A stretch of 64,000 nucleotides of DNA. It comes from Achromobacter ruhlandii (GTDB taxonomy: Bacteria > Pseudomonadota > Gammaproteobacteria > Burkholderiales > Burkholderiaceae_B). The notes beneath the pieces are model-generated. The model had not been told where the DNA came from, did not search any database, and was given only the letters and a program-made list of their open reading frames with translations. The stretch is from positions 62,001 to 126,000 of the forward strand of contig NZ_CADIJL010000010.1 in the NCBI RefSeq assembly GCF_902859695.1. Direction: 5' to 3'. This document shows positions 1 to 64,000 of this stretch, one piece after another; the first letter of the stretch is position 1; every line of letters starts with the position of its first letter. The position numbers and the translations under genes were made by a program.

Positions 1-936
1 GCCTTCTCGATCCTGGCGCTGTGGCTGTCGGCGCGGGTGCTCAAGGGCCGCGACTACTCCACGCTGCAAAAGGGCGGCAACTCGATCCAGAAGCGCAAGC
101 TGCGCCCGGCCGAAAGCGTGCTGGCCTATGGCTGGATCATCCTGGTGCTGCTGCTGGTGTTGTCGCCGCACATGGGCGTGCTGCTGCTGTCCCTGGCGAG
201 CGTCTGGAGCTTCGCGCCGCTGCCGGACGGCTACACGCTGGCGCACTACAGCGCGGTGTTCAGCGAATCGCAGGGCATGATCGCCAACACCCTGCTCTAT
301 TGCGGCCTGGCGGCGGGCGTGGACGTGATCCTGGGCACCGCCATCGCCTACCTGATGCTGCGCACCCGGCTGCCGGCGCGCCAGTGGCTGGATTTCCTGG
401 CCTCGGCGGCGCTGGCGATCCCGGGCATCGTGCTGGCGATCGGATTGCTGCGCACATTCCGCGGGGTGGAGATCCCGGGCACCGGCACGCTGCTGACCTC
501 GTCGTGGATCCTCATCATGATCGCCTATTCGGTGCGGCGGCTGCCCTACGCCTTGCGCTCGTGCGTGGCCGCGCTGCAGCAGATCAACGTATCGCTGGAG
601 GAAGCGGCGCAATCGCTGGGCGCGACCCGGATGCGCACCATCCGGCGCGTGGTGGTGCCATTGATGGCCGGGGGCATGCTGGCCGGCTTCGTGACCAGCT
701 TCGTGACGGCGGCGGTGGAGCTGTCGGCCACCATCATGCTGGTCACCAAGGACAGCCAGGCGCCGATGAGCTATGGCATCTATCTGTACATGCAGAGCGC
801 GGCCGGCCGGGGTCCGGGCGCCGCGCTGGGCGTGCTGGCGGTGGCCGCGGTCGCGGTCGGCACGTATGTCTCGCACCTGCTGGTGGAACGCGCCCAGGCG
901 CGCCAGCGCCCGGCGCGTCACGACGAGACGGCCTGA
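1..936 (+). CDS. ABC transporter permease, iron/phosphonate type (5' end outside window)
   Basis: This inner-membrane permease moves a solute delivered by a periplasmic receptor. The reading frame is open from base 1, so the N-terminal part lies outside the window. The visible part has several hydrophobic segments and the cytoplasmic EAA loop (EEAAQSLGATRMRTIRRVVVP), which docks on the ATPase. The layout resembles the C-terminal half of fused FbpB/PhnV-type permeases that carry two permease domains, but the missing half prevents proof. The ATPase gene starts 17 bases after the stop, so the two are probably one operon. The substrate (Fe3+, 2-aminoethylphosphonate or polyamine) cannot be decided here. 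Confidence 0.88.
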   Translation, partial: AFSILALWLSARVLKGRDYSTLQKGGNSIQKRKLRPAESVLAYGWIILVLLLVLSPHMGVLLLSLASVWSFAPLPDGYTLAHYSAVFSESQGMIANTLLYCGLAAGVDVILGTAIAYLMLRTRLPARQWLDFLASAALAIPGIVLAIGLLRTFRGVEIPGTGTLLTSSWILIMIAYSVRRLPYALRSCVAALQQINVSLEEAAQSLGATRMRTIRRVVVPLMAGGMLAGFVTSFVTAAVELSATIMLVTKDSQAPMSYGIYLYMQSAAGRGPGAALGVLAVAAVAVGTYVSHLLVERAQARQRPARHDETA

Positions 937-952
937 ATCAAGGGGAATCGAC

Positions 953-2038
953 ATGAAGAAAGTCAGCGTTGAATGCCGCAACATCCGGCTCTCGTATGGC
1001 AAGACGGAAGTGCTCAAGGACGTCAACATCCACATCGAGCCGGGCGAGTTCTTCGCCCTGCTGGGGCCGTCGGGCTCGGGCAAGTCCACCCTGCTGCGCC
1101 TGATCGCGGGCTTCAACCGGCAGGACGCCGGCCAGTTGCTGGTGGATGGCAAGGACATCAGCGCCATCCCGCCATGGGACCGCAATATCGGCATGGTGTT
1201 CCAGAACTACGCGCTGTGGCCGCACATGACGGTGTGGGACAACGTGGCGTTCGGGCTGGTCGAGCGCAAGCTGCCGCGCGAGCAGATCCGCGCCAAGGTC
1301 GAGGCCGCGCTGGAGCTGGTGGGGCTGTCGCAGTACGCACGCCGGCGCCCCAACCAGCTGTCCGGCGGCCAGCAGCAGCGCGTGGCGCTGGCGCGCACCA
1401 TCGTGATCGAGCCGCAGGTGCTGCTACTGGACGAACCGCTGTCCAACCTGGACAAGAAGCTGCGGGTGCAGATGCGCCAGGACCTGCTGAGCCTGCAGCG
1501 GCGGCTGGGCATCACCACCATCTTCGTCACCCATGACCAGGAAGAAGCCATGACCACCGCCGACCGCATGGCGGTGCTGGACCACGGCGTGGTGCAGCAG
1601 ATCGGCGCGCCCAGCACGCTGTTCGACTATCCGGTGAACCGCTTCGTGGCCAACTTCGTCGGCACCATGAACGTGCTGGAGGGCGAGGTGCGCGAGCGCA
1701 CCAGCGGCAGCGTGGTGCTGGCGGTGGAAGGCGTGGGCGACCTGCACCTGCCACTGGCGGCCGAAGCGCCGGCGGCGCAGCGGCTGGCGGCGAGCTTCCG
1801 GCCGCACACGGTGCAGATCGAGATGGCCGACGGACTGGGCGACGCGCGCTACGTGTGGCTGCCGGGCGTGGTGGAAAGCAGCGAGTTCCTGGGCGAATTC
1901 ACTCGCTACCAGGTGCAGATCGGCGAACAGCGCCTGACGGCCGACCAGTCGCACCTGGCGGGACTGTCGCCGTTCCCGGTGGGCGCGCCGGTGTCGATCG
2001 GGTTGGAGCCGACGCAAGTACGGCTGCTTGCCGCCTGA
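953..2038 (+). CDS. ABC transporter ATP-binding protein (iron/phosphonate/polyamine type)
   Basis: The 361-residue ATPase energises the permease encoded just upstream. Walker A (GPSGSGKST) is at about residues 38-46, the signature LSGGQQQRVALART near 138, Walker B VLLLDEPLSNLD just after it, and the switch His in FVTHDQEEA. The roughly 120-residue C-terminal extension is typical of the TOBE domain of FbpC/PotA-type ATPases. The frame is open further upstream, but ATG 953 is preferred because AAGGGG stands just before it and homologous proteins begin at this point. Spacing to the permease gene supports co-transcription. Confidence 0.92.
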   Translation: MKKVSVECRNIRLSYGKTEVLKDVNIHIEPGEFFALLGPSGSGKSTLLRLIAGFNRQDAGQLLVDGKDISAIPPWDRNIGMVFQNYALWPHMTVWDNVAFGLVERKLPREQIRAKVEAALELVGLSQYARRRPNQLSGGQQQRVALARTIVIEPQVLLLDEPLSNLDKKLRVQMRQDLLSLQRRLGITTIFVTHDQEEAMTTADRMAVLDHGVVQQIGAPSTLFDYPVNRFVANFVGTMNVLEGEVRERTSGSVVLAVEGVGDLHLPLAAEAPAAQRLAASFRPHTVQIEMADGLGDARYVWLPGVVESSEFLGEFTRYQVQIGEQRLTADQSHLAGLSPFPVGAPVSIGLEPTQVRLLAA

Positions 2039-2062
2039 GCCCGCTTCCCCTACAAAGGCGGC

Positions 2063-2971
2063 ATGGAAATCTATCAGATCCGCGCCTTCGTCACGGTTGC
2101 CCGCCTGGGCAACCTGACGCGGGCCGCCGAAGCGCTGTCGCTGACCCAGCCTGCCGTCACCGCGCAGATCAAGGCGCTGGAACAGAGCCTGGGCGTGGCG
2201 CTGTTCGACCGCAGCGGCGGACGCCTGGCGCTGGCCAAGGCCGGCGAGATGCTGCTGCCCACCGCCGAATCGCTGCTGGTGCTGGGCGCGCAATTCAAAT
2301 CGGAGGCCCAACAGCTGCAGGGCAGCCTGCAAGGCGTGGTGGAACTGGGCCTGCCCAGCGAAAAGCCCGACTTCCTGCGGCTGGGCGAGCTGGCGGCGGC
2401 CATCACGCAACGGCTGCCCCTGATCGAGTTGAAGACGCAGATCCAGCCCACCGCCGTGCTGGCCGAGCAGGTCAGCACCGGCCGGCTGCCGGCGGCGCTG
2501 ACCATTGCCGCGCACCCGCCGCGCGGCGTTCTGTGGCTGCCGCTGCGCAGCGTGCGCTACCGCATCGCGCTGCCGACCGAACACGCCGCCGTGCTCAAGC
2601 GCGGCGGCTGGCGCGAGGTGGCGCAATTGCCGTGGCTGGACGGCCCCGCCGGCAGCCACACCCACCTGCTGTTGCGCGACATGTTCGAGCGCCACGGCCT
2701 GTCGCCACGCATCGCCATGCAGAACGACGACCAGGCCAACCTGGAGGCGCTGGTGCGGGCCGGCGCCGGTTGCGCGCTGCTGCGCGAGGAGACCGCGCTG
2801 GCCGGCGCGGCCTCGGGCGATTTCATGGTGTGGGGCCAGGCGCGCGCCGACGCCACGCTCGGCTTCATCCTGCCCTACGAACGCGCTAGCGAGCCCGCGC
2901 TGGTCGCGTTAAGCTCGGTGATTCAAGCCATCTGGAAGCCGCGCGCGCCCGTCGCGCCCGAGCCGCTCTGA
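2063..2971 (+). CDS. LysR-family transcriptional regulator
   Basis: A 302-residue DNA-binding regulator. The N-terminal winged helix-turn-helix is clear (MEIYQIRAFVTVARLGNLTRAA, followed by the recognition helix LTQPAVTAQIKALEQSLG), and the rest is the usual LysR effector domain. It starts 24 bases after the ATPase stop, with AAAGGCGG in front of the ATG. It is on the same strand and may be co-transcribed with the importer, which makes it a candidate regulator of that importer. That role is inferred from position; most LysR regulators are divergent from their targets, which this one is not. Confidence 0.92.
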   Translation: MEIYQIRAFVTVARLGNLTRAAEALSLTQPAVTAQIKALEQSLGVALFDRSGGRLALAKAGEMLLPTAESLLVLGAQFKSEAQQLQGSLQGVVELGLPSEKPDFLRLGELAAAITQRLPLIELKTQIQPTAVLAEQVSTGRLPAALTIAAHPPRGVLWLPLRSVRYRIALPTEHAAVLKRGGWREVAQLPWLDGPAGSHTHLLLRDMFERHGLSPRIAMQNDDQANLEALVRAGAGCALLREETALAGAASGDFMVWGQARADATLGFILPYERASEPALVALSSVIQAIWKPRAPVAPEPL

Positions 2972-3020
2972 GCCGGGTCGGTCCGCCACCCGCGCCCTTC
3001 CCCACCCTATCGACACCGCA

Positions 3021-3665
3021 ATGACTGAAATCTGGTTCATCCGCCACGGCGAAACCGACTGGAACCGCCAGCGCCGCCTGCAGGGCTGGCAAGACATCCC
3101 CTTGAACGAATTTGGCCGCAACCAGGCCGGCCTGCTGGCCTCGCGCCTGCGCGAAGACGCGCGCAACACGCCGATCGACGCCATCTACAGCAGCGACCTG
3201 CAGCGCGCCCACGCCACCGCCACGCCGGTATCGGAACAACTGGACCTGCGCGTGCGGATCGAGCCCGGCATCCGCGAGCGCGGCTTCGGCGTGCTCGAAG
3301 GGCTGGACCTGGACCGCATCGATGTGCTGGCGCCGGAAGCGGCGGCCGCCTGGCGCAGCCGCGATCCGCTGCGCCCGCTGGACGGCGGCGAGACGCTGGG
3401 CCAGTTCCAGTCGCGCGTCATTGCGACGGTCGACGACGTGGCCAGCCGCCACATCGGCGAGCGCATCCTGATGTTCACCCACGGCGGCGTGCTGGACATC
3501 ATCTGGCGCCATGCCAGCGGCGTGCCGCTGAACGCGCCGCGCGACGCGGCGCTGCTGAACGTCAGCATCAACCGCGTCGGCGTGCGCGGCCGGCAGTGGG
3601 AAGTGCTGGATTGGGGCGACGTGGGCCACGTGGACACTGAAGTCGGCAACGACGTCGTACCGTGA
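3021..3665 (+). CDS. Histidine phosphatase family protein (phosphoglycerate-mutase-like)
   Basis: A 214-residue cytosolic phosphatase of the histidine phosphatase superfamily. The catalytic RHG motif appears at the start (WFIRHGETDWNRQ), and the second catalytic histidine lies in MFTHGGVLDIIW. Length fits small GpmB/CobC-like members. Family members act on sugar phosphates, nucleotides or cobalamin precursors. No cobalamin genes are nearby, so the substrate cannot be assigned. It stands alone between the LysR gene and the convergent dehydrogenase gene. Confidence 0.9.
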   Translation: MTEIWFIRHGETDWNRQRRLQGWQDIPLNEFGRNQAGLLASRLREDARNTPIDAIYSSDLQRAHATATPVSEQLDLRVRIEPGIRERGFGVLEGLDLDRIDVLAPEAAAAWRSRDPLRPLDGGETLGQFQSRVIATVDDVASRHIGERILMFTHGGVLDIIWRHASGVPLNAPRDAALLNVSINRVGVRGRQWEVLDWGDVGHVDTEVGNDVVP

Positions 3666-3775
3666 TGACCGGCGTCCGGCGCAAGCCGGACGCCCGAGCT
3701 GCTGCCGCCCGGCCTGCGCCCGCCGGCGCTCGCTCTCTGCACCGCCGGCGGACCGCCCCCCCCCGGCACGCGGGC

Positions 3776-4549
3776 TCATCCCGCCGTATCCGCCTTGCGC
3801 GGCTTGCGCGGCGCGTTGCGCGCCAGCCGGTCGTAGAGCGCGTTGGGCAGCAGGCGCATCAGTTTCGCCACCACGCCCATCTGCCACGGGATCACCGTGT
3901 ACGACGTGGCGCGCCCGATGGCCGCATGGGCGCGCTGCGCGAACGTGTCGGCCTCCATCAGGAACGGCATCTTGTACGGATTGTGGGCCGTCATCGCGGT
4001 CTTGATGTAGCCCGGCGCGATGGTGACGACGCGGATGCCGTCGCCCCATAGCTCCAACCGCAGGCTCTCGCAGTAGGTCACCACCGCCGACTTGGAGGCG
4101 CTGTAGGCGCCCGCCCCGGGCAAACCGCGCACGCCGGCGACACTGGCGATGCCGACCAGCCGGCCGCCACCGGCGGCTCGCATCGGCTCGACGAACGGCT
4201 CGAAGGTCGCCACGGTCGCCAGCAGGTTGGTGTCGACGATGGCCTTGAAGACCTCGTAGTCCTCGTGCTGCCCGGTCAGCGTGCCGGCGCTGATGCCGGC
4301 GCTGGCGATGACCACGTCCACCCGGCCCTGGCAGAATGCGATGAAATCCTGGGCGGCCGCGTGCAGCGCCTGGCGGTCGCACACGTCCACGGCGTAGCAG
4401 CGGTGCTGGCCGGGCAGGCTGGCGGCCAGTTCCCGCAGCGCGTCCTCGCGCCGGCCCAGCAGGCCGAGCGTGGCGCCGGCGGCGGCATAGCGCTGCGCCA
4501 GGGCGCGGCCCAGTCCGCTGCTGGCGCCGGTAATGAATACTCTGTCCAT
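3776..4549 (-). CDS. Short-chain dehydrogenase/reductase
   Basis: A 257-residue SDR oxidoreductase. The Rossmann motif TGASSGLG is at residues 8-15, the catalytic Ser lies in GIASVAGVRG, and the YSASK catalytic Tyr/Lys motif near residue 150 is complete, so the protein should be active with NAD(P)H. Sequence gives no reliable substrate. The C-terminal tail is longer and more basic than in typical 245-residue SDRs. It lies downstream of lpxO on the same strand, but a strong terminator separates them. Confidence 0.9.
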   Translation of the reverse strand: MDRVFITGASSGLGRALAQRYAAAGATLGLLGRREDALRELAASLPGQHRCYAVDVCDRQALHAAAQDFIAFCQGRVDVVIASAGISAGTLTGQHEDYEVFKAIVDTNLLATVATFEPFVEPMRAAGGGRLVGIASVAGVRGLPGAGAYSASKSAVVTYCESLRLELWGDGIRVVTIAPGYIKTAMTAHNPYKMPFLMEADTFAQRAHAAIGRATSYTVIPWQMGVVAKLMRLLPNALYDRLARNAPRKPRKADTAG

Positions 4550-4572
4550 GGAGGCTCGCCCCGGGTCGGATG

Positions 4573-4610
4573 AAAAAAGGCGGAGCCTCTCGCAAGAGAG
4601 GCCCCGCCCG
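4573..4610 (-). terminator. Intrinsic terminator after lpxO
   Basis: On the minus strand a stem of about 13 base pairs with a short loop around TTGC (GGCCTCTC pairing with GAGAGGC, extended by CGGGG/CTCCG) is followed by TTTTTT. It lies 29 bases after the lpxO stop and separates lpxO from the dehydrogenase gene. Confidence 0.85.
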
Positions 4611-4638
4611 CTATGCTACAGGAAGGTCGGCGCGAGTC

Positions 4639-5535
4639 TTACAGGAAGATCAGCGCGAAGATCGCCGCCACCAGCGCCCACTTGGACAGGTAGTACAGCG
4701 GCTTGCTCTTTTTCTTGAGCGCCTTGCCGAAGCGGCGCACGGCATACACCGCGCCGAAGATGCGGTTGATGCCGCCAGTGGCGTCGCCTTCCTGGTTGGG
4801 CGCGGCGGCCGCGCGCAACAGGAAGCCCCCGACCACGCGGTTGAACGCCTGGGCCCAGCGGTAACGCATGGGGCGCTCGACGTCGGCGAACAGGATGATC
4901 CGGTTCTGGTCGGTCTTGTTTTCGGCGTAATGGATGAAGGTCTCGTCGAACACGACCGCCTCGCCGTCGCGCCAGTAGTATTCCTGGCCGTCGACGTTGA
5001 TGTAGCAGTCGGGGCTGTTCGGCGTGATCAGGCCCATGTGGAAACGCAGCGAACCGGCGTACGGATCACGATGGCGCGGCAGGCGGCTGCCCGGGGGCAG
5101 CGAGGCGAACATCGCGGCCTTGATGGTCGGGATGCCCGCCAGCAGCTTGGTCGTGACCGGACAGAGGGCCTCGGCCGACGGATGGTCGGCGTCGTACCAC
5201 TTCAGGTAGAAGCGCTTCCAGCCCGTCTTGAAGAACGAGTTGAAGCCTGCATCGTTGTACTTGTCCGACGCCTTGATGTGACCGTCCCCGTACAGATTGA
5301 CAGCCTCGGCGCGGATTTCCTCGCAGCGGTCCAGCAAGACCTTCAGTTCCGGGAACTGGTCCAGGTCGAGATAGGGCTTGTTGGGCACGCTGGAGAACGC
5401 GTACATGAAACAGTTCAGCGGGGCGGTGAACGTGGAATGATCCAACGCCTGCCGCGAGAACTTGTGTCGGACGCGGCCACGGTAGTGAACTACCGTGGCG
5501 CATACGATGAATAACGCCAGAATGAACCACTTCAT
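4639..5535 (-). CDS. lpxO: Lipid A hydroxylase LpxO (aspartyl/asparaginyl beta-hydroxylase family)
   Basis: A 298-residue Fe2+/2-oxoglutarate dioxygenase that adds a 2-hydroxyl to a secondary acyl chain of lipid A. There is a short hydrophobic N-terminus (MKWFILALFIVCATVV), the iron-binding core HRDPYAGSLRFHMGL, a second His in DETFIHYAEN, and a hydrophobic C-terminal anchor. This matches the membrane-bound LpxO layout rather than soluble aspartyl hydroxylases. The gene lies 48 bases after carB on the same strand and ends at its own terminator. Lipid A 2-hydroxylation is known in Bordetella and Salmonella; here it is inferred from sequence alone. Confidence 0.88.
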   Translation of the reverse strand: MKWFILALFIVCATVVHYRGRVRHKFSRQALDHSTFTAPLNCFMYAFSSVPNKPYLDLDQFPELKVLLDRCEEIRAEAVNLYGDGHIKASDKYNDAGFNSFFKTGWKRFYLKWYDADHPSAEALCPVTTKLLAGIPTIKAAMFASLPPGSRLPRHRDPYAGSLRFHMGLITPNSPDCYINVDGQEYYWRDGEAVVFDETFIHYAENKTDQNRIILFADVERPMRYRWAQAFNRVVGGFLLRAAAAPNQEGDATGGINRIFGAVYAVRRFGKALKKKSKPLYYLSKWALVAAIFALIFL

Positions 5536-5583
5536 TCTTTTGTCCTCAATTCACTTGCGACGCGCCCTCCGCGCGTCCAAGCG

Positions 5584-8826
<3,243 letters not shown>

Positions 8827-8836
8827 GATGCAATCT

Positions 8837-9991
<1,155 letters not shown>

Positions 9992-10030
9992 AGTAAACCC
10001 CGGTTTTAGAATCGATAATCAAACCTTGGA

Positions 10031-10036
10031 ATTATA
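10031..10036 (-). promoter_or_regulatory. Possible -10 box of carAB
   Basis: The minus strand reads TATAAT, a perfect -10 hexamer, 40 bases before the carA start. I see no good -35 match at 16-18 bases, so an activator or weak basal promoter may apply. Nothing in the short leader looks like an attenuator. Confidence 0.45.
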
Positions 10037-10213
10037 CCTTGAGCGGGCGTTTTTCCCGGGGAACCGCGCCAAATAAGGCTGAGATCGGAGATTTCGGCCG
10101 CCGCGCCAGGCCGATCACGGCCCGCCGCCGGCCTACCAACGGTGACAGCGCCGTCGGCGGCTCGGTGATACGCTAAAGCACCTTCAACCCTGATGCTGCG
10201 AGCCGTATTGTCC

Positions 10214-11167
10214 ATGTCCAGCCAACTTGACGCCCTGCGCAATCACACCACCGTCGTCGCCGACACCGGCGATTTCGAAGCGATGAAGGCGCTGCGTCCC
10301 ACCGACGCCACCACAAATCCGTCCCTTATTTTGAAGGCCGTGCAGCAGGACGCCTACCGCCCGCTGCTGGAAAAGACCGCGCGCGACCACCGCGGCGCCC
10401 CCACGCCCGAATTGATGGATCGCCTGCTGGTCGCCTTTGGCCGCGCCATCCTGGACATCGTGCCCGGCCGCGTCTCGACCGAAGTGGACGCGCGCCTGTC
10501 GTTCGACACCCGCGCCACCATCGAGCGCGCCCGCGCCCTGATCGCCCTGTACGAAGCCGCCGGCGTGCCGCGTGAACGGGTGCTGATCAAGATCGCATCC
10601 ACCTGGGAAGGCATCCAGGCGGCCCGCGCGCTGCAGGCCGAGGGCGTGCGCTGCAACCTGACGCTGCTGTTCTCGCTGCCGCAGGCGGTGGCCTGCGCCG
10701 ATGCCCAGGTGCAGTTGATCTCGCCGTTCGTCGGCCGCATCTACGACTGGCACAAGAAGGCCGCGGGCGCCAATTGGGTCGAAGCCGACCACGCCGGCGC
10801 GCGCGACCCCGGCGTGCAGTCGGTGACCCGCATCTACCAGTACTACAAGCGTTTCGGCATCGCCACCGAGATCATGGGCGCCAGCTTCCGCAACGTCGGC
10901 CAGATCCTGGCCCTGTCGGGCTGCGACCTGCTGACCATCAGCCCCGAGCTGCTGACCCAGCTGTCGCAGACCGAGGGTGACGCGCCGGCGCAACTGCGCG
11001 CCGACGCGGTAACCGGCGATATCGCCCGCATCGCCTCGGATGAAGTGGCGTTCCGCACCCAGCTCAATGACGACGCCATGGCCAGCGACAAGCTGGCCGA
11101 AGGCATCCGCGCCTTCGTGGCCGACGCCATCAAGCTGGACGCGCTGATCGAGGCGCAGCGCGCCTGA
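10214..11167 (+). CDS. tal: Transaldolase
   Basis: A 317-residue pentose-phosphate enzyme exchanging a dihydroxyacetone unit between sugar phosphates. The Schiff-base lysine lies in [16 protein letters not shown] near residue 133, the N-terminal DATTNPSLI motif is present, and [13 protein letters not shown] follows. Length equals E. coli TalB. ATG 10214 is preferred over the GTG/ATG seven codons earlier because family members begin with MSSQLDALR-like sequence. The gene is divergent from carA across about 220 bases with no other obvious element. Confidence 0.96.
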
Positions 11168-11191
11168 CGTTCCCGCCCGGCCGCGCGGCCG

Positions 11192-11719
11192 TCAACGGTG
11201 ATCGTGCGAATGCACCTGCAGCGCTTCCAGGAAGCGCGACACCATGTTGTAGGCGGCCACGGTGGCGGTGAGTTCGACGATCAGCTTTTCGGACCCCATG
11301 GCGGCGCGCGCCGCCTGGAACACCGGCTCGGGCACCTGCACCTGGCGCGTCATGGCGTCGGTGTAGGCCAGCACGGCGCGTTCGCGCTCGCTGAAGAGGG
11401 ACGAGGTCTCCCAATCGGACAAGGCGTCCAGCTGGGCTTGCGACACGCCCTCTTTCAGCGCGATCGGCGCATGCTGGTCGGCCTCGTAGGGCGCGCCGTT
11501 GATCGCCGCCACTCGCATGATCACCAATTCGCGGAGGTCGCCCGGCAGGGTCGACAACTGCCGGATCGAGGTCAGGTAGTTGAGCCAGCCGCCGGCCACG
11601 GCCGGGCTGTGCAGCAACATCTGGTACAAGTGCAGCACGCTGCCGCGTTCGGCGACGATGCGCTCGACCAGGGGTCGCGCTTCGGGATGGGACAGATCGG
11701 CGTAGGGAAGACGCGCCAT
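11192..11719 (-). CDS. Carboxymuconolactone decarboxylase family protein
   Basis: A 175-residue protein of the CMD/AhpD-like fold. It has the characteristic pattern LRELVIMRVAAINGAPYEADQHAPIA, where AhpD-type members carry a CxxC pair; here the cysteines are absent, so a peroxidase role is unlikely. ATG 11719 is chosen because GGAG stands 5 bases upstream; the frame continues further but with no conserved sequence. The gene is convergent with tal and divergent from bphP, with 166 bases between the two starts. The reaction is unknown. Confidence 0.82.
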   Translation of the reverse strand: MARLPYADLSHPEARPLVERIVAERGSVLHLYQMLLHSPAVAGGWLNYLTSIRQLSTLPGDLRELVIMRVAAINGAPYEADQHAPIALKEGVSQAQLDALSDWETSSLFSERERAVLAYTDAMTRQVQVPEPVFQAARAAMGSEKLIVELTATVAAYNMVSRFLEALQVHSHDHR

Positions 11720-11885
11720 GAAAACTCCGGAATAATCCGGCCGCTTGCGCCAAACGGCCAGGGGGATGGTGGACGCCCAAAAGACGAGGCGGCGCGCGCC
11801 AAAATCCCCGACGCTGCATATGCACACATTCGCAAGAACTTTGACATAATGACAACACATTGCGCACCTCCAGGACAAGCCTAGA

Positions 11886-14093
11886 ATGAATGCGCCCACC
11901 CAGTCGCACCCGCCTGTCACGCTCGCGAACTGCGACAGCGAACCGATTCACGTCCCGGGCGCGATCCAGCCCCTGGGCGCGTTGCTCGCCTTCGATGCCG
12001 CGGGCGTGTTGCGCTACGCCAGCGAAAACGCGCCGCAGGTGCTCGGGATGCCGGTCGCATTGGGCTATCGCTGCGATCCGGCTTCGCTGCCGCCGGGCCT
12101 GGCGCGGAACCTGCCGGGCTGGCTGTCCCAGGACGATCCTGTCTTCGATCCGCTCAGCATCTCGCTGGACGGGCACGCCTACGACGTCATCGCCCACCGC
12201 AACACCGACGACCTGACGCTGATCGAACTCGAACGCCGCGGCAACGACGCCGGCATCGCCGATCCGGCGCTGATCTACCGCAGCATCGAGCGCGTGCGGG
12301 CGCAGCGCGACATCGCCGGCCTGCTGGAGCGCGCCGTGCAGGAGGTGCAACGCGCCACCGGCTTCGACCGCGTCATGGCCTATCGCTTCCATCCCGACGA
12401 CAGCGGCGAGATCGTGGCCGAGCGGCGCGGCGATCCCGCGCTCGAAGACTGGGTCGGGCGCCGCTATCCCGCCGGCGACATTCCGGCCCAGGCGCGCCGC
12501 CTGTACACCGTGAATACCTTGCGCCAGATCGCCGACGGCCAGTATCAGCCGGTGCGGGTGCTGGCGCAGGACGGCATCGAGGCGCCGCTCGACATGAGCT
12601 TCTCGGTGCTGCGCAGCGTATCGCCGGTCCATCTGGAATACATGGCCAACATGGGCGTGCGCGCCACCATGAGCCTGTCGCTGGTGATCGGCGGCAGGCT
12701 CTGGGGCATGATCGCCTGCCACCACCATTCGCCGCGCCTGGTCCCCTACCCGGCCCGGCTGGCCTGCGAAGCCCTGGCGCAGGTGCTGTCCGCGGCGCTG
12801 GCGACCATCGAGGGCAACGACCGCGCCGCGCAGACACGGCGCAATGCCGCGCTGGTCAGCCGGCTGACCGAGCGCGCATCGGATTCCGAAAACATCCACC
12901 AGGCCCTTTCCGGCGGCCCGGAAACGCCCGCCTCGCTGATCGCCAACGACGCCGCGCTGTGCCTGTGGGGCAACAGCGTCACGGTGTTCGGAGGCATCGC
13001 GCCGCGCGGCGAACTTGCCGGCATCCTGTGCGCGCTGGACCAGAGCGGGCAACGTGTCGTCCACACCAACCACATCGCGCGCGACTATCCCGAGCTGCAG
13101 ACCGACCTGGTGCCCTACGCGGGCCTGCTGGCGTGCAAGTTCGACCCGATGAACAACGGCTGGCTGATCTGGTTGCGGCGCGAACAGATCGAGACCGTGG
13201 TGTGGGGCGGCAAACCCGAAAAGCAATACGCGGTGGGCAACCTGGGGCCGCGCCTGACCCCGCGCGGCTCGTTCGACGCCTGGCGCGAGGTCATGCGCGA
13301 CACCAGCCCGCCCTGGCTGCCGGCCGAACTCGAGGCGGCCGACAACCTGCGCGACGAGCTGTCGCACATCGCCACCAGCCGCGCCGCCGACGTCGACCGC
13401 GCCCGCACCGCGCTGCTGGCGATGCTGGGCCATGACCTGCGCGATCCGCTGCAATCGATTTCCATGGCGGCCACGCTGCTTTCGCGGACCGACGCCGGCG
13501 CCCGCATGGGCGAGCGCATCCGCTATTCCAGCGGACGCATGCAGCGCCTGATCTCGCAGGTGCTGGATCTTTCGCGGCTGCAGGGTGGCATGGGGCTCGG
13601 CATCGAAAAGCGCGAATGCCGCCTGTCCGACCTTTTGAACGGCCTGATCGAGGAAAAGCGCCAAGCCTATCCCGGCCTGCTCATCGAGCCGGACGTGCAC
13701 CCCGACCTGGTGCTGACGGCCGACACCGACCGCATCGCCCAGGTGGTCACCAACCTGATGAGCAACGCCCGCCAGCATGGCGCGCCGCGCATGCCGATCC
13801 ACGTCAGCGCGATGCCGCGTGGCGACGCCATCGAACTCACCGTGGCCAACCATGGCGCGCCAATCCCCGACGAGGTCATGGCGCACCTGTTCTCGCCCTT
13901 CAAGCCCGAATCCCTGGGCCAATCGCGCAACCGCAACGGCCTCGGGCTCGGCCTGTACATCGCCGAGCAGGTGGTGCGCGACCACCAGGGCGAGATCGCC
14001 GTCGACTGCCGCGACGGTCTGGTCATTTTCACCGTTACCCTGCCGCGCGACCAGGATGCGCCGCAGGTCCCCGAATCTGGAGACACCCCTTGA
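11886..14093 (+). CDS. bphP: Bacteriophytochrome histidine kinase
   Basis: A 735-residue red/far-red light sensor that binds biliverdin. PAS domain: Cys16 in LANCDSEPIHVPG is the expected chromophore-attachment residue. GAF domain (about 130-310): DRVMAYRFHPDDSGEIVAERR, PAGDIPAQARRLY (usual PASDIP with Ser replaced by Gly) and MIACHHHSPR. PHY domain: the tongue motif PRGSF in LTPRGSFDAWREV. Kinase module from about 500: H box AMLGHDLRDPLQSI, N box NLMSNARQHG, and GLGLGLYIAEQ. All key kinase boxes are present. The next gene starts inside the stop codon, and heme oxygenase follows two genes later, which supplies biliverdin. No output domain is fused. Confidence 0.95.
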   Translation: MNAPTQSHPPVTLANCDSEPIHVPGAIQPLGALLAFDAAGVLRYASENAPQVLGMPVALGYRCDPASLPPGLARNLPGWLSQDDPVFDPLSISLDGHAYDVIAHRNTDDLTLIELERRGNDAGIADPALIYRSIERVRAQRDIAGLLERAVQEVQRATGFDRVMAYRFHPDDSGEIVAERRGDPALEDWVGRRYPAGDIPAQARRLYTVNTLRQIADGQYQPVRVLAQDGIEAPLDMSFSVLRSVSPVHLEYMANMGVRATMSLSLVIGGRLWGMIACHHHSPRLVPYPARLACEALAQVLSAALATIEGNDRAAQTRRNAALVSRLTERASDSENIHQALSGGPETPASLIANDAALCLWGNSVTVFGGIAPRGELAGILCALDQSGQRVVHTNHIARDYPELQTDLVPYAGLLACKFDPMNNGWLIWLRREQIETVVWGGKPEKQYAVGNLGPRLTPRGSFDAWREVMRDTSPPWLPAELEAADNLRDELSHIATSRAADVDRARTALLAMLGHDLRDPLQSISMAATLLSRTDAGARMGERIRYSSGRMQRLISQVLDLSRLQGGMGLGIEKRECRLSDLLNGLIEEKRQAYPGLLIEPDVHPDLVLTADTDRIAQVVTNLMSNARQHGAPRMPIHVSAMPRGDAIELTVANHGAPIPDEVMAHLFSPFKPESLGQSRNRNGLGLGLYIAEQVVRDHQGEIAVDCRDGLVIFTVTLPRDQDAPQVPESGDTP

Positions 14094-14455
14094 ACGACGA
14101 GCGTGCCCTACGCGTCCTGCTGGTTGACGACAATGAAATGGGCTCGGAACTGCTGGCCGAATTCCTGGCGCTGTCCGGCCTGGAGGCGCGCTGCGCGGGT
14201 ACCGGCGAAGACGCGCTGCGGCAGGCCGCCACGTTCGCCCCCGAAGCAGTGCTGGTTGACATCCTGCTTCCCGACATGGACGGCTACGAGCTGGCCCGCC
14301 GGCTGCGCGAACGCAATGTGTCATCGCGCATTTACGCCCTGAGCGGCCTGGCGCGGCATGAACGGCACGAAGACGCCTCCGCCCTGTTCGATGGCTGGAT
14401 CGAAAAGCCCGCCGACCCCGATGCGCTGCTGACCGTGCTGCGCCAGGCGGGCTGA
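14090..14455 (+). CDS. Single-domain response regulator of the phytochrome operon
   Basis: A 121-residue receiver domain without output domain. Acidic pair D13/D14 (VLLVDDNEMG), phosphoacceptor D57 (VLVDILLPDMDG), S85 and K106 (WIEKPAD) are all present. The start is TTG at 14090, overlapping the bphP stop (TTGA), with GGAG about nine bases before it; no ATG fits. It is the likely phosphate acceptor from BphP and would have to pass the signal on by protein contact or phosphotransfer, for which the next gene product is a candidate. Confidence 0.9.
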   Translation: MNDERALRVLLVDDNEMGSELLAEFLALSGLEARCAGTGEDALRQAATFAPEAVLVDILLPDMDGYELARRLRERNVSSRIYALSGLARHERHEDASALFDGWIEKPADPDALLTVLRQAG

Positions 14456-14462
14456 CACCGCC

Positions 14463-15113
14463 ATGCAAGTCGATATTTCCGCCCAGGCGCTGGCCGCGCA
14501 AGGCGTAAGGCTGAAGGTGCTGGCGCAGATATTCCCGGTGCTGCGCCACGAGGCCATCGCGCCGCTATCGAATGCCACCTTGGCGGCGGCCATGCTGAGT
14601 CACGCGCCGGAAGGCGCGGATGCCCAGGCGCGGCAGCAGCGCTGCGAACGGCTGGCCGGAGACCTCAACGACATGCTGGAAGACAGCGTCAGCGTGATCC
14701 GCGACCTGGACCAGTGGTTCAGCGACAACGGCGCGACGCTGCCGCTGGCGACGCTGCTCAAGGAATGCCGCAAGCTGCTGTTCTCGCAATTGATGTGGTC
14801 CAAGCGCCGGGTCCGCTGGCCCGAGGACCCGGGCGCGCTCGAACTGCCCGCTTTCAGCAGTCGTTATCTGCTCATGGCCTGGCTGCTGTGCCTGGTGGCC
14901 TGGCTGCCCGAAGGCGCCGAAGTGGAGCTCGACACGGCCGACCCATCGGCATGGCATGCCCGCTTCACCGTGCCCGCGCAGGCGCCGGACGGACCCGCGC
15001 TGTTCGACACGCGCGACATCGAATGGCTGGCCGCCGATTCAGGCTGGCGCTTCGAGCGGCAGCCGCAGAGCTGGTCGTTGCACCGCGCCGCCTCCGGCAA
15101 GGAACCCGCATGA
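14463..15113 (+). CDS. Unrecognised His-box protein (ChpT-like phosphotransfer candidate)
   Basis: A 216-residue protein I cannot assign to a named family. Near the N-terminus it has PVLRHEAIAPLSNATLAAAM; H29-E-x-x-x-P-L copies the pattern of a histidine-kinase H box. A second helical stretch follows (LAGDLNDMLEDSVSVIRDLDQWF), so residues 15-80 could form a dimerising helical hairpin. Residues 100-205 resemble a shrunken kinase ATPase domain in length, but I find no N, G1 or G2 box. That combination is the ChpT-type histidine phosphotransferase plan. It starts 7 bases after the receiver gene and overlaps the heme oxygenase start by four bases. The role is inferred. Confidence 0.75.
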   Translation: MQVDISAQALAAQGVRLKVLAQIFPVLRHEAIAPLSNATLAAAMLSHAPEGADAQARQQRCERLAGDLNDMLEDSVSVIRDLDQWFSDNGATLPLATLLKECRKLLFSQLMWSKRRVRWPEDPGALELPAFSSRYLLMAWLLCLVAWLPEGAEVELDTADPSAWHARFTVPAQAPDGPALFDTRDIEWLAADSGWRFERQPQSWSLHRAASGKEPA

Positions 15114-15691
15114 TCTCCCCGGTGCACCAATTCCTGCGTGATGGCACGCGCGACCGCCACGAGGCCCTGGATCAGGGGCTGGCGCTGGCCGATGGCAACG
15201 TCAGTCCGGCCCGCTATGTGGCGTATCTTCGCGCCATGCTGGGCTGGCTTGAACCGGTGGAAAACCGGCTGTGGCAACTGGACTGGCCCGCCGCGCTGCG
15301 GGCCGAAGAGCGGGACGGAAAGAGCGCGCTGATCCGCGCCGACCTGCGCGCGGCGGGCGACAGCGCGCCGGTTCCGCAATGCCCCGATGCGCCGCGCCCG
15401 CGGGCGGCCGACGCCTATGCGCTGGGCGTGGCCTACGTGGTCGAGGGTTCGCAACTGGGCGGACGCTTCCTGGCCAAGCGGCTCGAAGCCGCCGATCCGC
15501 CGTTGCCGCTGCGCTACCTGCGCGGCTATGGCGATGAGGTCGGGCCACTGTGGAAGGGTTTCCTGCAACACCTGGACGTGGCGGCGCAAGGACAGGAAGC
15601 GCAGGCGCTGAAAGGCGCGCGCGACGCGTTCGACAGCCTCGCCGCCTGGCTGCGGGACCAGGGCGCCCAGCAGAGCCCGGGCCAGCGATAG
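15110..15691 (+). CDS. bphO: Biliverdin-producing heme oxygenase
   Basis: A 193-residue heme oxygenase that opens heme to biliverdin, the phytochrome chromophore. The proximal histidine is H17 in TRDRHEALDQGLAL, and the distal helix carries YVVEGSQLGGRFLAKRL, with the glycine pattern of the family. Length fits bacterial BphO (about 190-200 residues). ATG 15110 overlaps the preceding stop codon (ATGA), showing translational coupling. It is the last gene of the four-gene phytochrome operon; no clear terminator follows before the convergent ABC permease gene. Confidence 0.92.
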   Translation: MISPVHQFLRDGTRDRHEALDQGLALADGNVSPARYVAYLRAMLGWLEPVENRLWQLDWPAALRAEERDGKSALIRADLRAAGDSAPVPQCPDAPRPRAADAYALGVAYVVEGSQLGGRFLAKRLEAADPPLPLRYLRGYGDEVGPLWKGFLQHLDVAAQGQEAQALKGARDAFDSLAAWLRDQGAQQSPGQR

Positions 15692-15734
15692 CCGCCGGAC
15701 CGCGCCAGCGCGCGGCTCCAGGACGGCCAGCGGG

Positions 15735-16529
15735 TCAGATCTTCTCGGTCTCGCCGGACTTCGGCTGCCACTTCATCAAGCGCTTTTCACCGATCCCGAC
15801 GATGTAATCCAGCACCAGCGCGAACGCGGTCAGCACCACGATGCCGGCAAACACCGTGTTGACGTCGAAGGTGCCCTCGGCCTGCAGGATCAGGTAGCCG
15901 ACGCCGCTGGCCGAGCCCAGGTATTCGCCCACCACCGCGCCGACGAAGGCCAGGCCCACCGAGGTGTGCAGACTGGAGAACACCCAGCTGGTGGCCGACG
16001 GCAGGTAGACGTGGCGCAGTAGCTGGCGGCGGCGCGCGCCCAGCATGCGGGCGTTGTCCAGCAGCGTCGGGCTGACTTCGCGCACGCCCTGGTAGACGTT
16101 GAAGAAGACGATGAAGAACACCAGCGTCACCGCCAGCGCCACCTTGGACCAGATGCCGAGCCCGAACCACATGCCGAAGATCGGCGCCAGGATCACGCGC
16201 GGCATCGAGTTGGCCGCCTTGATATAGGGATCGAGGATCGCGCTGGCGCGCGGCGACAGGCCCAGCCACAGGCCGAAGGCCAGGCCGGCTATGGTGCCGA
16301 TGAAAAAGGCCAGCACGGTTTCGGTCAGCGTGACCCACAGGTGGGTGTAGATGTCGGCATTGGTGACGAACCAGGCCCAGATGCGGCCCCACACCTTGAG
16401 GGGCTCGCCGAAGAAGAACGCCACCTTGGAATCGCGCGAGGCGAAATGCCACACGCCCAGGATGACGACGAGCAGCAGCAACTGCCAGAAGCGCAGGCTG
16501 GCGGAACCCGGTTTGAACGACTTGGACAT
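15735..16529 (-). CDS. ABC transporter permease, NitT/TauT (SsuC-like) family
   Basis: A 264-residue inner-membrane permease with about six hydrophobic segments. The EAA-like loop is LLDNARMLGARRRQLLRHVYLP, and GEYLGSASGVGYLI is a family hallmark of SsuC/TauC permeases. It is the last gene of a minus-strand operon with the ATPase (53 bases upstream), the receptor and a CoA transferase. Family members import sulfonates, nitrate, taurine or pyrimidine precursors; the substrate here is not shown. Confidence 0.92.
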   Translation of the reverse strand: MSKSFKPGSASLRFWQLLLLVVILGVWHFASRDSKVAFFFGEPLKVWGRIWAWFVTNADIYTHLWVTLTETVLAFFIGTIAGLAFGLWLGLSPRASAILDPYIKAANSMPRVILAPIFGMWFGLGIWSKVALAVTLVFFIVFFNVYQGVREVSPTLLDNARMLGARRRQLLRHVYLPSATSWVFSSLHTSVGLAFVGAVVGEYLGSASGVGYLILQAEGTFDVNTVFAGIVVLTAFALVLDYIVGIGEKRLMKWQPKSGETEKI

Positions 16530-16581
16530 GGTCAGGGCCTGTTCGATGGGAAGCGGGCGCGGCCTGGATCAGGCAGGGGCC

Positions 16582-17394
16582 TCAGGCCCGCTTCTGTTGT
16601 TGGGCATAGCCCTTGAGCACTTCCTCGCGCAGCACCGCCCAGATGGCCGCGTGCAATTCGACGAAGCGCAGGTTGTTGCGCACTTCGGCCACGTCGCGCG
16701 GACGCGGCAGGTCGATGGCGAACTCGCCGATGGGATGCGTGCCCGGCCCGGCCGACAGCACCACCACGCGGTCGCTCATGGCGATGGCTTCGTCCAGGTC
16801 ATGGGTGATGAACAGCACCGCCTTGCGCTTGGCCATCCACAGGTCCAGCACCTCGTTTTCCATCAGCTGTCGCGTCTGGATGTCGAGCGCCGAGAACGGC
16901 TCGTCCATGAGGATGATGTCGGGGTCGCGGATCAGCGTCTGCGCCAGCATGGCGCGCTTGCGCATGCCGCCCGACATCTGGTGCGGATAGCGGCTCTCGA
17001 AGCCGCCCAGGCCGACGCGGCGCATCCAGTCGCGGCCGCGCTCGAGCGCCTCGTCGCGCGGCACGCCGGCGAAATCCAGCCCGGCCACTACGTTGTCGAG
17101 CGCGCTGCGCCAGGGCAGCAGCGCCTCGCCCTGGAACATGTAGCCGGCGCGCGAATTGATGCCCGACAGCGGCTGGCCGAAGACCTTTACCTGGCCCGAC
17201 GACGGCGCCAGCAGGCCGGCGCTGACGTTGAGCAGGGTGGACTTGCCGCAGCCCGTGGGGCCCACCACCGACACGAACTCGCCCGGCGCGATGGCCAGGC
17301 TCGTGTCGCTGACGGCGGTGTAGCGCTGCGAGCGGTCGTCGCGGGAGACGAAGGTGCAGCTGATGTTTTCCAGCGATAGCGCGGCGTCAGCCAT
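16582..17394 (-). CDS. ABC transporter ATP-binding protein, NitT/TauT (SsuB-like) family
   Basis: A 270-residue ATPase for the neighbouring permease. Walker A is GPTGCGKST near residue 45, the signature is MSGGMRKRAMLAQTLIRDP, and Walker B is IILMDEPFSALD; the switch His is in FITHDLDEAIAMSDR. The start lies inside the end of the receptor gene (8-base overlap), showing translational coupling. No regulatory extension is present. Confidence 0.93.
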   Translation of the reverse strand: MADAALSLENISCTFVSRDDRSQRYTAVSDTSLAIAPGEFVSVVGPTGCGKSTLLNVSAGLLAPSSGQVKVFGQPLSGINSRAGYMFQGEALLPWRSALDNVVAGLDFAGVPRDEALERGRDWMRRVGLGGFESRYPHQMSGGMRKRAMLAQTLIRDPDIILMDEPFSALDIQTRQLMENEVLDLWMAKRKAVLFITHDLDEAIAMSDRVVVLSAGPGTHPIGEFAIDLPRPRDVAEVRNNLRFVELHAAIWAVLREEVLKGYAQQQKRA

Positions 17395-18427
17395 TGGGGT
17401 ACTTCTCGTTGGCGCGGCGGGCGAAATCGTTGGTCCAGACCTTGGACGGATCGATCTTGGCGCCGTCGAAATCCGCCTGGTACGCGGCCAGGGCCTTGAG
17501 CGCGGTGGCGGCGCCGTCCTCGGGGATCATGCCGTCGGGCGACAGGCCCTCGAGGCTCTTGCCGATGGCGGCCTTGTACACCGCCGGGTCGCCCAGCAGG
17601 TAGGTTTCCGGCACGACCTTGGCGATCTCGTCGGGGCCGGCCTTCTGGATCCACTTGTCGGCGCGCACCATGGCGTTGGTGAGCGCCTGCACGGTATTGG
17701 GATTGGCGTCGATGAACGCCTGCGGCGCGTACAGGCAGCCGGCCGGCATGTTGCCGCCGAAGATGTCCTGCGTGTCCTTGAGCGTGCGGGTGTCGACGAT
17801 GATCTGGATGTCGCCCGGCATTTCCAGCATCGACACCACGGGGTCGGTGTTGGAGATGGCGTCGATCTGGCCGCTGCGCAGCGCGGTCACCGCGCCGGCG
17901 CCGGCGCCCACGCCGATGATGGAAACGTCGGAAGCCTTCAGGCCGTGCTTGGCCAGGAAGAAGCTGACCACCATGTTGGTGGACGAGCCCGGCGCCGTCA
18001 CGCCGATCTTCTTGCCCTTGAGGTCGGCCGGGCCCTTGTAGTTGGGCAGGTTCTTCTTGGAGACGCCCACGCCGATCATCGGCGCGCGGCCCTGCAGCAC
18101 GAAGGCGCGGTAGGCCTGGCCCTTCGATTGCATGGCAAGGGTGTGCTCGAACGCGCCCGAGACCACGTCGGCGCTGCCGCCCACCACGGCCTGCAGCGCC
18201 TTGGAGCCGCCGGCAAAGTCGGCGATGGAGACGTCCAGACCCTCGTCCTTGAAGTAACCGCGCGCCTCGGCGATGGACAGCGGCAGGTAATAGATCAGGG
18301 GCTTGCCGCCCACGGCGATCTGGACCTTGGTCTTCTCCAGCTTCTGGGCGCGCACGATGGCGGGGGCCATGCCCATGACGCCGGCGGCGCCGGCCATCTT
18401 GAGCAGATCACGGCGTGTGACTGACAT
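17387..18427 (-). CDS. ABC transporter periplasmic receptor, NitT/TauT family, Tat-type signal
   Basis: A 346-residue solute receptor. The N-terminus VTRRDLLKMAGAAGVMG has a twin-arginine motif followed by a hydrophobic run and an AIVRAQ cleavage region, so export through Tat is likely. The mature part follows the SsuA/TauA/ThiY plan (VQIAVGGKPLIYYLPLSIAE, GYFKDEGLDVSIADFAGG). ATG 18427 is chosen for the GGAG sequence eight bases upstream and the signal peptide that begins there. It overlaps the end of the CoA-transferase gene by 20 bases. The ligand is unknown but its gene neighbour suggests a carboxylic acid. Confidence 0.9.
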   Translation of the reverse strand: MSVTRRDLLKMAGAAGVMGMAPAIVRAQKLEKTKVQIAVGGKPLIYYLPLSIAEARGYFKDEGLDVSIADFAGGSKALQAVVGGSADVVSGAFEHTLAMQSKGQAYRAFVLQGRAPMIGVGVSKKNLPNYKGPADLKGKKIGVTAPGSSTNMVVSFFLAKHGLKASDVSIIGVGAGAGAVTALRSGQIDAISNTDPVVSMLEMPGDIQIIVDTRTLKDTQDIFGGNMPAGCLYAPQAFIDANPNTVQALTNAMVRADKWIQKAGPDEIAKVVPETYLLGDPAVYKAAIGKSLEGLSPDGMIPEDGAATALKALAAYQADFDGAKIDPSKVWTNDFARRANEKYPNG

Positions 18428-19697
18428 GTGTTGTCTCCTTGGGTGCGGGGATACCGATAGCGCCGGTCTGCGCCAGCTTGTCGATAGCCGCTGAATCATA
18501 CCCCAGCGATTTCAGGACTTCCTCGGTATGTTCCCCTAATGACGGACCGATCCAGCGGGTCCCGCCCGGGGTTTCCGAGAGCTTGGGCACCACCGCAGGC
18601 AGCTTGACCGGACTGCCGTCGGCGAAGTGGTGCTGCTCGATCATGCGGCGCGCCAGGAACTGCGGATCGCTGAACATGTCGGCCACGCTGTAGATCTTGC
18701 CGACCGGCACGTCGGCCGCCTTCAGGGTGTTGAGCGCTTCCTCGATGCCGCGGCCATCGCACCATTGCTGGATGGCGCCGTCGATCTCGGCGACCCGGCG
18801 GGCGCGGCCATCGTTGCGCACCAGGTCCGGGGCCGAGGCCAGGTCGTCGCGGCCGATGGCCAGCATCAGGCGGTGGAAGATCGCATCGCCGTTGCCGGCG
18901 ATGACGATGTTCTGGCCGTCGCGCGTGGTGTAGGTGTTGGACGGCACGATGCCGGGCAGCGCGCCGCCGGTGCGTTCGCGCACCACCCCGGCCACGTCGT
19001 ACTCGGGCACCAGGCTTTCCATCATGTTGAACACGGCCTCGTACAAGGCCACGTCGACCATCTGGCCCTGCCCCGCCTGGCACCCTTCGCCCTGCACGCC
19101 GTTCCAGCGCCCGCCGGTGGCGTCGCGGTGGCGCAGCGCCATCATGGCGCCGATCACGCCATGCAGCGCGGCGATTGAATCGCCGATCGAGATGCCGACC
19201 CGCAGCGGCGGCCGGTCGGGATGCCCGGACACGTAGCGCAGGCCGCCCATGGATTCGCCGATGGCGCCGAAGCCCGGCTGATCCTTCATCGGGCCGGTCT
19301 GGCCGTAGCCGGACAGGCGCACCATGATGAGGGCGGGGTTGATGGCGCGCAGCTGCTCAAACCCAAGCCCCCACTTTTCCAACACGCCGGGGCGATAGTT
19401 CTCGACCACCACGTCGGCGTCCAGCGCCAGTTTGCGGGCGATTTCGCGGGCCTCGGGATGCTTGAGATTGAGGGCAATGGATTGCTTGTTGCGGGCCTGC
19501 ACGGTCCACCACAGCGAATTGCCTTCATGCAGGTGGCGCCAGCTGCGGATGGGGTCGCCCCCGCCCGTGCCGTCGGGGCCGTGCGGCGTTTCCACCTTGA
19601 TGACGTCGGCGCCGAATTCGCCGAAGATGCGCGCGGCGAACGGGCCGGCGATGAGCGTGCCGAGTTCCAGGACCTTCAGGCCGGTCAGGGCTGACAT
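18408..19697 (-). CDS. CaiB/BaiF (family III) CoA transferase
   Basis: A 429-residue cytosolic CoA transferase that moves CoA between carboxylic acids. The N-terminal signature LKVLELGTLIAGPFAARIFGEFGADVIKVE and the long two-part interlocked-fold length are typical. The expected catalytic Asp region reads VGISIGDSIAALHGVIGAM. GAGAGGAAG stands before the ATG. It is the first gene of the ABC importer operon and overlaps the receptor gene by 20 bases, which suggests that the imported compound is activated to a CoA thioester on entry. The acid is not identified. Confidence 0.92.
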   Translation of the reverse strand: MSALTGLKVLELGTLIAGPFAARIFGEFGADVIKVETPHGPDGTGGGDPIRSWRHLHEGNSLWWTVQARNKQSIALNLKHPEAREIARKLALDADVVVENYRPGVLEKWGLGFEQLRAINPALIMVRLSGYGQTGPMKDQPGFGAIGESMGGLRYVSGHPDRPPLRVGISIGDSIAALHGVIGAMMALRHRDATGGRWNGVQGEGCQAGQGQMVDVALYEAVFNMMESLVPEYDVAGVVRERTGGALPGIVPSNTYTTRDGQNIVIAGNGDAIFHRLMLAIGRDDLASAPDLVRNDGRARRVAEIDGAIQQWCDGRGIEEALNTLKAADVPVGKIYSVADMFSDPQFLARRMIEQHHFADGSPVKLPAVVPKLSETPGGTRWIGPSLGEHTEEVLKSLGYDSAAIDKLAQTGAIGIPAPKETTHVSHTP

Positions 19698-19793
19698 GTT
19701 GGTTGTCTTCCTCTCGTGGAGGCCGCGCCGCGCGGGCGGGCCGTTTTTCCAATGCCCGCCGGTACATTGCCGGCGCGCTATTGTGGGGGCGTG

Positions 19794-20402
19794 TCAGGTG
19801 GTCTTGCGCTCCATCAGCGCCCAGGCGATGGTGCCGGCGTCCACGTATTCCAGCTCGCTGCCGGCCGGCACGCCGCGCGCCAGGCGCGTGACGCGCAGGC
19901 CGCGTTCACCCAGGGCCTCGCCCAGGAAATGCGCGGTGGTCTCGCCTTCGGCGGTGAAGTTGGTGGCCAGGATGACCTCCTGCACCACGCCGTCGGTGGC
20001 GCGGCGGATGACGCGGTCGAAATCCAGCTCGCGCGGGCCGATGCCCTCGAGCGGCGCCACCCGCCCCATCAACACGTAGTACAGGCCGCGGTAGCCGTGG
20101 CTGGACTCGATCATGTTCTGGTCGGCCGGCGTCTCGACGATGCACAGCAGGGAAGGATCACGCTTGGGATTGGCGCAGGTGGCGCACACATCCTCTTCGG
20201 CGAAGCTGTTGCAACGCGAGCAGTGGCGCAGGTCGCGCACCGCTCCCGCCAACGCGCGTCCGAGCATGTCGGCGCCCTGGGGGTCGTGCTGCAACAGGTG
20301 ATAGGCCATGCGCCGCGCGGAACGCACACCCACGCCGGGCAGGCGCCGCAGCGCCTCGATCAGCGAGACCAGCGGTTCGGGTTCGGGCAGTAGAGGGTCC
20401 AT
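19794..20402 (-). CDS. recR: Recombination mediator protein RecR
   Basis: A 202-residue protein that with RecF/RecO loads RecA onto gapped DNA. It has an N-terminal helix-hairpin-helix ([24 protein letters not shown]), a four-cysteine zinc finger ([16 protein letters not shown] near residue 58), and a Toprim domain with [14 protein letters not shown]. Length matches E. coli RecR (201). The start is ATG 20402, because family members begin at this point; upstream codons have no conserved sequence. The dnaX-ybaB-recR order is conserved in many proteobacteria. Confidence 0.97.
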
Positions 20403-20469
20403 GACACGACGGCAACTTGCGGACGGCAAAGGCCGCGCCGCCCGGGGCGGCGGCGGCCGGAACGTTCGA

Positions 20470-20796
20470 TCAGAACGGCAGCTTCATGCCCGGGGGCAGC
20501 GGCATGCCGGCGGTGACGGACGCCATCTTTTCCTGCGAGGTGGCTTCGGCCTTGCGCAGCGCGTCGTTGAAGGCGGCGGCGACCAGGTCTTCCAGCATGT
20601 CCTTGTCGTCGGCCAGCAGCGACGGATCGATTTCGACGCGCTTGACGTCGTGGCGGCAGGTCATGGTGACCTTGACCAGGCCGCCGCCGGAGGCGCCTTC
20701 GACCTGGATCTCGGCCAGCGCGTCCTGCGCCTTCTTCATGTTTTCCTGCATCTGCTGCGCCTGGCGCATCAGGCCGGCCAGTTGTCCTTTCATCAT
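20470..20796 (-). CDS. YbaB/EbfC nucleoid-associated protein
   Basis: A 108-residue DNA-binding protein that coats DNA as a dimer. It shows the family start [24 protein letters not shown], the core [30 protein letters not shown], and the end [14 protein letters not shown]. It lies between dnaX (45 bases upstream) and recR (67 bases downstream), the usual operon position. Confidence 0.96.
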
Positions 20797-20841
20797 GATG
20801 GAGCTTCCTTGAACGAGGGAATGTAGGGATTGGCCGGCGCG

Positions 20842-23124
20842 TTACGCGGCGGCGGAGGGAGAGTCGACGTGGCGGATCGAACCGGCCACGACATGGGCGC
20901 CGAAGTCCGCCACCAGCGCCTGCACGAAGGGATCGACGGCGACCGCGTCCTCGGCGGCCTGCTGGCGCGCCGCGCGCTCGGCCTGGGCCACGGCGTGGGC
21001 CGTGGCTTCACCGACCGCGCCGACGTCCACGTCCAGCCGGATGCCCTGGCCGAAGTGTTCGCACAGCACCGTCTGCAGGCGCACGCGGCTTTCGCTTTCC
21101 GCCAGTGTCTTGACGGCCACGCGCAGGATGATGGCATCGCCCTGCACGCCGGCCCATTCACTCTGGCGCGCCAGCTCGGCGGCCAGGCCGGTGACCGGCA
21201 GGCGCGCGGCCAGCTCGGGCCACGCGGCGGAGGTCATGTCGGCCAGGCGCGCGCGCGACTGGCGCTTGCGAGCCGGGGCCGGGCCTTCGCGTCGGGCGGG
21301 AGCCGCCGGCGGGGCGGGCGCGGCCGAGGGCGCGCTGGCCAGCGTTTCGAAATCGTCGTCGGGGTCGGACGTGAAACCGCCGTCGGACGCGAAGCCAGCA
21401 TCAGGCACGAAGCCGCCTTCGGCCTCGAACGGGATTTCTTCGTCGACCCAGGACGGCGGACCGTCGTCATCGGCGGCCGGCGCGACCGCGGCGGCCGCGG
21501 GCGTCACGGCCAGCGGGGCCGACTTGGCGGGCGCCGGGGTGGCGGAGGCATCCGTGGCTGGGGCATCCGCGACGGCGGGCGCGGCACCGGGCGATGCCGT
21601 GGCCGGCACGCTCGGCGCGGCGGTATTCATGGGGGACGACGGCTGGGCAGCGGCGTCGACGGCCGCCTGGGCGGAACCGGCGGCGGTCGGCGCATCTTCC
21701 CAAGGCGGCACGCTGGCAGCGGCCGGCTGGGCGGGCGTGGCGACGGGTGCGGCAACCGGCGCTGCAACAGGCGGCGTGGCCACCGCCGTGGGCGCAACAG
21801 CCGCGGGCGCGGCAGCCGGCGCGGCGTTCGCTTGCGGCACGCTGGCGGGGGAGGACGGCGCGGGGGCTGTCGCCACGGGGGCCGGCGCGGGCGCGACCGG
21901 TTGCGCCACGGGTACGACGCGTTCCACCACCGGCGCGGCGGCGACCGGCGCCGCTTGCGGCGGCTGCGCGGTGGCCACGGCGGGCTCGGCCGTCTGGCGG
22001 GCCGGCGTGGCGGGCGCTTCGATGGCGGTCTGCGGACCGGCGTCACCGTTGAGCGCCAGCATGCGCAGGCAGGCCATGATGAAACCGGCGTACTCGTCCG
22101 GCGCCAGCGTCAGTTCGCCGCGGCTGTGCACCGCCACCGAGTAGAACAGTTGCACAGCGTCGGGATGCAGGGTCTGCGCCAGGCGGGCGATGTCGGCCGC
22201 CAGCGGATCCTCGGCCGGCATCACGCCGGACACGCGCTGCTCGATGGCGACGCGCGACAGCAGCACCGCCAGGTCGGCCAGCGCGCCGGCGTACGACAGG
22301 CCGCGCGTGGCGAGTTCGTCGGCCACCGCCAGCACGCCCTTGGCGTCGCCCGTGGACAAAGCGTCCAGCAGGCGCACCAGGTGGCGCTGGTCGATGGTGC
22401 CGAGCATGCCGCGCACGGCGTCCTCGGTGAGATTGCCGGCGCTATAGGCGATGGCCTGGTCGGTCAGCGACAGCGCGTCGCGCATCGAGCCCGACGCGGC
22501 CTGGCCGATCAGCCGCAGGGCGGGCACTTCGAAGCCGACCTGTTCCTCGCCCAGCACCGCCTGCAGGTGGCCCACGATGGAGTCGGCCGGCATCTGCTTC
22601 AGATTGAATTGCAGGCAGCGCGACAGCACCGTGACCGGGATCTTCTGCGGGTCGGTGGTGGCCAGGATGAATTTGACGTGCGGCGGCGGCTCTTCCAGCG
22701 TCTTGAGCATCGCGTTGAACGCGTGCCCGGTGAGCATGTGCACTTCGTCGATCATGTAGACCTTGAAGCGGCCCGCGCCCGGCGCGTAGACGGCCTGCTC
22801 CAGCAGCTGGGTCATTTCCTCGACGCCGCGGTTGGAGGCCGCGTCCAGTTCGAGGTAGTCGACGAAACGGCCGGCATCGATCTCGGTGCAGGCGCGACAG
22901 ACGCCGCAGGGCTTGGAAGTGATGCCGGTTTCGCAGTTGAGCGATTTGGCCAGGATGCGCGACAGCGTGGTCTTGCCGACGCCGCGGGTGCCGGTGAACA
23001 GCCAGGCGTGGTGCAGGCGCTGGGTGTCGAGCGCATGCGTCAGCGCGCGCACCACGTGATCCTGTCCCACGAGGGTATCGAACGATCGCGGCCGCCACTT
23101 GCGGGCCAGTACCAGATAAGTCAT
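20842..23124 (-). CDS. dnaX: DNA polymerase III subunits tau/gamma
   Basis: A 760-residue clamp-loader ATPase. The start MTYLVLARKWRPRSFDTLVGQDH is the family signature, Walker A is GTRGVGKTTLSR, a zinc motif CETGITSKPCGVCRAC follows, and Walker B is VYMIDEVHML. Residues about 375-590 are a very Ala/Pro/Val-rich low-complexity linker, and the C-terminal part resembles the tau polymerase/helicase-binding domain. I looked for the A-rich slippage site and downstream stop that make gamma in E. coli and did not find one, so probably only the tau form is made. It is first in the dnaX-ybaB-recR operon. Confidence 0.96.
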   Translation of the reverse strand: MTYLVLARKWRPRSFDTLVGQDHVVRALTHALDTQRLHHAWLFTGTRGVGKTTLSRILAKSLNCETGITSKPCGVCRACTEIDAGRFVDYLELDAASNRGVEEMTQLLEQAVYAPGAGRFKVYMIDEVHMLTGHAFNAMLKTLEEPPPHVKFILATTDPQKIPVTVLSRCLQFNLKQMPADSIVGHLQAVLGEEQVGFEVPALRLIGQAASGSMRDALSLTDQAIAYSAGNLTEDAVRGMLGTIDQRHLVRLLDALSTGDAKGVLAVADELATRGLSYAGALADLAVLLSRVAIEQRVSGVMPAEDPLAADIARLAQTLHPDAVQLFYSVAVHSRGELTLAPDEYAGFIMACLRMLALNGDAGPQTAIEAPATPARQTAEPAVATAQPPQAAPVAAAPVVERVVPVAQPVAPAPAPVATAPAPSSPASVPQANAAPAAAPAAVAPTAVATPPVAAPVAAPVATPAQPAAASVPPWEDAPTAAGSAQAAVDAAAQPSSPMNTAAPSVPATASPGAAPAVADAPATDASATPAPAKSAPLAVTPAAAAVAPAADDDGPPSWVDEEIPFEAEGGFVPDAGFASDGGFTSDPDDDFETLASAPSAAPAPPAAPARREGPAPARKRQSRARLADMTSAAWPELAARLPVTGLAAELARQSEWAGVQGDAIILRVAVKTLAESESRVRLQTVLCEHFGQGIRLDVDVGAVGEATAHAVAQAERAARQQAAEDAVAVDPFVQALVADFGAHVVAGSIRHVDSPSAAA

Positions 23125-23175
23125 GGCGGGATTGTAGAGCCTTTGCAAGAGCCTATGCGATTGCCGGCGCGAAAT

Positions 23176-23237
23176 GCAAAGGGGACGGAATCATCTTCCG
23201 GGGAAATCCCCTTGGAAAACAACCCCGTCCCCTTTGC
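23176..23237. repeat. Compound inverted repeat between dnaX and the SRP RNA gene
   Basis: GCAAAGGGGACGG at 23176-23188 and its exact reverse complement at 23225-23237 enclose a second small hairpin (GGGGAAATCCCC). The 13-base perfect arms and nested stem look like a REP/BIME-type or miniature element. It could also shape the 3' end of the SRP RNA transcript. Whether other copies exist in the genome cannot be seen here. Confidence 0.7.
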
Positions 23238-23246
23238 GAAAACCGG

Positions 23247-23345
23247 TTGGCGAGCCTTACTCCGGCACTGACCCTAAACGACTATGGCTGCTTCGTTCCC
23301 GACCTGACCAGGTTCACCGTCGAACCATGCGAAGGGGCCCGCCAA
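23247..23345 (-). ncRNA. ffs: Signal recognition particle RNA, small bacterial (4.5S) type
   Basis: The minus strand carries the SRP RNA core: GGTGAACCTGGTCAGGTC followed by GGGAACGAAGCAGCC, the domain IV hairpin bound by Ffh. The ends TTGGCGGGCC and GGCTCGCCAA pair over ten positions and define a 99-nt molecule. Location just upstream of dnaX on the same strand is common in betaproteobacteria. The RNA with Ffh and FtsY targets nascent membrane proteins. Confidence 0.95.
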
Positions 23346-23405
23346 GCAAGATTCTAGCAGAGCTTCGCGTTGCTCGCTCGGCTAGCCTCTTGCTTGGCGG
23401 GCCCC
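23334..23405. repeat. 17-bp perfect inverted repeat including the SRP RNA 5' end
   Basis: GGGGCCCGCCAAGCAAG at 23334-23350 is repeated as its exact reverse complement at 23389-23405, 38 bases apart. The left arm contains the first ten bases of the SRP RNA, and the spacer contains its promoter. The right arm therefore is an inverted copy of the RNA start region. Confidence 0.8.
23351..23359 (-). promoter_or_regulatory. Extended -10 promoter of the SRP RNA gene
   Basis: The minus strand reads TGCTAGAAT, an extended -10 element ending six bases before the RNA 5' end deduced from base pairing. The -35 region has no good match, which an extended -10 can offset. Confidence 0.6.
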
Positions 23406-23422
23406 GGGGGGCTGTATGTGCG

Positions 23423-23459
23423 CCCCCTCCCCGGCCCTCCCCCCGAGGGGGAGGGGGAG
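23423..23459. other. GC-rich hairpin
   Basis: CCCTCCCCC at 23435-23443 pairs with GGGGGAGGG at 23447-23455 around a three-base loop, and more C/G runs extend the stem with bulges. There is no T run on either side, so it is not a classical intrinsic terminator. It may still cap the 3' end of the addA message arriving on the minus strand. Confidence 0.5.
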
Positions 23460-23463
23460 AAGA

Positions 23464-23779
23464 CGTTGCTTCGCTTGTCTTGGCGGCTCGCTTCGCTTTG
23501 CCTGGCTGGCTCGGTTGCTTTGGCTCGCTTGCTTTGGCTTGGCTTGGTTTGCCTTGTCTGGCGTTGCCTGGCTCTGCCTTGGCTTGCCTTTACTTTGCTT
23601 GGCTCGCTTCGCTTTGCCTGGCTCTGCCCTGGCTTGCCTTTACTTCTTTACTTCGCTTGGCTCGCTTCGCTTTGCATGGCGTTGCCTGGCTCTGCCTTGG
23701 CTTGCCTTGCTTTTACTTCGCTTGGCTTGCTCCGCTTTGCCTGCCTCGCTTGCTTTGGCTTGGCTTGCCCTGGTTGGGC
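23464..23779. repeat. A-depleted degenerate tandem repeat tract
   Basis: About 316 bases between the SRP RNA gene and addA contain only five A residues on the plus strand, with one A-free run of 128 bases (23464-23591). The sequence is built from imperfect units of about 57-65 bases beginning GGCTCGCTTCGCTTTGCCTG, at 23485, 23541, 23601, 23659 and 23724, themselves made of CTTGG/GCTTTGCC words. Plus-strand frames through it read as Leu/Ala/Trp-rich nonsense, and I do not regard it as coding. This and the two preceding entries account for the 444-base gap. Confidence 0.85.
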
Positions 23780-23789
23780 AGGGGGGCTG

Positions 23790-26700
23790 CTACAGGTCTA
23801 TCCAGGCGCGGGCGCGGGGGAAGTAGAGGGCGGCGCGGGCTTTGCGGCCGTCCAGGGCGGTGACTTGGGCGCAGTAGCGCAGGAGTTGGTCGCCGTGGCG
23901 TTGGCGCATGCGCTGGGCGAAGGCGGCGGGGGATTCGTTGGGTTGGGGGCGGCCTGTTTTGTAGTCGACGATGAGCCAGCCGTCTTCGGTGCTGAGGGCC
24001 AGGTCGATGACGGAGACCTTGCCGGCGGCGTCGATGAGGGGCCATTCGCGGCGGGCGCCGGATTGGGAGAGGAGCCAGAGGCCGCGGTCGTCGGCCAGGG
24101 TGGACTGGAGCGTGTCCAGGACGGCCTCGGCGGCGGCGTCGGCCTGGCTGGCGGGGATGCCGGCGCGGGTCAGTTGGCGGCGCATGGCGGGCAGGCGCTG
24201 GGCCAGGGCGTCGGCCGGCCAGGCCGCGATGCCGTCCTGGCCGATGCGGGCCAGCCAGGCGTGGGCCAGGGTGCCGATGGCGGCGTCGTAGCCGGATTCG
24301 AGTTGCCAGGCCGGATGCTCGGCGCTGTCGCCCCAGGCGCCGCGCGCGGCGGCGGCGAAGCCGGGGCTGATGGCGACGTCGGCCTGCCGCGCCAATTGCG
24401 CCAGGCCGTCACGGTGCAGCCGGCGCAGCGGTTCGCCTTGCCACTCGGGCGCGTCGGCCACGGGCTCGGCCGTGTCGCCATCGGCGGCCGGCGGCACCGG
24501 TGTCGCCAAGCAGGGCCAGAGGCGGCCCAGCAGGCTCGCGGAGGATGGCGTCTTGGGCTGGCCGCTGGCCTCGTCGACGCTGACGTGGCCGACCAGATGC
24601 AGGCGCTTGCGGGCGCGGGTGGCGGCGACGTACAGCAGGCGGTCGATCTCATAGGAGGCGCGGCGGGCCTCGCGCGCGCCCAGGTAGCGCGACACGGGAT
24701 CGGCCTCGGTTTCGGCGCGCGGCTTGACCGGGCCGAACAGCACGCGGCCGCCGCTTTGCTCGAACCGCACCAGCGGCGGCTGGTCGCCGCGCGGCGCGCG
24801 ATGCAGGCCGTACAGGATCACGGTCTCGAACTGCAGGCCCTTGGACTTGTGCATGGTCATGATCTCGACCGCGGCCTCATCGTCGGCGGCGTCGGGCGCG
24901 GCGAACAGGCGGGCGATGCCGGTATCCAGCGCGGCCGCGTCGATGGCCCCGTGCGGCGCCAGGCGCTCGACCAGCTGGAACAGGCTTTCGGCGTCGTTGG
25001 CGACCGACGGGCCGCTGTAGAGCGCCGGCCCGCCCAGGCGGCGCCACAGCGTCTCGACCCAGGCCGCGAACGGCATCGCGCCCGAGGCGTTGCGCGTATC
25101 CAGCAATATCGCCGCCACCTGCCGCAGGCGCGCGTATTCCTCGGGGCGCAGCACGGCCTCGGCCGAACGCGGGGTATCGGCGCCGCTGAACGAAGGCTCG
25201 CCATCGCTGGCCGCGATCGGCATCAACGCCGGATCAGCGCGCGAGGCATCAGGCGCCGCATCGTCGAACAAGGCCCCTTGCGCCGGGTGCTCGGTGTCGT
25301 CGAACAGCGATCCCTGCCGCGCCGCCGGGGCGGTGGCCACGGGCGCCGCCACGGCCTTCGCCGGCGCCGGGCGCAACAGGCGCTCCAGCAGCACCGGCAC
25401 CGGCGTCACGTGATCGGCGCCGAACAGGCGCTGCAGCGATTCCAGCGTCAGGCCGCAGAACGGCGCGCGCAGCACCGACAGCCACGCCAGCCGGTCGCCC
25501 GGATGCGACAGCGCCCGCACCAGTTGCACCAGGTCCGCCACCACCGGCCGCAGCGCCAGCGGCACCAGGTCCACCGCGCGGCAGCGGATGCCTTCCTGCG
25601 CCAGCCGGCGCGTCAGGTTGCCCAGGTGGCTGCGGGCCCGCACCAGGATGGCGACCGGGTGCTTGCTGCCCGCGTGTTCGGCCAGCGCCTGCCGCACCAG
25701 GCCGACGGCGATGTCCTCGGCCTGTTCCTCGGCCGGCGCGGCGCCGGCGCGCGACCAGGCGGGATGGAAGCGCACCGCCGGATCCGGCAAGGCCTCGTGA
25801 AAAGCCGTGGACGGGCTGTACTTGATGGCGCCCGCGGCGGCGTCGCTACGCTTGGGCAAGAGTTGCGCGAACGACTGGTTGACCCAGTCGACGATGCCGG
25901 CCTGCGAGCGGAAATTGTCGGTCAGGTTGAGGAAACCCGGTTGCAGTTCGCCCACGCCCGTTTCCGCGACTTCGAGGAACAGCCCCACCTCCGCCTTGCG
26001 GAAACGGTAGATCGACTGCATCGGATCGCCCACCAGGAACAGGCTGCGGCCGTCGCCCTCCTGCCAGCCGGAGGTCAACGTTTTCAACAGATCGAGCTGC
26101 GTCTGGCTGGTGTCCTGGAATTCGTCGATCAGCAGGTGGCGGATGGACGCGTCGAGCTTGAGCAGCAGCTCGCCCGGATCGTCGGCGCTGCCCAGCGCCG
26201 AGGCGGCGCGCTGCGAGATCTCGATGAAATCGACCTCGCCGGTGTCGGCAAAGCGCAGGCGCAATTGCGCCACCGCCAGCGCCAGCGTCATCAACTGCGC
26301 GCCCAGCACTTCCCATTGGGCATCGCTCAAGCGCGGCGCGGGGATATCGCGCACCGCGGCCAGGCGCCGCACCCACGGCGCGTCGCCATCGGCGCTCTCG
26401 AGCCAGGCGACGAAGGGTTCTTTGTGCGCGCACTTGGGCGGAAAACCGAGTGTCTTGGTGACGGTCTTGCGCAGCGAACCATTGCCGGTGAGCAGCAGAT
26501 GCGCAACGGCGCGCCACTGGTCCAGTACCTCGGCGTCGGCCGGCAGTTCCTCGGTCCAGTCGAGCAAGGCCGCCAGGCGGTCGTCCTCGCCGCCGTCCCG
26601 CAATTGCGCCGCGGCCAGCCGCGCCGGGCCGCACAGCGCGTCGGCCCAGCCGTAGGGCATGGCCTCGCACAGCGCGTCCAGGTCCTCGCCGATGGCCTCG

Positions 26701-27347
26701 GCCAGGGTTTGCTCCAGCGCCTCGCGGTCGGAACCATGGCGCAGCAGCGGCAGCCACTGGTCGCGCTGGCCGAGCATGTCGGCGATGGCGTCCTTGGCCG
26801 CCTGCACGTCCACGTCCATGTGCTGCAGCAGGATGCGGACCGCGTCGTAGTCGTCCGCCAGGTCGAGCGTGGCGCGCGCCGCCGCTTCGTAGTGGGCGCG
26901 GGCGTCGTCGGTGATGTCGGGCATGCCGCCCAGTTCGGATAGCCACGGCATGCTGCGGACCAGGCCGGCGCAGAACGAGTCGATGGTGCGGATCGCCAGC
27001 CGCGCCGGATGCTCCAGCAGGTGCCATTCCAGTTCGGCGTTGCGCGCCAGCGCGGCGCGCGCCAGTTCCCAACTGAGGCGTTCGTGGGCGGCCTCCGGCG
27101 GCGCGTCCAGGCCGCGGCGCAACTTGCTCAACACGCGCGCATGCATCTCCGACGCCGCCTTGCGCGTGAAGGTGATGGCGACGATTTCCTCGGGGCGGTT
27201 GACGGTGGCCAGCAGCGCCAGGATGCGGTCGGTCAGCAGTTCGGTCTTGCCGGAGCCGGCGGGCGCCTGCACCAGGAAAGAGCGTGCGGGGTCCAGCGCC
27301 GCCGCGCGCGCGGCATGGTCCTGGGGCTGGCGTTCCATATCGGCCAT
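23790..27347 (-). CDS. UvrD-type helicase-nuclease, AddA-like
   Basis: An 1185-residue superfamily 1 helicase for double-strand-break processing. Motif I is FLVQAPAGSGKTELLTDR near residue 28, motif Ia AITFTRKAASEMHARV, motif II LLIDEFQDTSQTQ near residue 405, and motif III/IV FLVGDPMQSIYRFRKAEV. At the C-terminus WLIVDYKTGRP, preceded by an Asp in VIDLALSTEDG, forms a PD-(D/E)XK nuclease site as in AddA/RecB. It starts three bases after the AddB-like gene. Together they would form an AddAB-type end-resection enzyme acting ahead of RecA. The exact subfamily needs a tree. Confidence 0.88.
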   Translation of the reverse strand: MADMERQPQDHAARAAALDPARSFLVQAPAGSGKTELLTDRILALLATVNRPEEIVAITFTRKAASEMHARVLSKLRRGLDAPPEAAHERLSWELARAALARNAELEWHLLEHPARLAIRTIDSFCAGLVRSMPWLSELGGMPDITDDARAHYEAAARATLDLADDYDAVRILLQHMDVDVQAAKDAIADMLGQRDQWLPLLRHGSDREALEQTLAEAIGEDLDALCEAMPYGWADALCGPARLAAAQLRDGGEDDRLAALLDWTEELPADAEVLDQWRAVAHLLLTGNGSLRKTVTKTLGFPPKCAHKEPFVAWLESADGDAPWVRRLAAVRDIPAPRLSDAQWEVLGAQLMTLALAVAQLRLRFADTGEVDFIEISQRAASALGSADDPGELLLKLDASIRHLLIDEFQDTSQTQLDLLKTLTSGWQEGDGRSLFLVGDPMQSIYRFRKAEVGLFLEVAETGVGELQPGFLNLTDNFRSQAGIVDWVNQSFAQLLPKRSDAAAGAIKYSPSTAFHEALPDPAVRFHPAWSRAGAAPAEEQAEDIAVGLVRQALAEHAGSKHPVAILVRARSHLGNLTRRLAQEGIRCRAVDLVPLALRPVVADLVQLVRALSHPGDRLAWLSVLRAPFCGLTLESLQRLFGADHVTPVPVLLERLLRPAPAKAVAAPVATAPAARQGSLFDDTEHPAQGALFDDAAPDASRADPALMPIAASDGEPSFSGADTPRSAEAVLRPEEYARLRQVAAILLDTRNASGAMPFAAWVETLWRRLGGPALYSGPSVANDAESLFQLVERLAPHGAIDAAALDTGIARLFAAPDAADDEAAVEIMTMHKSKGLQFETVILYGLHRAPRGDQPPLVRFEQSGGRVLFGPVKPRAETEADPVSRYLGAREARRASYEIDRLLYVAATRARKRLHLVGHVSVDEASGQPKTPSSASLLGRLWPCLATPVPPAADGDTAEPVADAPEWQGEPLRRLHRDGLAQLARQADVAISPGFAAAARGAWGDSAEHPAWQLESGYDAAIGTLAHAWLARIGQDGIAAWPADALAQRLPAMRRQLTRAGIPASQADAAAEAVLDTLQSTLADDRGLWLLSQSGARREWPLIDAAGKVSVIDLALSTEDGWLIVDYKTGRPQPNESPAAFAQRMRQRHGDQLLRYCAQVTALDGRKARAALYFPRARAWIDL

Positions 27348-27350
27348 GGC

Positions 27351-30014
27351 TCAGGCGTCCTCGTCATCCAGGTGCAGGCGCAGGAAAGGCAGCGCGTCGC
27401 AGTATTTCAGGTCGTCGCGGCGGTAAGCGACGTTGGCGGCATGGCCCGCCACGTATTCATCGGCCAGCGACTCGATCGCGGCGCGCCAGCGCTGGCGGAT
27501 CTCGGGCCAGGACAGGCCGTCGAAGTACTTGCTCTCGGCCGCCAGCGTCACGCCTTCCATGCCCAGGTCTTCGTCGGCCAGGCCCTGCGCCGCCACCTGG
27601 CGCGCATGGATCTGGGCCAGCACCAGGCCAGCCACTTCGCCGCCGGCGGCATCGGCCAGCACCGAGGCGTAGAACGGCAACTGCACGTTCACCGGACGGC
27701 TGCGCGACCAATCGGGCTCGGGCTTGGCGGCGGCCACGCCGGTCTTGTAGTCGACGATGACGTTGCGGCCGTCGGCCAGCGTGTCGATGCGGTCCAGCCG
27801 CAGCTTCAGGTGCAGCGGGCCATGGCGCCATTCATGGTTCTTCTCGACCTGCGCCACCGCGAACGGCAGGCGCTGGGCTTCCATGTCCAGCCACGACGCC
27901 AGCACCGTCCGCGCGCGGGCGCATTCCAGCGCCTTCAGCGCCGGCGCATACTGCTGCAGTTCTTCCTCGGCGGCCTGCGCCACCGCCTGCTCCAGCAAGG
28001 CGGGCAGGCGGCCGCCGGCCAGCGTGTCATGCAAGGCCTCCTGGTCGGGCAGCATGCCCCACACCAGTTCCAACGCCTTGTGCAGGAACTGGCCGCGCAC
28101 GTTCACCGTGGCCGCGTCGGCATAGGCCGCGAGTTCGCGCCCGCCCAGCCGGTGGCGCACGAACGCCCACAGGGGGTTGCGCGCCTGCGTGTCCAGTACA
28201 TCCAGCCCGCCGCCGCCATGGTCGTGGGAGGTGAGGGGCGGCCCTTGCGCGTCGTCCAGCGTTTCCTGCGGCAAGGCGGCCACGGCGGCGGCCGGCGCCG
28301 GCCGCCAATCGGTCAGGGCGGCCTCGGCGATCAGCGGCGACGGCCGCAACTCGCGTTCGCCATCCATATGCGCGTGGCTGACGATGACCTCCGGCGCGCA
28401 GCGGCACAGCGCCGCGTAGATGCCCTCGGCCCACTCGCGTTCGCGCTCGGGCGTGGCGCGCGGCGCCTTGGCCTGGCGCAGCACCGCCAGCGGCAGCAGC
28501 GGGTTCGGCTTGGGCGAGGCCGGCAGCACATCGTCGGTCAGGCCCAGCATCCACACGCCGTCCCAGAAACCGCCTTCGGCTTCCAGCAGGCCCAGCACAT
28601 CCAGGCGCGCCAGCGGGTCGCGCTGCGGCTGGAACGCGGCCGAGCGCGCCACGCTCTGGAGCAGGTTGACCGCCGCCACGCCGCCCAGCTTGCCGGCGGC
28701 CGGCGCCAGCGCCGAGAAGCCGCCCAACGCCTCGCCGAACGCGCCCAGCACCTGATAGCCGACGCTGTCCAGCGCGCCCTCGCCGGGAAAGCCGAGGGCC
28801 GTCAGCGCCGCCTTCATACGCAACATCCAGACATCGCTGGTGGCGCGCGCGCCCCCCTTGGTCCAGATCTCCATGGCCTGGTCCCAGGCCTGCGCCAGCG
28901 GCGGCAACTGCGACAGTTGCTTGCGCCATTCCGTCGCGGACAGGCGGATCTGGCCGCGACGGCGCCAGCGCGCATCGAGCGCGGCCATGCCGGCGCGGTC
29001 GCTGACATCGCCCGCGCAGTGGCCCGCCAGCAGCGCGGCGCCCAACACCTCGACGCCGCAGCCCTTGCCGGCCGCGCATTCGGCCAGCGCGCGCAGCCAC
29101 GCCAACGCGGCGCGCGCCAGCGGCCATTCGTCCAGCGGACGGCCGACCGCCACGTTGAAGGCGAAGGCCGGCGCGCCGTCATGGCCAGCCAGCGCCTGAC
29201 TGATGATGCGCCGCGCGAACGGCGATTCGGCTTCGAGCTGGGGCGAGACGATGGCGTAGCGGCCGCTGGGATGACGCTTGAGCTGGCTGGCGGCCCACTC
29301 GGCCGCCGCGCGCCATTCTGCGCCCTGGTCCGGCGCCTCGTAGCGGCGCGGCGCGGCGGGCGCGCGCTGCGTGTCGCGCCATTGCGCAATCAGGCAGCCC
29401 TGTTCCTCGAACGCCCGCAGCAGGCGCCGGAAGCGTGGCGACATGTCGGTGAACCCGGCCAGCACCAGATGGCCCGGCACGGCCAGCCGGCCGTCCTCGA
29501 GCGCCCGCAACACGCGAGCATAGCCCTGGTTGGCGTCCTCGGCGTCGATGGCGGCCAGGGCCTGGCGGTAACGTTCGCGCCAGCGCGCGAAACCGCGGTA
29601 TTCGTCGGTGTCGGCGCCGGACGGCACGCGCAGCGCCCACTCGTCCATGAGCTGGTCCGCGTCCATCGACAGGCGCGCGGCCTGGCTCGCGTCCAGCAGC
29701 ACGCGCTCGGCCTCCTCGGCGCGTATGGCTTCGGTCCAGACCAGCTGGGTAGCGAAGCCGTCAAGCCGGTAGGCCGGCACGTCGTCATCGGTCTCGAACG
29801 CCAGCTCATTGGCGGATTCGGCCAGCCAGGCGGACAACGGCAGGATGCGCGGCAACTCGCTGACCTGGCGCTCCTGGCGCAGCAACCCGGCCAGCTCGAG
29901 CGTGAGCCGGCGCGACAGGCGGTTGTTGACTGTCAGCACCAGCATGTCGGCGGCAGGCATGTCGCCGATGGCGGACAGGCTCAGGTCGGGGTAGGAAAGC
30001 GGGTCGTCCTGCAT
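27351..30014 (-). CDS. PD-(D/E)XK nuclease, AddB-like partner of the helicase
   Basis: An 887-residue partner protein. The C-terminal nuclease motif is LRLDRIDTLADGRNVIVDYKTG with a following QLPFYASVL, as in RecB/AddB-family nucleases. The N-terminal part has an inactivated helicase-like fold plan typical of AddB, with no convincing Walker A. I see no four-cysteine iron-sulphur cluster pattern of Bacillus AddB. The start is uncertain: GTG 30044 is ten codons earlier in the same frame, and neither has a clear ribosome site. Three bases separate the stop from addA. Confidence 0.82.
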   Translation of the reverse strand: MQDDPLSYPDLSLSAIGDMPAADMLVLTVNNRLSRRLTLELAGLLRQERQVSELPRILPLSAWLAESANELAFETDDDVPAYRLDGFATQLVWTEAIRAEEAERVLLDASQAARLSMDADQLMDEWALRVPSGADTDEYRGFARWRERYRQALAAIDAEDANQGYARVLRALEDGRLAVPGHLVLAGFTDMSPRFRRLLRAFEEQGCLIAQWRDTQRAPAAPRRYEAPDQGAEWRAAAEWAASQLKRHPSGRYAIVSPQLEAESPFARRIISQALAGHDGAPAFAFNVAVGRPLDEWPLARAALAWLRALAECAAGKGCGVEVLGAALLAGHCAGDVSDRAGMAALDARWRRRGQIRLSATEWRKQLSQLPPLAQAWDQAMEIWTKGGARATSDVWMLRMKAALTALGFPGEGALDSVGYQVLGAFGEALGGFSALAPAAGKLGGVAAVNLLQSVARSAAFQPQRDPLARLDVLGLLEAEGGFWDGVWMLGLTDDVLPASPKPNPLLPLAVLRQAKAPRATPEREREWAEGIYAALCRCAPEVIVSHAHMDGERELRPSPLIAEAALTDWRPAPAAAVAALPQETLDDAQGPPLTSHDHGGGGLDVLDTQARNPLWAFVRHRLGGRELAAYADAATVNVRGQFLHKALELVWGMLPDQEALHDTLAGGRLPALLEQAVAQAAEEELQQYAPALKALECARARTVLASWLDMEAQRLPFAVAQVEKNHEWRHGPLHLKLRLDRIDTLADGRNVIVDYKTGVAAAKPEPDWSRSRPVNVQLPFYASVLADAAGGEVAGLVLAQIHARQVAAQGLADEDLGMEGVTLAAESKYFDGLSWPEIRQRWRAAIESLADEYVAGHAANVAYRRDDLKYCDALPFLRLHLDDEDA

Positions 30015-30098
30015 GGGCGGCGTGAAAACGCGGTACGGAAGCACGGCGTGGAATCGATTACCGCCGTAGGATACCGCGCCCTCGCCCCACCCGCGCGG

Positions 30099-30260
30099 CT
30101 AGAAACCACACAGCGACGCCAGGTTTTCCCAATGGATCTGCATCTCGGGCTGGGTGTAGCCCCAGAAGGCCAGGCCCAGCACCAGGGCCAGCGCCCCCCA
30201 GCCCGCCAGTCGCCAGACGCGATGGCGGCGGGCGGGCGATGCGGAGGGCGAGTCGGTCAT
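30099..30260 (-). CDS. Small single-span membrane protein
   Basis: A 53-residue protein with a basic N-terminus (ARRHRVWR), one hydrophobic segment (LAGWGALALVLGLAFWGY) and a short hydrophilic tail ending in ENLASLCGF. It begins 16 bases after the MFS transporter stop, so it is probably translated from the same message and may be an accessory peptide. I do not recognise a family. Its position and clean membrane topology are the only support. Confidence 0.5.
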   Translation of the reverse strand: MTDSPSASPARRHRVWRLAGWGALALVLGLAFWGYTQPEMQIHWENLASLCGF

Positions 30261-30276
30261 CAGGGTCACCCGCGTA

Positions 30277-31476
30277 TCAGGCGGTCGCCGGCTGCGCCAG
30301 CGGCTGCTCGCGCACCGGCAGGCACAGCAGCGCGGCGGCCACCGCCAGCGCCACGCCCAGCCACCAGACCAGGTCGTAGTTGCCGGTCTTGGCATAGGCA
30401 TAACCGCCCAGCCACACGCCGATGAAACTGCCAACCTGGTGTCCCAAAAAGACGATGCCCGACAGGGTCGCGGCATAACGCAGGCCATAGATCTGGCCGA
30501 TCAGCCCCTGCGTCAGCGGCACCGTACCCAGCCAGAACAGCCCCATCCAGGCCGCGAACGCATACAGCACCCACGGCGACAGCGGCATCCACAACAGCAG
30601 CAGGATGCCGAAGGCGCGCATGCCGTAGACCACCGCCAGCAGGCGCTTCTTGCTGTACTGGCCGCCAAGCTTGCCGGCGTAGAACGACCCCAGCACGTTG
30701 AACAGCCCGATCAGCGCGATCGCGGTGGCGCCCTGCCCCGGCGTCAGGCCGCCGTCGGTGACGTAGGCCGGCAGGTGCAGGGTGATGAACGCGGTGTGGA
30801 AGCCGCAGACGAAATAGCTCCAGAACAGGAAATGGAACGACGGATGCCGCACCGCCTGCCGCACCGCCGCCGTCAGCGATTGCTGCGGCCCGCCGTGGGC
30901 CTGCGGACGGCCGCGCAGGTAATAGGCCAGCGGCGCCGCGCAAGCGACGAACAGCGACAGCACCCACAACGCGCCCGGCCAGTCCAGGCCGGTAATCAGC
31001 GCCTGCCCGGTCGGCACCACGGCGAACTGACCAAGCGAGCCGCCGGCGCTGGCGATGCCCATGGCGGTGCTGCGGTAGGCCGGCGGCACGGCGCGCGCCA
31101 CCACCGGCAGGATCACCGGAAACGTGGTGCCGGCCTGGCCCAGGCCGACCAGCAGGCCGGCGCTCAGGTACAGCGTGGTTTCGTCGGTGGCGAAGCGGGT
31201 GCCGATCATGCCCAGCATGTACAGCGCCGCGCCCAGCGCGATGGTGCGGCCGGAGCCATAGCGGTCGGCCAGGATGCCCATGAAAATGCAGGCCACGCCC
31301 CAGACCAGATTCTGCAGCGCGAAGGCCATGGAAAACACTTCGCGGCTCCAGCCATGGGCCAGGCCCATCGGCTGCATGAACAGGCCAAAGGTGGCGCGCA
31401 CGCCCATGGCCAGCAGCACCACCAGGGTACCCAGAATGATGGTGCGCACGTAACGCGTATCGGTAGTGCTCGACAT
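30277..31476 (-). CDS. MFS transporter
   Basis: A 399-residue major facilitator with about twelve hydrophobic segments. The loop 2-3 motif appears as GILADRYGSGRTIALGAAL, and the second half repeats it as YAGKLGGQYSKKRLLAVVYG. Substrate is not shown; related MFS proteins carry carboxylic acids. The gene is divergent from the nitronate monooxygenase gene. The MarR-type palindrome at 31634-31648 lies between the two starts, so it could control both. Confidence 0.9.
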   Translation of the reverse strand: MSSTTDTRYVRTIILGTLVVLLAMGVRATFGLFMQPMGLAHGWSREVFSMAFALQNLVWGVACIFMGILADRYGSGRTIALGAALYMLGMIGTRFATDETTLYLSAGLLVGLGQAGTTFPVILPVVARAVPPAYRSTAMGIASAGGSLGQFAVVPTGQALITGLDWPGALWVLSLFVACAAPLAYYLRGRPQAHGGPQQSLTAAVRQAVRHPSFHFLFWSYFVCGFHTAFITLHLPAYVTDGGLTPGQGATAIALIGLFNVLGSFYAGKLGGQYSKKRLLAVVYGMRAFGILLLLWMPLSPWVLYAFAAWMGLFWLGTVPLTQGLIGQIYGLRYAATLSGIVFLGHQVGSFIGVWLGGYAYAKTGNYDLVWWLGVALAVAAALLCLPVREQPLAQPATA

Positions 31477-31633
31477 GATTGTTCTTATTGATGGAGAAAG
31501 GCGTCCCCTCCTCGGGACGGCCGGGCCGTGAGCCAGACGCGCACATCATAAACAAATAACCCGGAGCCACCGGCAATACCCGTGTCGCCGCATCGCGTAT
31601 CACGCCAGGGCTTGCGCCACACCCAACAATATA

Positions 31634-31648
31634 GTTGATTTTATCAAC
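31634..31648. promoter_or_regulatory. Putative MarR operator 1 (GTTGAT-N3-ATCAAC)
   Basis: GTTGATTTTATCAAC is a perfect palindrome with six-base arms, 41 bases before the nitronate monooxygenase start. Nearly identical sites stand at 36564-36578 and 40660-40674, before two other operons around the marR gene. The surrounding sequence is A/T-rich, as at a promoter. Confidence 0.7.
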
Positions 31649-31688
31649 CAATTATTCCAGAATGGGATTTTCCCCATCCTGATCAGCC

Positions 31689-32642
31689 ATGACTCTGCAA
31701 ACTCCGCTGACCCGCCTGCTGGGCACGCGCTATCCGATCATCCAGGGCGGCATGAGCTGGGCCTCGTCGAACGCGGCGCTGGCGCTGGCCGTATCGCGCG
31801 CTGGCGGGCTCGGCGTGATCGCCGCCGGCCCCATGTATCCCGAGGCGCTGCGGGCCGCCATCCGCGCGGTTCGCGCCGGCACCGAGGCGCCTTACGCCGT
31901 CAACATCCCGCTCTACAACAAGCGGGCGCAGGAACACATGGACATCGCCCTGGCCGAAGGCGTGCCGGTCATCATCGCCTCGCAGGGCGGCCCCCAGAAA
32001 CACATTGGGCGCGCGCGCGACGCTGGCGCAAAATGGTTGCAGGTGATCGCCAGTCCGGAGCATGCCGCCAAGGCCGAAGCGGCCGGCGTGGACGCGGTGA
32101 TCGCGGTCGGCCTGGAAGCCGGCGGCCACCCAGGCCCCGACGAGATCGGCTTGCAGGTGTTGCTGCGCGCGGTGGTGCGACGCGTGTCGGTGCCGGTGGT
32201 GGCGGCCGGCGGCATTGCCGACGGCGCCGGCATCGCGGCCGCGCTATGCCTGGGCGCGGCCGGCGCGCAGCTGGGCACGCGCTTCCTGCTGACGCCCGAG
32301 GCGGGCGTATGCGACGCCTACAAGGACGCGGTGCTGGCGGCGGGCGTGGCCGACACCACGCTGGTGGGACGCGGCCGTTCGCCGGTGAGAATGTTGCGCA
32401 ACGCCTTCGCCCGCGACTATCTCGCGGCCGAACACGGCGGCGATCAGGCCATGCTGGAGACCCTGTTCGCCGGCAGTTCCTTGAAGCAGGCCGCCTTCGA
32501 CGGCGACGTGCAGGGCGGCAAGGTCGAGGCTGGCCAGAGCGCGGGCCTGATCGACAGCCTGCAGCCGGCGGGCGCGGTGGTCGAGCAACTGGTGGCGCAA
32601 ACGCGCGAAGCGCTCAGGCGCGCGGCGCTGCTGGCGGAGTAA
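31689..32642 (+). CDS. Nitronate monooxygenase / FMN-dependent enoyl-reductase-like protein
   Basis: A 317-residue FMN TIM-barrel protein of the NPD/FabK family. The start LLGTRYPIIQGGMSWASS, the GGLGVIAAG strand, IAVGLEAGGHPGP and the phosphate-binding VVAAGGIADGAGIAAAL with GAQLGTRFLLTPE are all typical. Family members oxidise alkyl nitronates, or reduce enoyl-ACP; the catalytic His seen in class I NMOs seems present in EAGGHPG. It is preceded by a MarR-type palindrome shared with the acyl-CoA operons downstream, so its physiological substrate may belong to that pathway. Confidence 0.85.
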   Translation: MTLQTPLTRLLGTRYPIIQGGMSWASSNAALALAVSRAGGLGVIAAGPMYPEALRAAIRAVRAGTEAPYAVNIPLYNKRAQEHMDIALAEGVPVIIASQGGPQKHIGRARDAGAKWLQVIASPEHAAKAEAAGVDAVIAVGLEAGGHPGPDEIGLQVLLRAVVRRVSVPVVAAGGIADGAGIAAALCLGAAGAQLGTRFLLTPEAGVCDAYKDAVLAAGVADTTLVGRGRSPVRMLRNAFARDYLAAEHGGDQAMLETLFAGSSLKQAAFDGDVQGGKVEAGQSAGLIDSLQPAGAVVEQLVAQTREALRRAALLAE

Positions 32643-32723
32643 AGCGCGGATCGAGCCCCACATCCGCACGAAGGTCGCCGCGGTTTCAGCCCTGCCCCGG
32701 TATCGCCCGGGCGGCGGCGGGAT

Positions 32724-33149
32724 TCACGCGCCGGCTTCCCAGGGATTGACGATGACCACGCCACAACCCGAAAAATCAGACACGTTCCGGGTGACCAGCG
32801 TCATGCCGTGCACCAGGGCGGTGGCGGCAATGAACGCATCCCGCTCGGGACGCATATCCGGCACGTGCAACCTGGCGCAGCGCAATGCCACCGCCCCATC
32901 GAGCGGCAACGTCCTGTCGGAGAACTCCGGCAGGACGTGATCACGCATCCACTCGCGCAACCGCGCGCCTTGCCCGACATCGCGTCGCTCCATGCGCAGA
33001 ATGCCGATCTCCAGCTCCATGAGCGTTATCGCGGAAACGTAGAAATTCGCCGCATCCTCATCCGAGAGCCAGGCAGTCACGTTCTTGTCGGCCTTGCCGT
33101 CGCCCACCTTGCGCAGTTCGGAAAGCACGTTGGTATCCAGCAGGAACAT
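32724..33149 (-). CDS. PIN-domain ribonuclease toxin (VapC/FitB type)
   Basis: A 141-residue PIN-domain protein. Acidic residues expected at the metal site are D5 in MFLLDTNVLSEL, the Glu in LMELEIGILRMERR, and the Asp pair in MRPERDAFIAATALVHGMTLVTRNVSDF. TNVLSELRK places it near FitB. Its ATG overlaps the antitoxin stop codon, the usual coupling of toxin-antitoxin operons. Targets of such toxins are tRNA or rRNA; the target here is unknown. Confidence 0.9.
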   Translation of the reverse strand: MFLLDTNVLSELRKVGDGKADKNVTAWLSDEDAANFYVSAITLMELEIGILRMERRDVGQGARLREWMRDHVLPEFSDRTLPLDGAVALRCARLHVPDMRPERDAFIAATALVHGMTLVTRNVSDFSGCGVVIVNPWEAGA

Positions 33150-33403
33150 CACGCGACGTCCGCCGGGCGAGGCAGCTCGCGTGAGCGGGGAGCATCGAGT
33201 TCGATGTCGGCAAGGCCGGGCATCGACAGCGCGCTGACGATACTTCGCTTTTTGCCGACCAGGCGCCAGTAGTCCTCGATGGCGAGCAGGACATGGGACG
33301 GCTTGCCTCGATCCGTGATGAACACGGGCCCCTTGAGGGCCGCCTTCTTCGCCTTGGTCACGTCCTGATTGAGTTCGCGGCTGGAAAGTGTGGTGATGGA
33401 CAT
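33149..33403 (-). CDS. Antitoxin of the Phd/YefM family
   Basis: An 84-residue protein with the Phd/YefM plan: MSITTLSSRELNQDVTKAKKAA is the DNA-binding N-terminal part, VFITDRGKPSHVLLAIEDYWRL the core, and the remainder a flexible tail that would wrap the toxin. It is cotranslated with the PIN toxin, and a 20-bp perfect palindrome lies 26 bases upstream of its start, the expected autorepression site. The pair splits the acyl-CoA gene region. Confidence 0.88.
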   Translation of the reverse strand: MSITTLSSRELNQDVTKAKKAALKGPVFITDRGKPSHVLLAIEDYWRLVGKKRSIVSALSMPGLADIELDAPRSRELPRPADVA

Positions 33404-33429
33404 CGCGCATCCTTTGATCCTTGCTTAAT

Positions 33430-33449
33430 ATGTAGTAACGTTACTACAT
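33430..33449. promoter_or_regulatory. Toxin-antitoxin operator, 20-bp palindrome
   Basis: ATGTAGTAACGTTACTACAT is perfectly self-complementary. It overlaps an A/T-rich promoter-like stretch immediately before the antitoxin gene, so it is most likely the binding site of the antitoxin or toxin-antitoxin complex. Confidence 0.75.
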
Positions 33450-33556
33450 TAAAAGTGGCGGGACAACCCCCGGCAGCCGAGGCCGCCCAGGAATTCTCCC
33501 GCGCGTCAGGATCAGCCAAGGGCCACCACGCGCCCTCGCATCCAGCCAGAATCGTC

Positions 33557-34528
33557 CTATTTCTTCATCAACCCCGCCGCCTGCACCAGCTTGCGCATGG
33601 CGGCCTGGTCTTTCTCCACGAAGGCCGTGGCTTCCTGCGGCGTCATGTTCCACAGGTCCACCCCCTGCGCCTGCATCAGCTTGCTGTATTCCGGATTGGC
33701 GTTGACCTTGGCCACCGCGTCGTTCAGGCGCTGCAAGATCTCCGGCGGCGTGCCCTTGGGCGCGGCCAGGCTGTACCAGGAGGCGGACTCCGCGCCCTTC
33801 ACGCCGGATTCGGCCAGTGTCGGCACGTCGGGCAGCAACGGCGAGCGGTGGTCGTTGGCGTAGGCCAGCGCCTTGAGCCGGCCGCTGCGGATGAATTGCA
33901 GGCTGGCGGCCAGGTTCAGCACCGCCATGTCCACCTGCCCGCCCACCAGATCGTTGATGGCGGGCGCCGCGCCGCTGTAGGGGATATGGACGATGTCCAC
34001 GCCGGCGCGTTCGCGAAACAGCTCGGCGCCCAGGTGCGGCGAGCTGCCGGGCCCGGCCGAGGCATAGTTGATGCGGCCCGGCTCCTTGCGCGCCATCGCG
34101 ATCAACTGCTCGACGCTGTCGGCCTTGAGTGTGGGCCGCACCACCAGCATGTTGGGCTGGTTGGCGACGATCGAGACAAAGGCGAAGTCCTTGATGCCGT
34201 CGTACGGCGTCTGCTGCATCAGCGGCGTCACCACGTGGGCGGCCGACGTGCCGAGCAGCAACGTGTAGCCGTCCGGCTTGGCGCGCGCCACGAAGTTGGC
34301 GCCGATGGCCGCGCCGCCGCCGGCCTTGTTCTCGACGATGATGGTCTTGCCCAGCTGCTTTTCCAGCTCGCGCGCCAGCGCCCGCCCCAGCACGTCGGCG
34401 GGACCGCCGGCGGCATACGGGTTGACCAGCGTGATCGGCTGCGAGGGATAGGAATCGGCGGCGACGGCAGGGGCGCACAACGCGCCGGCCACCGCCGCGC
34501 CGCACAGCAGGCGCTTCAGAGTCTTCAT
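33557..34528 (-). CDS. Bug-family (tripartite tricarboxylate transport) solute receptor
   Basis: A 323-residue periplasmic binding protein. The signal peptide ends near APAVAADSYP. The mature protein has the Bug hallmarks YPSQPITLVNPYAAGGPADVL, GKTIIVENKAGGGAAIGANFVA and KPDGYTLLLGTSA. Such receptors bind carboxylates and are abundant in Bordetella and Achromobacter. No TctA/TctB membrane partner lies nearby, which is common for this group. It is the last gene of the hydratase/CoA-transferase operon, 71 bases after the transferase stop. Confidence 0.93.
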   Translation of the reverse strand: MKTLKRLLCGAAVAGALCAPAVAADSYPSQPITLVNPYAAGGPADVLGRALARELEKQLGKTIIVENKAGGGAAIGANFVARAKPDGYTLLLGTSAAHVVTPLMQQTPYDGIKDFAFVSIVANQPNMLVVRPTLKADSVEQLIAMARKEPGRINYASAGPGSSPHLGAELFRERAGVDIVHIPYSGAAPAINDLVGGQVDMAVLNLAASLQFIRSGRLKALAYANDHRSPLLPDVPTLAESGVKGAESASWYSLAAPKGTPPEILQRLNDAVAKVNANPEYSKLMQAQGVDLWNMTPQEATAFVEKDQAAMRKLVQAAGLMKK

Positions 34529-34599
34529 GGTTTGTCTCCTGGGATATTGTGTTTTATGTGTGGTGCGGGGAAAGGCCCCGGGGCTCAGGGCCCCGATGG

Positions 34600-35796
34600 C
34601 TAGATCGCGCCCTGCGCGCGTAACGCCTCGATCTGCGCAGGCGACAGGCCCAGCCGGCCGGCCAGCACGCTGTCGGTGTGCTCGCCCAGCAAGGGCGGGC
34701 GCTCCAGCCTCGGATCGTCGAAACCGTCGAACTTGAACGGCACCGGCACCGCGCCGAAGCGGCCGATGGACGGATGCTCGTAGCTGGCCACCATGCCGCG
34801 CGCGAGCACGTGCTCGTTGTGCAGGATCTCCTCAACATCCAGGATCGGGCCGGCCGGCACGCCGCGCGCATCGCAGCGGCGGCACAGTTCGTCGCGCGTC
34901 AGCCGCGCGGCGGCCGCCGACAGGCCGGCCATGACTTCGTCGCGGCGCGCCACGCGCACGGCGTTGCGCGCCAGCTCCGGATCGTCGGCCCATTGCGGCA
35001 GCTCGAGCGCCTCGCACAGCGGCTTCCAGTGCTGGTCGCTGCCGGTGATCTGCACCCAGCGGCCGTCGCCGCACTCGAACGCCGCGGAGGGCACCCGGCC
35101 GGGATGCTCCGTGCCCAGCCGCGGCGGCACTTCGCCCAGCGCGAAATAGCGCGCCGCCGCCAGCGACAGCAGGCCCACCTGGCCGTCCAGCATGGAGAAG
35201 TCGATATGGCAGCCCTGCCCCGAGCGCGCCCGTCCCACCAGCGCCGACAGGATGCCGATGGCGGCCCACAGGCCCGAGGTCAGGTCGCTGACCGGCAGGC
35301 CCGGCTTGACCGGACCGCCGCCCCGCTCGCCGGTCAGGCTCATGATCCCGCCCATGGCCTGGAACACGGTGTCATAGCCCTTGCGCGGCGCGTACGGTCC
35401 GGTCATGCCGAACCCGGTGCACGAGAAATAGATCAGGCCGGGGTTGTCCGGCGCGATGTGCTCGCGGTCCAGGCCGTACTTGGCAAGCGTGCCGACCGGG
35501 AAGTTCTCGACCACCACGTCGCAGGTCTGCGCCAATCGCCGGATCAGGGCCTGCCCCTCGGGATGACGGAAGTTCACCGTGACCGACTGCTTGCTGCGGT
35601 TAAAGGCCAGGTAGTATGCCGACTCGGTGCCGCCCTCGCCTTGCACCTTGGGTTCAAAGCCGCGCGTCTCGTCGCCGCCTCCGGGCTGCTCGACCTTGAT
35701 GACCTCGGCGCCCAGCTCGGCCAGGATCATCGAGGCGAACGGGCACGCCAGCACGCGCGACAGGTCCAGGATGGTGACGCCTTCAAGCGGCCTCAT
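34600..35796 (-). CDS. CaiB/BaiF (family III) CoA transferase
   Basis: A 398-residue CoA transferase. The N-terminus VTILDLSRVLACPFASMILAELGAEVIKVE is the family signature, and the catalytic Asp is expected in GLPVSDLTSGLWAAIG near residue 169. The start overlaps the stop of the upstream enoyl-CoA hydratase gene by four bases (ATGA). In context it would activate the acid bound by the Bug receptor, or exchange CoA within the pathway. Confidence 0.93.
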   Translation of the reverse strand: MRPLEGVTILDLSRVLACPFASMILAELGAEVIKVEQPGGGDETRGFEPKVQGEGGTESAYYLAFNRSKQSVTVNFRHPEGQALIRRLAQTCDVVVENFPVGTLAKYGLDREHIAPDNPGLIYFSCTGFGMTGPYAPRKGYDTVFQAMGGIMSLTGERGGGPVKPGLPVSDLTSGLWAAIGILSALVGRARSGQGCHIDFSMLDGQVGLLSLAAARYFALGEVPPRLGTEHPGRVPSAAFECGDGRWVQITGSDQHWKPLCEALELPQWADDPELARNAVRVARRDEVMAGLSAAAARLTRDELCRRCDARGVPAGPILDVEEILHNEHVLARGMVASYEHPSIGRFGAVPVPFKFDGFDDPRLERPPLLGEHTDSVLAGRLGLSPAQIEALRAQGAI

Positions 35797-36527
35797 CGCG
35801 CCGCTCCCTGGCGAAAACCCCGCATGATGACGTTGGCGTCGCGGCCCACGCCCAGCGCCTCGCCCAGCCCGAGGTCGGCCGCGCGGTGGAAGGCGCGCTT
35901 GGTCAGCCCCATCGCGGCCGGTTCCCAGCCGGCCAGGCGCTGCGCCATCGCCAGCGCCTGGTCCAGCACCTGCGCGGCGGGCGCGACGCGGTTGGCGATG
36001 CCCAGCTGTAAGGCGCGCGCGCCGTCGATCGGCTCGGCCATCGCCACCAGCTCGAAGGCATGCTTGCGGCCGACCTGGCGCACCAGGTTGGCCATGACCA
36101 CCGCGGCCACGATGCCGTGGCGCAGTTCCGGATAGCCGAAGCGCACGTCCTCGGCCATCACCGTCAGGTCGCAGGCCAGCGCCAGCCCCGCGCCACCGCC
36201 AAGCGCGTTGCCATGGACCGCGCCGATCACGGGTTTAACCATGCGCGAGAACACCAGGTGCAGGTCGGTCGTCAGGTCGGCGCGGCGCAGCACCGCGTCC
36301 GGCTGTTCCGGCGTCAGGGCCGAGAACTCGCCGGTGTCGGCGCCCGCGCAGAACGACTTGCCATTGCCCGTCAGCACCACCGCGCGCACCGCGTCGTCGC
36401 GATCGGCCTGGCGCAGCGCGTCCAGCAGCATCGTCGTCAACGCGGTGTTCAGCGCGTTGTGCTTTTCCGGACGGTTCAGGCGCAGCAGCCGTACCGCGCC
36501 CAGGTCTTCAATGATCAGTTCCGACAT
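35793..36527 (-). CDS. Enoyl-CoA hydratase/isomerase family protein
   Basis: A 244-residue crotonase-fold protein. The oxyanion-hole regions are GNGKSFCAGADTGEF and GNALGGGAGLALACDLTV, and a likely catalytic Glu is in FGYPELRHGIVA. The start is ATG 36527, with GAGGAT upstream; a GTG one codon earlier is less likely. It is first in the operon with CoA transferase and Bug receptor. A MarR-type palindrome stands 37 bases upstream. Confidence 0.92.
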   Translation of the reverse strand: MSELIIEDLGAVRLLRLNRPEKHNALNTALTTMLLDALRQADRDDAVRAVVLTGNGKSFCAGADTGEFSALTPEQPDAVLRRADLTTDLHLVFSRMVKPVIGAVHGNALGGGAGLALACDLTVMAEDVRFGYPELRHGIVAAVVMANLVRQVGRKHAFELVAMAEPIDGARALQLGIANRVAPAAQVLDQALAMAQRLAGWEPAAMGLTKRAFHRAADLGLGEALGVGRDANVIMRGFRQGAAR

Positions 36528-36563
36528 CACGGATATCCTCTTCCAATGGCGACAAGCAAATTG

Positions 36564-36578
36564 ATTGATTAAATCAAC
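36564..36578. promoter_or_regulatory. Putative MarR operator 2
   Basis: ATTGATTAAATCAAC matches the GTTGAT-N3-ATCAAC site at 31634 with one change in the left arm. It lies between the marR terminator and the hydratase start, where a repressor would block the second acyl-CoA operon. Confidence 0.68.
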
Positions 36579-36587
36579 AATAGGGGT

Positions 36588-36608
36588 AAAAAAAGGCGCG
36601 GACGCGCC
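36588..36608 (-). terminator. Intrinsic terminator after marR
   Basis: On the minus strand GGCGC-GTCC-GCGCC is followed by TTTTTTT, ten bases after the marR stop. It separates marR from the next operon, whose operator follows directly. Confidence 0.8.
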
Positions 36609-36617
36609 CCCGCGCGT

Positions 36618-37154
36618 TCAGCGCGGCTGCACGCCGCGGCCGCGACGCGCCGGCACCTCCGCCTTGCATTCATTCAGCATCTCCAGCGCGTGTGCCGTCA
36701 GCTTGTCCAGCATGCGCTCCATGGCCTCGCGCTCGGCCTCCGACAGCACCGACAGCATGTCCTCATTGCGCTCGATCGCGGCCGGGAAGATCTCTTCGTA
36801 CAGGGCGCGGCCGGTGCGCGTCAGGTCCAGGCTGACGCCGCGGCCGTCCTGGCTGTCGGCGCTGCGCTGGATCAGGCCGCGCTCGATCAGTTCGGACACG
36901 GTGCGGCTGGCCTGGCTCTTGTCGATGTTGGCCTCGCGAGCCACCGCGTTCAGCGACATGTCCGGCGCCGCGCCCAGCAGCGCGATGATGCGCCACTCGC
37001 GCGGGCCCACGCCATAGCGGCTTTCGTTCAGGCCGGCGGCGATGCGGCTGGACACGTAGGCCAGCCGGTTCAGGCGGTACGAGAACAGTTCCTTCAACGC
37101 CCGGGGTGCGGGACGCGCGGCGGTGGCTGACTTGGATGCGGTTCGGGTGGCCAT
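36618..37154 (-). CDS. MarR-family transcriptional regulator
   Basis: A 178-residue winged-helix regulator. The recognition region is LNAVAREANIDKSQASRTVSELIERGLIQRS, followed by the wing DGRGVSLDLTRTG. It has a basic, low-complexity N-terminal extension of about 20 residues (MATRTASKSATAARPAPRA). ATG 37154 is preferred over upstream codons that lack conserved sequence. The gene lies 88 bases after the lyase-like gene on the same strand and ends at its own terminator. Three copies of a 15-base palindrome around it are its likely binding sites, and a CoA thioester would be a typical inducer. Confidence 0.92.
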   Translation of the reverse strand: MATRTASKSATAARPAPRALKELFSYRLNRLAYVSSRIAAGLNESRYGVGPREWRIIALLGAAPDMSLNAVAREANIDKSQASRTVSELIERGLIQRSADSQDGRGVSLDLTRTGRALYEEIFPAAIERNEDMLSVLSEAEREAMERMLDKLTAHALEMLNECKAEVPARRGRGVQPR

Positions 37155-37242
37155 GGGCGGACTCTTCAGATGCGGAAAAAAACGGCGTGCGCGCGCGTCG
37201 CGCGCCGCTGCCCGCATGATATACAAACGCGGCCGGCGATCC

Positions 37243-38193
37243 TCATGCGGCCGCCTCCCGCGCGACGCCGAGCAGCGGGTTCAAGCCGCTTTGCGCCACG
37301 CGGCTGTGCAGCGCGCGCCCCAGCACCGCCTCGCAATGCCGCGACACCGCGTCCATCGCCGCCAGATCCAGGCCGGTGCGCACGCCCATGGACTCGAACA
37401 GGTTGACCAGGTCTTCCGTCGCCACGTTGCCGGTATGACCGCCGCCGTAGCGCACCTTGGCCGGATGGCCGCCGACGCCGCCGAAAGCGCAATCGAAGTG
37501 CCTCACGCCCGCCTCCAGCGCGGCCACGTAGTTCACCAGGCCGGTGGCGCGCGTGTCGTGGAAATGCGCCACCGGCGTCACCTCGGGCACCTCGCGCGCC
37601 ATCCGGCCATACAGGTCGCGCACCGAGGCCGGCGTGGCCATGCCGGTGGTGTCGCCCAGCGTCACGATGCCCACGCCCAGCGCGGCGAAGCGCCGCGCGT
37701 CGGCCATGACCACGTCGGGGTCGACCGCGCCTTCGAAGGGACAGCCGAAGGCCACCGAAATCGTGCCGATCAGGCGAAAACGGCCGTTCGCCAACCGCGC
37801 CATCTCGGCAATGTTGTCCCACTGGGCGGCGCGTTCGCGCTTCAGGTTGCGCGTCGAATGCGATTCGCTGGCCGAGACCAGCAGGCTGATCTCGTTGGCG
37901 CCGATACCGGCATCCAGGTCAACCAGCGCGCGCTCGACGGCGCGCGCGTTGGCGCAGGTGGCCTTGTACCAGACGCCCGCGCGCCGCGGCAGCGCCGCCA
38001 GCAGGTCGGTGGCGTCGGCGAATTGCGGCACGACCTTGGGATTGGAATACGAGGTCGCCTCGATCCGTTCAAAGCCCAGCGCCGCGAAACGGTCGATCAG
38101 GTCGGCCTTGATCGCCGTGCCGATGAAGTCGGGCTCATGCTGCAGCCCATCGCGCGCGAAGCATTCGCACAGCACCACGTCGCGCGCGCTCAT
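37243..38193 (-). CDS. HMG-CoA lyase-like DRE-TIM metallolyase lacking the usual cysteine
   Basis: A 316-residue TIM-barrel lyase. It has the family RDG motif (CFARDGLQHEPDFIG), the signature SVAFGCPFEGAVDPDVV, the metal-site histidines in VAHFHDTRATGLVNY, and GGVGGHPAKVRYGGGHTGN near the end. In HMG-CoA lyases the last loop reads GGxGGCP and its Cys is catalytic; here that position is His. The protein may therefore use another acyl-CoA substrate or mechanism. Its start overlaps the ligase stop by four bases, giving a coupled hydratase-ligase-lyase unit. Confidence 0.85.
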   Translation of the reverse strand: MSARDVVLCECFARDGLQHEPDFIGTAIKADLIDRFAALGFERIEATSYSNPKVVPQFADATDLLAALPRRAGVWYKATCANARAVERALVDLDAGIGANEISLLVSASESHSTRNLKRERAAQWDNIAEMARLANGRFRLIGTISVAFGCPFEGAVDPDVVMADARRFAALGVGIVTLGDTTGMATPASVRDLYGRMAREVPEVTPVAHFHDTRATGLVNYVAALEAGVRHFDCAFGGVGGHPAKVRYGGGHTGNVATEDLVNLFESMGVRTGLDLAAMDAVSRHCEAVLGRALHSRVAQSGLNPLLGVAREAAA

Positions 38194-39812
38194 GCCTGTT
38201 GCTCCAGTCCGAACAGCGCCAGCGCGTGGGCGCGCAGCTTGTTCTTCTGCACCTTGGAACTGCCCGTCATGCCGATGTGCTCGAAGCTGTCGACGATCTC
38301 GACATAGCGCGGCACCTTGAAGTTGGCGCAGCGCGCCTTGCACCAGGCCGTCAGTTCCTCGGCCGTGCAGTCCTGCCCGTCCTTGAGCAGCACGAACGCC
38401 GCCGGCACTTCGCCCAGGCGCGCATCGGGCACGCCGACCACCTGCGCCATGCGCACGGCGGGGTGGCCGTGCAGGGTCTCTTCCACCTCCGCCGGCGCGA
38501 CGTTCTCGCCGCCCACGCGGAACATGTCCTTCAGGCGGCCCACCATGCGCAACCGGCCCGCCGCGTCCATTTCGCCCAGGTCGCCCGTGCTGAGCCAGCC
38601 GTCCGCGCCCAGCGCGCGGGCGGTGGCCTCGGGCATGTTGTAGTAGCCCTTCATCACGCTCCAGCCGCGCGCCTGGATCTCGCCCTGCATGCCGGCCGGC
38701 AATGGCTCGCCCGTGCCCGGGTCCACCACCCGCACCTGCATGCCGGGATGCGGCAGCGCCCAGCCCATGGCGCGCAGTTCAAAGGGATCATCGTGCGCCG
38801 ACAGCGTGATGTTGGGCGAGGCTTCGGACTGGCCGTAGGCATTGCAGATGCCCGGCACCCCCATCACGTCGCGGATCTTCTGCATCACCTGCGGGCCGGC
38901 CGCCGCCCAGCCGCCGCGCAGATGGATGCGCGCGCGGTCGAAATCGGGATGGCCCATCAGCATGAGAAAGATGGTGTCGTTGCCGGATGTCAGGGTGCAG
39001 CGCTCTTCGTCGAGCATGCGCAAGGCGTCGGCCACGTCGAACTTGGGCAGGGTCAGCAGGCAGCAGCCGCTCATCAGGCTGACCAGGATCGACAGCGTGG
39101 TGCCGGCCACATGGAAGTAAGGACGGATGCTGAAATAGCGATCGTCCGGCCGCACGCCGATGCGCTGCGCCGCGGCCCAGGCATTGGTCAGCATGTTGGC
39201 GTGCGTCAGCATCACGCCCTTGGGAAACGACGTGGTGCCCGAGGTGTACTGGATCAGCAGGACGTCCTCCGGAGCCACCGCATCCATGCAGGCCTGCAGC
39301 GCCGCATCGTCGACGGCCTCACCCGCCCGCAGGAAGTCCGCCCAGGCGCGCGCGCCGCGCGGGCAGCGCTCGCCCAGCACCACCACCTGCCGCAGCAGCG
39401 GCAGCGCCGCGCCCGGCAGGGCCTGGTCCAGCGCCGGTTCCACCTGCGTCAGCAGATCGAGGAAAGCGATGCCCAGGAAGGTATCCGCCGTCAGCAGCAC
39501 TTTGACGTCGGCCTGCTTCAGGCAGAACGCCAGTTCATCGGTCTTGAAGCGCGTGTTGACGGGCACCGTCACCGCGCCGAGCAGCGCGCAGGCGTAAAAC
39601 ACCTGCACCCAGGTGCCGCCGTTGCCCAGCAGCACGCCGACATGGTCGCCATGGCGCACGCCGGCCGCATGCAGGCCACGGGCGATGCGTTGCGCGCCGT
39701 CTTGCAGCGCCGCCCAGGTGTGACGCTCGCCAGGCGCGACGAAGGCCTCGGCCGCGCCGCGCTGGGCCACCTGGCGCGCCAGCGCCTGCGACAGAATCGT
39801 GGGGCCGATCAT
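38190..39812 (-). CDS. Acyl-CoA ligase (AMP-binding)
   Basis: A 540-residue adenylate-forming ligase that activates a carboxylic acid with ATP and CoA. The P-loop is LLIQYTSGTTSFPKGVMLTH, the A5-type motif ICNAYGQSEASPN, and the hinge region LSTGDLGEMDAAGRLRMVGRLKD; the C-terminal catalytic Lys is in GSSKVQKNKLR. The start is ATG 39812, overlapping the hydratase stop (ATGA), rather than a longer frame. Sequence resembles fatty-acid, cyclohexanecarboxylate and related ligases; the acid cannot be named. Confidence 0.92.
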   Translation of the reverse strand: MIGPTILSQALARQVAQRGAAEAFVAPGERHTWAALQDGAQRIARGLHAAGVRHGDHVGVLLGNGGTWVQVFYACALLGAVTVPVNTRFKTDELAFCLKQADVKVLLTADTFLGIAFLDLLTQVEPALDQALPGAALPLLRQVVVLGERCPRGARAWADFLRAGEAVDDAALQACMDAVAPEDVLLIQYTSGTTSFPKGVMLTHANMLTNAWAAAQRIGVRPDDRYFSIRPYFHVAGTTLSILVSLMSGCCLLTLPKFDVADALRMLDEERCTLTSGNDTIFLMLMGHPDFDRARIHLRGGWAAAGPQVMQKIRDVMGVPGICNAYGQSEASPNITLSAHDDPFELRAMGWALPHPGMQVRVVDPGTGEPLPAGMQGEIQARGWSVMKGYYNMPEATARALGADGWLSTGDLGEMDAAGRLRMVGRLKDMFRVGGENVAPAEVEETLHGHPAVRMAQVVGVPDARLGEVPAAFVLLKDGQDCTAEELTAWCKARCANFKVPRYVEIVDSFEHIGMTGSSKVQKNKLRAHALALFGLEQQA

Positions 39813-40573
39813 GCCTTGTCTCCCGCCACGCCGAAGCCGGCGATGGCCTGCTTCCAATCGGTGCCGCGCAGGTTTTCCTCGATGGCCAGCAATTCGATCG
39901 CCATCGCGCCTTCGCGCGTGGTCGCCAATCCCTGATCGATGCTGCGCTTGGTCAGCCGGACGGTGAGCGGCGCGGCGCGAGCGATGGCCGCCGCCATCTG
40001 CGTGGCTTCACCCGCCAAGGCCTCGGGCGCGTACACCTGATTGACCAGGCCAATCTCGCGCGCCTCGGCCGCGTCGAAGCGGCGGCCGGTGAACAGCAGT
40101 TCCTTGGCCTTGCGCGCGCCGGCCACGCGCGGCAGCCGCTGCGTGGCGCCGACCGTGCCCCAACCCACTTCCGGATAGCAGAACGTCGCGTCGGACGAGG
40201 CCAGCACAAAGTCGCACGCCGCGGCGATCTCGCAACCGGAACCGAACGCCGCCCCCTGCACCACCGCGATCACCGGCTGCGGCATGCGTTCGATGGCGGC
40301 ATAGGCGGCAAAACCCTGCACCCGGCGCGCCGTCATTTCCGCGTTGGACATGCTCTTACGCTCCTTGAGGTCGGCGCCGGCGCAGAATGCCGCGCCGGCG
40401 GCGGCGATCAGCACCACATGCGCGTCCGGATTGTCAGCCAATTGCTGCATAGCCTGCACCAACTCGGCGCACATGAGGGAATTGAGCGCGTTGCGGCTGT
40501 CGGGCCGGTTCAGCGTCACCGTGGCGACACGGTCCTGCACGTCCAGCAGGATCGTGTGGAAAGTCGGGGTCAT
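39809..40573 (-). CDS. Enoyl-CoA hydratase/isomerase family protein
   Basis: A 254-residue crotonase-fold protein. Oxyanion-hole regions are AAGAAFCAGADLKERKSM and GAAFGSGCEIAAACDFVLAS; a likely catalytic Glu is in FCYPEVGWGTVGAT. GGAG stands before the ATG. It is first in an operon with ligase, lyase-like protein and marR, and a MarR-type palindrome lies about 90 bases upstream. It is paralogous to, but clearly different from, the hydratase at 35.8 kb. Confidence 0.92.
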   Translation of the reverse strand: MTPTFHTILLDVQDRVATVTLNRPDSRNALNSLMCAELVQAMQQLADNPDAHVVLIAAAGAAFCAGADLKERKSMSNAEMTARRVQGFAAYAAIERMPQPVIAVVQGAAFGSGCEIAAACDFVLASSDATFCYPEVGWGTVGATQRLPRVAGARKAKELLFTGRRFDAAEAREIGLVNQVYAPEALAGEATQMAAAIARAAPLTVRLTKRSIDQGLATTREGAMAIELLAIEENLRGTDWKQAIAGFGVAGDKA

Positions 40574-40659
40574 GCCTGCTCCTGGATGTTCTAGGTATGG
40601 GGCCGGGGTCCGCGCAAGGCGCGGCGCCCCTGGCCATGCCAGGCAATATAGGGCATATA

Positions 40660-40674
40660 GTTGATTTAATCCAC
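40660..40674. promoter_or_regulatory. Putative MarR operator 3
   Basis: GTTGATTTAATCCAC differs from a perfect GTTGAT-N3-ATCAAC palindrome at one base. It lies upstream of the hydratase-ligase-lyase-marR operon, in an A/T-rich stretch that also includes ATATAG as in operator 1. Confidence 0.62.
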
Positions 40675-40793
40675 TAATTTTCGGTTGTTATCCAATGGTG
40701 TTACACTTGCGCCCCTGGTCTTTCCCTGGAATATCAAGGCACTAGACGCCCCGCCGGGCCTGTGCGATTCGCAGGAGGGGCCACGCCGCCCGT

Positions 40794-40868
40794 CTCGCCG
40801 TAGTTAAATGGATATAACCGGCCCCTCCTAAGGGTCAATTGGTGGTTCGATTCCACCCGGCGAGGCCA
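40794..40868 (+). tRNA. tRNA-Arg (anticodon CCT)
   Basis: The cloverleaf folds cleanly. The acceptor stem is CTCGCCG pairing with CGGCGAG, the D arm GTTAAATGGATATAAC, the anticodon stem GGCCC/GGGTC with loop CTCCTAA, and the T arm GGTGG-TTCGATT-CCACC. The discriminator base G and CCA are encoded. D-arm and anticodon loop equal those of E. coli argW. It reads the rare AGG codon. Confidence 0.95.
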
Positions 40869-40933
40869 CCCATCCCCCGGCCCGGCTCTCCAGGCCATCG
40901 CAAGAAAACTCCCCGCTTCCAGCCAGATGAGGG

Positions 40934-41131
40934 TTAATCCGGGCTACGCTCACGCGCGGCGCGCCGGTAGCGTCTCGGGACGCGTTTGGTGACCAATACG
41001 CCATCCGTCAATACGGCCCCAATAATTTTTTGGGCGAAGATAGCGAATCGCCTTGCGCGCCACTTGAAATTACTGTTTAAATTCGACGCGTAAGCCTCTA
41101 ATTCATCTGGACTTTTCCCGAACCGTCGCAA
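40934..41131 (-). CDS. Possible small basic protein, unrecognised
   Basis: A 65-codon frame starting with TTG would give a basic protein (SPDELEAYASNLNSNFKW, then many Arg/Lys). I see no family, no strong ribosome-binding site and no neighbour link. The 312-base gap between the tRNA and the D,D-peptidase gene is less GC-rich than its surroundings and holds nothing else I can identify. Such tRNA-flanking small frames may be remnants of inserted DNA. It may be non-coding. Confidence 0.3.
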   Translation of the reverse strand: MRRFGKSPDELEAYASNLNSNFKWRARRFAIFAQKIIGAVLTDGVLVTKRVPRRYRRAARERSPD

Positions 41132-41180
41132 GCTCGACCGGGGAAATAATTCTTCACAGCCTGATAAGCCTGCTTAAACC

Positions 41181-42449
41181 ATGGCATTTAACTGGAAACG
41201 TGCAATTGCGAACGCGATAGCGCCGGCGGCGCTGGCGATGTGCGCGCTCCTGCCCTCTGCCGCCTTCGCCGCGAAGACCACCGACCCTTGCAAGACCAAC
41301 GCCAAGTCGGCCGCTTGCAAGGCGCAACAAGCCAAGAAAGCCCCCGCGCCCGCCAAGAAGGCTGGCGCCCCCAAACAGAGCGCGGCCAAAGGCGCGCCCA
41401 AGGCCGCCGCCGGCAAGCAAGCCGCGCCGAAGTCGGCCGCCGCAAAATCCACGCCCAAGGGCGCCTCGGGCAAACAGGCCGCGGCCAAGGGCGCGCCCAA
41501 GCAGGTTGCGGGCAAGAAAGCGCCGCCCAAGGGCGGCAAGCAGGCCGTCGCCCAACAAGGAACATCCAAGAAGGGCGCCGCCGGCAAGAACGGCAAGCCG
41601 AACAAGCCGTCGCGCGCGCAGCGCACGGCTGCCGCCGCGGCCGCGGCGGCCATGCCGCCGCCCGCCGTGTCGGTGCGCGCCGAGGCCGCCGCGCTGCGCT
41701 CCAGCACCGCGTACGTGCAGGATCTGGCCACCTCCACCGTGATCTTCGCCAAGAACGAGAACGTGGTGCGTCCCATCGCCTCGATTTCCAAGCTGATGAC
41801 CGCGGTGGTGGTGGTGGACGCCAACCAGCCGATGGATGAAATGCTCGAGATCACCGATGAAGACATCGACGGCCTCAAGCACACCACCTCGCGCCTGCGC
41901 GTGGGCACCAAGCTGTCGCGCGGCGACATGCTGCACCTGGCGCTGATGTCGTCCGAAAACCGCGCCGCCAACGCGCTGGGTCGCCATTACCCGGGCGGCC
42001 TGCCCGCGTTCGTGGCCGCCATGAACGCCAAGGCACAGTCGCTGGGCATGACCAGCACGCATTTCATCGAGCCCACCGGCCTGTCCAGCGACAACGTGTC
42101 GTCGCCGCACGACCTGGCCCGCCTGCTGCGCGCCGCCTCGCAGCGCCCGCTGATCCACCGCTACTCCACCGATACCGAGTACGACGTCGAGATCAACAAC
42201 CGCACGCAGACGTTCCGCAACACCAACCTGCTGGTGCGCAAGCCCGACTGGGACATCAAGGTGTCCAAGACCGGCTACATCAACGAAGCCGGCGAATGCC
42301 TGGTGATGCTGGCGCGCATCAATGGCCGCGACCTGGCAATCGTGCTGCTGGACTCGCAGGGCAAGCTGTCGCGCATCGGCGATGCCGTGCGCATCCGCCG
42401 CATCGTGCAAAGCGAAGTGGCCATGGCCTCGGCCCAGCCGGGCGGCTGA
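41181..42449 (+). CDS. D,D-carboxypeptidase/endopeptidase (peptidase S11, PbpG-like) with Lys/Ala-rich spacer
   Basis: A 422-residue periplasmic peptidoglycan hydrolase. The signal peptide ends near PSAAFAAK. Residues about 31-155 form a low-complexity Lys/Ala/Pro/Gly spacer (repeats like KGAPK, GKQAAAK) that could bind polyanions or cell wall. The catalytic domain has SISKLMTAVVV (SxxK), SSENRAANAL (SxN) and VSKTGYINEAG (KTG), all intact, so it should be active on D-Ala-D-Ala crosslinks. PbpG homologues usually lack so long a spacer. A terminator follows. Confidence 0.92.
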   Translation: MAFNWKRAIANAIAPAALAMCALLPSAAFAAKTTDPCKTNAKSAACKAQQAKKAPAPAKKAGAPKQSAAKGAPKAAAGKQAAPKSAAAKSTPKGASGKQAAAKGAPKQVAGKKAPPKGGKQAVAQQGTSKKGAAGKNGKPNKPSRAQRTAAAAAAAAMPPPAVSVRAEAAALRSSTAYVQDLATSTVIFAKNENVVRPIASISKLMTAVVVVDANQPMDEMLEITDEDIDGLKHTTSRLRVGTKLSRGDMLHLALMSSENRAANALGRHYPGGLPAFVAAMNAKAQSLGMTSTHFIEPTGLSSDNVSSPHDLARLLRAASQRPLIHRYSTDTEYDVEINNRTQTFRNTNLLVRKPDWDIKVSKTGYINEAGECLVMLARINGRDLAIVLLDSQGKLSRIGDAVRIRRIVQSEVAMASAQPGG

Positions 42450-42470
42450 TCCAGGCGCCCTCCGGCCACG

Positions 42471-42500
42471 AAAAAGCCCGATCGTCGATCGGGCTTTTTT
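42471..42500 (+). terminator. Intrinsic terminator after the D,D-peptidase gene
   Basis: GCCCGATC-GTC-GATCGGGC with flanking A and T runs (AAAAA and TTTTTT) can act on both strands. It lies 22 bases after the stop codon. Confidence 0.9.
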
Positions 42501-42573
42501 ACGTCTGGCGGCAGGGCTGAATACGGGCGGAAGCAGGCCGCGAGTGGCGCGCCCCGGTGCCGCCGACGCGGCG

Positions 42574-42963
42574 CTACGCCGCCACCGGACGCTTGGACCG
42601 CAATGGCTGCGGGTCGTACATCGACGGCGGCAGCCCTTCCAGCACCGCCCGCGGATTGAGCGACCGGATCGGCACCGCGGCATCGGCCGGGATGCGGCCT
42701 TCGGCCTGCAGCAACTGATAGCGCAGGCAGCACACGCGCAGGAACGAGGTGAAGTTGGCGGCCTCGCCGCGGTATTCCACCAACTCGTCGTAAAGGCGCT
42801 CGATCAGCTGCGTCACCCGCATACCGTCGCGCGCCGCGATTTCCTCCAGCACCTGCCAGAACAGTTGTTCCAGCCGCAGGCTGGTGGCCGCCCCGTGCAG
42901 GCGCAGGGAGCGGGTTTCGGGCGCGTAGGACTGTTCGCTCGCGCGGATGAAGATTTCACACAT
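42574..42963 (-). CDS. Ribbon-helix-helix domain protein
   Basis: A 129-residue protein. Residues about 5-75 fit the RHH_4 type domain: IRASEQSYAPETRSLRLHG gives the strand, and LRLEQLFWQVLEEIAARDG plus MRVTQLIERLYDELVEYR the helices; FLRVCCLRYQLLQ follows. The C-terminal 40 residues are Pro-rich. The start is ATG 42963 with GGAG-type sequence upstream. It is convergent with the peptidase gene and divergent from adhP. A DNA-binding role is likely from the fold but not shown. Confidence 0.82.
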   Translation of the reverse strand: MCEIFIRASEQSYAPETRSLRLHGAATSLRLEQLFWQVLEEIAARDGMRVTQLIERLYDELVEYRGEAANFTSFLRVCCLRYQLLQAEGRIPADAAVPIRSLNPRAVLEGLPPSMYDPQPLRSKRPVAA

Positions 42964-43135
42964 GGGAGCTCCTGGGGCGGACACGAGGCTTGCGGGCCAC
43001 TGTACGACGATAGCCGCCAGCCCGGCAAGACGCCTCTGCAGCGGGGCGATCCCCCAGGCAATGCCCCTCTGTCCCGGGGTATTCCCGCCCATTCTGCAAC
43101 GATAAGTTTCTTTCGTCCGGCTCGTCCGGAAGCCG

Positions 43136-43149
43136 TTGATATAAATCAA
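43136..43149. promoter_or_regulatory. FNR/ANR-type box upstream of adhP
   Basis: TTGATATAAATCAA is a perfect match to the FNR consensus TTGAT-N4-ATCAA. Its centre lies about 65 bases before the adhP start codon. A weak extended -10 (TGCTAAGAC) ends near 43185, compatible with activation by an FNR-type regulator at low oxygen. Confidence 0.7.
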
Positions 43150-43207
43150 GGTCTCGGACGCGTCGCCATCCGAGCATGCTAAGACTGATCTGACTTCGGA
43201 GGTAGCA

Positions 43208-44236
43208 ATGAACAAGACCATGAAGGCCGCCGTGGCTCGCGCATTCGGCAAACCCCTGGAAATCGAAGAAGTCGACGTGCCGCGCCCCGGCGCCGGCGAA
43301 CTGCTGGTGAAGATCGAGGCCTGCGGCGTCTGCCACACCGACCTGCACGCGGTCGAGGGCGACTGGCCGGTCAAGCCCAATCCTCCCTTCATCCCCGGCC
43401 ACGAGGGCGTGGGCCACGTCGTGGCGGTGGGCGAAGGTGTGACGCACGTCAAGGAAGGCGATCGCGTCGGTATCCCGTGGCTGTATTCCGCCTGCGGTCA
43501 TTGCGAGCATTGCCTGGGCGGCTGGGAAACGCTGTGCGAGCAACAGCAGAACGCCGGCTACTCCGTCAACGGCGGCTTCGCCGAATACGCCCTGGCCGCT
43601 GCCGACTACGTGGGCCTGTTGCCGAAGAACGTCGGCTTCGTCGACATCGCCCCGGTGCTGTGCGCCGGCGTCACGGTCTACAAGGGCCTGAAGATGACCG
43701 ACACGCGGCCCGGCAACTGGGTGGTGATCTCCGGCATCGGCGGCCTGGGCCACATGGCGGTGCAGTATGCGCGCGCCATGGGCCTGAACGTGGCGGCGGT
43801 GGACATCGACGACGACAAGCTGGCCTTTGCCAAGCGCCTCGGCGCGGAAGTGGTCGTGAATGCCAAGACCACCGACCCGGCGGCCTATCTGAAAAAGGAA
43901 ATCGGCGGCGCCCACGGCGCGCTGATCACGGCGGTCTCGCCCAAGGCCTTCGAGCAGGCGCTGGGCATGGTGCGCCGCGGCGGCACGGTGGCGCTCAACG
44001 GCCTGCCGCCGGGCGACTTCCCGCTGTCGATCTTCGACATGGTGCTCAACGGCGTGACGGTGCGCGGTTCGATCGTGGGGTCGCGCCTGGACCTGCAGGA
44101 GTCGCTGCAGTTCGCCGAGGAAGGCAAGGTGCATGCCACAGTGGCCACCGAGAAGCTGGAGAACATCAACAGCGTGTTCGACCGCATGCGTCGCGGCCAG
44201 ATCGAGGGCCGCATCGTGCTCGACATGGCGGCTTGA
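43208..44236 (+). CDS. adhP: Zinc-dependent alcohol dehydrogenase AdhP
   Basis: A 342-residue NAD(H)-linked medium-chain dehydrogenase interconverting ethanol and acetaldehyde. Catalytic zinc ligands are Cys in [17 protein letters not shown], His/Glu in [10 protein letters not shown] and a Cys in [12 protein letters not shown]. The structural zinc cysteines are in [20 protein letters not shown]. The Rossmann motif is [18 protein letters not shown] strong GGAGG precedes the ATG, an FNR-type box lies upstream and a terminator downstream, so it is a single-gene unit. Confidence 0.95.
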
Positions 44237-44258
44237 TCCACGCGCCGTGTCATGCAGC

Positions 44259-44289
44259 AAGGCGCCTGCCGCGGCAGGCGCCTTTTTTT
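44259..44289 (+). terminator. Intrinsic terminator after adhP
   Basis: AAGGCGCCTGCC pairs with GGCAGGCGCCTT around a very short loop, followed by TTTTTT. It lies 22 bases after the adhP stop. Confidence 0.9.
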
Positions 44290-44397
44290 GTGGCGGCACG
44301 GAACGCCCCCATGGCGTGGCAACGCCCCGCTTTCAGGGGCATGCGGCGCCGGCGCGCGCGTGGCAGCGCCCACGGGCGCTCGCCGCGCGGCCCAGGC

Positions 44398-44976
44398 TCA
44401 GTGCGTGATTCTGGTCCCAAGCACGGCCAGGAACTGCGCCAGCCACGCCGGATGCGCCGGCCAGGCCGGCGCCGTCACCAGGTTGCCGTCGGTGTAGGCC
44501 TGGTCGATGCCGATCTCGGCGTAGGTGCCGCCGGCCAGCCGCACTTCCGGCGCGCACGCGGGGTAGGCCGAGCAGGTGCGGCCTTCCAGGATGCCGGCGG
44601 CCGCCAGCAGTTGGGCGCCGTGGCAGACGGCGGCGATCGGCTTTTTGGCCTGATCGAAGGCGCGCACGATCTCCAGCACCTTTTCGTTCAGGCGCAGGTA
44701 TTCCGGCGCGCGGCCGCCGGGGATCACCAGGCCGTCGTACGAGCCGGCCTCGACGCGCTCGAAATCGTAGTTCAGCGCGAAGTTGTGGCCGCGCTTCTCG
44801 CTGTAGGTCTGCGCGCCTTCGAAATCGTGGATGGCGGTGGCGATGCTCTCGCCGGACTTCTTGCCAGGGCAGACCGCGTGCACCGTATGGCCCACCGCCA
44901 GCAGCGTCTGGAACGGCACCATGGTTTCGTAGTCTTCGGCGTAGTCGCCGACCAGCATCAACAGTCTCTTGCTCAT
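44398..44976 (-). CDS. DJ-1/PfpI family protein
   Basis: A 192-residue protein of the class I amidotransferase-like fold. The nucleophile elbow is [15 protein letters not shown] near residue 115, with Cys followed by His as in PfpI/DJ-1, and a conserved acid in [12 protein letters not shown]. Members act as glyoxalase III, deglycase-like or chaperone proteins; which one is not clear here. GGAG precedes the ATG. The 209 bases upstream hold no other element I can identify. Confidence 0.88.
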
Positions 44977-45185
44977 GATTGTCTCCTGGGGATGGGGGAT
45001 CGCCGACTGAAGCGCCCGAGGGCCGGGCGGCCGGTTCTTGATGTTCTGCGGTCCATTGTGCTCCTACCCGCGCAGGCGAGGGTGGTAACGGGATACCACG
45101 CCAAGGTGGATGCCCCGAAGCGGGACCGCGCCCGCCCCCGACATGCATGCGCGGCCGCGCGCGGCGCCGGGCAGTGGCAGGCGCC

Positions 45186-45674
45186 CTACTCCAGCGCCAC
45201 CGTCACCGGCTTGGCGCCCAGGAGGCTCACCAGCACGTTCGGATCGATACCCACCAGGTAGCCGCGGCGGCCGCCATTGATGTAGACGACCGGGTATTGC
45301 AGCACCTCGGCCTCGACCCACACCGGCATCTTCTTGCGCGTGCCGAACGGCGAAGTGCCGCCCACTTGATAGCCGGAGTGGCGTTGCGCGACCTCGGGCT
45401 TGCAGGGCTCGACCTTCTTCAGCCCGGCCTGGCGCGCCAGGTTCTTGGTGGAGACTTCCCGGTCGCCGTGCATCACCACGATCAGCGGCTTGGCCGATTC
45501 GTCTTCCATCACCAGCGTCTTGACCACCGCGTGCGGATCCAGCCCCAACTGGCGCGCGGCCTCGCCGGCGCCGCCATGATCGACGTAGTCGTAGGTGTGC
45601 TCGGTGTACGCCACCTTGTGCTGCTTGAGGAACTGGGTGGCGGGCGTTTCGGAAACGTGGCGGGCTTTGCTCAT
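45186..45674 (-). CDS. ybaK: Cys-tRNA(Pro) deacylase YbaK/EbsC
   Basis: A 162-residue editing enzyme that removes Cys from mischarged tRNA-Pro. It has the YbaK core: TPATQFLKQHKVAYTEHTYDY, VVKTLVMEDE, the catalytic Lys region VSTKNLARQAG, and GYQVGGTSPFGTRKKMPVW. ATG 45674 fits the family start (MSKARHVSETPAT). It lies downstream of xerD on the same strand. Confidence 0.95.
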   Translation of the reverse strand: MSKARHVSETPATQFLKQHKVAYTEHTYDYVDHGGAGEAARQLGLDPHAVVKTLVMEDESAKPLIVVMHGDREVSTKNLARQAGLKKVEPCKPEVAQRHSGYQVGGTSPFGTRKKMPVWVEAEVLQYPVVYINGGRRGYLVGIDPNVLVSLLGAKPVTVALE

Positions 45675-45740
45675 GGCATTGCTGTGGAAAGGCGAAGGCA
45701 AAAGTGTAGGCACGCGGGCGGCGGCGCGCAAACGCTGGCG

Positions 45741-46724
45741 TCAACCGCGCGGATGATGCGTGGCGTGCAGCGCCTTCAGGCGTTCGCGCGCGACGTGCGT
45801 GTAGATCTGGGTGGTGGAGATGTCCGCGTGGCCCAGCAGCATCTGCACCACGCGCAGGTCGGCGCCGTGGTTCAGCAGATGGGTGGCGAAGGCGTGGCGC
45901 AGCACGTGCGGCGACAGCGGCGCGTGCACGCCGGCCAGCACCGCGTATTTCTTGACCAGTTGCCAGAACGCCTGGCGCGACATGGCCTCGGCCCGGCCGG
46001 TGATGAAAAGCGCGTCGCTGACGCGGCCGGCGGCCAGCTCGGGGCGCGCGGTCTTCAGATACTGGTCAATCCAGTGCGCCGCCTCCGCGCCCAGCGGCAC
46101 CAGGCGGTCCTTGCCGCCCTTGCCCTGCACCACGCGCACCACACCCTCGTTCAGGCTGACGTCCAGCGCCCGCACCCCGACCAGTTCCGACACGCGCAGG
46201 CCGGTGGCGTACAGCGTTTCCAGCATGGCGCGGTCGCGCAGGCCGCGCGGCTGGCCCAGGTCGGGCGCGCGCAGCAGGGCATCCACCTGCTGCTCGGACA
46301 GCGTCTTGGGCAGGCGCGGCGGCTGCTTGGCGGCGACCAGCGTCAGACAGGGATCCTGCGCCGCGCGGTGCTCGCGCAGCGCCCAGGCGTAGAAGCGCCG
46401 CAGCGCGGCCAGGCGGCGGTTGGCGGTGGTGGCGCGGGTTTCCTCGTGGCGGAAGGCGAACCAGGCCTCGATGTCGGCCTTGCCGGCCTCGGCCAGCGCC
46501 TTGGCGGGACCGGCGGGCTGCGCCTGGGCCGAAGCCGCCTCGCCGTGGCGGTCGGCCATCTCGCGGGCGTAGGCCTCGGGGTCTTCGAGCCAGCGCGCGA
46601 AGCCGGTCAGGTCGCGCCGGTAGGCGGCCAGGGTGTTGGCCGACAGGCCGTCCTCGAGCCAGACGGCGTCGATGAAGGCGTCGATATCGGCCTGGGAAGC
46701 GAGCGGTTGGCGGGAATCGGACAT
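45741..46724 (-). CDS. xerD: Tyrosine recombinase XerD
   Basis: A 327-residue site-specific recombinase that with XerC resolves chromosome dimers at dif. Catalytic residues are visible: Arg in LYATGLRVSELVGV, Lys in VQGKGGKDRLVPLG, His-x-x-Arg in LSPHVLRHAFATHLLNHG, His in LLGHADISTTQIYTH and the final Tyr there. It is a little longer than E. coli XerD (298) because of an insert near residues 55-80 (DREMADRHGEAASAQ-like, low complexity). No neighbouring att-like or mobile element suggests an integrase. Confidence 0.93.
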   Translation of the reverse strand: MSDSRQPLASQADIDAFIDAVWLEDGLSANTLAAYRRDLTGFARWLEDPEAYAREMADRHGEAASAQAQPAGPAKALAEAGKADIEAWFAFRHEETRATTANRRLAALRRFYAWALREHRAAQDPCLTLVAAKQPPRLPKTLSEQQVDALLRAPDLGQPRGLRDRAMLETLYATGLRVSELVGVRALDVSLNEGVVRVVQGKGGKDRLVPLGAEAAHWIDQYLKTARPELAAGRVSDALFITGRAEAMSRQAFWQLVKKYAVLAGVHAPLSPHVLRHAFATHLLNHGADLRVVQMLLGHADISTTQIYTHVARERLKALHATHHPRG

Positions 46725-46858
46725 GGAACGGAAATCAAGGCATCAAGAGAGGTGCCCGGCGGCGGACAGCGCCGGCGCAGGCGCGCGCAACCTTGCGGCG
46801 TACGCCGGCCACGCCAGGGGGATGGGCCACATTCTACGGCGACGCTTGCGCCATGCCC

Positions 46859-47770
46859 TCAGCGCCCCGCCACCGCCGCGGCGGCCGACTTGAGCCAGGT
46901 CTCGAACAGCTTCAGCGCCTCGGAACGCTCGCTGCGCTGCGGATAGCCGAAGTAGTAGCCCTGGCTGACCGTCAGCGACTGCGCCACCGGCATCGCCAGC
47001 GTGCCCTGGTCCAGCGCCGGCTGCGCCAGGAACCGCGGCATCAGGCCCACGCCCAGCCCGGCCTGCACCGCCGCCATCACCATGGTGAACAATTCGTAGC
47101 GCGGACCGCCCGCCGCCTGGGGGCCATACAGGTAATTGTTGGCGCCGTACCACTGGCGCCAGGCGTCGGGGCGGGAACTCAGATGCAGATGGGTCATGCC
47201 GGCCAGCGCGCCGGCGCCGGCGCCGGCCTCGGTGACGCGGGCGGCCAGTTCGGGCGCGCAGACCGGCACCAGCTCGCGCTCCGGAAACAGCAGCACGCCC
47301 TGGGTGCCGGGCCACAGCGTGTCGCCGTGGTACAGCGCGCCGTCGAACGGCTGGTCCTTGAATTGGAACGGCAGCGTGCGCACCGACAGGCTGACGGTGA
47401 TGTCCGGCTGCTCGCGCTGGAAATCCGCCAGCCGCGGGATCAGCCAGGTGGTGGCCAGTGTCGGCACCACGGCGATGTGGATACTGCGGCCCATGCCGGT
47501 GCGGCTCACCAGGCCGAAGGTGTCCTTCTCGATCTGGTCCAGGTGATGGCGGATGCGTCCCGCATATTCCGCGCCATGGTCGGTCAGCACGATGCGGCGC
47601 CGCACCCGCGTGAACAACTGCACGCCCAGCCGCGCCTCCAGGCTGGCGACCTGGCGGTAGACCGCGCTGTGGGTCAGGGACAGCTCTTCGGCCGCCCGGG
47701 AAAAACTGCCCAGGCGGGCCGAGGCCTCGAAGGCCTGCAGGGCGCTGAGGTTGGGAATGCCGTTTCTCAT
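46859..47770 (-). CDS. LysR-family regulator (GcvA-like), divergent from the TPP enzyme
   Basis: A 303-residue regulator. The winged helix is LQAFEASARLGSFSRAAEELSLTHSAVYRQVASLEARLG, with the GcvA-type continuation LFTRVRRRIVLTDHG. It is divergent from the TPP-dependent enzyme gene, with 179 bases between their starts holding a perfect GCAATT-N5-AATTGC inverted repeat. It probably controls the TPP enzyme and perhaps gcdH. Confidence 0.93.
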   Translation of the reverse strand: MRNGIPNLSALQAFEASARLGSFSRAAEELSLTHSAVYRQVASLEARLGVQLFTRVRRRIVLTDHGAEYAGRIRHHLDQIEKDTFGLVSRTGMGRSIHIAVVPTLATTWLIPRLADFQREQPDITVSLSVRTLPFQFKDQPFDGALYHGDTLWPGTQGVLLFPERELVPVCAPELAARVTEAGAGAGALAGMTHLHLSSRPDAWRQWYGANNYLYGPQAAGGPRYELFTMVMAAVQAGLGVGLMPRFLAQPALDQGTLAMPVAQSLTVSQGYYFGYPQRSERSEALKLFETWLKSAAAAVAGR

Positions 47771-47870
47771 GGAGCGGGAACCGCCAGGAAGGAACCGAAG
47801 ATCGCCGGAAACACCCGCCGCGCCTGCCGCGGCGCAACATCCGGGTCGTGCCGGCGGGTCACTAGATTGT

Positions 47871-47887
47871 GCAATTTTATCAATTGC
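47871..47887. promoter_or_regulatory. LysR-type operator between regulator and TPP-enzyme gene
   Basis: GCAATT-TTATC-AATTGC is a perfect inverted repeat in the divergent intergenic region. It is embedded in the related ten-base words ATTGTGCAAT and GTTGTGCGAT. The position fits an activator site of the LysR family. Confidence 0.65.
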
Positions 47888-47949
47888 GTTGTGCGATCAA
47901 GGAACATTATGCTCGGGTGTCTTAATCTCGGCTCATCCTGACACCCACC

Positions 47950-49632
47950 ATGTCCCAGCAAGCATCCCGCCTCGGCGGCCACATCCTCGTCGACCAGCTC
48001 GTCGCCCAGGGCGTCAAACACGTTTTCTGCGTTCCCGGCGAGAGCTACCTGGCGGTGCTGGATGGCCTGCACGACGCCGACATCAAGGTCACTGTCTGCC
48101 GCCAGGAAGGCGGCGCGGCCATGATGGCCGACGCCCATGGCAAGCTGACCGGCGAACCCGGCATCTGCATGGTGACCCGCGGTCCTGGCGCCTCCAACGC
48201 GCTGGCCGGCGTGCACATCGCCAAGCAGGACTCGACCCCGATGATCCTGTTCGTCGGCCAGATCGAGCGCGGCATGCGCGAGCGCGAGGCTTTCCAGGAA
48301 ATGGACTACCGCGCCGTGTTCGGCACGCAGGCCAAGTGGGTCACGGAAATCGACCAGGTCGAACGCATTCCCGAACTGATCTCGCGCGCCTTCCACATCG
48401 CCACCTCGGGCCGCCCCGGCCCGGTGGTGATCGCGCTGCCCGAGGACATGCTGGTGGAGGCCGCGCAGGTGGCCGACGCGCCGCGCTACGAGGTCATCGA
48501 CGCCGCCCCCACCGCCGGCCAGCTGGCCGACCTGGAGCAACTGCTGGCCAAGGCCAACAATCCCGTCGCCATCCTCGGCGGCACGCGCTGGGACGCGCGC
48601 GCGGTGCAGCAGTTCGCCGATTTCGCGCAGCGCCACGCGCTGCCCACGGCGGTGTCGTTCCGCCGCCAGATGCTGTTCCCGGCCGACCATCCGTGTTTCA
48701 TCGGCGACGTCGGCCTGGGCATCAACCCCGCCCTGCTCAAGCGCGTGGCCGACGCCGACCTGGTGCTGCTGGTCGGCGGCCGCATGTCGGAAAACCCCAG
48801 CCAGGCCTACACGCTGCTGGACATCCCGGTGCCCAAGCAGAAGCTGGTGCACGTGCATCCGGACGCCGCCGAACTGGGTCGCGTCTATCGCCCCACGCTG
48901 GCCATCAACACCTCGCCCGCCGCCTTCGCCCAGGCGCTGGCCGGCCTGAAGGCCCCCGCCCAGCCGGCCTGGGCCGAAGGCACGCAGGCCATGCGCGAGT
49001 CGTACCTGAAGTGGAGCGACCCGACCACCGTGACCACCCCGGGCGCGCTGCAGATGGGCCAGGTCATGGCCTACCTGGAAAAGACCCTGCCGGCCGACGC
49101 CATCATGACCAACGGCGCCGGCAACTACGCCACCTGGCTGCATCGCTTCCACCGCTTCACCCGCTTCGGCACGCAGCTGGCGCCGACCTCGGGCTCGATG
49201 GGCTATGGCCTGCCGGCGGCCGTCGGCGCCAAGCGCGTCTGGCCCGACAAGACCGTGGTCTGCTTCGCCGGCGACGGCTGCTTCCTGATGCATGGCCAGG
49301 AGTTCGCCACCGCCGTGCAGTACGACCTGCCCATCATCGTGGTGCTGGTCGACAACGGCATGTACGGCACCATCCGCATGCACCAGGAAAAGCACTACCC
49401 CGGCCGCATTTCCGCCACCGAGCTGAAGAACCCTGACTTCGCCGACTACGCCCGCGCCTTCGGCGGCCACGGCGAACGCGTCGAGACCACCGAGCAGTTC
49501 GGCCCGGCGTTCGAGCGCGCGCTGGCCAGCGGCAAGCCGGCCATCCTGCACTGCTTCATCGACCCGCAGACCATCACGCCGTCGACCACGCTGGACAAGA
49601 TCCGCGACGCGGCGCTCAAGGCCCGGCACTGA
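47950..49632 (+). CDS. Thiamine-diphosphate-dependent enzyme, acetolactate-synthase-like
   Basis: A 560-residue ThDP enzyme with three domains. The N-terminal Pyr domain contains the catalytic Glu in VCRQEGGAAMMADAHGK and GIVMVTRGPGASNA-like sequence; the middle domain starts near 190; the C-terminal PP domain binds ThDP-Mg with CFAGDGCFLMHGQEFATAVQ and a following NNGMYG-like loop (VDNGMYGTIRMHQE). Related to IlvB but without a small-subunit gene, so it may be a catabolic lyase or decarboxylase rather than a biosynthetic synthase. It is followed by gcdH after 132 bases, and is divergent from a LysR gene. Confidence 0.88.
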   Translation: MSQQASRLGGHILVDQLVAQGVKHVFCVPGESYLAVLDGLHDADIKVTVCRQEGGAAMMADAHGKLTGEPGICMVTRGPGASNALAGVHIAKQDSTPMILFVGQIERGMREREAFQEMDYRAVFGTQAKWVTEIDQVERIPELISRAFHIATSGRPGPVVIALPEDMLVEAAQVADAPRYEVIDAAPTAGQLADLEQLLAKANNPVAILGGTRWDARAVQQFADFAQRHALPTAVSFRRQMLFPADHPCFIGDVGLGINPALLKRVADADLVLLVGGRMSENPSQAYTLLDIPVPKQKLVHVHPDAAELGRVYRPTLAINTSPAAFAQALAGLKAPAQPAWAEGTQAMRESYLKWSDPTTVTTPGALQMGQVMAYLEKTLPADAIMTNGAGNYATWLHRFHRFTRFGTQLAPTSGSMGYGLPAAVGAKRVWPDKTVVCFAGDGCFLMHGQEFATAVQYDLPIIVVLVDNGMYGTIRMHQEKHYPGRISATELKNPDFADYARAFGGHGERVETTEQFGPAFERALASGKPAILHCFIDPQTITPSTTLDKIRDAALKARH

Positions 49633-49764
49633 TACCCGAGAGGCGACGGCAACCCCACGGCGACGCGCCCGCGCGCGTCGCGTAAACCCCGGGTTGCCGC
49701 GCCAATTATTTTAGGTTTAAACTTTCCAGATTCCGAAAACGGAAATCCATAGCGGAGACCCAGC

Positions 49765-50958
49765 ATGTCCTCGAATCCCTCGTTCCATTGGCAAGATCCC
49801 CTGTTGCTGGACCAGCAGCTCACCGAAGAAGAACGCATGGTGCGCGACGCCGCCCACGCCTATTCGCAGGACAAGCTGGCCCCGCGCGTGCTGAATGCCT
49901 TCCGCAACGAAAAGACCGATCCGGAGATCTTCTCGGAAATGGGTGAGCTGGGCCTGCTGGGCGCCACCATCCCCGCCGAATACGGCGGCGCCGGCCTGAA
50001 CTACGTCAGCTACGGCCTGATCGCCCGTGAAGTCGAGCGCATCGACTCCGGCTACCGCTCGATGATGAGCGTGCAGTCGTCGCTGGTGATGGTGCCCATC
50101 AACGAATTCGGCAGCGAAGCGCAGAAGCAGAAGTACCTGCCCAAGCTGGCCCGCGGCGAGTGGATCGGCTGCTTCGGCCTGACCGAACCCAACCACGGCT
50201 CCGACCCCGGCGGCATGGAAACGCGCGCGGTCAAGACCGCCGACGGCTACAAGCTGACCGGCAACAAGATGTGGATCACCAACTCGCCCATCGCCGATGT
50301 GTTCGTGGTGTGGGCCAAGTGCGTGGGCGGCGAGTTCGACGGCAAGATCCGCGGTTTCATCCTGGAAAAGGGCACCAAGGGCCTGACCGCCCCCGCCATC
50401 CACGGCAAGGTCGGCCTGCGCGCCTCGATCACCGGCGAAATCGTCATGGACGAAGTGGAAGTGTCCGCCGACCAGATGATGCCCGGCGTGTCCGGCCTGA
50501 AGGGCCCGTTCACCTGCCTGAACTCGGCCCGCTACGGCATCGCCTGGGGCGCGATCGGCGCCGCCGAAGCCTGCTGGCACACCGCCCGCCAGTACACCCT
50601 GGACCGCAAGCAATTCGGCCGCCCGCTGGCCGCCAACCAGCTGATCCAGAAGAAGCTGGCCGACATGCAGACCGAGATCACGCTGGCGCTGCAAGGCTGC
50701 CTGCGCCTGGGCCGCATGAAGGACGAAGGCACCGCCGCCGTCGAGATCACCTCGATCATGAAGCGCAATTCGTGCGGCAAGGCGCTGGACATCGCCCGCC
50801 TGGCCCGCGACATGCTGGGCGGCAACGGCATCTCCGACGAGTTCGGCGTGGCCCGCCACCTGGTGAACCTGGAAGTGGTCAACACTTACGAAGGCACCCA
50901 CGACGTGCACGCCCTGATCCTGGGCCGCGCGCAGACCGGCATCCAGGCTTTCTATTGA
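49765..50958 (+). CDS. gcdH: Glutaryl-CoA dehydrogenase
   Basis: A 397-residue acyl-CoA dehydrogenase that oxidises and decarboxylates glutaryl-CoA to crotonyl-CoA in lysine/tryptophan and aromatic catabolism. [17 protein letters not shown] is the typical GcdH start; FAD/substrate motifs are [16 protein letters not shown] and [17 protein letters not shown]; the catalytic Glu is in [18 protein letters not shown] good ribosome site (GGAG) precedes the ATG. A terminator follows. Confidence 0.95.
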
Positions 50959-51030
50959 TTTGCAGTTCGCCGCGCGGACGGAGCCCGGCTCTGCTCCCGA
51001 CGCGCGGTTCGCCGGCGTGGCGAAGACTGT

Positions 51031-51058
51031 GCGCCCCTTTCGAGGGGCGTTTTTTTTG
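51031..51058 (+). terminator. Intrinsic terminator after gcdH
   Basis: CGCCCC-TTTCGA-GGGGCG is followed by TTTTTTTT, about 75 bases after the gcdH stop. Confidence 0.88.
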
Positions 51059-51112
51059 CGTGCCGCATCGCGAAAACACGAGGCGGCAATGCAACGATGC
51101 CAAACATTTATT

Positions 51113-51131
51113 GATAACGATTTGTGTTAGC
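51113..51131 (+). promoter_or_regulatory. Fur-like box before the siderophore receptor gene
   Basis: GATAACGATTTGTGTTAGC matches 12 of 19 positions of the Fur consensus, in an A/T-rich promoter-like stretch 36 bases before the receptor start. Iron repression is expected for this receptor class. Confidence 0.5.
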
Positions 51132-51166
51132 AATAATATTTCCGATTTTTGCATCGGAGACCCATC

Positions 51167-53314
51167 TTGGCCCGCCCTTCCTCTTCCCGCGGGAAGCATC
51201 GCCCCGGCATTGCCCCCCTGTTCAACCCCGCCGTCCTCGCCGCGGCGCTGGGCCTGGCGCCCGCCAGCGGCGCGCAGGCGCAACAAGGCGATACCGTGCA
51301 ACTGCCAGCGGTGACGGTGAACGCCGCGCCGGTCGACGATACGCTGATCCACCTCGATCGCCCGGTCAACGGCGGCGCGCTCGGTAGCCGCACGCAGCTG
51401 GAAACCCCCTTCTCCACCACCGTGGTCACGGCCGCCGACATGGAAGCGCGGCAAGTTGCCAAGCTAGGCGACGTGTTCGCGCTGGACGCCTCGGTCTCCG
51501 ACAACAGCTCGGCCAACGGCGCCTGGGCCAGCTACCTGACGGTGCGCGGCCTGCCGCTGGACTGGCAGAACTCCTACCGCATCGACGGCAAGCCGTTCCT
51601 GAGTTACGTGACGACGCTGCCCTACGAGCATTTCGAGCAGATCGACCTGCTCAAGGGCGCCTCGGGCTTCATGTACGGCTTCGGCACGCCCGGCGGCCTG
51701 GTCAACTACGTGACCAAAAAGCCGACCGACGAGCCCCTGCGCGCCATCGACCTCGGCTATGGGTCCAAGGGCCTGCTGCGCGAACACGTGGACCTGGGCG
51801 GCCGGGCCGGCGCCAGCGGCGCCTTCGGCTACCGCCTGAACGCCACGCACGAGGAAGGCACGACCTACAACGATGGCTCGCTCTACCGCGACTCCGTGTC
51901 GCTGGCGCTGGATGCGCGCCTGAGCGAACGCCTGACCTGGGACTTCCAGTCGATCTACCAGGACCGCAAGGCGGTCGGCATCGAGCCCACCATCACCACC
52001 AGCCGCATGACCGGCGGCAAGCTGCCGGGCACGGTGCGCAACAGCGACACCCTGGTGGGCGAAGGCCCCTATGCCAACAACCACTTCCGCTTCTACGCCA
52101 CCGGCCTGAAGTACCAGCTGAACGACGCCTGGACCTTCAGCACCAACTACAGCTACAGCTCCACCCGCACGCGGCGCAACGAGTCCGTGCTGACCCTGCG
52201 CAACGGCGCCGGCGACTACGACGACTACCGTTCCGACTACGGCGAGGCCTACCAGTACAACCAGTGGCAGGGCATGGCCGAGGGCAAATTCAACACCGGC
52301 TCGCTACGTCATCACGTCGTGCTGGGCGCCTCGTGGCAGAAGCAGAAGAACGACTACAGCTCCAACGGCGTCTACCAGCTGATGGGCACCGGCAACCTGC
52401 GCAGCCAGAACACCAACACCTACTACAGCGACGGCAGCCTGCGCCTGTACCGCGCCGCCGAGATCACGCAGAAGGCGCTGTTCGCCAGCGACACGGTCGA
52501 TCTGACGGACCGCTGGTCGGTGCTGGGCGGCGTGCGCTACACCAACTACGAGCAGACCGGCTTCGACACGACCGGCGCGCGCACCTCGCGCTACGAGAAG
52601 AACGGCGTGCCCACGCCGACGGTCGCGCTGATGTTCAAGATCACGCCGCAGACCATGGCCTACGCGAGCTATATGGAATCGCTGGAGCCCGGCTCCGTCG
52701 TCGGCACGCAATACGCCAACTACGGCGCCCTGCTCGACCCGCTCAAGAGCAAACAGTACGAACTGGGCGTCAAGACCGAGCAGGAAGACTGGGCCGCGTC
52801 GGCCGCGCTGTTCCGCATCGAGAAGAAGGCCGAATACTCGAATGCCGACCGCGTCCTGGTGCAGGACGGCAAGTCGATCTACCAGGGACTGGAACTGGCC
52901 GGTTCCGCCCGCATCGCGACCCACTGGAACGTCGGCGGCAGCCTGATGCTGCTGGATTCCGAATACCGCCAGGGCGTCGGCTTCACCGGCAACCGCGTGG
53001 CCGGCGCGCCGAAGTTCGTGGCGGCGGCGCAGGTGGCATACTCGGTGCCGCAACTTCCCGGCCTGAAACTGCGCGCGGACGTCAAATACACCGGCAAGAC
53101 CATGCTCGACCCCGGCAACGTGATCGACGTGCCGGGCTACGCCATCGTCAACATCGGCGCCACCTACGACACGCGTATCTACGGCTACGAGACCACCTTC
53201 CGCGCCGGCATCAATAACCTGGCGGACAAGCGCTACTGGCTGTACCAGAGCCCCAACTACGTGAAAGCGGGCGACCCGCGCACCTATGGGCTGAGCGCCA
53301 GCCTGAAGTTCTAG
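51167..53314 (+). CDS. TonB-dependent siderophore receptor
   Basis: A 715-residue outer-membrane beta-barrel importing a ferric siderophore with energy from TonB. After a signal peptide ending near SGAQAQ come the plug domain (QLETPFSTTVVTAADMEAR, FLSYVTTLPYEHFEQIDLLKGASGFMYG, GTPGGLVNYVTKKP) and the barrel, ending NLADKRYWLYQSPNY and a C-terminal Phe. The start is TTG 51167, with GGAG nine bases upstream; no ATG fits the signal peptide, and TTG 51149 is an alternative. It resembles FhuE/FpvA-type hydroxamate receptors. No siderophore genes are adjacent. Confidence 0.93.
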   Translation: MARPSSSRGKHRPGIAPLFNPAVLAAALGLAPASGAQAQQGDTVQLPAVTVNAAPVDDTLIHLDRPVNGGALGSRTQLETPFSTTVVTAADMEARQVAKLGDVFALDASVSDNSSANGAWASYLTVRGLPLDWQNSYRIDGKPFLSYVTTLPYEHFEQIDLLKGASGFMYGFGTPGGLVNYVTKKPTDEPLRAIDLGYGSKGLLREHVDLGGRAGASGAFGYRLNATHEEGTTYNDGSLYRDSVSLALDARLSERLTWDFQSIYQDRKAVGIEPTITTSRMTGGKLPGTVRNSDTLVGEGPYANNHFRFYATGLKYQLNDAWTFSTNYSYSSTRTRRNESVLTLRNGAGDYDDYRSDYGEAYQYNQWQGMAEGKFNTGSLRHHVVLGASWQKQKNDYSSNGVYQLMGTGNLRSQNTNTYYSDGSLRLYRAAEITQKALFASDTVDLTDRWSVLGGVRYTNYEQTGFDTTGARTSRYEKNGVPTPTVALMFKITPQTMAYASYMESLEPGSVVGTQYANYGALLDPLKSKQYELGVKTEQEDWAASAALFRIEKKAEYSNADRVLVQDGKSIYQGLELAGSARIATHWNVGGSLMLLDSEYRQGVGFTGNRVAGAPKFVAAAQVAYSVPQLPGLKLRADVKYTGKTMLDPGNVIDVPGYAIVNIGATYDTRIYGYETTFRAGINNLADKRYWLYQSPNYVKAGDPRTYGLSASLKF

Positions 53315-53442
53315 GAACTTAGGGTTATCAGGAACTAGCCGGGCCCGGGCCCTTGCCGTACGCTGTGCGGCATTGGCCTGGTGCCGGCCCGCTGTATCCG
53401 CCTGCCCGACCCCGGATTTTTCGTCACGACCAGGAGTCGCGC

Positions 53443-54429
53443 ATGCAAGGCAGTCCCTCGTTCCGCCTGTGGGCGGGCATCGCCATCGCTTTTGCAAGTC
53501 ACGGCGCATTCGCCGCCACTACCCTTACCATGACCACCGAGTACCCGGCCACTTCGATGCCGGGACAAGGCGTGTCCACCTTCGCCGACCTGGTGCGCGG
53601 CAAGAGCGGCGGCCAGGTGTTGATCGACGCCAGCTTCGACGCCGCGCGCGGCATCAAGTCCGGCGACATGATCGACGCAGTGCAAGCGCGCAAGGTCGAT
53701 GCCGGCGACGCCTTCGCCGGCGCGCTGGCAACCAAGTATCCGATTTTCGGCGTGTCCTCGCTGCCATTCCTGGCCGACTCGCTGGCCAAGGCGCGCGCGC
53801 TGAACAAATCGGCCCGCCCGGCCTACGAGAAACTGCTGGCCGCGCATGGCCAGAAGCTGCTCTACACCACGCCCTGGCCGGCCTCGGGCATCTGGTCCAA
53901 GGGCAAGGTGGACAGCGTCGCCGCGCTGAAGGCGCTGAGCATCCGCACCTATGACGCGACCTCGCAGGACGTGATGCAGAAGGCCGGCGCGCGCGCCCAG
54001 AACATCTCGTTCGCCGACGCCATGCCGCGCATCGCCTCCGGCGAGGTCAACGCGGTGCTGTCCTCGGGCGACGGCGGCGCCGGCCGCAAGCTGTGGGAAC
54101 ACCTGCCGCGCTTCGCCGAGATCAACTACGCCATGCCGATCTCGGTGGCGACGATGAACCTGCAGGCCTATCAGGCGCTGGACGCGAAGTCGCGCAAGGC
54201 GATCGACCAGGCCGCCGCGCAGACCGAGGCCGAGCAGTGGAAGCGCATCGACGGCCGGTTGCAGCAGAACTACGCCAACATGCGCAAGAACGGCGTGACG
54301 ATCGACACCGCCGTGCCGATGCCGGTGCGCCAGGCGCTGAAGAATGCGGCGGTGGATTCGGTGAAGCAGTGGGAGGCGGCGGCGGGGCCGGAGGGGGTGA
54401 ATATCCTGAAGGCGATGCGGCGGCCGTAG
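53443..54429 (+). CDS. TRAP-type (DctP-like) periplasmic solute receptor, orphan
   Basis: A 328-residue exported receptor. The signal peptide ends near SHGAFAAT. The mature protein follows the DctP plan (LTMTTEYPATSMPGQGVSTFADLV, SLPFLADSLAKARALN, the ligand-region WPASGIWSKG, and INYAMPISVATMNLQAYQAL). ATG 53443 is chosen for CAGGAG upstream. No DctQ/DctM membrane genes are in the window, so it must pair with a distant transporter or act as a sensor component. Confidence 0.85.
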   Translation: MQGSPSFRLWAGIAIAFASHGAFAATTLTMTTEYPATSMPGQGVSTFADLVRGKSGGQVLIDASFDAARGIKSGDMIDAVQARKVDAGDAFAGALATKYPIFGVSSLPFLADSLAKARALNKSARPAYEKLLAAHGQKLLYTTPWPASGIWSKGKVDSVAALKALSIRTYDATSQDVMQKAGARAQNISFADAMPRIASGEVNAVLSSGDGGAGRKLWEHLPRFAEINYAMPISVATMNLQAYQALDAKSRKAIDQAAAQTEAEQWKRIDGRLQQNYANMRKNGVTIDTAVPMPVRQALKNAAVDSVKQWEAAAGPEGVNILKAMRRP

Positions 54430-54471
54430 GAAGGCAGAAGCCGTCCATACACGAGTCCGGGGGCTTTACGG

Positions 54472-56091
54472 TCACGCGTATTCCCAGACCGAACCGGACT
54501 CGACATTGGCATTGACGGTGTCGGCCATCCACCACATGCCAGGTGGCACGTGCATGGTGAAACCGCAGCGCATGCCGGCATACCCGCCAGGAGTCGTATC
54601 GTAATGGTAGGGAACCGATCCCGCATTACCGGAGACATTGTTGAGGTATCCGGCAACGATAATCGTCCCCGCAGCGACGCCAACACAATGAAACCCGACC
54701 AGTATGGGGCGGCCTGTGGTGTTCTGATACCACGTGCGCAACACGGTACTACGTGAACGAAGCTGTTGGCCTGTACCGAACACCTGCCCCCTCAACTGCT
54801 GTACGCTGGATTGGGTCACGCCGAGGTCGGAAGCCAATTGTGCGGCATCTATGCTCCCCGCGTTGGCGACAGCCCCAAAGGCCTGCACAGTCCAGACACC
54901 GGAAACGAACGTCGGATGCGCTTCTGCCCCGCCCTCGCTGTTCGTATTGCGGTTGAACTGCGGAGTGGACGTATTGGGTGCCCCCAAGAAGGAGCTAGTG
55001 CCACCCACTTCGCCATAGAAAAGCTGAGGCGTCTGGAAACCGTGCTGGTGAGCCTTGTTCTGGCTTGGCTTCAACATACCATTCAAAAGCGCACCATCAC
55101 CGCGCATGAACGGCGCGCCAATCGACCCGGCGGACTTCCCGTTGTAGTCGGGCATTCGGATGGTGGTCGAACCGTCTCCGAGCGTGAAGCTACCCCGCTT
55201 GAGCGGGTCGGCCAGCCAATCGGCTTCCAGCACCACCGGCAGTGCACCCGCTGCCACCATGGCGGCGAGGTCGGGGAAAGTGGTGCGGCTGATCGTCTGC
55301 CCATCCGCGGGAATCTGGCCAGCGGGGATAGACGTACGCAGCGGCCACCATGCAACCGAACCCACGGGCGGACCGTAGGGAATCGGTGGCAACTGATCGG
55401 TCGGCACCCTGCCCGCCTCGTCCAACGTGGCTACACCGCCCGCCTGACCTTTTTCCACGAGCGGCACGGCATCCTGTACCGCGGGCAGTTGCGCGGCGGG
55501 GACGCGGCCTTCCGCATCAAGCGTCGGTACGCCACCCGGGCGCCCCTTCTCGGAGGTCTGAACCAACGCGGGCAGTTGGCCAGGGACGATGCGACCGTCG
55601 GCCGCCAGAGTCGCGACGCCGTAGGGCCGGGCTTTTTCGGCGGCAGGGATCAGGTCGGGCAATTGCACCGGCGCGACCTTGCCGTCCGCGGCCAGCGTGG
55701 CGACGCCGTTCGGCTGGCCTTTTTCCGCGAGGGGCACGGCGGGTACCGAAATCGGCAGGTGATGGACAGGCACTCGGCCATCGTCGTCAAGCGGCGCCAC
55801 GCCTCCGGGCGCCGACTTCTGCGACAGCGGCACGGCCGGCGGCGGCAGGTGCGCGGCCGGAACTTTGCCCGCAGCGTCCAGCGGCGTGACACCGCCCGCC
55901 GCGCCTTTCTCGGCGGCGGGCAGGGCGGCGTCCGCCTTGCGTTGGGCCGCGGCGGCGGAGACCTCGACCGCGTCCACGCCGGCGCGCGTTTTGGCGAAGT
56001 TCTCGTTCGCGATCGCCATGGCTGCACGCAGCGTGTCGCCTGTCTGATCATTAGGCGCGTTGCCGATATTGATGGGTTTTAGGATTTGCAT
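54472..56091 (-). CDS. Phage tail-fibre/collar-like protein, copy A
   Basis: A 539-residue phage-type fibre. The N-terminus (MQILKPINIGNAPNDQTGDTLR) is followed by a likely coiled region, then six repeats of about 28 residues of the form EKGxPGGVATLDAEGRVPAxQLP (about residues 60-245). A tail-collar-like domain follows (SVAWWPLRTSIPAGQIPADGQ, LGDGSTTIRMPDYNGKSAGS), then a variable C-terminal tip ending VNANVESGSVWEYA. It has no Shine-Dalgarno sequence before its ATG (the upstream bases read CTTTCTCCT). No capsid, tail or lysis genes are nearby. It is paralogous to the next gene upstream, 136 bases away. Confidence 0.8.
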   Translation of the reverse strand: MQILKPINIGNAPNDQTGDTLRAAMAIANENFAKTRAGVDAVEVSAAAAQRKADAALPAAEKGAAGGVTPLDAAGKVPAAHLPPPAVPLSQKSAPGGVAPLDDDGRVPVHHLPISVPAVPLAEKGQPNGVATLAADGKVAPVQLPDLIPAAEKARPYGVATLAADGRIVPGQLPALVQTSEKGRPGGVPTLDAEGRVPAAQLPAVQDAVPLVEKGQAGGVATLDEAGRVPTDQLPPIPYGPPVGSVAWWPLRTSIPAGQIPADGQTISRTTFPDLAAMVAAGALPVVLEADWLADPLKRGSFTLGDGSTTIRMPDYNGKSAGSIGAPFMRGDGALLNGMLKPSQNKAHQHGFQTPQLFYGEVGGTSSFLGAPNTSTPQFNRNTNSEGGAEAHPTFVSGVWTVQAFGAVANAGSIDAAQLASDLGVTQSSVQQLRGQVFGTGQQLRSRSTVLRTWYQNTTGRPILVGFHCVGVAAGTIIVAGYLNNVSGNAGSVPYHYDTTPGGYAGMRCGFTMHVPPGMWWMADTVNANVESGSVWEYA

Positions 56092-56227
56092 AGGAGAAAG
56101 GCCCTGATGGGGGACAATACGTCACGGAATGAAAAACCAGCCACGTATTGGGGTAGTGGCGGGAAATGGGTTTACGCGGCACTTGGAACTTGAGGCTGCC
56201 AGCGTCGTTGCGAGCCTGTATGGCGAC

Positions 56228-57850
56228 TCACCGATATTCGGTCCAGAAATTCTGCGTCATGCTGTCGGCTACCACCCGGTAAGTGATTCCGGGCGGAATA
56301 ACGGCAGTGAGCGACAGTGAGACGCCGTTATATGAGGTAATGGAACGCGTACCCGCGATGCCGCCCACCATCACGTACATGTTGCCCCCGGCGCTACTGT
56401 TGGACGAGCCGACGATGTAAACCGAGATCGGCCGCCCGGTACTGTTGGTGTATGTCACCCCGAATGCCCGGGACGCGCTAACGTCTTGAAGCGTCTGGCC
56501 GACGCCGAAAACCTGTGCGCGCAACGTCTGGAACGCTGCACTGAGCGCCGCATGATCACTGGCCAGTTGTGCCATATCCACGTTGCCGGGATTGATCGCG
56601 GCAGCGAAAGCGTGAATCGTCCACACGCCGGTAACGTTCGCCATCCGCGTTTCGTCGCCGGTATTGACGATCCAACGTGTGCCGTTGGTAGTCTGTCTCG
56701 CCGTGGTGAACGTGTAGCCCGCAAAATTCCCCGATGCCATCACGGCATTCATGGAGGCATCCGCCAACACATTGGTGGCTTGATTGAATCCGCTCACGAC
56801 ACGGTAGTCCATCGGCCCGAGCTGGTCCGATTGCAACCTGCCAGGCACGCCCGAGGATTTCGCGCCGTCGCCTCGCAACACCGCCGCCGCCAGAGACCCT
56901 GCGGCCCTGGCGTTCAAATCGGGCACGCGGAAGGTGGTGGATCCGTCTCCCAAGGTGTAGCTTCCCCGCTTGAGCGGATCCGCCAACCAGTCCGCCTCCG
57001 GTACCACCGGCAACTTACCGCTGATCACCATCGCTGCGAGATCGGGAAACGTGTCGCGAGAAATGGTCTGCCCATCGGCGGGAATCTGGCCCGACGGGAT
57101 GGAAGTGCGCAGCGGCCACCATGCTACCGAGCCGACCGGTGGTCCACTGGGCAGAGGCGGAATTTGGCCCACGGGTACTTTGCCCTCCGCGTCCAGCGTC
57201 GCAACGCCACCCGGCCGGCCCTTTTCGTCCGGCAGCACTGCGGCCAGTTGGAGTGCCGGCACTCGCCCCTCGGCGTCCAAAGTCGCGATGCCGCCCGGAC
57301 GCCCCTTGTCGGCCGCAGGGATCAACGGCGGTAATTGATTAGCGACGATCCGGCCATCCTCGCCCAGGGTTGCTATGCCATTAGGCTGCGCCCTCGCCGA
57401 GGCTGGAACAAGCTCAGGCAGTTGTGCGAAAGGTACCTTGCCGTCAGCGGCCAACGTCGCCACGCCATTGGGTTGGCCCTTTTGCGCCAGGGGTACCGAC
57501 GGCTGCGGCACCGGCAGATGATCGGCAGGCACACGGCCGTCATCATCCAACGGTGCCACGCCCCCCGGCGCCGATTTCTGCGTCATCGGAATTGCAGGCG
57601 GAGGCAGGTGCACGGCCGGCACCTTGCCCGTCGCGTCCAGAGGCGCCACGCCGCCAGCCGCGCCTTTTTCGATGTCGGCAATCGCCGCGTCCGCCTTGCG
57701 CTGCGCGGCGGCGGCGGCCACTTCGACGGCTTCCACGCCGGAGCGCGTCTTGGTGAAGTTCTCGTTCACCAATGCCATGGCGTCGCGCAGCGTGTCGCCG
57801 GTCTGGTCGTTCGGCGCATGGCCGACGTTGATGGGTTTGAGGAGTTGCAT
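56228..57850 (-). CDS. Phage tail-fibre/collar-like protein, copy B
   Basis: A 540-residue paralogue of copy A. The N-terminal part, the six repeats (EKGAAGGVAPLDATGKVPA through EKGRPGGVATLDAEGKVPV) and the collar domain (SVAWWPLRTSIPSGQIPADGQ) are nearly the same, while the last 200 residues diverge strongly and end MTQNFWTEYR. That is the pattern of adhesins with exchanged receptor-binding tips. ATG 57850 matches the start of copy A; the frame is open further upstream but crosses a terminator-like hairpin. Function, such as a phage remnant, tailocin or surface adhesin, is open. Confidence 0.8.
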   Translation of the reverse strand: MQLLKPINVGHAPNDQTGDTLRDAMALVNENFTKTRSGVEAVEVAAAAAQRKADAAIADIEKGAAGGVAPLDATGKVPAVHLPPPAIPMTQKSAPGGVAPLDDDGRVPADHLPVPQPSVPLAQKGQPNGVATLAADGKVPFAQLPELVPASARAQPNGIATLGEDGRIVANQLPPLIPAADKGRPGGIATLDAEGRVPALQLAAVLPDEKGRPGGVATLDAEGKVPVGQIPPLPSGPPVGSVAWWPLRTSIPSGQIPADGQTISRDTFPDLAAMVISGKLPVVPEADWLADPLKRGSYTLGDGSTTFRVPDLNARAAGSLAAAVLRGDGAKSSGVPGRLQSDQLGPMDYRVVSGFNQATNVLADASMNAVMASGNFAGYTFTTARQTTNGTRWIVNTGDETRMANVTGVWTIHAFAAAINPGNVDMAQLASDHAALSAAFQTLRAQVFGVGQTLQDVSASRAFGVTYTNSTGRPISVYIVGSSNSSAGGNMYVMVGGIAGTRSITSYNGVSLSLTAVIPPGITYRVVADSMTQNFWTEYR

Positions 57851-57893
57851 GAAGGGAACCTCGATGACGGATGAAAGCAGCGGCGCTGCGCAA

Positions 57894-57923
57894 GAAAAAG
57901 CCCACCGGCGGATGCGGGTGGGC
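57894..57923 (-). terminator. Terminator-like hairpin before tail-fibre copy B
   Basis: On the minus strand GCCCACC pairs with GGTGGGC over a ten-base loop, followed by TTTTTC. It lies 44 bases upstream of copy B, so it would end transcription arriving from the maoC side and isolate the fibre genes. Confidence 0.65.
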
Positions 57924-57997
57924 CTGAGAGAAATGCCGGGGTCAGAGCAGGAAGGGGGTGCTCGATGGCTTGGGCCATTGGGCGTACCCATATACGA

Positions 57998-58027
57998 AAG
58001 GCCCGCCTGGTTCCCCGGGCGGGCCTT
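57998..58027. other. Second hairpin between maoC and tail-fibre genes
   Basis: AAGGCCCGCC pairs exactly with GGCGGGCCTT around a ten-base loop. There is only a short T run on either side. With the preceding hairpin it fills much of the 294 bases between copy B and maoC, where I see no gene. Confidence 0.6.
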
Positions 58028-58144
58028 CAATGTCGCTGGGCACAATTCTCCCACGACGCGTTCATGTTACGAGCATCCGTGCTACCGGACAAGGCAACTG
58101 CGACACTGGCGAGGCCCTCGGCGCGGGCGGAGCGCAACCGCAGG

Positions 58145-58585
58145 CTAGTCGCCCGACAGATCGAACAAGCTGGTCGCGTCCAATTCCAGCACGCCCTCGT
58201 CATGCTGGTTGATCACCGTCCAGGCCCAGGTGATGATGCCCAGGTCCGGCCGCGACGAAGACGTACGCACGCCCTGCACCCGCGCTTCCAGGCGCAACTG
58301 GTCGCCAGGACGCACCGGCGTGCGCCAGCGCACTTCGCCCAGGCCGGGCGAGCCGAAGGACTCGGAATCGTGCAGCGCGGCGTCCACCGCCATGCGCATG
58401 GCCAGGGCGCAGGTATGCCAGCCGCTGGCGATGAGGCCGCCCCAGCGGCCCTCGGCGGCCCGCTTGAGATCGGTGTGGAACCACTGCGGGTCGTACTTGC
58501 GGGCGAACTCGAGGATTTCGGCTTCCGTGATGGTGACCGGACCGGCCTTGATCAGCATGCCGTCCTTGAAATCAGCGAACTTCAT
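58145..58585 (-). CDS. MaoC-family dehydratase
   Basis: A 146-residue single hot-dog protein. The hydratase 2 motif is FARKYDPQWFHTDLKRA (catalytic Asp and His), followed by GLIASGWHTCALAMRM and VRWRTPVRPGDQLRLEARV. Members hydrate trans-2-enoyl-CoA. It lies 60 bases after boxA on the same strand and may be the last gene of the box operon, acting on enoyl-CoA intermediates made after ring cleavage. That role is inferred. Confidence 0.9.
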   Translation of the reverse strand: MKFADFKDGMLIKAGPVTITEAEILEFARKYDPQWFHTDLKRAAEGRWGGLIASGWHTCALAMRMAVDAALHDSESFGSPGLGEVRWRTPVRPGDQLRLEARVQGVRTSSSRPDLGIITWAWTVINQHDEGVLELDATSLFDLSGD

Positions 58586-58645
58586 TGGTGGACTTCCCCT
58601 CGCATGGATGACCCCTGGAGGGCTTGCCGGAAGCCGGCCGCCCGT

Positions 58646-59893
58646 TCAATAGGTCTCGAAGTGCAGCCGCCCCTCGCGGCGCAACACATCGTGCAGGATA
58701 GTCCAATCCTGTCCCGCTTGCACCGTCACCTCGCGCAAGGCGTCCAGCACGCCGACTTCCATGCCCTTCAGGCCGCAGACGTAGATGCAGGTGTTGCGAT
58801 CGGCGAGCAGTTCGCGCACGGCGGCGGCGCGTTCGCGGATCAGGTCCTGCACGTAGCGCTTGGGCTGGCCGGCTTCGCGCGACAGCGCCAGGTTGATGTC
58901 GATGAAGTCGCGCGGCAGTTTCATCAACGGGCCGAAATACGGCAGCTCGCGTTCGGTGCGGGCGCCGAAAAACAGCATCAGGCGGCCATTCTCCCCCGTT
59001 TCGATGCGGCGCCGGTAGCGCTCGGTCATGGCGCGCATCGGCGCCGAACCGGTGCCGGTGCAGATCATGATGAGGTTGGCGCGCGGGTGGTTCGGCATCA
59101 GGAAGGTATGGCCGAACGGACCGATCACCTGCACGGTGTCGTTCTTGGCCAGGTCGCACAGGTAGTTGGAGCAGACGCCGTTCACCGACTGGCCCTGGTG
59201 GTCCTCGGTGACACGTTTCACGGTCAACGACAGGTTGTTGTAGCCGGCGCGTTCGCCGTCGCGCGGACTGGCCAGTGAGTACTGGCGCGCGTGGTGCGGC
59301 CGGCCCTGGGCGTCGGTGCCGGGCGGCAGGATGCCGATCGACTGGCCCTCCAGCACCGGGAACGGCAGCTCGCCGAAGTCCAGCACGATGTGATGGATGT
59401 CGCTGTCGGTGTCGGCGCCGGTGACGCGGTAGTTGCCGACCACGGTGGCGGTCACCGGCGTCTTGTGGGTGTAGAGGTTGACGTAGGGATGCGCGGCGGA
59501 CCACGGCGGCACGCTGGCGCCGGGCGTGGCGGACGGCATGGCTGCCACCCCGGCGGACGACACCGGCTCGACGACCGCGTTCGCCGCCTCATCCACGATG
59601 GCCGCGGCCGCCGGCAGGGGCTGTTCGCGCGGCAGTTCGTCCCAGCTCAGTTGGTCCTGCACCGAATAGGCGTCGCTGCGCACCACCAATCGCCAGTTGT
59701 CGATCGAGCCGGTGGGGCACGGCGGCACGCAGGCCATGCAGCCGTTGCAGATGTCCGGGTCGACCACGTAGTTGTTGCTGTCGTGCGTGATCGCGTCGAT
59801 CGGACAGGTTTCTTCACAGGTGTTGCAGCGGATGCAGATCTCGGGGTCGATCAGGTGTTGTTTCAGGACTTCCATGGGCAGGGCGGCGTTCAT
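58646..59893 (-). CDS. boxA: Benzoyl-CoA 2,3-epoxidase, reductase subunit BoxA
   Basis: A 415-residue reductase that passes electrons from NADPH to BoxB. Two [4Fe-4S] motifs are [16 protein letters not shown] near residue 20 and [16 protein letters not shown] near residue 50. The C-terminal half is a ferredoxin-NADP reductase module ([12 protein letters not shown] for [20 protein letters not shown] for [20 protein letters not shown]). An Ala/Pro-rich linker joins them. The start could also be ATG 59902, three codons earlier. It lies downstream of boxB by 51 bases. Confidence 0.94.
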
Positions 59894-59944
59894 CGCGGTC
59901 ATCCGAATGCGCGGCGCGGCGGCGCATTGCGCCGCCACGGGGCC

Positions 59945-61372
59945 TTAGTTGAAACGAACGTACTCGAAGTTCACGGGCTGGCGGTTGATGCCCATGACCG
60001 GCGGCGCGATCCAGTTGGCGAACTTGCCGGGCTCGGTCACGCGGCCCATCAGCGAGGCGACGAACTCACGGTCCTCCGGCGTGGGCAGCCATTGGTGGCG
60101 GTGCGCCTGCCATTGCGCCTCGGACAGGATCTCGCCCTCGGGCGACATGCGGATGCCGGCCAGCGTGCCGATCTGGCGGTTGAAGGCCTTGTGCGGCACC
60201 TGCAGGCGGAAGGCGATGCCGCTCTTTTCGATGACCTTGTTCCAGCGGCCGATGCCGGCCACCGAGTCGCGGATGAAGTCGTCGCGCAGCACTTCGTTGA
60301 GCGCGTTCAGCATCGGCACCTCGATCTCGCGCAGCCTGCCGTTGTCGACCGACAGCACGCGGTAGGTGTCGTTCTTGAGCTGGTGGTCGTCGTTGCGCTT
60401 GCTCTCTTCGTAGCGGCCTTTCAGGCCCGAGCCGTAGAAGATGGCGGCGTTGGACGACTGGTCGGCGCCGAACAGGTCGATGGTGACGCTGTAGTGGAAG
60501 TTGAGGTAGCGCTGGATCGTCGGCAGGTCGATGACGCCGGCGGCGCGCACGGCGGCGGGGTCGTCGGTCTTCAACTGGTTCATCACTTCGCAAGTGCGCT
60601 GGATCACGCGCGAGATGCCGGATTCGCCCACGAACATGTGGTGCGCTTCCTCGGTGAGCATGAACTTGGTGGTGCGGGCCAGCGGGTCGAAGCTGGATTC
60701 GGCCAGCGCGCACAGCTGGAACTTGCCGTCGCGGTCGGTGAAGTAGGTGAACATGTAGAACGCCAGCCAGTCCGGCGTCTTCTCGTTGAAGGCGCCGAGG
60801 ATGCGCGGGTTGTCCGAATCGCCGGAGGTGCGCTGCAGCAGCGCGTCGGCCTCTTCGCGGCCGTCGCGGCCGAAGTAGCGGTGCAGCAGGTAGACCATGG
60901 CCCACAGGTGGCGGCCTTCCTCGACGTTGATCTGGAACAGGTTGCGCAGGTCGTACTGCGACGGCGCCGTCAGGCCCAGGTGGCGCTGCTGCTCGATCGA
61001 CGCCGGCTCGGTGTCGCCCTGCGTGACGATGATGCGGCGCAGGTTGGCGCGGTGTTCGCCCGGCACGTCCTGCCAGACGTCGCGACCCATGTTCTCGCCG
61101 AAATGGATCTTGCGCTGGCCGTCCTGCGGCGCCAGGAAAATGCCCCAGCGGTAGTCGGGCATGCGCACGTGGTTGAAGTGGGCCCAGCCGTCGGGCTCGA
61201 CGCTCACGGCGGTGCGCAGGTAGACATCGAAGCCGTGCGAGCCGTCCGGCCCCATGTCCTGCCACCATTGCAGGTAGTTGGGCTGCCAGTGTTCCAGCGC
61301 GCGCTGCAGGGTGCGGTCGCCGGACAGGTTGACGTTATTGGGGATCTTGTCGCTGTAGTTGATGCCTGACAT
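59945..61372 (-). CDS. boxB: Benzoyl-CoA 2,3-epoxidase, oxygenase subunit BoxB
   Basis: A 475-residue class I di-iron oxygenase that epoxidises benzoyl-CoA with O2. Iron-ligand motifs of the ExxH type are INVEEGRHLWAMVYLLHRYF and FMLTEEAHHMFVGESGISR. The N-terminal MSGINYSDKIPNNVNLSGDR and end GINRQPVNFEYVRFN, and the length of about 473, match characterised BoxB proteins. GGAG precedes the ATG. It is the central enzyme of the box operon, between boxC and boxA. Confidence 0.96.
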   Translation of the reverse strand: MSGINYSDKIPNNVNLSGDRTLQRALEHWQPNYLQWWQDMGPDGSHGFDVYLRTAVSVEPDGWAHFNHVRMPDYRWGIFLAPQDGQRKIHFGENMGRDVWQDVPGEHRANLRRIIVTQGDTEPASIEQQRHLGLTAPSQYDLRNLFQINVEEGRHLWAMVYLLHRYFGRDGREEADALLQRTSGDSDNPRILGAFNEKTPDWLAFYMFTYFTDRDGKFQLCALAESSFDPLARTTKFMLTEEAHHMFVGESGISRVIQRTCEVMNQLKTDDPAAVRAAGVIDLPTIQRYLNFHYSVTIDLFGADQSSNAAIFYGSGLKGRYEESKRNDDHQLKNDTYRVLSVDNGRLREIEVPMLNALNEVLRDDFIRDSVAGIGRWNKVIEKSGIAFRLQVPHKAFNRQIGTLAGIRMSPEGEILSEAQWQAHRHQWLPTPEDREFVASLMGRVTEPGKFANWIAPPVMGINRQPVNFEYVRFN

Positions 61373-61481
61373 TGTCTCTGCTCCTGGATGGACGGCCGCG
61401 TCGGGGCGGCGTCGGGTCTTGGGGCGGCGGCCGCGCTGCGCGGGCCGGCGCCGTGTATGGGGACTTGCTGCGCGGGCCGCG

Positions 61482-63143
<1,662 letters not shown>

Positions 63144-63182
63144 TGCTTGTCTCCTGATGCCCTAGCCGGATAGGAAAAATAC

Positions 63183-63255
63183 TGCACGACATGAATTATT
63201 ATGCAGATTAGTGCAGGCAAAAATCAGCGTCAAGCAAAATATGCACAAAAGTGCA
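63183..63255 (-). promoter_or_regulatory. box operon promoter with TGCA-type BoxR/BzdR operators
   Basis: On the minus strand TTGACG (63228-63233) and TAATCT (63205-63210) are 17 bases apart, a good sigma-70 promoter for boxC. Five TGCA words lie around it: single at 63183, a TGCA-N6-TGCA pair at 63202-63215 over the -10 box, and a second such pair at 63242-63255 just upstream of the -35. Spaced TGCA repeats are the published operator type of BzdR, the family of BoxR, so benzoyl-CoA-relieved repression is expected. Confidence 0.82.
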
Positions 63256-63328
63256 GGTCGTTGGAAACACGTCGAGGCGTACGCCACTGAAGCCCCCATC
63301 CCCCGACGGACAGGCCGGCGCGCCCCGC

Positions 63329-63357
63329 CAAAGAAAAGGCCGCCCCAACGGGCGGCC
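63329..63357 (-). terminator. Intrinsic terminator after boxR
   Basis: On the minus strand GGCCGCCC-GTTG-GGGCGGCC is followed by TTTTCTTT, 27 bases after the boxR stop. It separates boxR from the regulated box promoter. Confidence 0.88.
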
Positions 63358-63383
63358 CTGGCGGTCGGCGAAAGACGCGGGCG

Positions 63384-64000
63384 CTACAGCGGCAGGCCGC
63401 AGGCCTTGCGCACCTGGGTACGCAGGCCGGCGAAGCTCTCCTGCACGTCCAGGTGGCTGGTGCCCCAGGTCAGGTCGGCCTTGGCGTAGAACGCCTCGCG
63501 CCCGGCCAGGATGCGCTTCAGGTCGGCCATGGCCTCGTTATTGCCAGACATCGGCCGGAAGTCCCCCTGCGCCATCACCCGGCCCATGTGCTCCTCGGGC
63601 GTGGCGCGCAGCCAGACCGTGTAGCAGTGCGCCAGCAGCAGGTTGAGCGTGGCCGGCTCGGACACCAGGCCGCCGGGGGTGGCCAGCACCATTTCCGGAT
63701 AGATCTGCACCGCCTCTTCCAGCGCGCGCCGCTCGTAGCGGCGATAGGCGTTCGGGCCGTACAGGTTGTGGATTTCCAGGATGCTGCAGCCGGCCACGCG
63801 CTCGATCTCGCGATTCAGCTCGACGAACGGGTAGCCCAGGTCATCGGCCAGCATCTGGCCCAGCGTCGACTTGCCCGCGCCGCGCAGGCCGATCAGCGCG
63901 ATGCGCTGCGTGCGGTTAGGGCGCTGCGCGCCGGCGCCCACGCCGAACAGCTGGGTCAGCGCCTCGCGGGCGCGCTGCAGATCGGACTCGGTGCGGCCGC
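63384..64000 (-). CDS. boxR: BoxR/BzdR-type repressor, C-terminal part (5' end outside window)
   Basis: The frame is open to the window edge, so this is the C-terminal 205 residues of a longer protein. The visible part is a shikimate-kinase-like domain: P-loop IALIGLRGAGKSTLGQMLADD, FVELNREIERVAGCSI and MVLATPGGLVSEP. The stretch before it (ESDLQRAREALTQLFG) is a linker as in BzdR/BoxR, whose N-terminal helix-turn-helix would lie beyond base 64000. In that family the kinase-like domain binds benzoyl-CoA rather than phosphorylating shikimate. Position before boxC and TGCA operators support BoxR over aroK. Confidence 0.92.
   Translation of the reverse strand, partial: GRTESDLQRAREALTQLFGVGAGAQRPNRTQRIALIGLRGAGKSTLGQMLADDLGYPFVELNREIERVAGCSILEIHNLYGPNAYRRYERRALEEAVQIYPEMVLATPGGLVSEPATLNLLLAHCYTVWLRATPEEHMGRVMAQGDFRPMSGNNEAMADLKRILAGREAFYAKADLTWGTSHLDVQESFAGLRTQVRKACGLPL

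Follow-up and report, generated by a model that had tools for sequence, protein, structure and literature searches.

Organization of the operon

In the window, the whole 64,000-nucleotide stretch of Achromobacter ruhlandii DNA that was analysed, the genes for a bacteriophytochrome (bphP), a single-domain receiver, a protein called X and a heme oxygenase (bphO) lie end to end on the forward strand between positions 11886 and 15691. The bphP gene (11886-14093) codes for 735 residues with PAS_2, GAF, PHY, HisKA and HATPase_c domains, all five above the Pfam cut-off, so that a PAS-GAF-PHY photosensor is joined to a HisKA-HATPase_c module as in bacteriophytochrome kinases. H516 (codon 13431-13433) is the predicted phospho-acceptor, and Cys16 (11931-11933) occupies what we take to be the usual biliverdin-binding position. 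The nearest PDB structure to the kinase half is a bacteriophytochrome chain, 9eut (E 8.3e-63). The receiver gene (14090-14455) starts with TTG and codes for 121 residues (Pfam Response_reg, E 4.8e-18) with the acceptor D57 (codon 14258-14260) and K106. Both residues are kept wherever a fetched locus matches a receiver (91 of 91, a count in which some genomes occur twice). Gene X (14463-15113) codes for 216 residues, including an H-box, HEAIAPL (14547-14567), in which H29 (codon 14547-14549) is the predicted phosphate-carrying residue, and bphO (15110-15691) codes for a heme oxygenase of 193 residues (Pfam Heme_oxygenase, E 1.3e-10) for biliverdin supply.

The TGA stop of bphP (14091-14093) overlaps the TTG start of the receiver (14090) by 4 bases, 7 bases separate the end of the receiver gene (14455) from the first base of X (14463), and bphO begins within the last 4 bases of X (15110-15113). 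The first-pass annotation had described four packed genes with such junctions and a 216-residue third protein with an HExxxPL box but without ATPase boxes. Both descriptions hold: Pfam identifies BphP, the receiver and the heme oxygenase, and HATPase_c (N and G boxes) gave no match at E <= 1 in X or in its 29-row and 21-row sets. A weak promoter-like site (11821-11850, forward strand), with 9 of 12 consensus bases and a TG before the second hexamer, lies upstream of bphP; no other occurs in 11600-15900, where shuffles give 0.3 sites on average. This box is common to some close relatives and to the bphP-less locus L010, and was not found before most others examined.

No output gene linked to the operon was found. 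The other receivers of the same genome show at most 37% identity to the operon's receiver (P0004) over the matched part, and a helix-1 comparison points to none of them as output.

Conservation and distribution of X

The X family has no Pfam or NCBIfam model. Of the family's 268 genomes, 51 carry a homolog at E <= 1e-3, or 50 after removal of one (G022) whose homolog was rejected by eye as a histidine kinase. A search at order level gave matches in 26 of 399 genomes. Frame length and partial matching, rather than inspection one by one, served to divide these into 13 taken as X and 13 whose hits fall within longer frames. At class level (274 genomes), 8 genomes besides the own one matched. The E values were all >= 4.4e-5 and the hits lay within frames of 355-717 residues; as a group, without individual inspection, they were presumed to be kinase-like. 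In these profile searches at three levels, X occurs in Burkholderiales only, and a single-peptide-pattern scan of genome contigs gave 27 loci, whose titles name either Achromobacter or Bordetella. Within its own genome the X profile found, besides X, one weak match of 12.7 bits inside a 1508-residue frame, and it did not find BphP. A BACOVA_N match of 16 residues in the Pfam scan was taken as chance (E 0.006; 16.9 bits, where the cut-off is 26).

H29 is invariant in all 29 aligned rows of a close set and all 21 of a wide set, and together with W85 it is the sole invariant residue over the 21 divergent rows, which go down to 15% identity. As in the H-box of ChpT, the conserved His is followed by an acidic residue at H+1 (E or D; 28/29 rows of the close set and 17/21 of the wide set) and by Pro at H+5 (P34; 29/29 and 20/21). 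Conservation is weak over much of the C-terminal half. The occurrence of homologs in the family, the dN/dS of 0.13-0.35 across 13 X pairs and the invariant H29 argue that the first-pass observation is more than chance.

Relationship of X to ChpT and histidine kinases

The profile of X was compared with that of 22 proteins of the ChpT family (PF10090), which belong to different classes of the same phylum than X does. A full-length match with a score of 40.9 over 178 columns was obtained, in which the His of X is aligned to that of ChpT, while the best of 100 column shuffles reached 18.5 and the reversed profile 15.2. A 47-row X profile scored 38.2; the narrower 29-row profile matched weakly (23.9, probability 4%). 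The C-terminal halves match each other at 31.8 over 106 columns (best of 100 shuffles 17.3), and the N-terminal halves only slightly (18.9). Against the kinase domain of the operon's own BphP, the C-terminal half of X scored 12.7 and that of ChpT 35.4. At the profile level this favours an atypical Bergerat-like domain, free of ATP boxes, as a candidate for the C-terminal half of X. The first part of X, however, matches the BphP kinase module at 46.4 over 96 columns, at least as well as it matches ChpT, so the H-box half is not ChpT-specific. A derivation of X from its own operon's BphP was considered and is unsupported: its H-box half matches BphP (36.2 over 31 columns), yet so does that of ChpT (40.0 over 58).

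Pfam places X below the gathering cut-off of the ChpT model (PF10090, HPTransfase), at 12.5 bits versus 22.9, and X is therefore called ChpT-like rather than ChpT. The model is listed at E <= 1 for 2 of 29 and 2 of 21 X members (best E 0.013), and a scan of the own genome with it gave no match at E <= 1e-3. HisKA is matched by 8 of the 21 members (E 8.8e-4 at best), and neither the HPt domain (PF01627) nor the Spo0B family appeared at E <= 1 in the Pfam scans of X and of the 29 and 21 rows. PDB profile searches with X gave a best E of only 0.078 (CpxA).

As described in the available portion of PMC3433190, Caulobacter ChpT has an H-box region followed by an ATP-less C-terminal domain, and no kinase boxes; by profile, X shows the same order. 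The two proteins differ in the H-box itself (CHDxxSPVGA in ChpT, RHExxxPLSN in X) and in the Gly pair of the ChpT PRGG turn. This pair is invariant in 22/22 ChpT rows, and the columns of X that are invariant or nearly so do not include it; the window reads LPEG here. Unlike ChpT, X lies beside a free receiver; only at the distant locus L134 is the neighbour a hybrid kinase, with three receivers, and X is divergent from it. The proposal of the first-pass annotation that X is a ChpT-like phosphotransfer candidate was upheld, as a HisKA-type H-box joined to a ChpT-like C-terminal half without ATP boxes.

Gene neighbourhoods and loss of bphP

Next to X there is a receiver in 44 of 49 loci of the family, and the same holds for 6 of the 7 distant loci (L091-L097); in five loci of the Bordetella lineage X has no receiver beside it. 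bphP adjoins X in 32 of the 49 family loci, is absent in 16 and indeterminate in one, and a tree requires 8 gains or losses of bphP. Among 17 X-bearing genomes, picked for having no bphP beside X or for distance, 12 are without any PHY domain. At two loci of the same genus as the window (L010 and L017), purifying selection maintains the receiver and X although only a scar of bphP is left next to them. bphP may have been lost there once or twice: the tree places the intact locus L012 beside L017 (99/71), but the scars can be aligned with each other from end to end.

The operon had at first been read as a dedicated and complete light-signalling relay, and this reading is not supported in that form. 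X is not tied to light: since the receiver-X pair is kept without bphP in many relatives, PHY-less genomes carry X and selection acts on the pair beside the scars, light looks like one input rather than the defining one.

Proposed phosphorelay and alternatives

X is probably a phosphate carrier that loads H29 from the BphP-fed receiver and passes the phosphate on to at least one unlinked regulator. In this model, drawn from sequence comparison, X would be a degenerate histidine kinase that kept an H-box domain and a ChpT-type C-terminal domain, presumably as a dimer, and lost the use of ATP. BphP would autophosphorylate on H516 under light control and pass phosphate to D57 of the receiver, from which it would move to H29 of X and then to one or more unlinked response regulators. 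As relatives keep the receiver-X pair without a phytochrome, it probably serves as an adaptor of general use, open to input from other kinases as well. More tentatively, and at somewhat less than even chance, it may be a free-standing Burkholderiales phosphorelay adaptor, the order's own Spo0F/Spo0B-like pair, with the bacteriophytochrome as one interchangeable input.

X could instead draw phosphate from the receiver or from BphP, as a phosphatase or a sink, and so tune the signal with no output beyond it. The same gene order and conserved His would suit such a role, as would the lack of a linked output gene, and kinase H-box domains can dephosphorylate receivers. HisKA phosphatases, however, use Thr or Asn at H+4, which is found in 0 of 29 and 0 of 21 X rows, and X persists where no receiver adjoins; we regard this role as unlikely. 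The missing Thr/Asn and the mostly acidic H+1 suit a carrier better than they suit a kinase or phosphatase. In another reading X is a pseudo-kinase that binds to the receiver or to BphP as a scaffold or inhibitor and needs H29 for its structure only. This would agree with the missing ATP boxes and the largely weak conservation of the C-terminal half, but a scaffold has no need for a His that is, with W85, all that stays invariant among the divergent rows, which makes this option very improbable.

The receiver and X might also form a side branch that serves other kinases and merely shares the operon, while BphP signals directly to an AlgB-type regulator encoded elsewhere. AlgB was assigned as a BphP partner, and P. 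aeruginosa BphP phosphorylates AlgB of Achromobacter xylosoxidans in vitro; the available text of that study concludes that the partner regulator of BphP is either AlgB or BphR (PMC6932827). On the strength of this published partnership, BphP here may bypass the receiver; retention of the pair where bphP is lost and the closeness of the kinase half to 9eut point the same way. Against it, the genes for BphP, receiver and X are neighbours in 32 of the 49 family loci and in 4 of the 7 distant ones, and bphP and the receiver overlap in the window. The three-gene arrangement is found in other families too. We give the side branch a low probability and prefer the relay through X.

Comparison with known systems and significance

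The receiver-X pair would work like Spo0F-Spo0B or SdrG-PhyT. Spo0F-Spo0B of Bacillus likewise combines a single-domain receiver with a degenerate-kinase phosphotransferase, as described in the accessible part of PMC5898713, but X has no Spo0B Pfam match and no output regulator is linked here. The SdrG-PhyT system of the Sphingomonas general stress response, likened by description in the same partial source, comprises a kinase, a single-domain receiver, a kinase-derived phosphotransferase and an output regulator (PMC5898713). PhyT-type regulators are conserved among alphaproteobacteria according to that text (PMC5898713); unlike in SdrG-PhyT, no PhyR-like gene was seen beside X in the neighbourhoods inspected. 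BphP-BphR of Deinococcus and BphP-AlgB of Pseudomonas involve the same class of bacteriophytochrome kinase, and BphR is a lone receiver (PMC11316798, in part); unlike for the X operon, the portions available mention no phosphotransferase gene at these loci. They give the PsBphP1 operon a heme oxygenase only, with no response regulator candidate (PMC11316798), unlike the operon in the window.

Our literature search found no described phytochrome locus with X, in line with the initial remark that the third gene was not a recognised one, and no multistep phosphorelay below a bacterial phytochrome in print. For many bacterial phytochromes, little is known of the downstream steps. An operon that supplies its own receiver, together with a phosphotransfer protein that probably derives from a kinase, would be a third wiring besides AlgB and BphR, and, if the model is true, a multistep phosphorelay below a bacterial phytochrome would combine light with further signals ahead of an output encoded elsewhere. 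X would join Spo0B, ChpT and PhyT as one more family of phosphotransferases of kinase origin, so far without a name, and loss of the sensor with retention of the pair offers a natural experiment on input swapping by relay modules. At one locus (L033), X and heme oxygenase are fused in one frame. In one lineage a GGDEF-EAL gene follows the receiver-X pair, and there the output may be cyclic-di-GMP.

Organization and conservation of the phytochrome operon

The four genes, all on the (+) strand of a 6.86-Mb genome, are bphP (11886-14093), a receiver gene (14090-14455), the gene of a 216-residue protein designated X (14463-15113) and bphO (15110-15691), with coordinates and junctions as in the first-pass annotation. 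Pfam assigns three of the four products; X, the third, reaches the threshold of no Pfam or NCBIfam family, and the most telling of its weak Pfam matches, at E 0.13, is to HPTransfase (PF10090), the C-terminal domain of ChpT. The operon is real and conserved, with X as a probable kinase-derived phosphotransferase in it. In the mainly open-access literature searched, including PMC6932827, PMC11316798, PMC5654926, PMC3433190, PMC5898713 and PMC12189002, none of the phytochrome loci found carries a phosphotransfer gene, ChpT-like or otherwise. The mechanism class is already known from Spo0B, ChpT and PhyT; the X family and its use next to a phytochrome appear undescribed.

The receiver looks canonical by its residues: every one of the 91 fetched loci that match a receiver keeps D57 and K106 (with some genomes entered twice), and wherever the acidic pair was aligned its residues are D or E. 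For the kinase half of BphP, the nearest PDB entry is the bacteriophytochrome 9eut (E 8.3e-63), presumably P. syringae PsBphP1. In their alignment both deviate from the usual kinase box, DxGxG, so that the deviation alone is no argument against BphP activity. In 67 of the 72 BphP fragments fetched, a set that includes some genomes twice, the H-box (13431-13451) has the sequence GHDLRDPL; its H+4 is Asp, neither Thr nor Asn, which may mean little phosphatase activity. PsBphP1 is a robust autokinase according to PMC11316798. PMC6932827 identifies either AlgB or BphR as the partner of BphP and shows phosphorylation of Achromobacter xylosoxidans AlgB by P. aeruginosa BphP, so the BphP of this operon may signal past its receiver too.

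X is 95% identical to its Achromobacter dolens LMG 26840 counterpart. With X as query, matches at E <= 1e-3 occurred in 51 of 268 genomes of the organism's taxonomic family (6 of 43 genera); the match in G022, a histidine kinase by eye, was rejected, leaving 50 genomes, out of which 49 loci underlie the family neighborhood counts. The receiver lies beside X in 44 of these loci and bphP in 32 (absent from 16, not decidable in L014, at a contig end), with heme oxygenase in 27. A profile search across the order matched 26 of 399 genomes; 13 were taken as X, including more distant members, and 13, lying inside longer kinase-like frames, were set aside. Among 274 genomes of the class, the profile gave just weak matches within longer frames outside the genome studied. 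Beyond the family, bphP, receiver, X and heme oxygenase occur together in L094-L097, receiver and X without bphP in L092 and L093, and X alone in L091; L098, a 4.2-kb contig, holds nothing informative. At L134:4450-9185, a distant X and a three-receiver CHASE3-HisKA-HATPase hybrid kinase are encoded divergently. In L033:3474-4718 (-), X and heme oxygenase form one continuous 415-residue frame, with the heme oxygenase match at 228-407 of the 414 residues scanned. No X was detected by profile in ten 9-10 kb loci carrying other kinds of phytochrome in the same family (L128-L133, L135-L138).

Five Bordetella-lineage loci (L035, L036, L039, L040, L042) have X without any receiver beside it, and purifying selection was found in both pairs of such X tested. 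L092, L093 and L094, which belong to a single family, have a CRP-type regulator gene convergent to X, with its domains verified in L092. Downstream of the operon, at 15735-18499 (-), lie permease, ATPase and substrate-binding genes, of nitrate/sulfonate type by eye; the permease of that set directly adjoins X in L010, L011, L014, L017 and L029, where heme oxygenase is missing.

Relationship of X to ChpT and histidine kinases

The proposal that the third protein is ChpT-like holds at the level of profiles. Against a profile of 22 PF10090 members belonging to the same phylum but to other classes, presumably alphaproteobacterial, hhalign scored X at 40.9 (probability 77%, 178 columns; E 2.1e-5, valid for this single comparison) with the two histidines aligned, while the best of 100 column-shuffled ChpT profiles reached 18.5, the reversed profile 15.2, and the unrelated heme oxygenase and receiver profiles 15.1 and 17.3. 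Aligned alone across 106 columns, the C-terminal halves scored 31.8, compared with 11.6 for the reversed profile and at most 17.3 among 100 shuffles; against the BphP kinase domain, that half scores 12.7 in X and 35.4 in ChpT. The N-terminal halves alone gave 18.9, and a narrower 29-row X profile gave 23.9 (probability 4%). Over the first part of X, the BphP kinase module scores 46.4 across 96 columns, exceeding the ChpT score, so that the H-box half is kinase-like and not ChpT-specific; this region also matches HisKA, in 8 of the 21 members compared and with E 8.8e-4 at best.

Membership in the ChpT family is not supported: X is below Pfam's PF10090 threshold, a PF10090 search of its genome gave no match at E <= 1e-3, and the Gly pair invariant in ChpT is not conserved in the X family. 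X is thus not assigned to ChpT as a family member; it is probably a remote relative and, on present evidence, would work like ChpT.

In the kinase H-box, the acidic residue at H+1 serves autokinase and Thr or Asn at H+4 serves phosphatase activity. In X, H+1 is acidic in 28 of 29 close and 17 of 21 divergent alignment rows, and H+4 is Thr or Asn in none of either. Across the 21 divergent rows, where identity falls to 15%, nothing is invariant except W85 and H29, the predicted phosphate-carrying residue of the HEAIAPL box. Loss of H+1 and H+4 residues around an invariant histidine would fit a phosphate carrier. In L039, Ser replaces the acidic residue after the histidine.

The receiver-X pair without phytochrome

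The complete light-signalling relay first suggested is not supported as a dedicated one: the pair is distributed more broadly than its light function. Of the 268 family genomes, 62 encode a PHY domain. Within the genus, X is present in all 27 PHY genomes, and also without PHY in two complete genomes (G026, G028) and in the 57%-complete G033. PHY is lacking in 12 of 17 X-bearing genomes checked, a set picked for distance or for bphP missing beside X, so that this fraction is no rate. When the presence of bphP next to X is mapped on a tree of 54 X proteins, 8 changes are required, and strongly supported branches compel no fewer than 6 of them; the deep part, with long branches, is unsure, and the tree does not tell which changes are gains and which are losses.

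In L010 (G028) and L017 (G026), bphP is cut down to a short 3'-end remnant before the receiver (L010:2514-2777; L017:2502-2808) and heme oxygenase is gone, with receiver and X intact. For X, the branch dN/dS values of the two loci are 0.19 and 0.12, against 0.19 in L012, the intact sister; for the receiver they are 0.04 and 0.09, against 0.13, so neither gene lies above L012. The values come from three-point Nei-Gojobori estimation, have no errors attached and refer to branches perhaps partly older than the bphP losses. Receiver and X thus both appear to be under selection where the photoreceptor is lost. The receiver-X pair probably has jobs besides light. L010 still has the promoter-like box seen in its intact relative.

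Candidate outputs

As noted at first pass, the operon has no output protein: no output gene is linked in the window, and receiver similarity within the genome singles out no output regulator. In one genus (L045-L048, L050), a GGDEF-EAL type gene is the next called on the same strand after receiver-X in 5/5 fetched loci (domains checked in 3/5), at a distance of 10 bp in L046 and of 200-620 bp in the remaining four. A dCache-GGDEF gene lies near X in L041 and L043. Gene order thus hints at cyclic-di-GMP as a possible output, only in lineages with those GGDEF genes.
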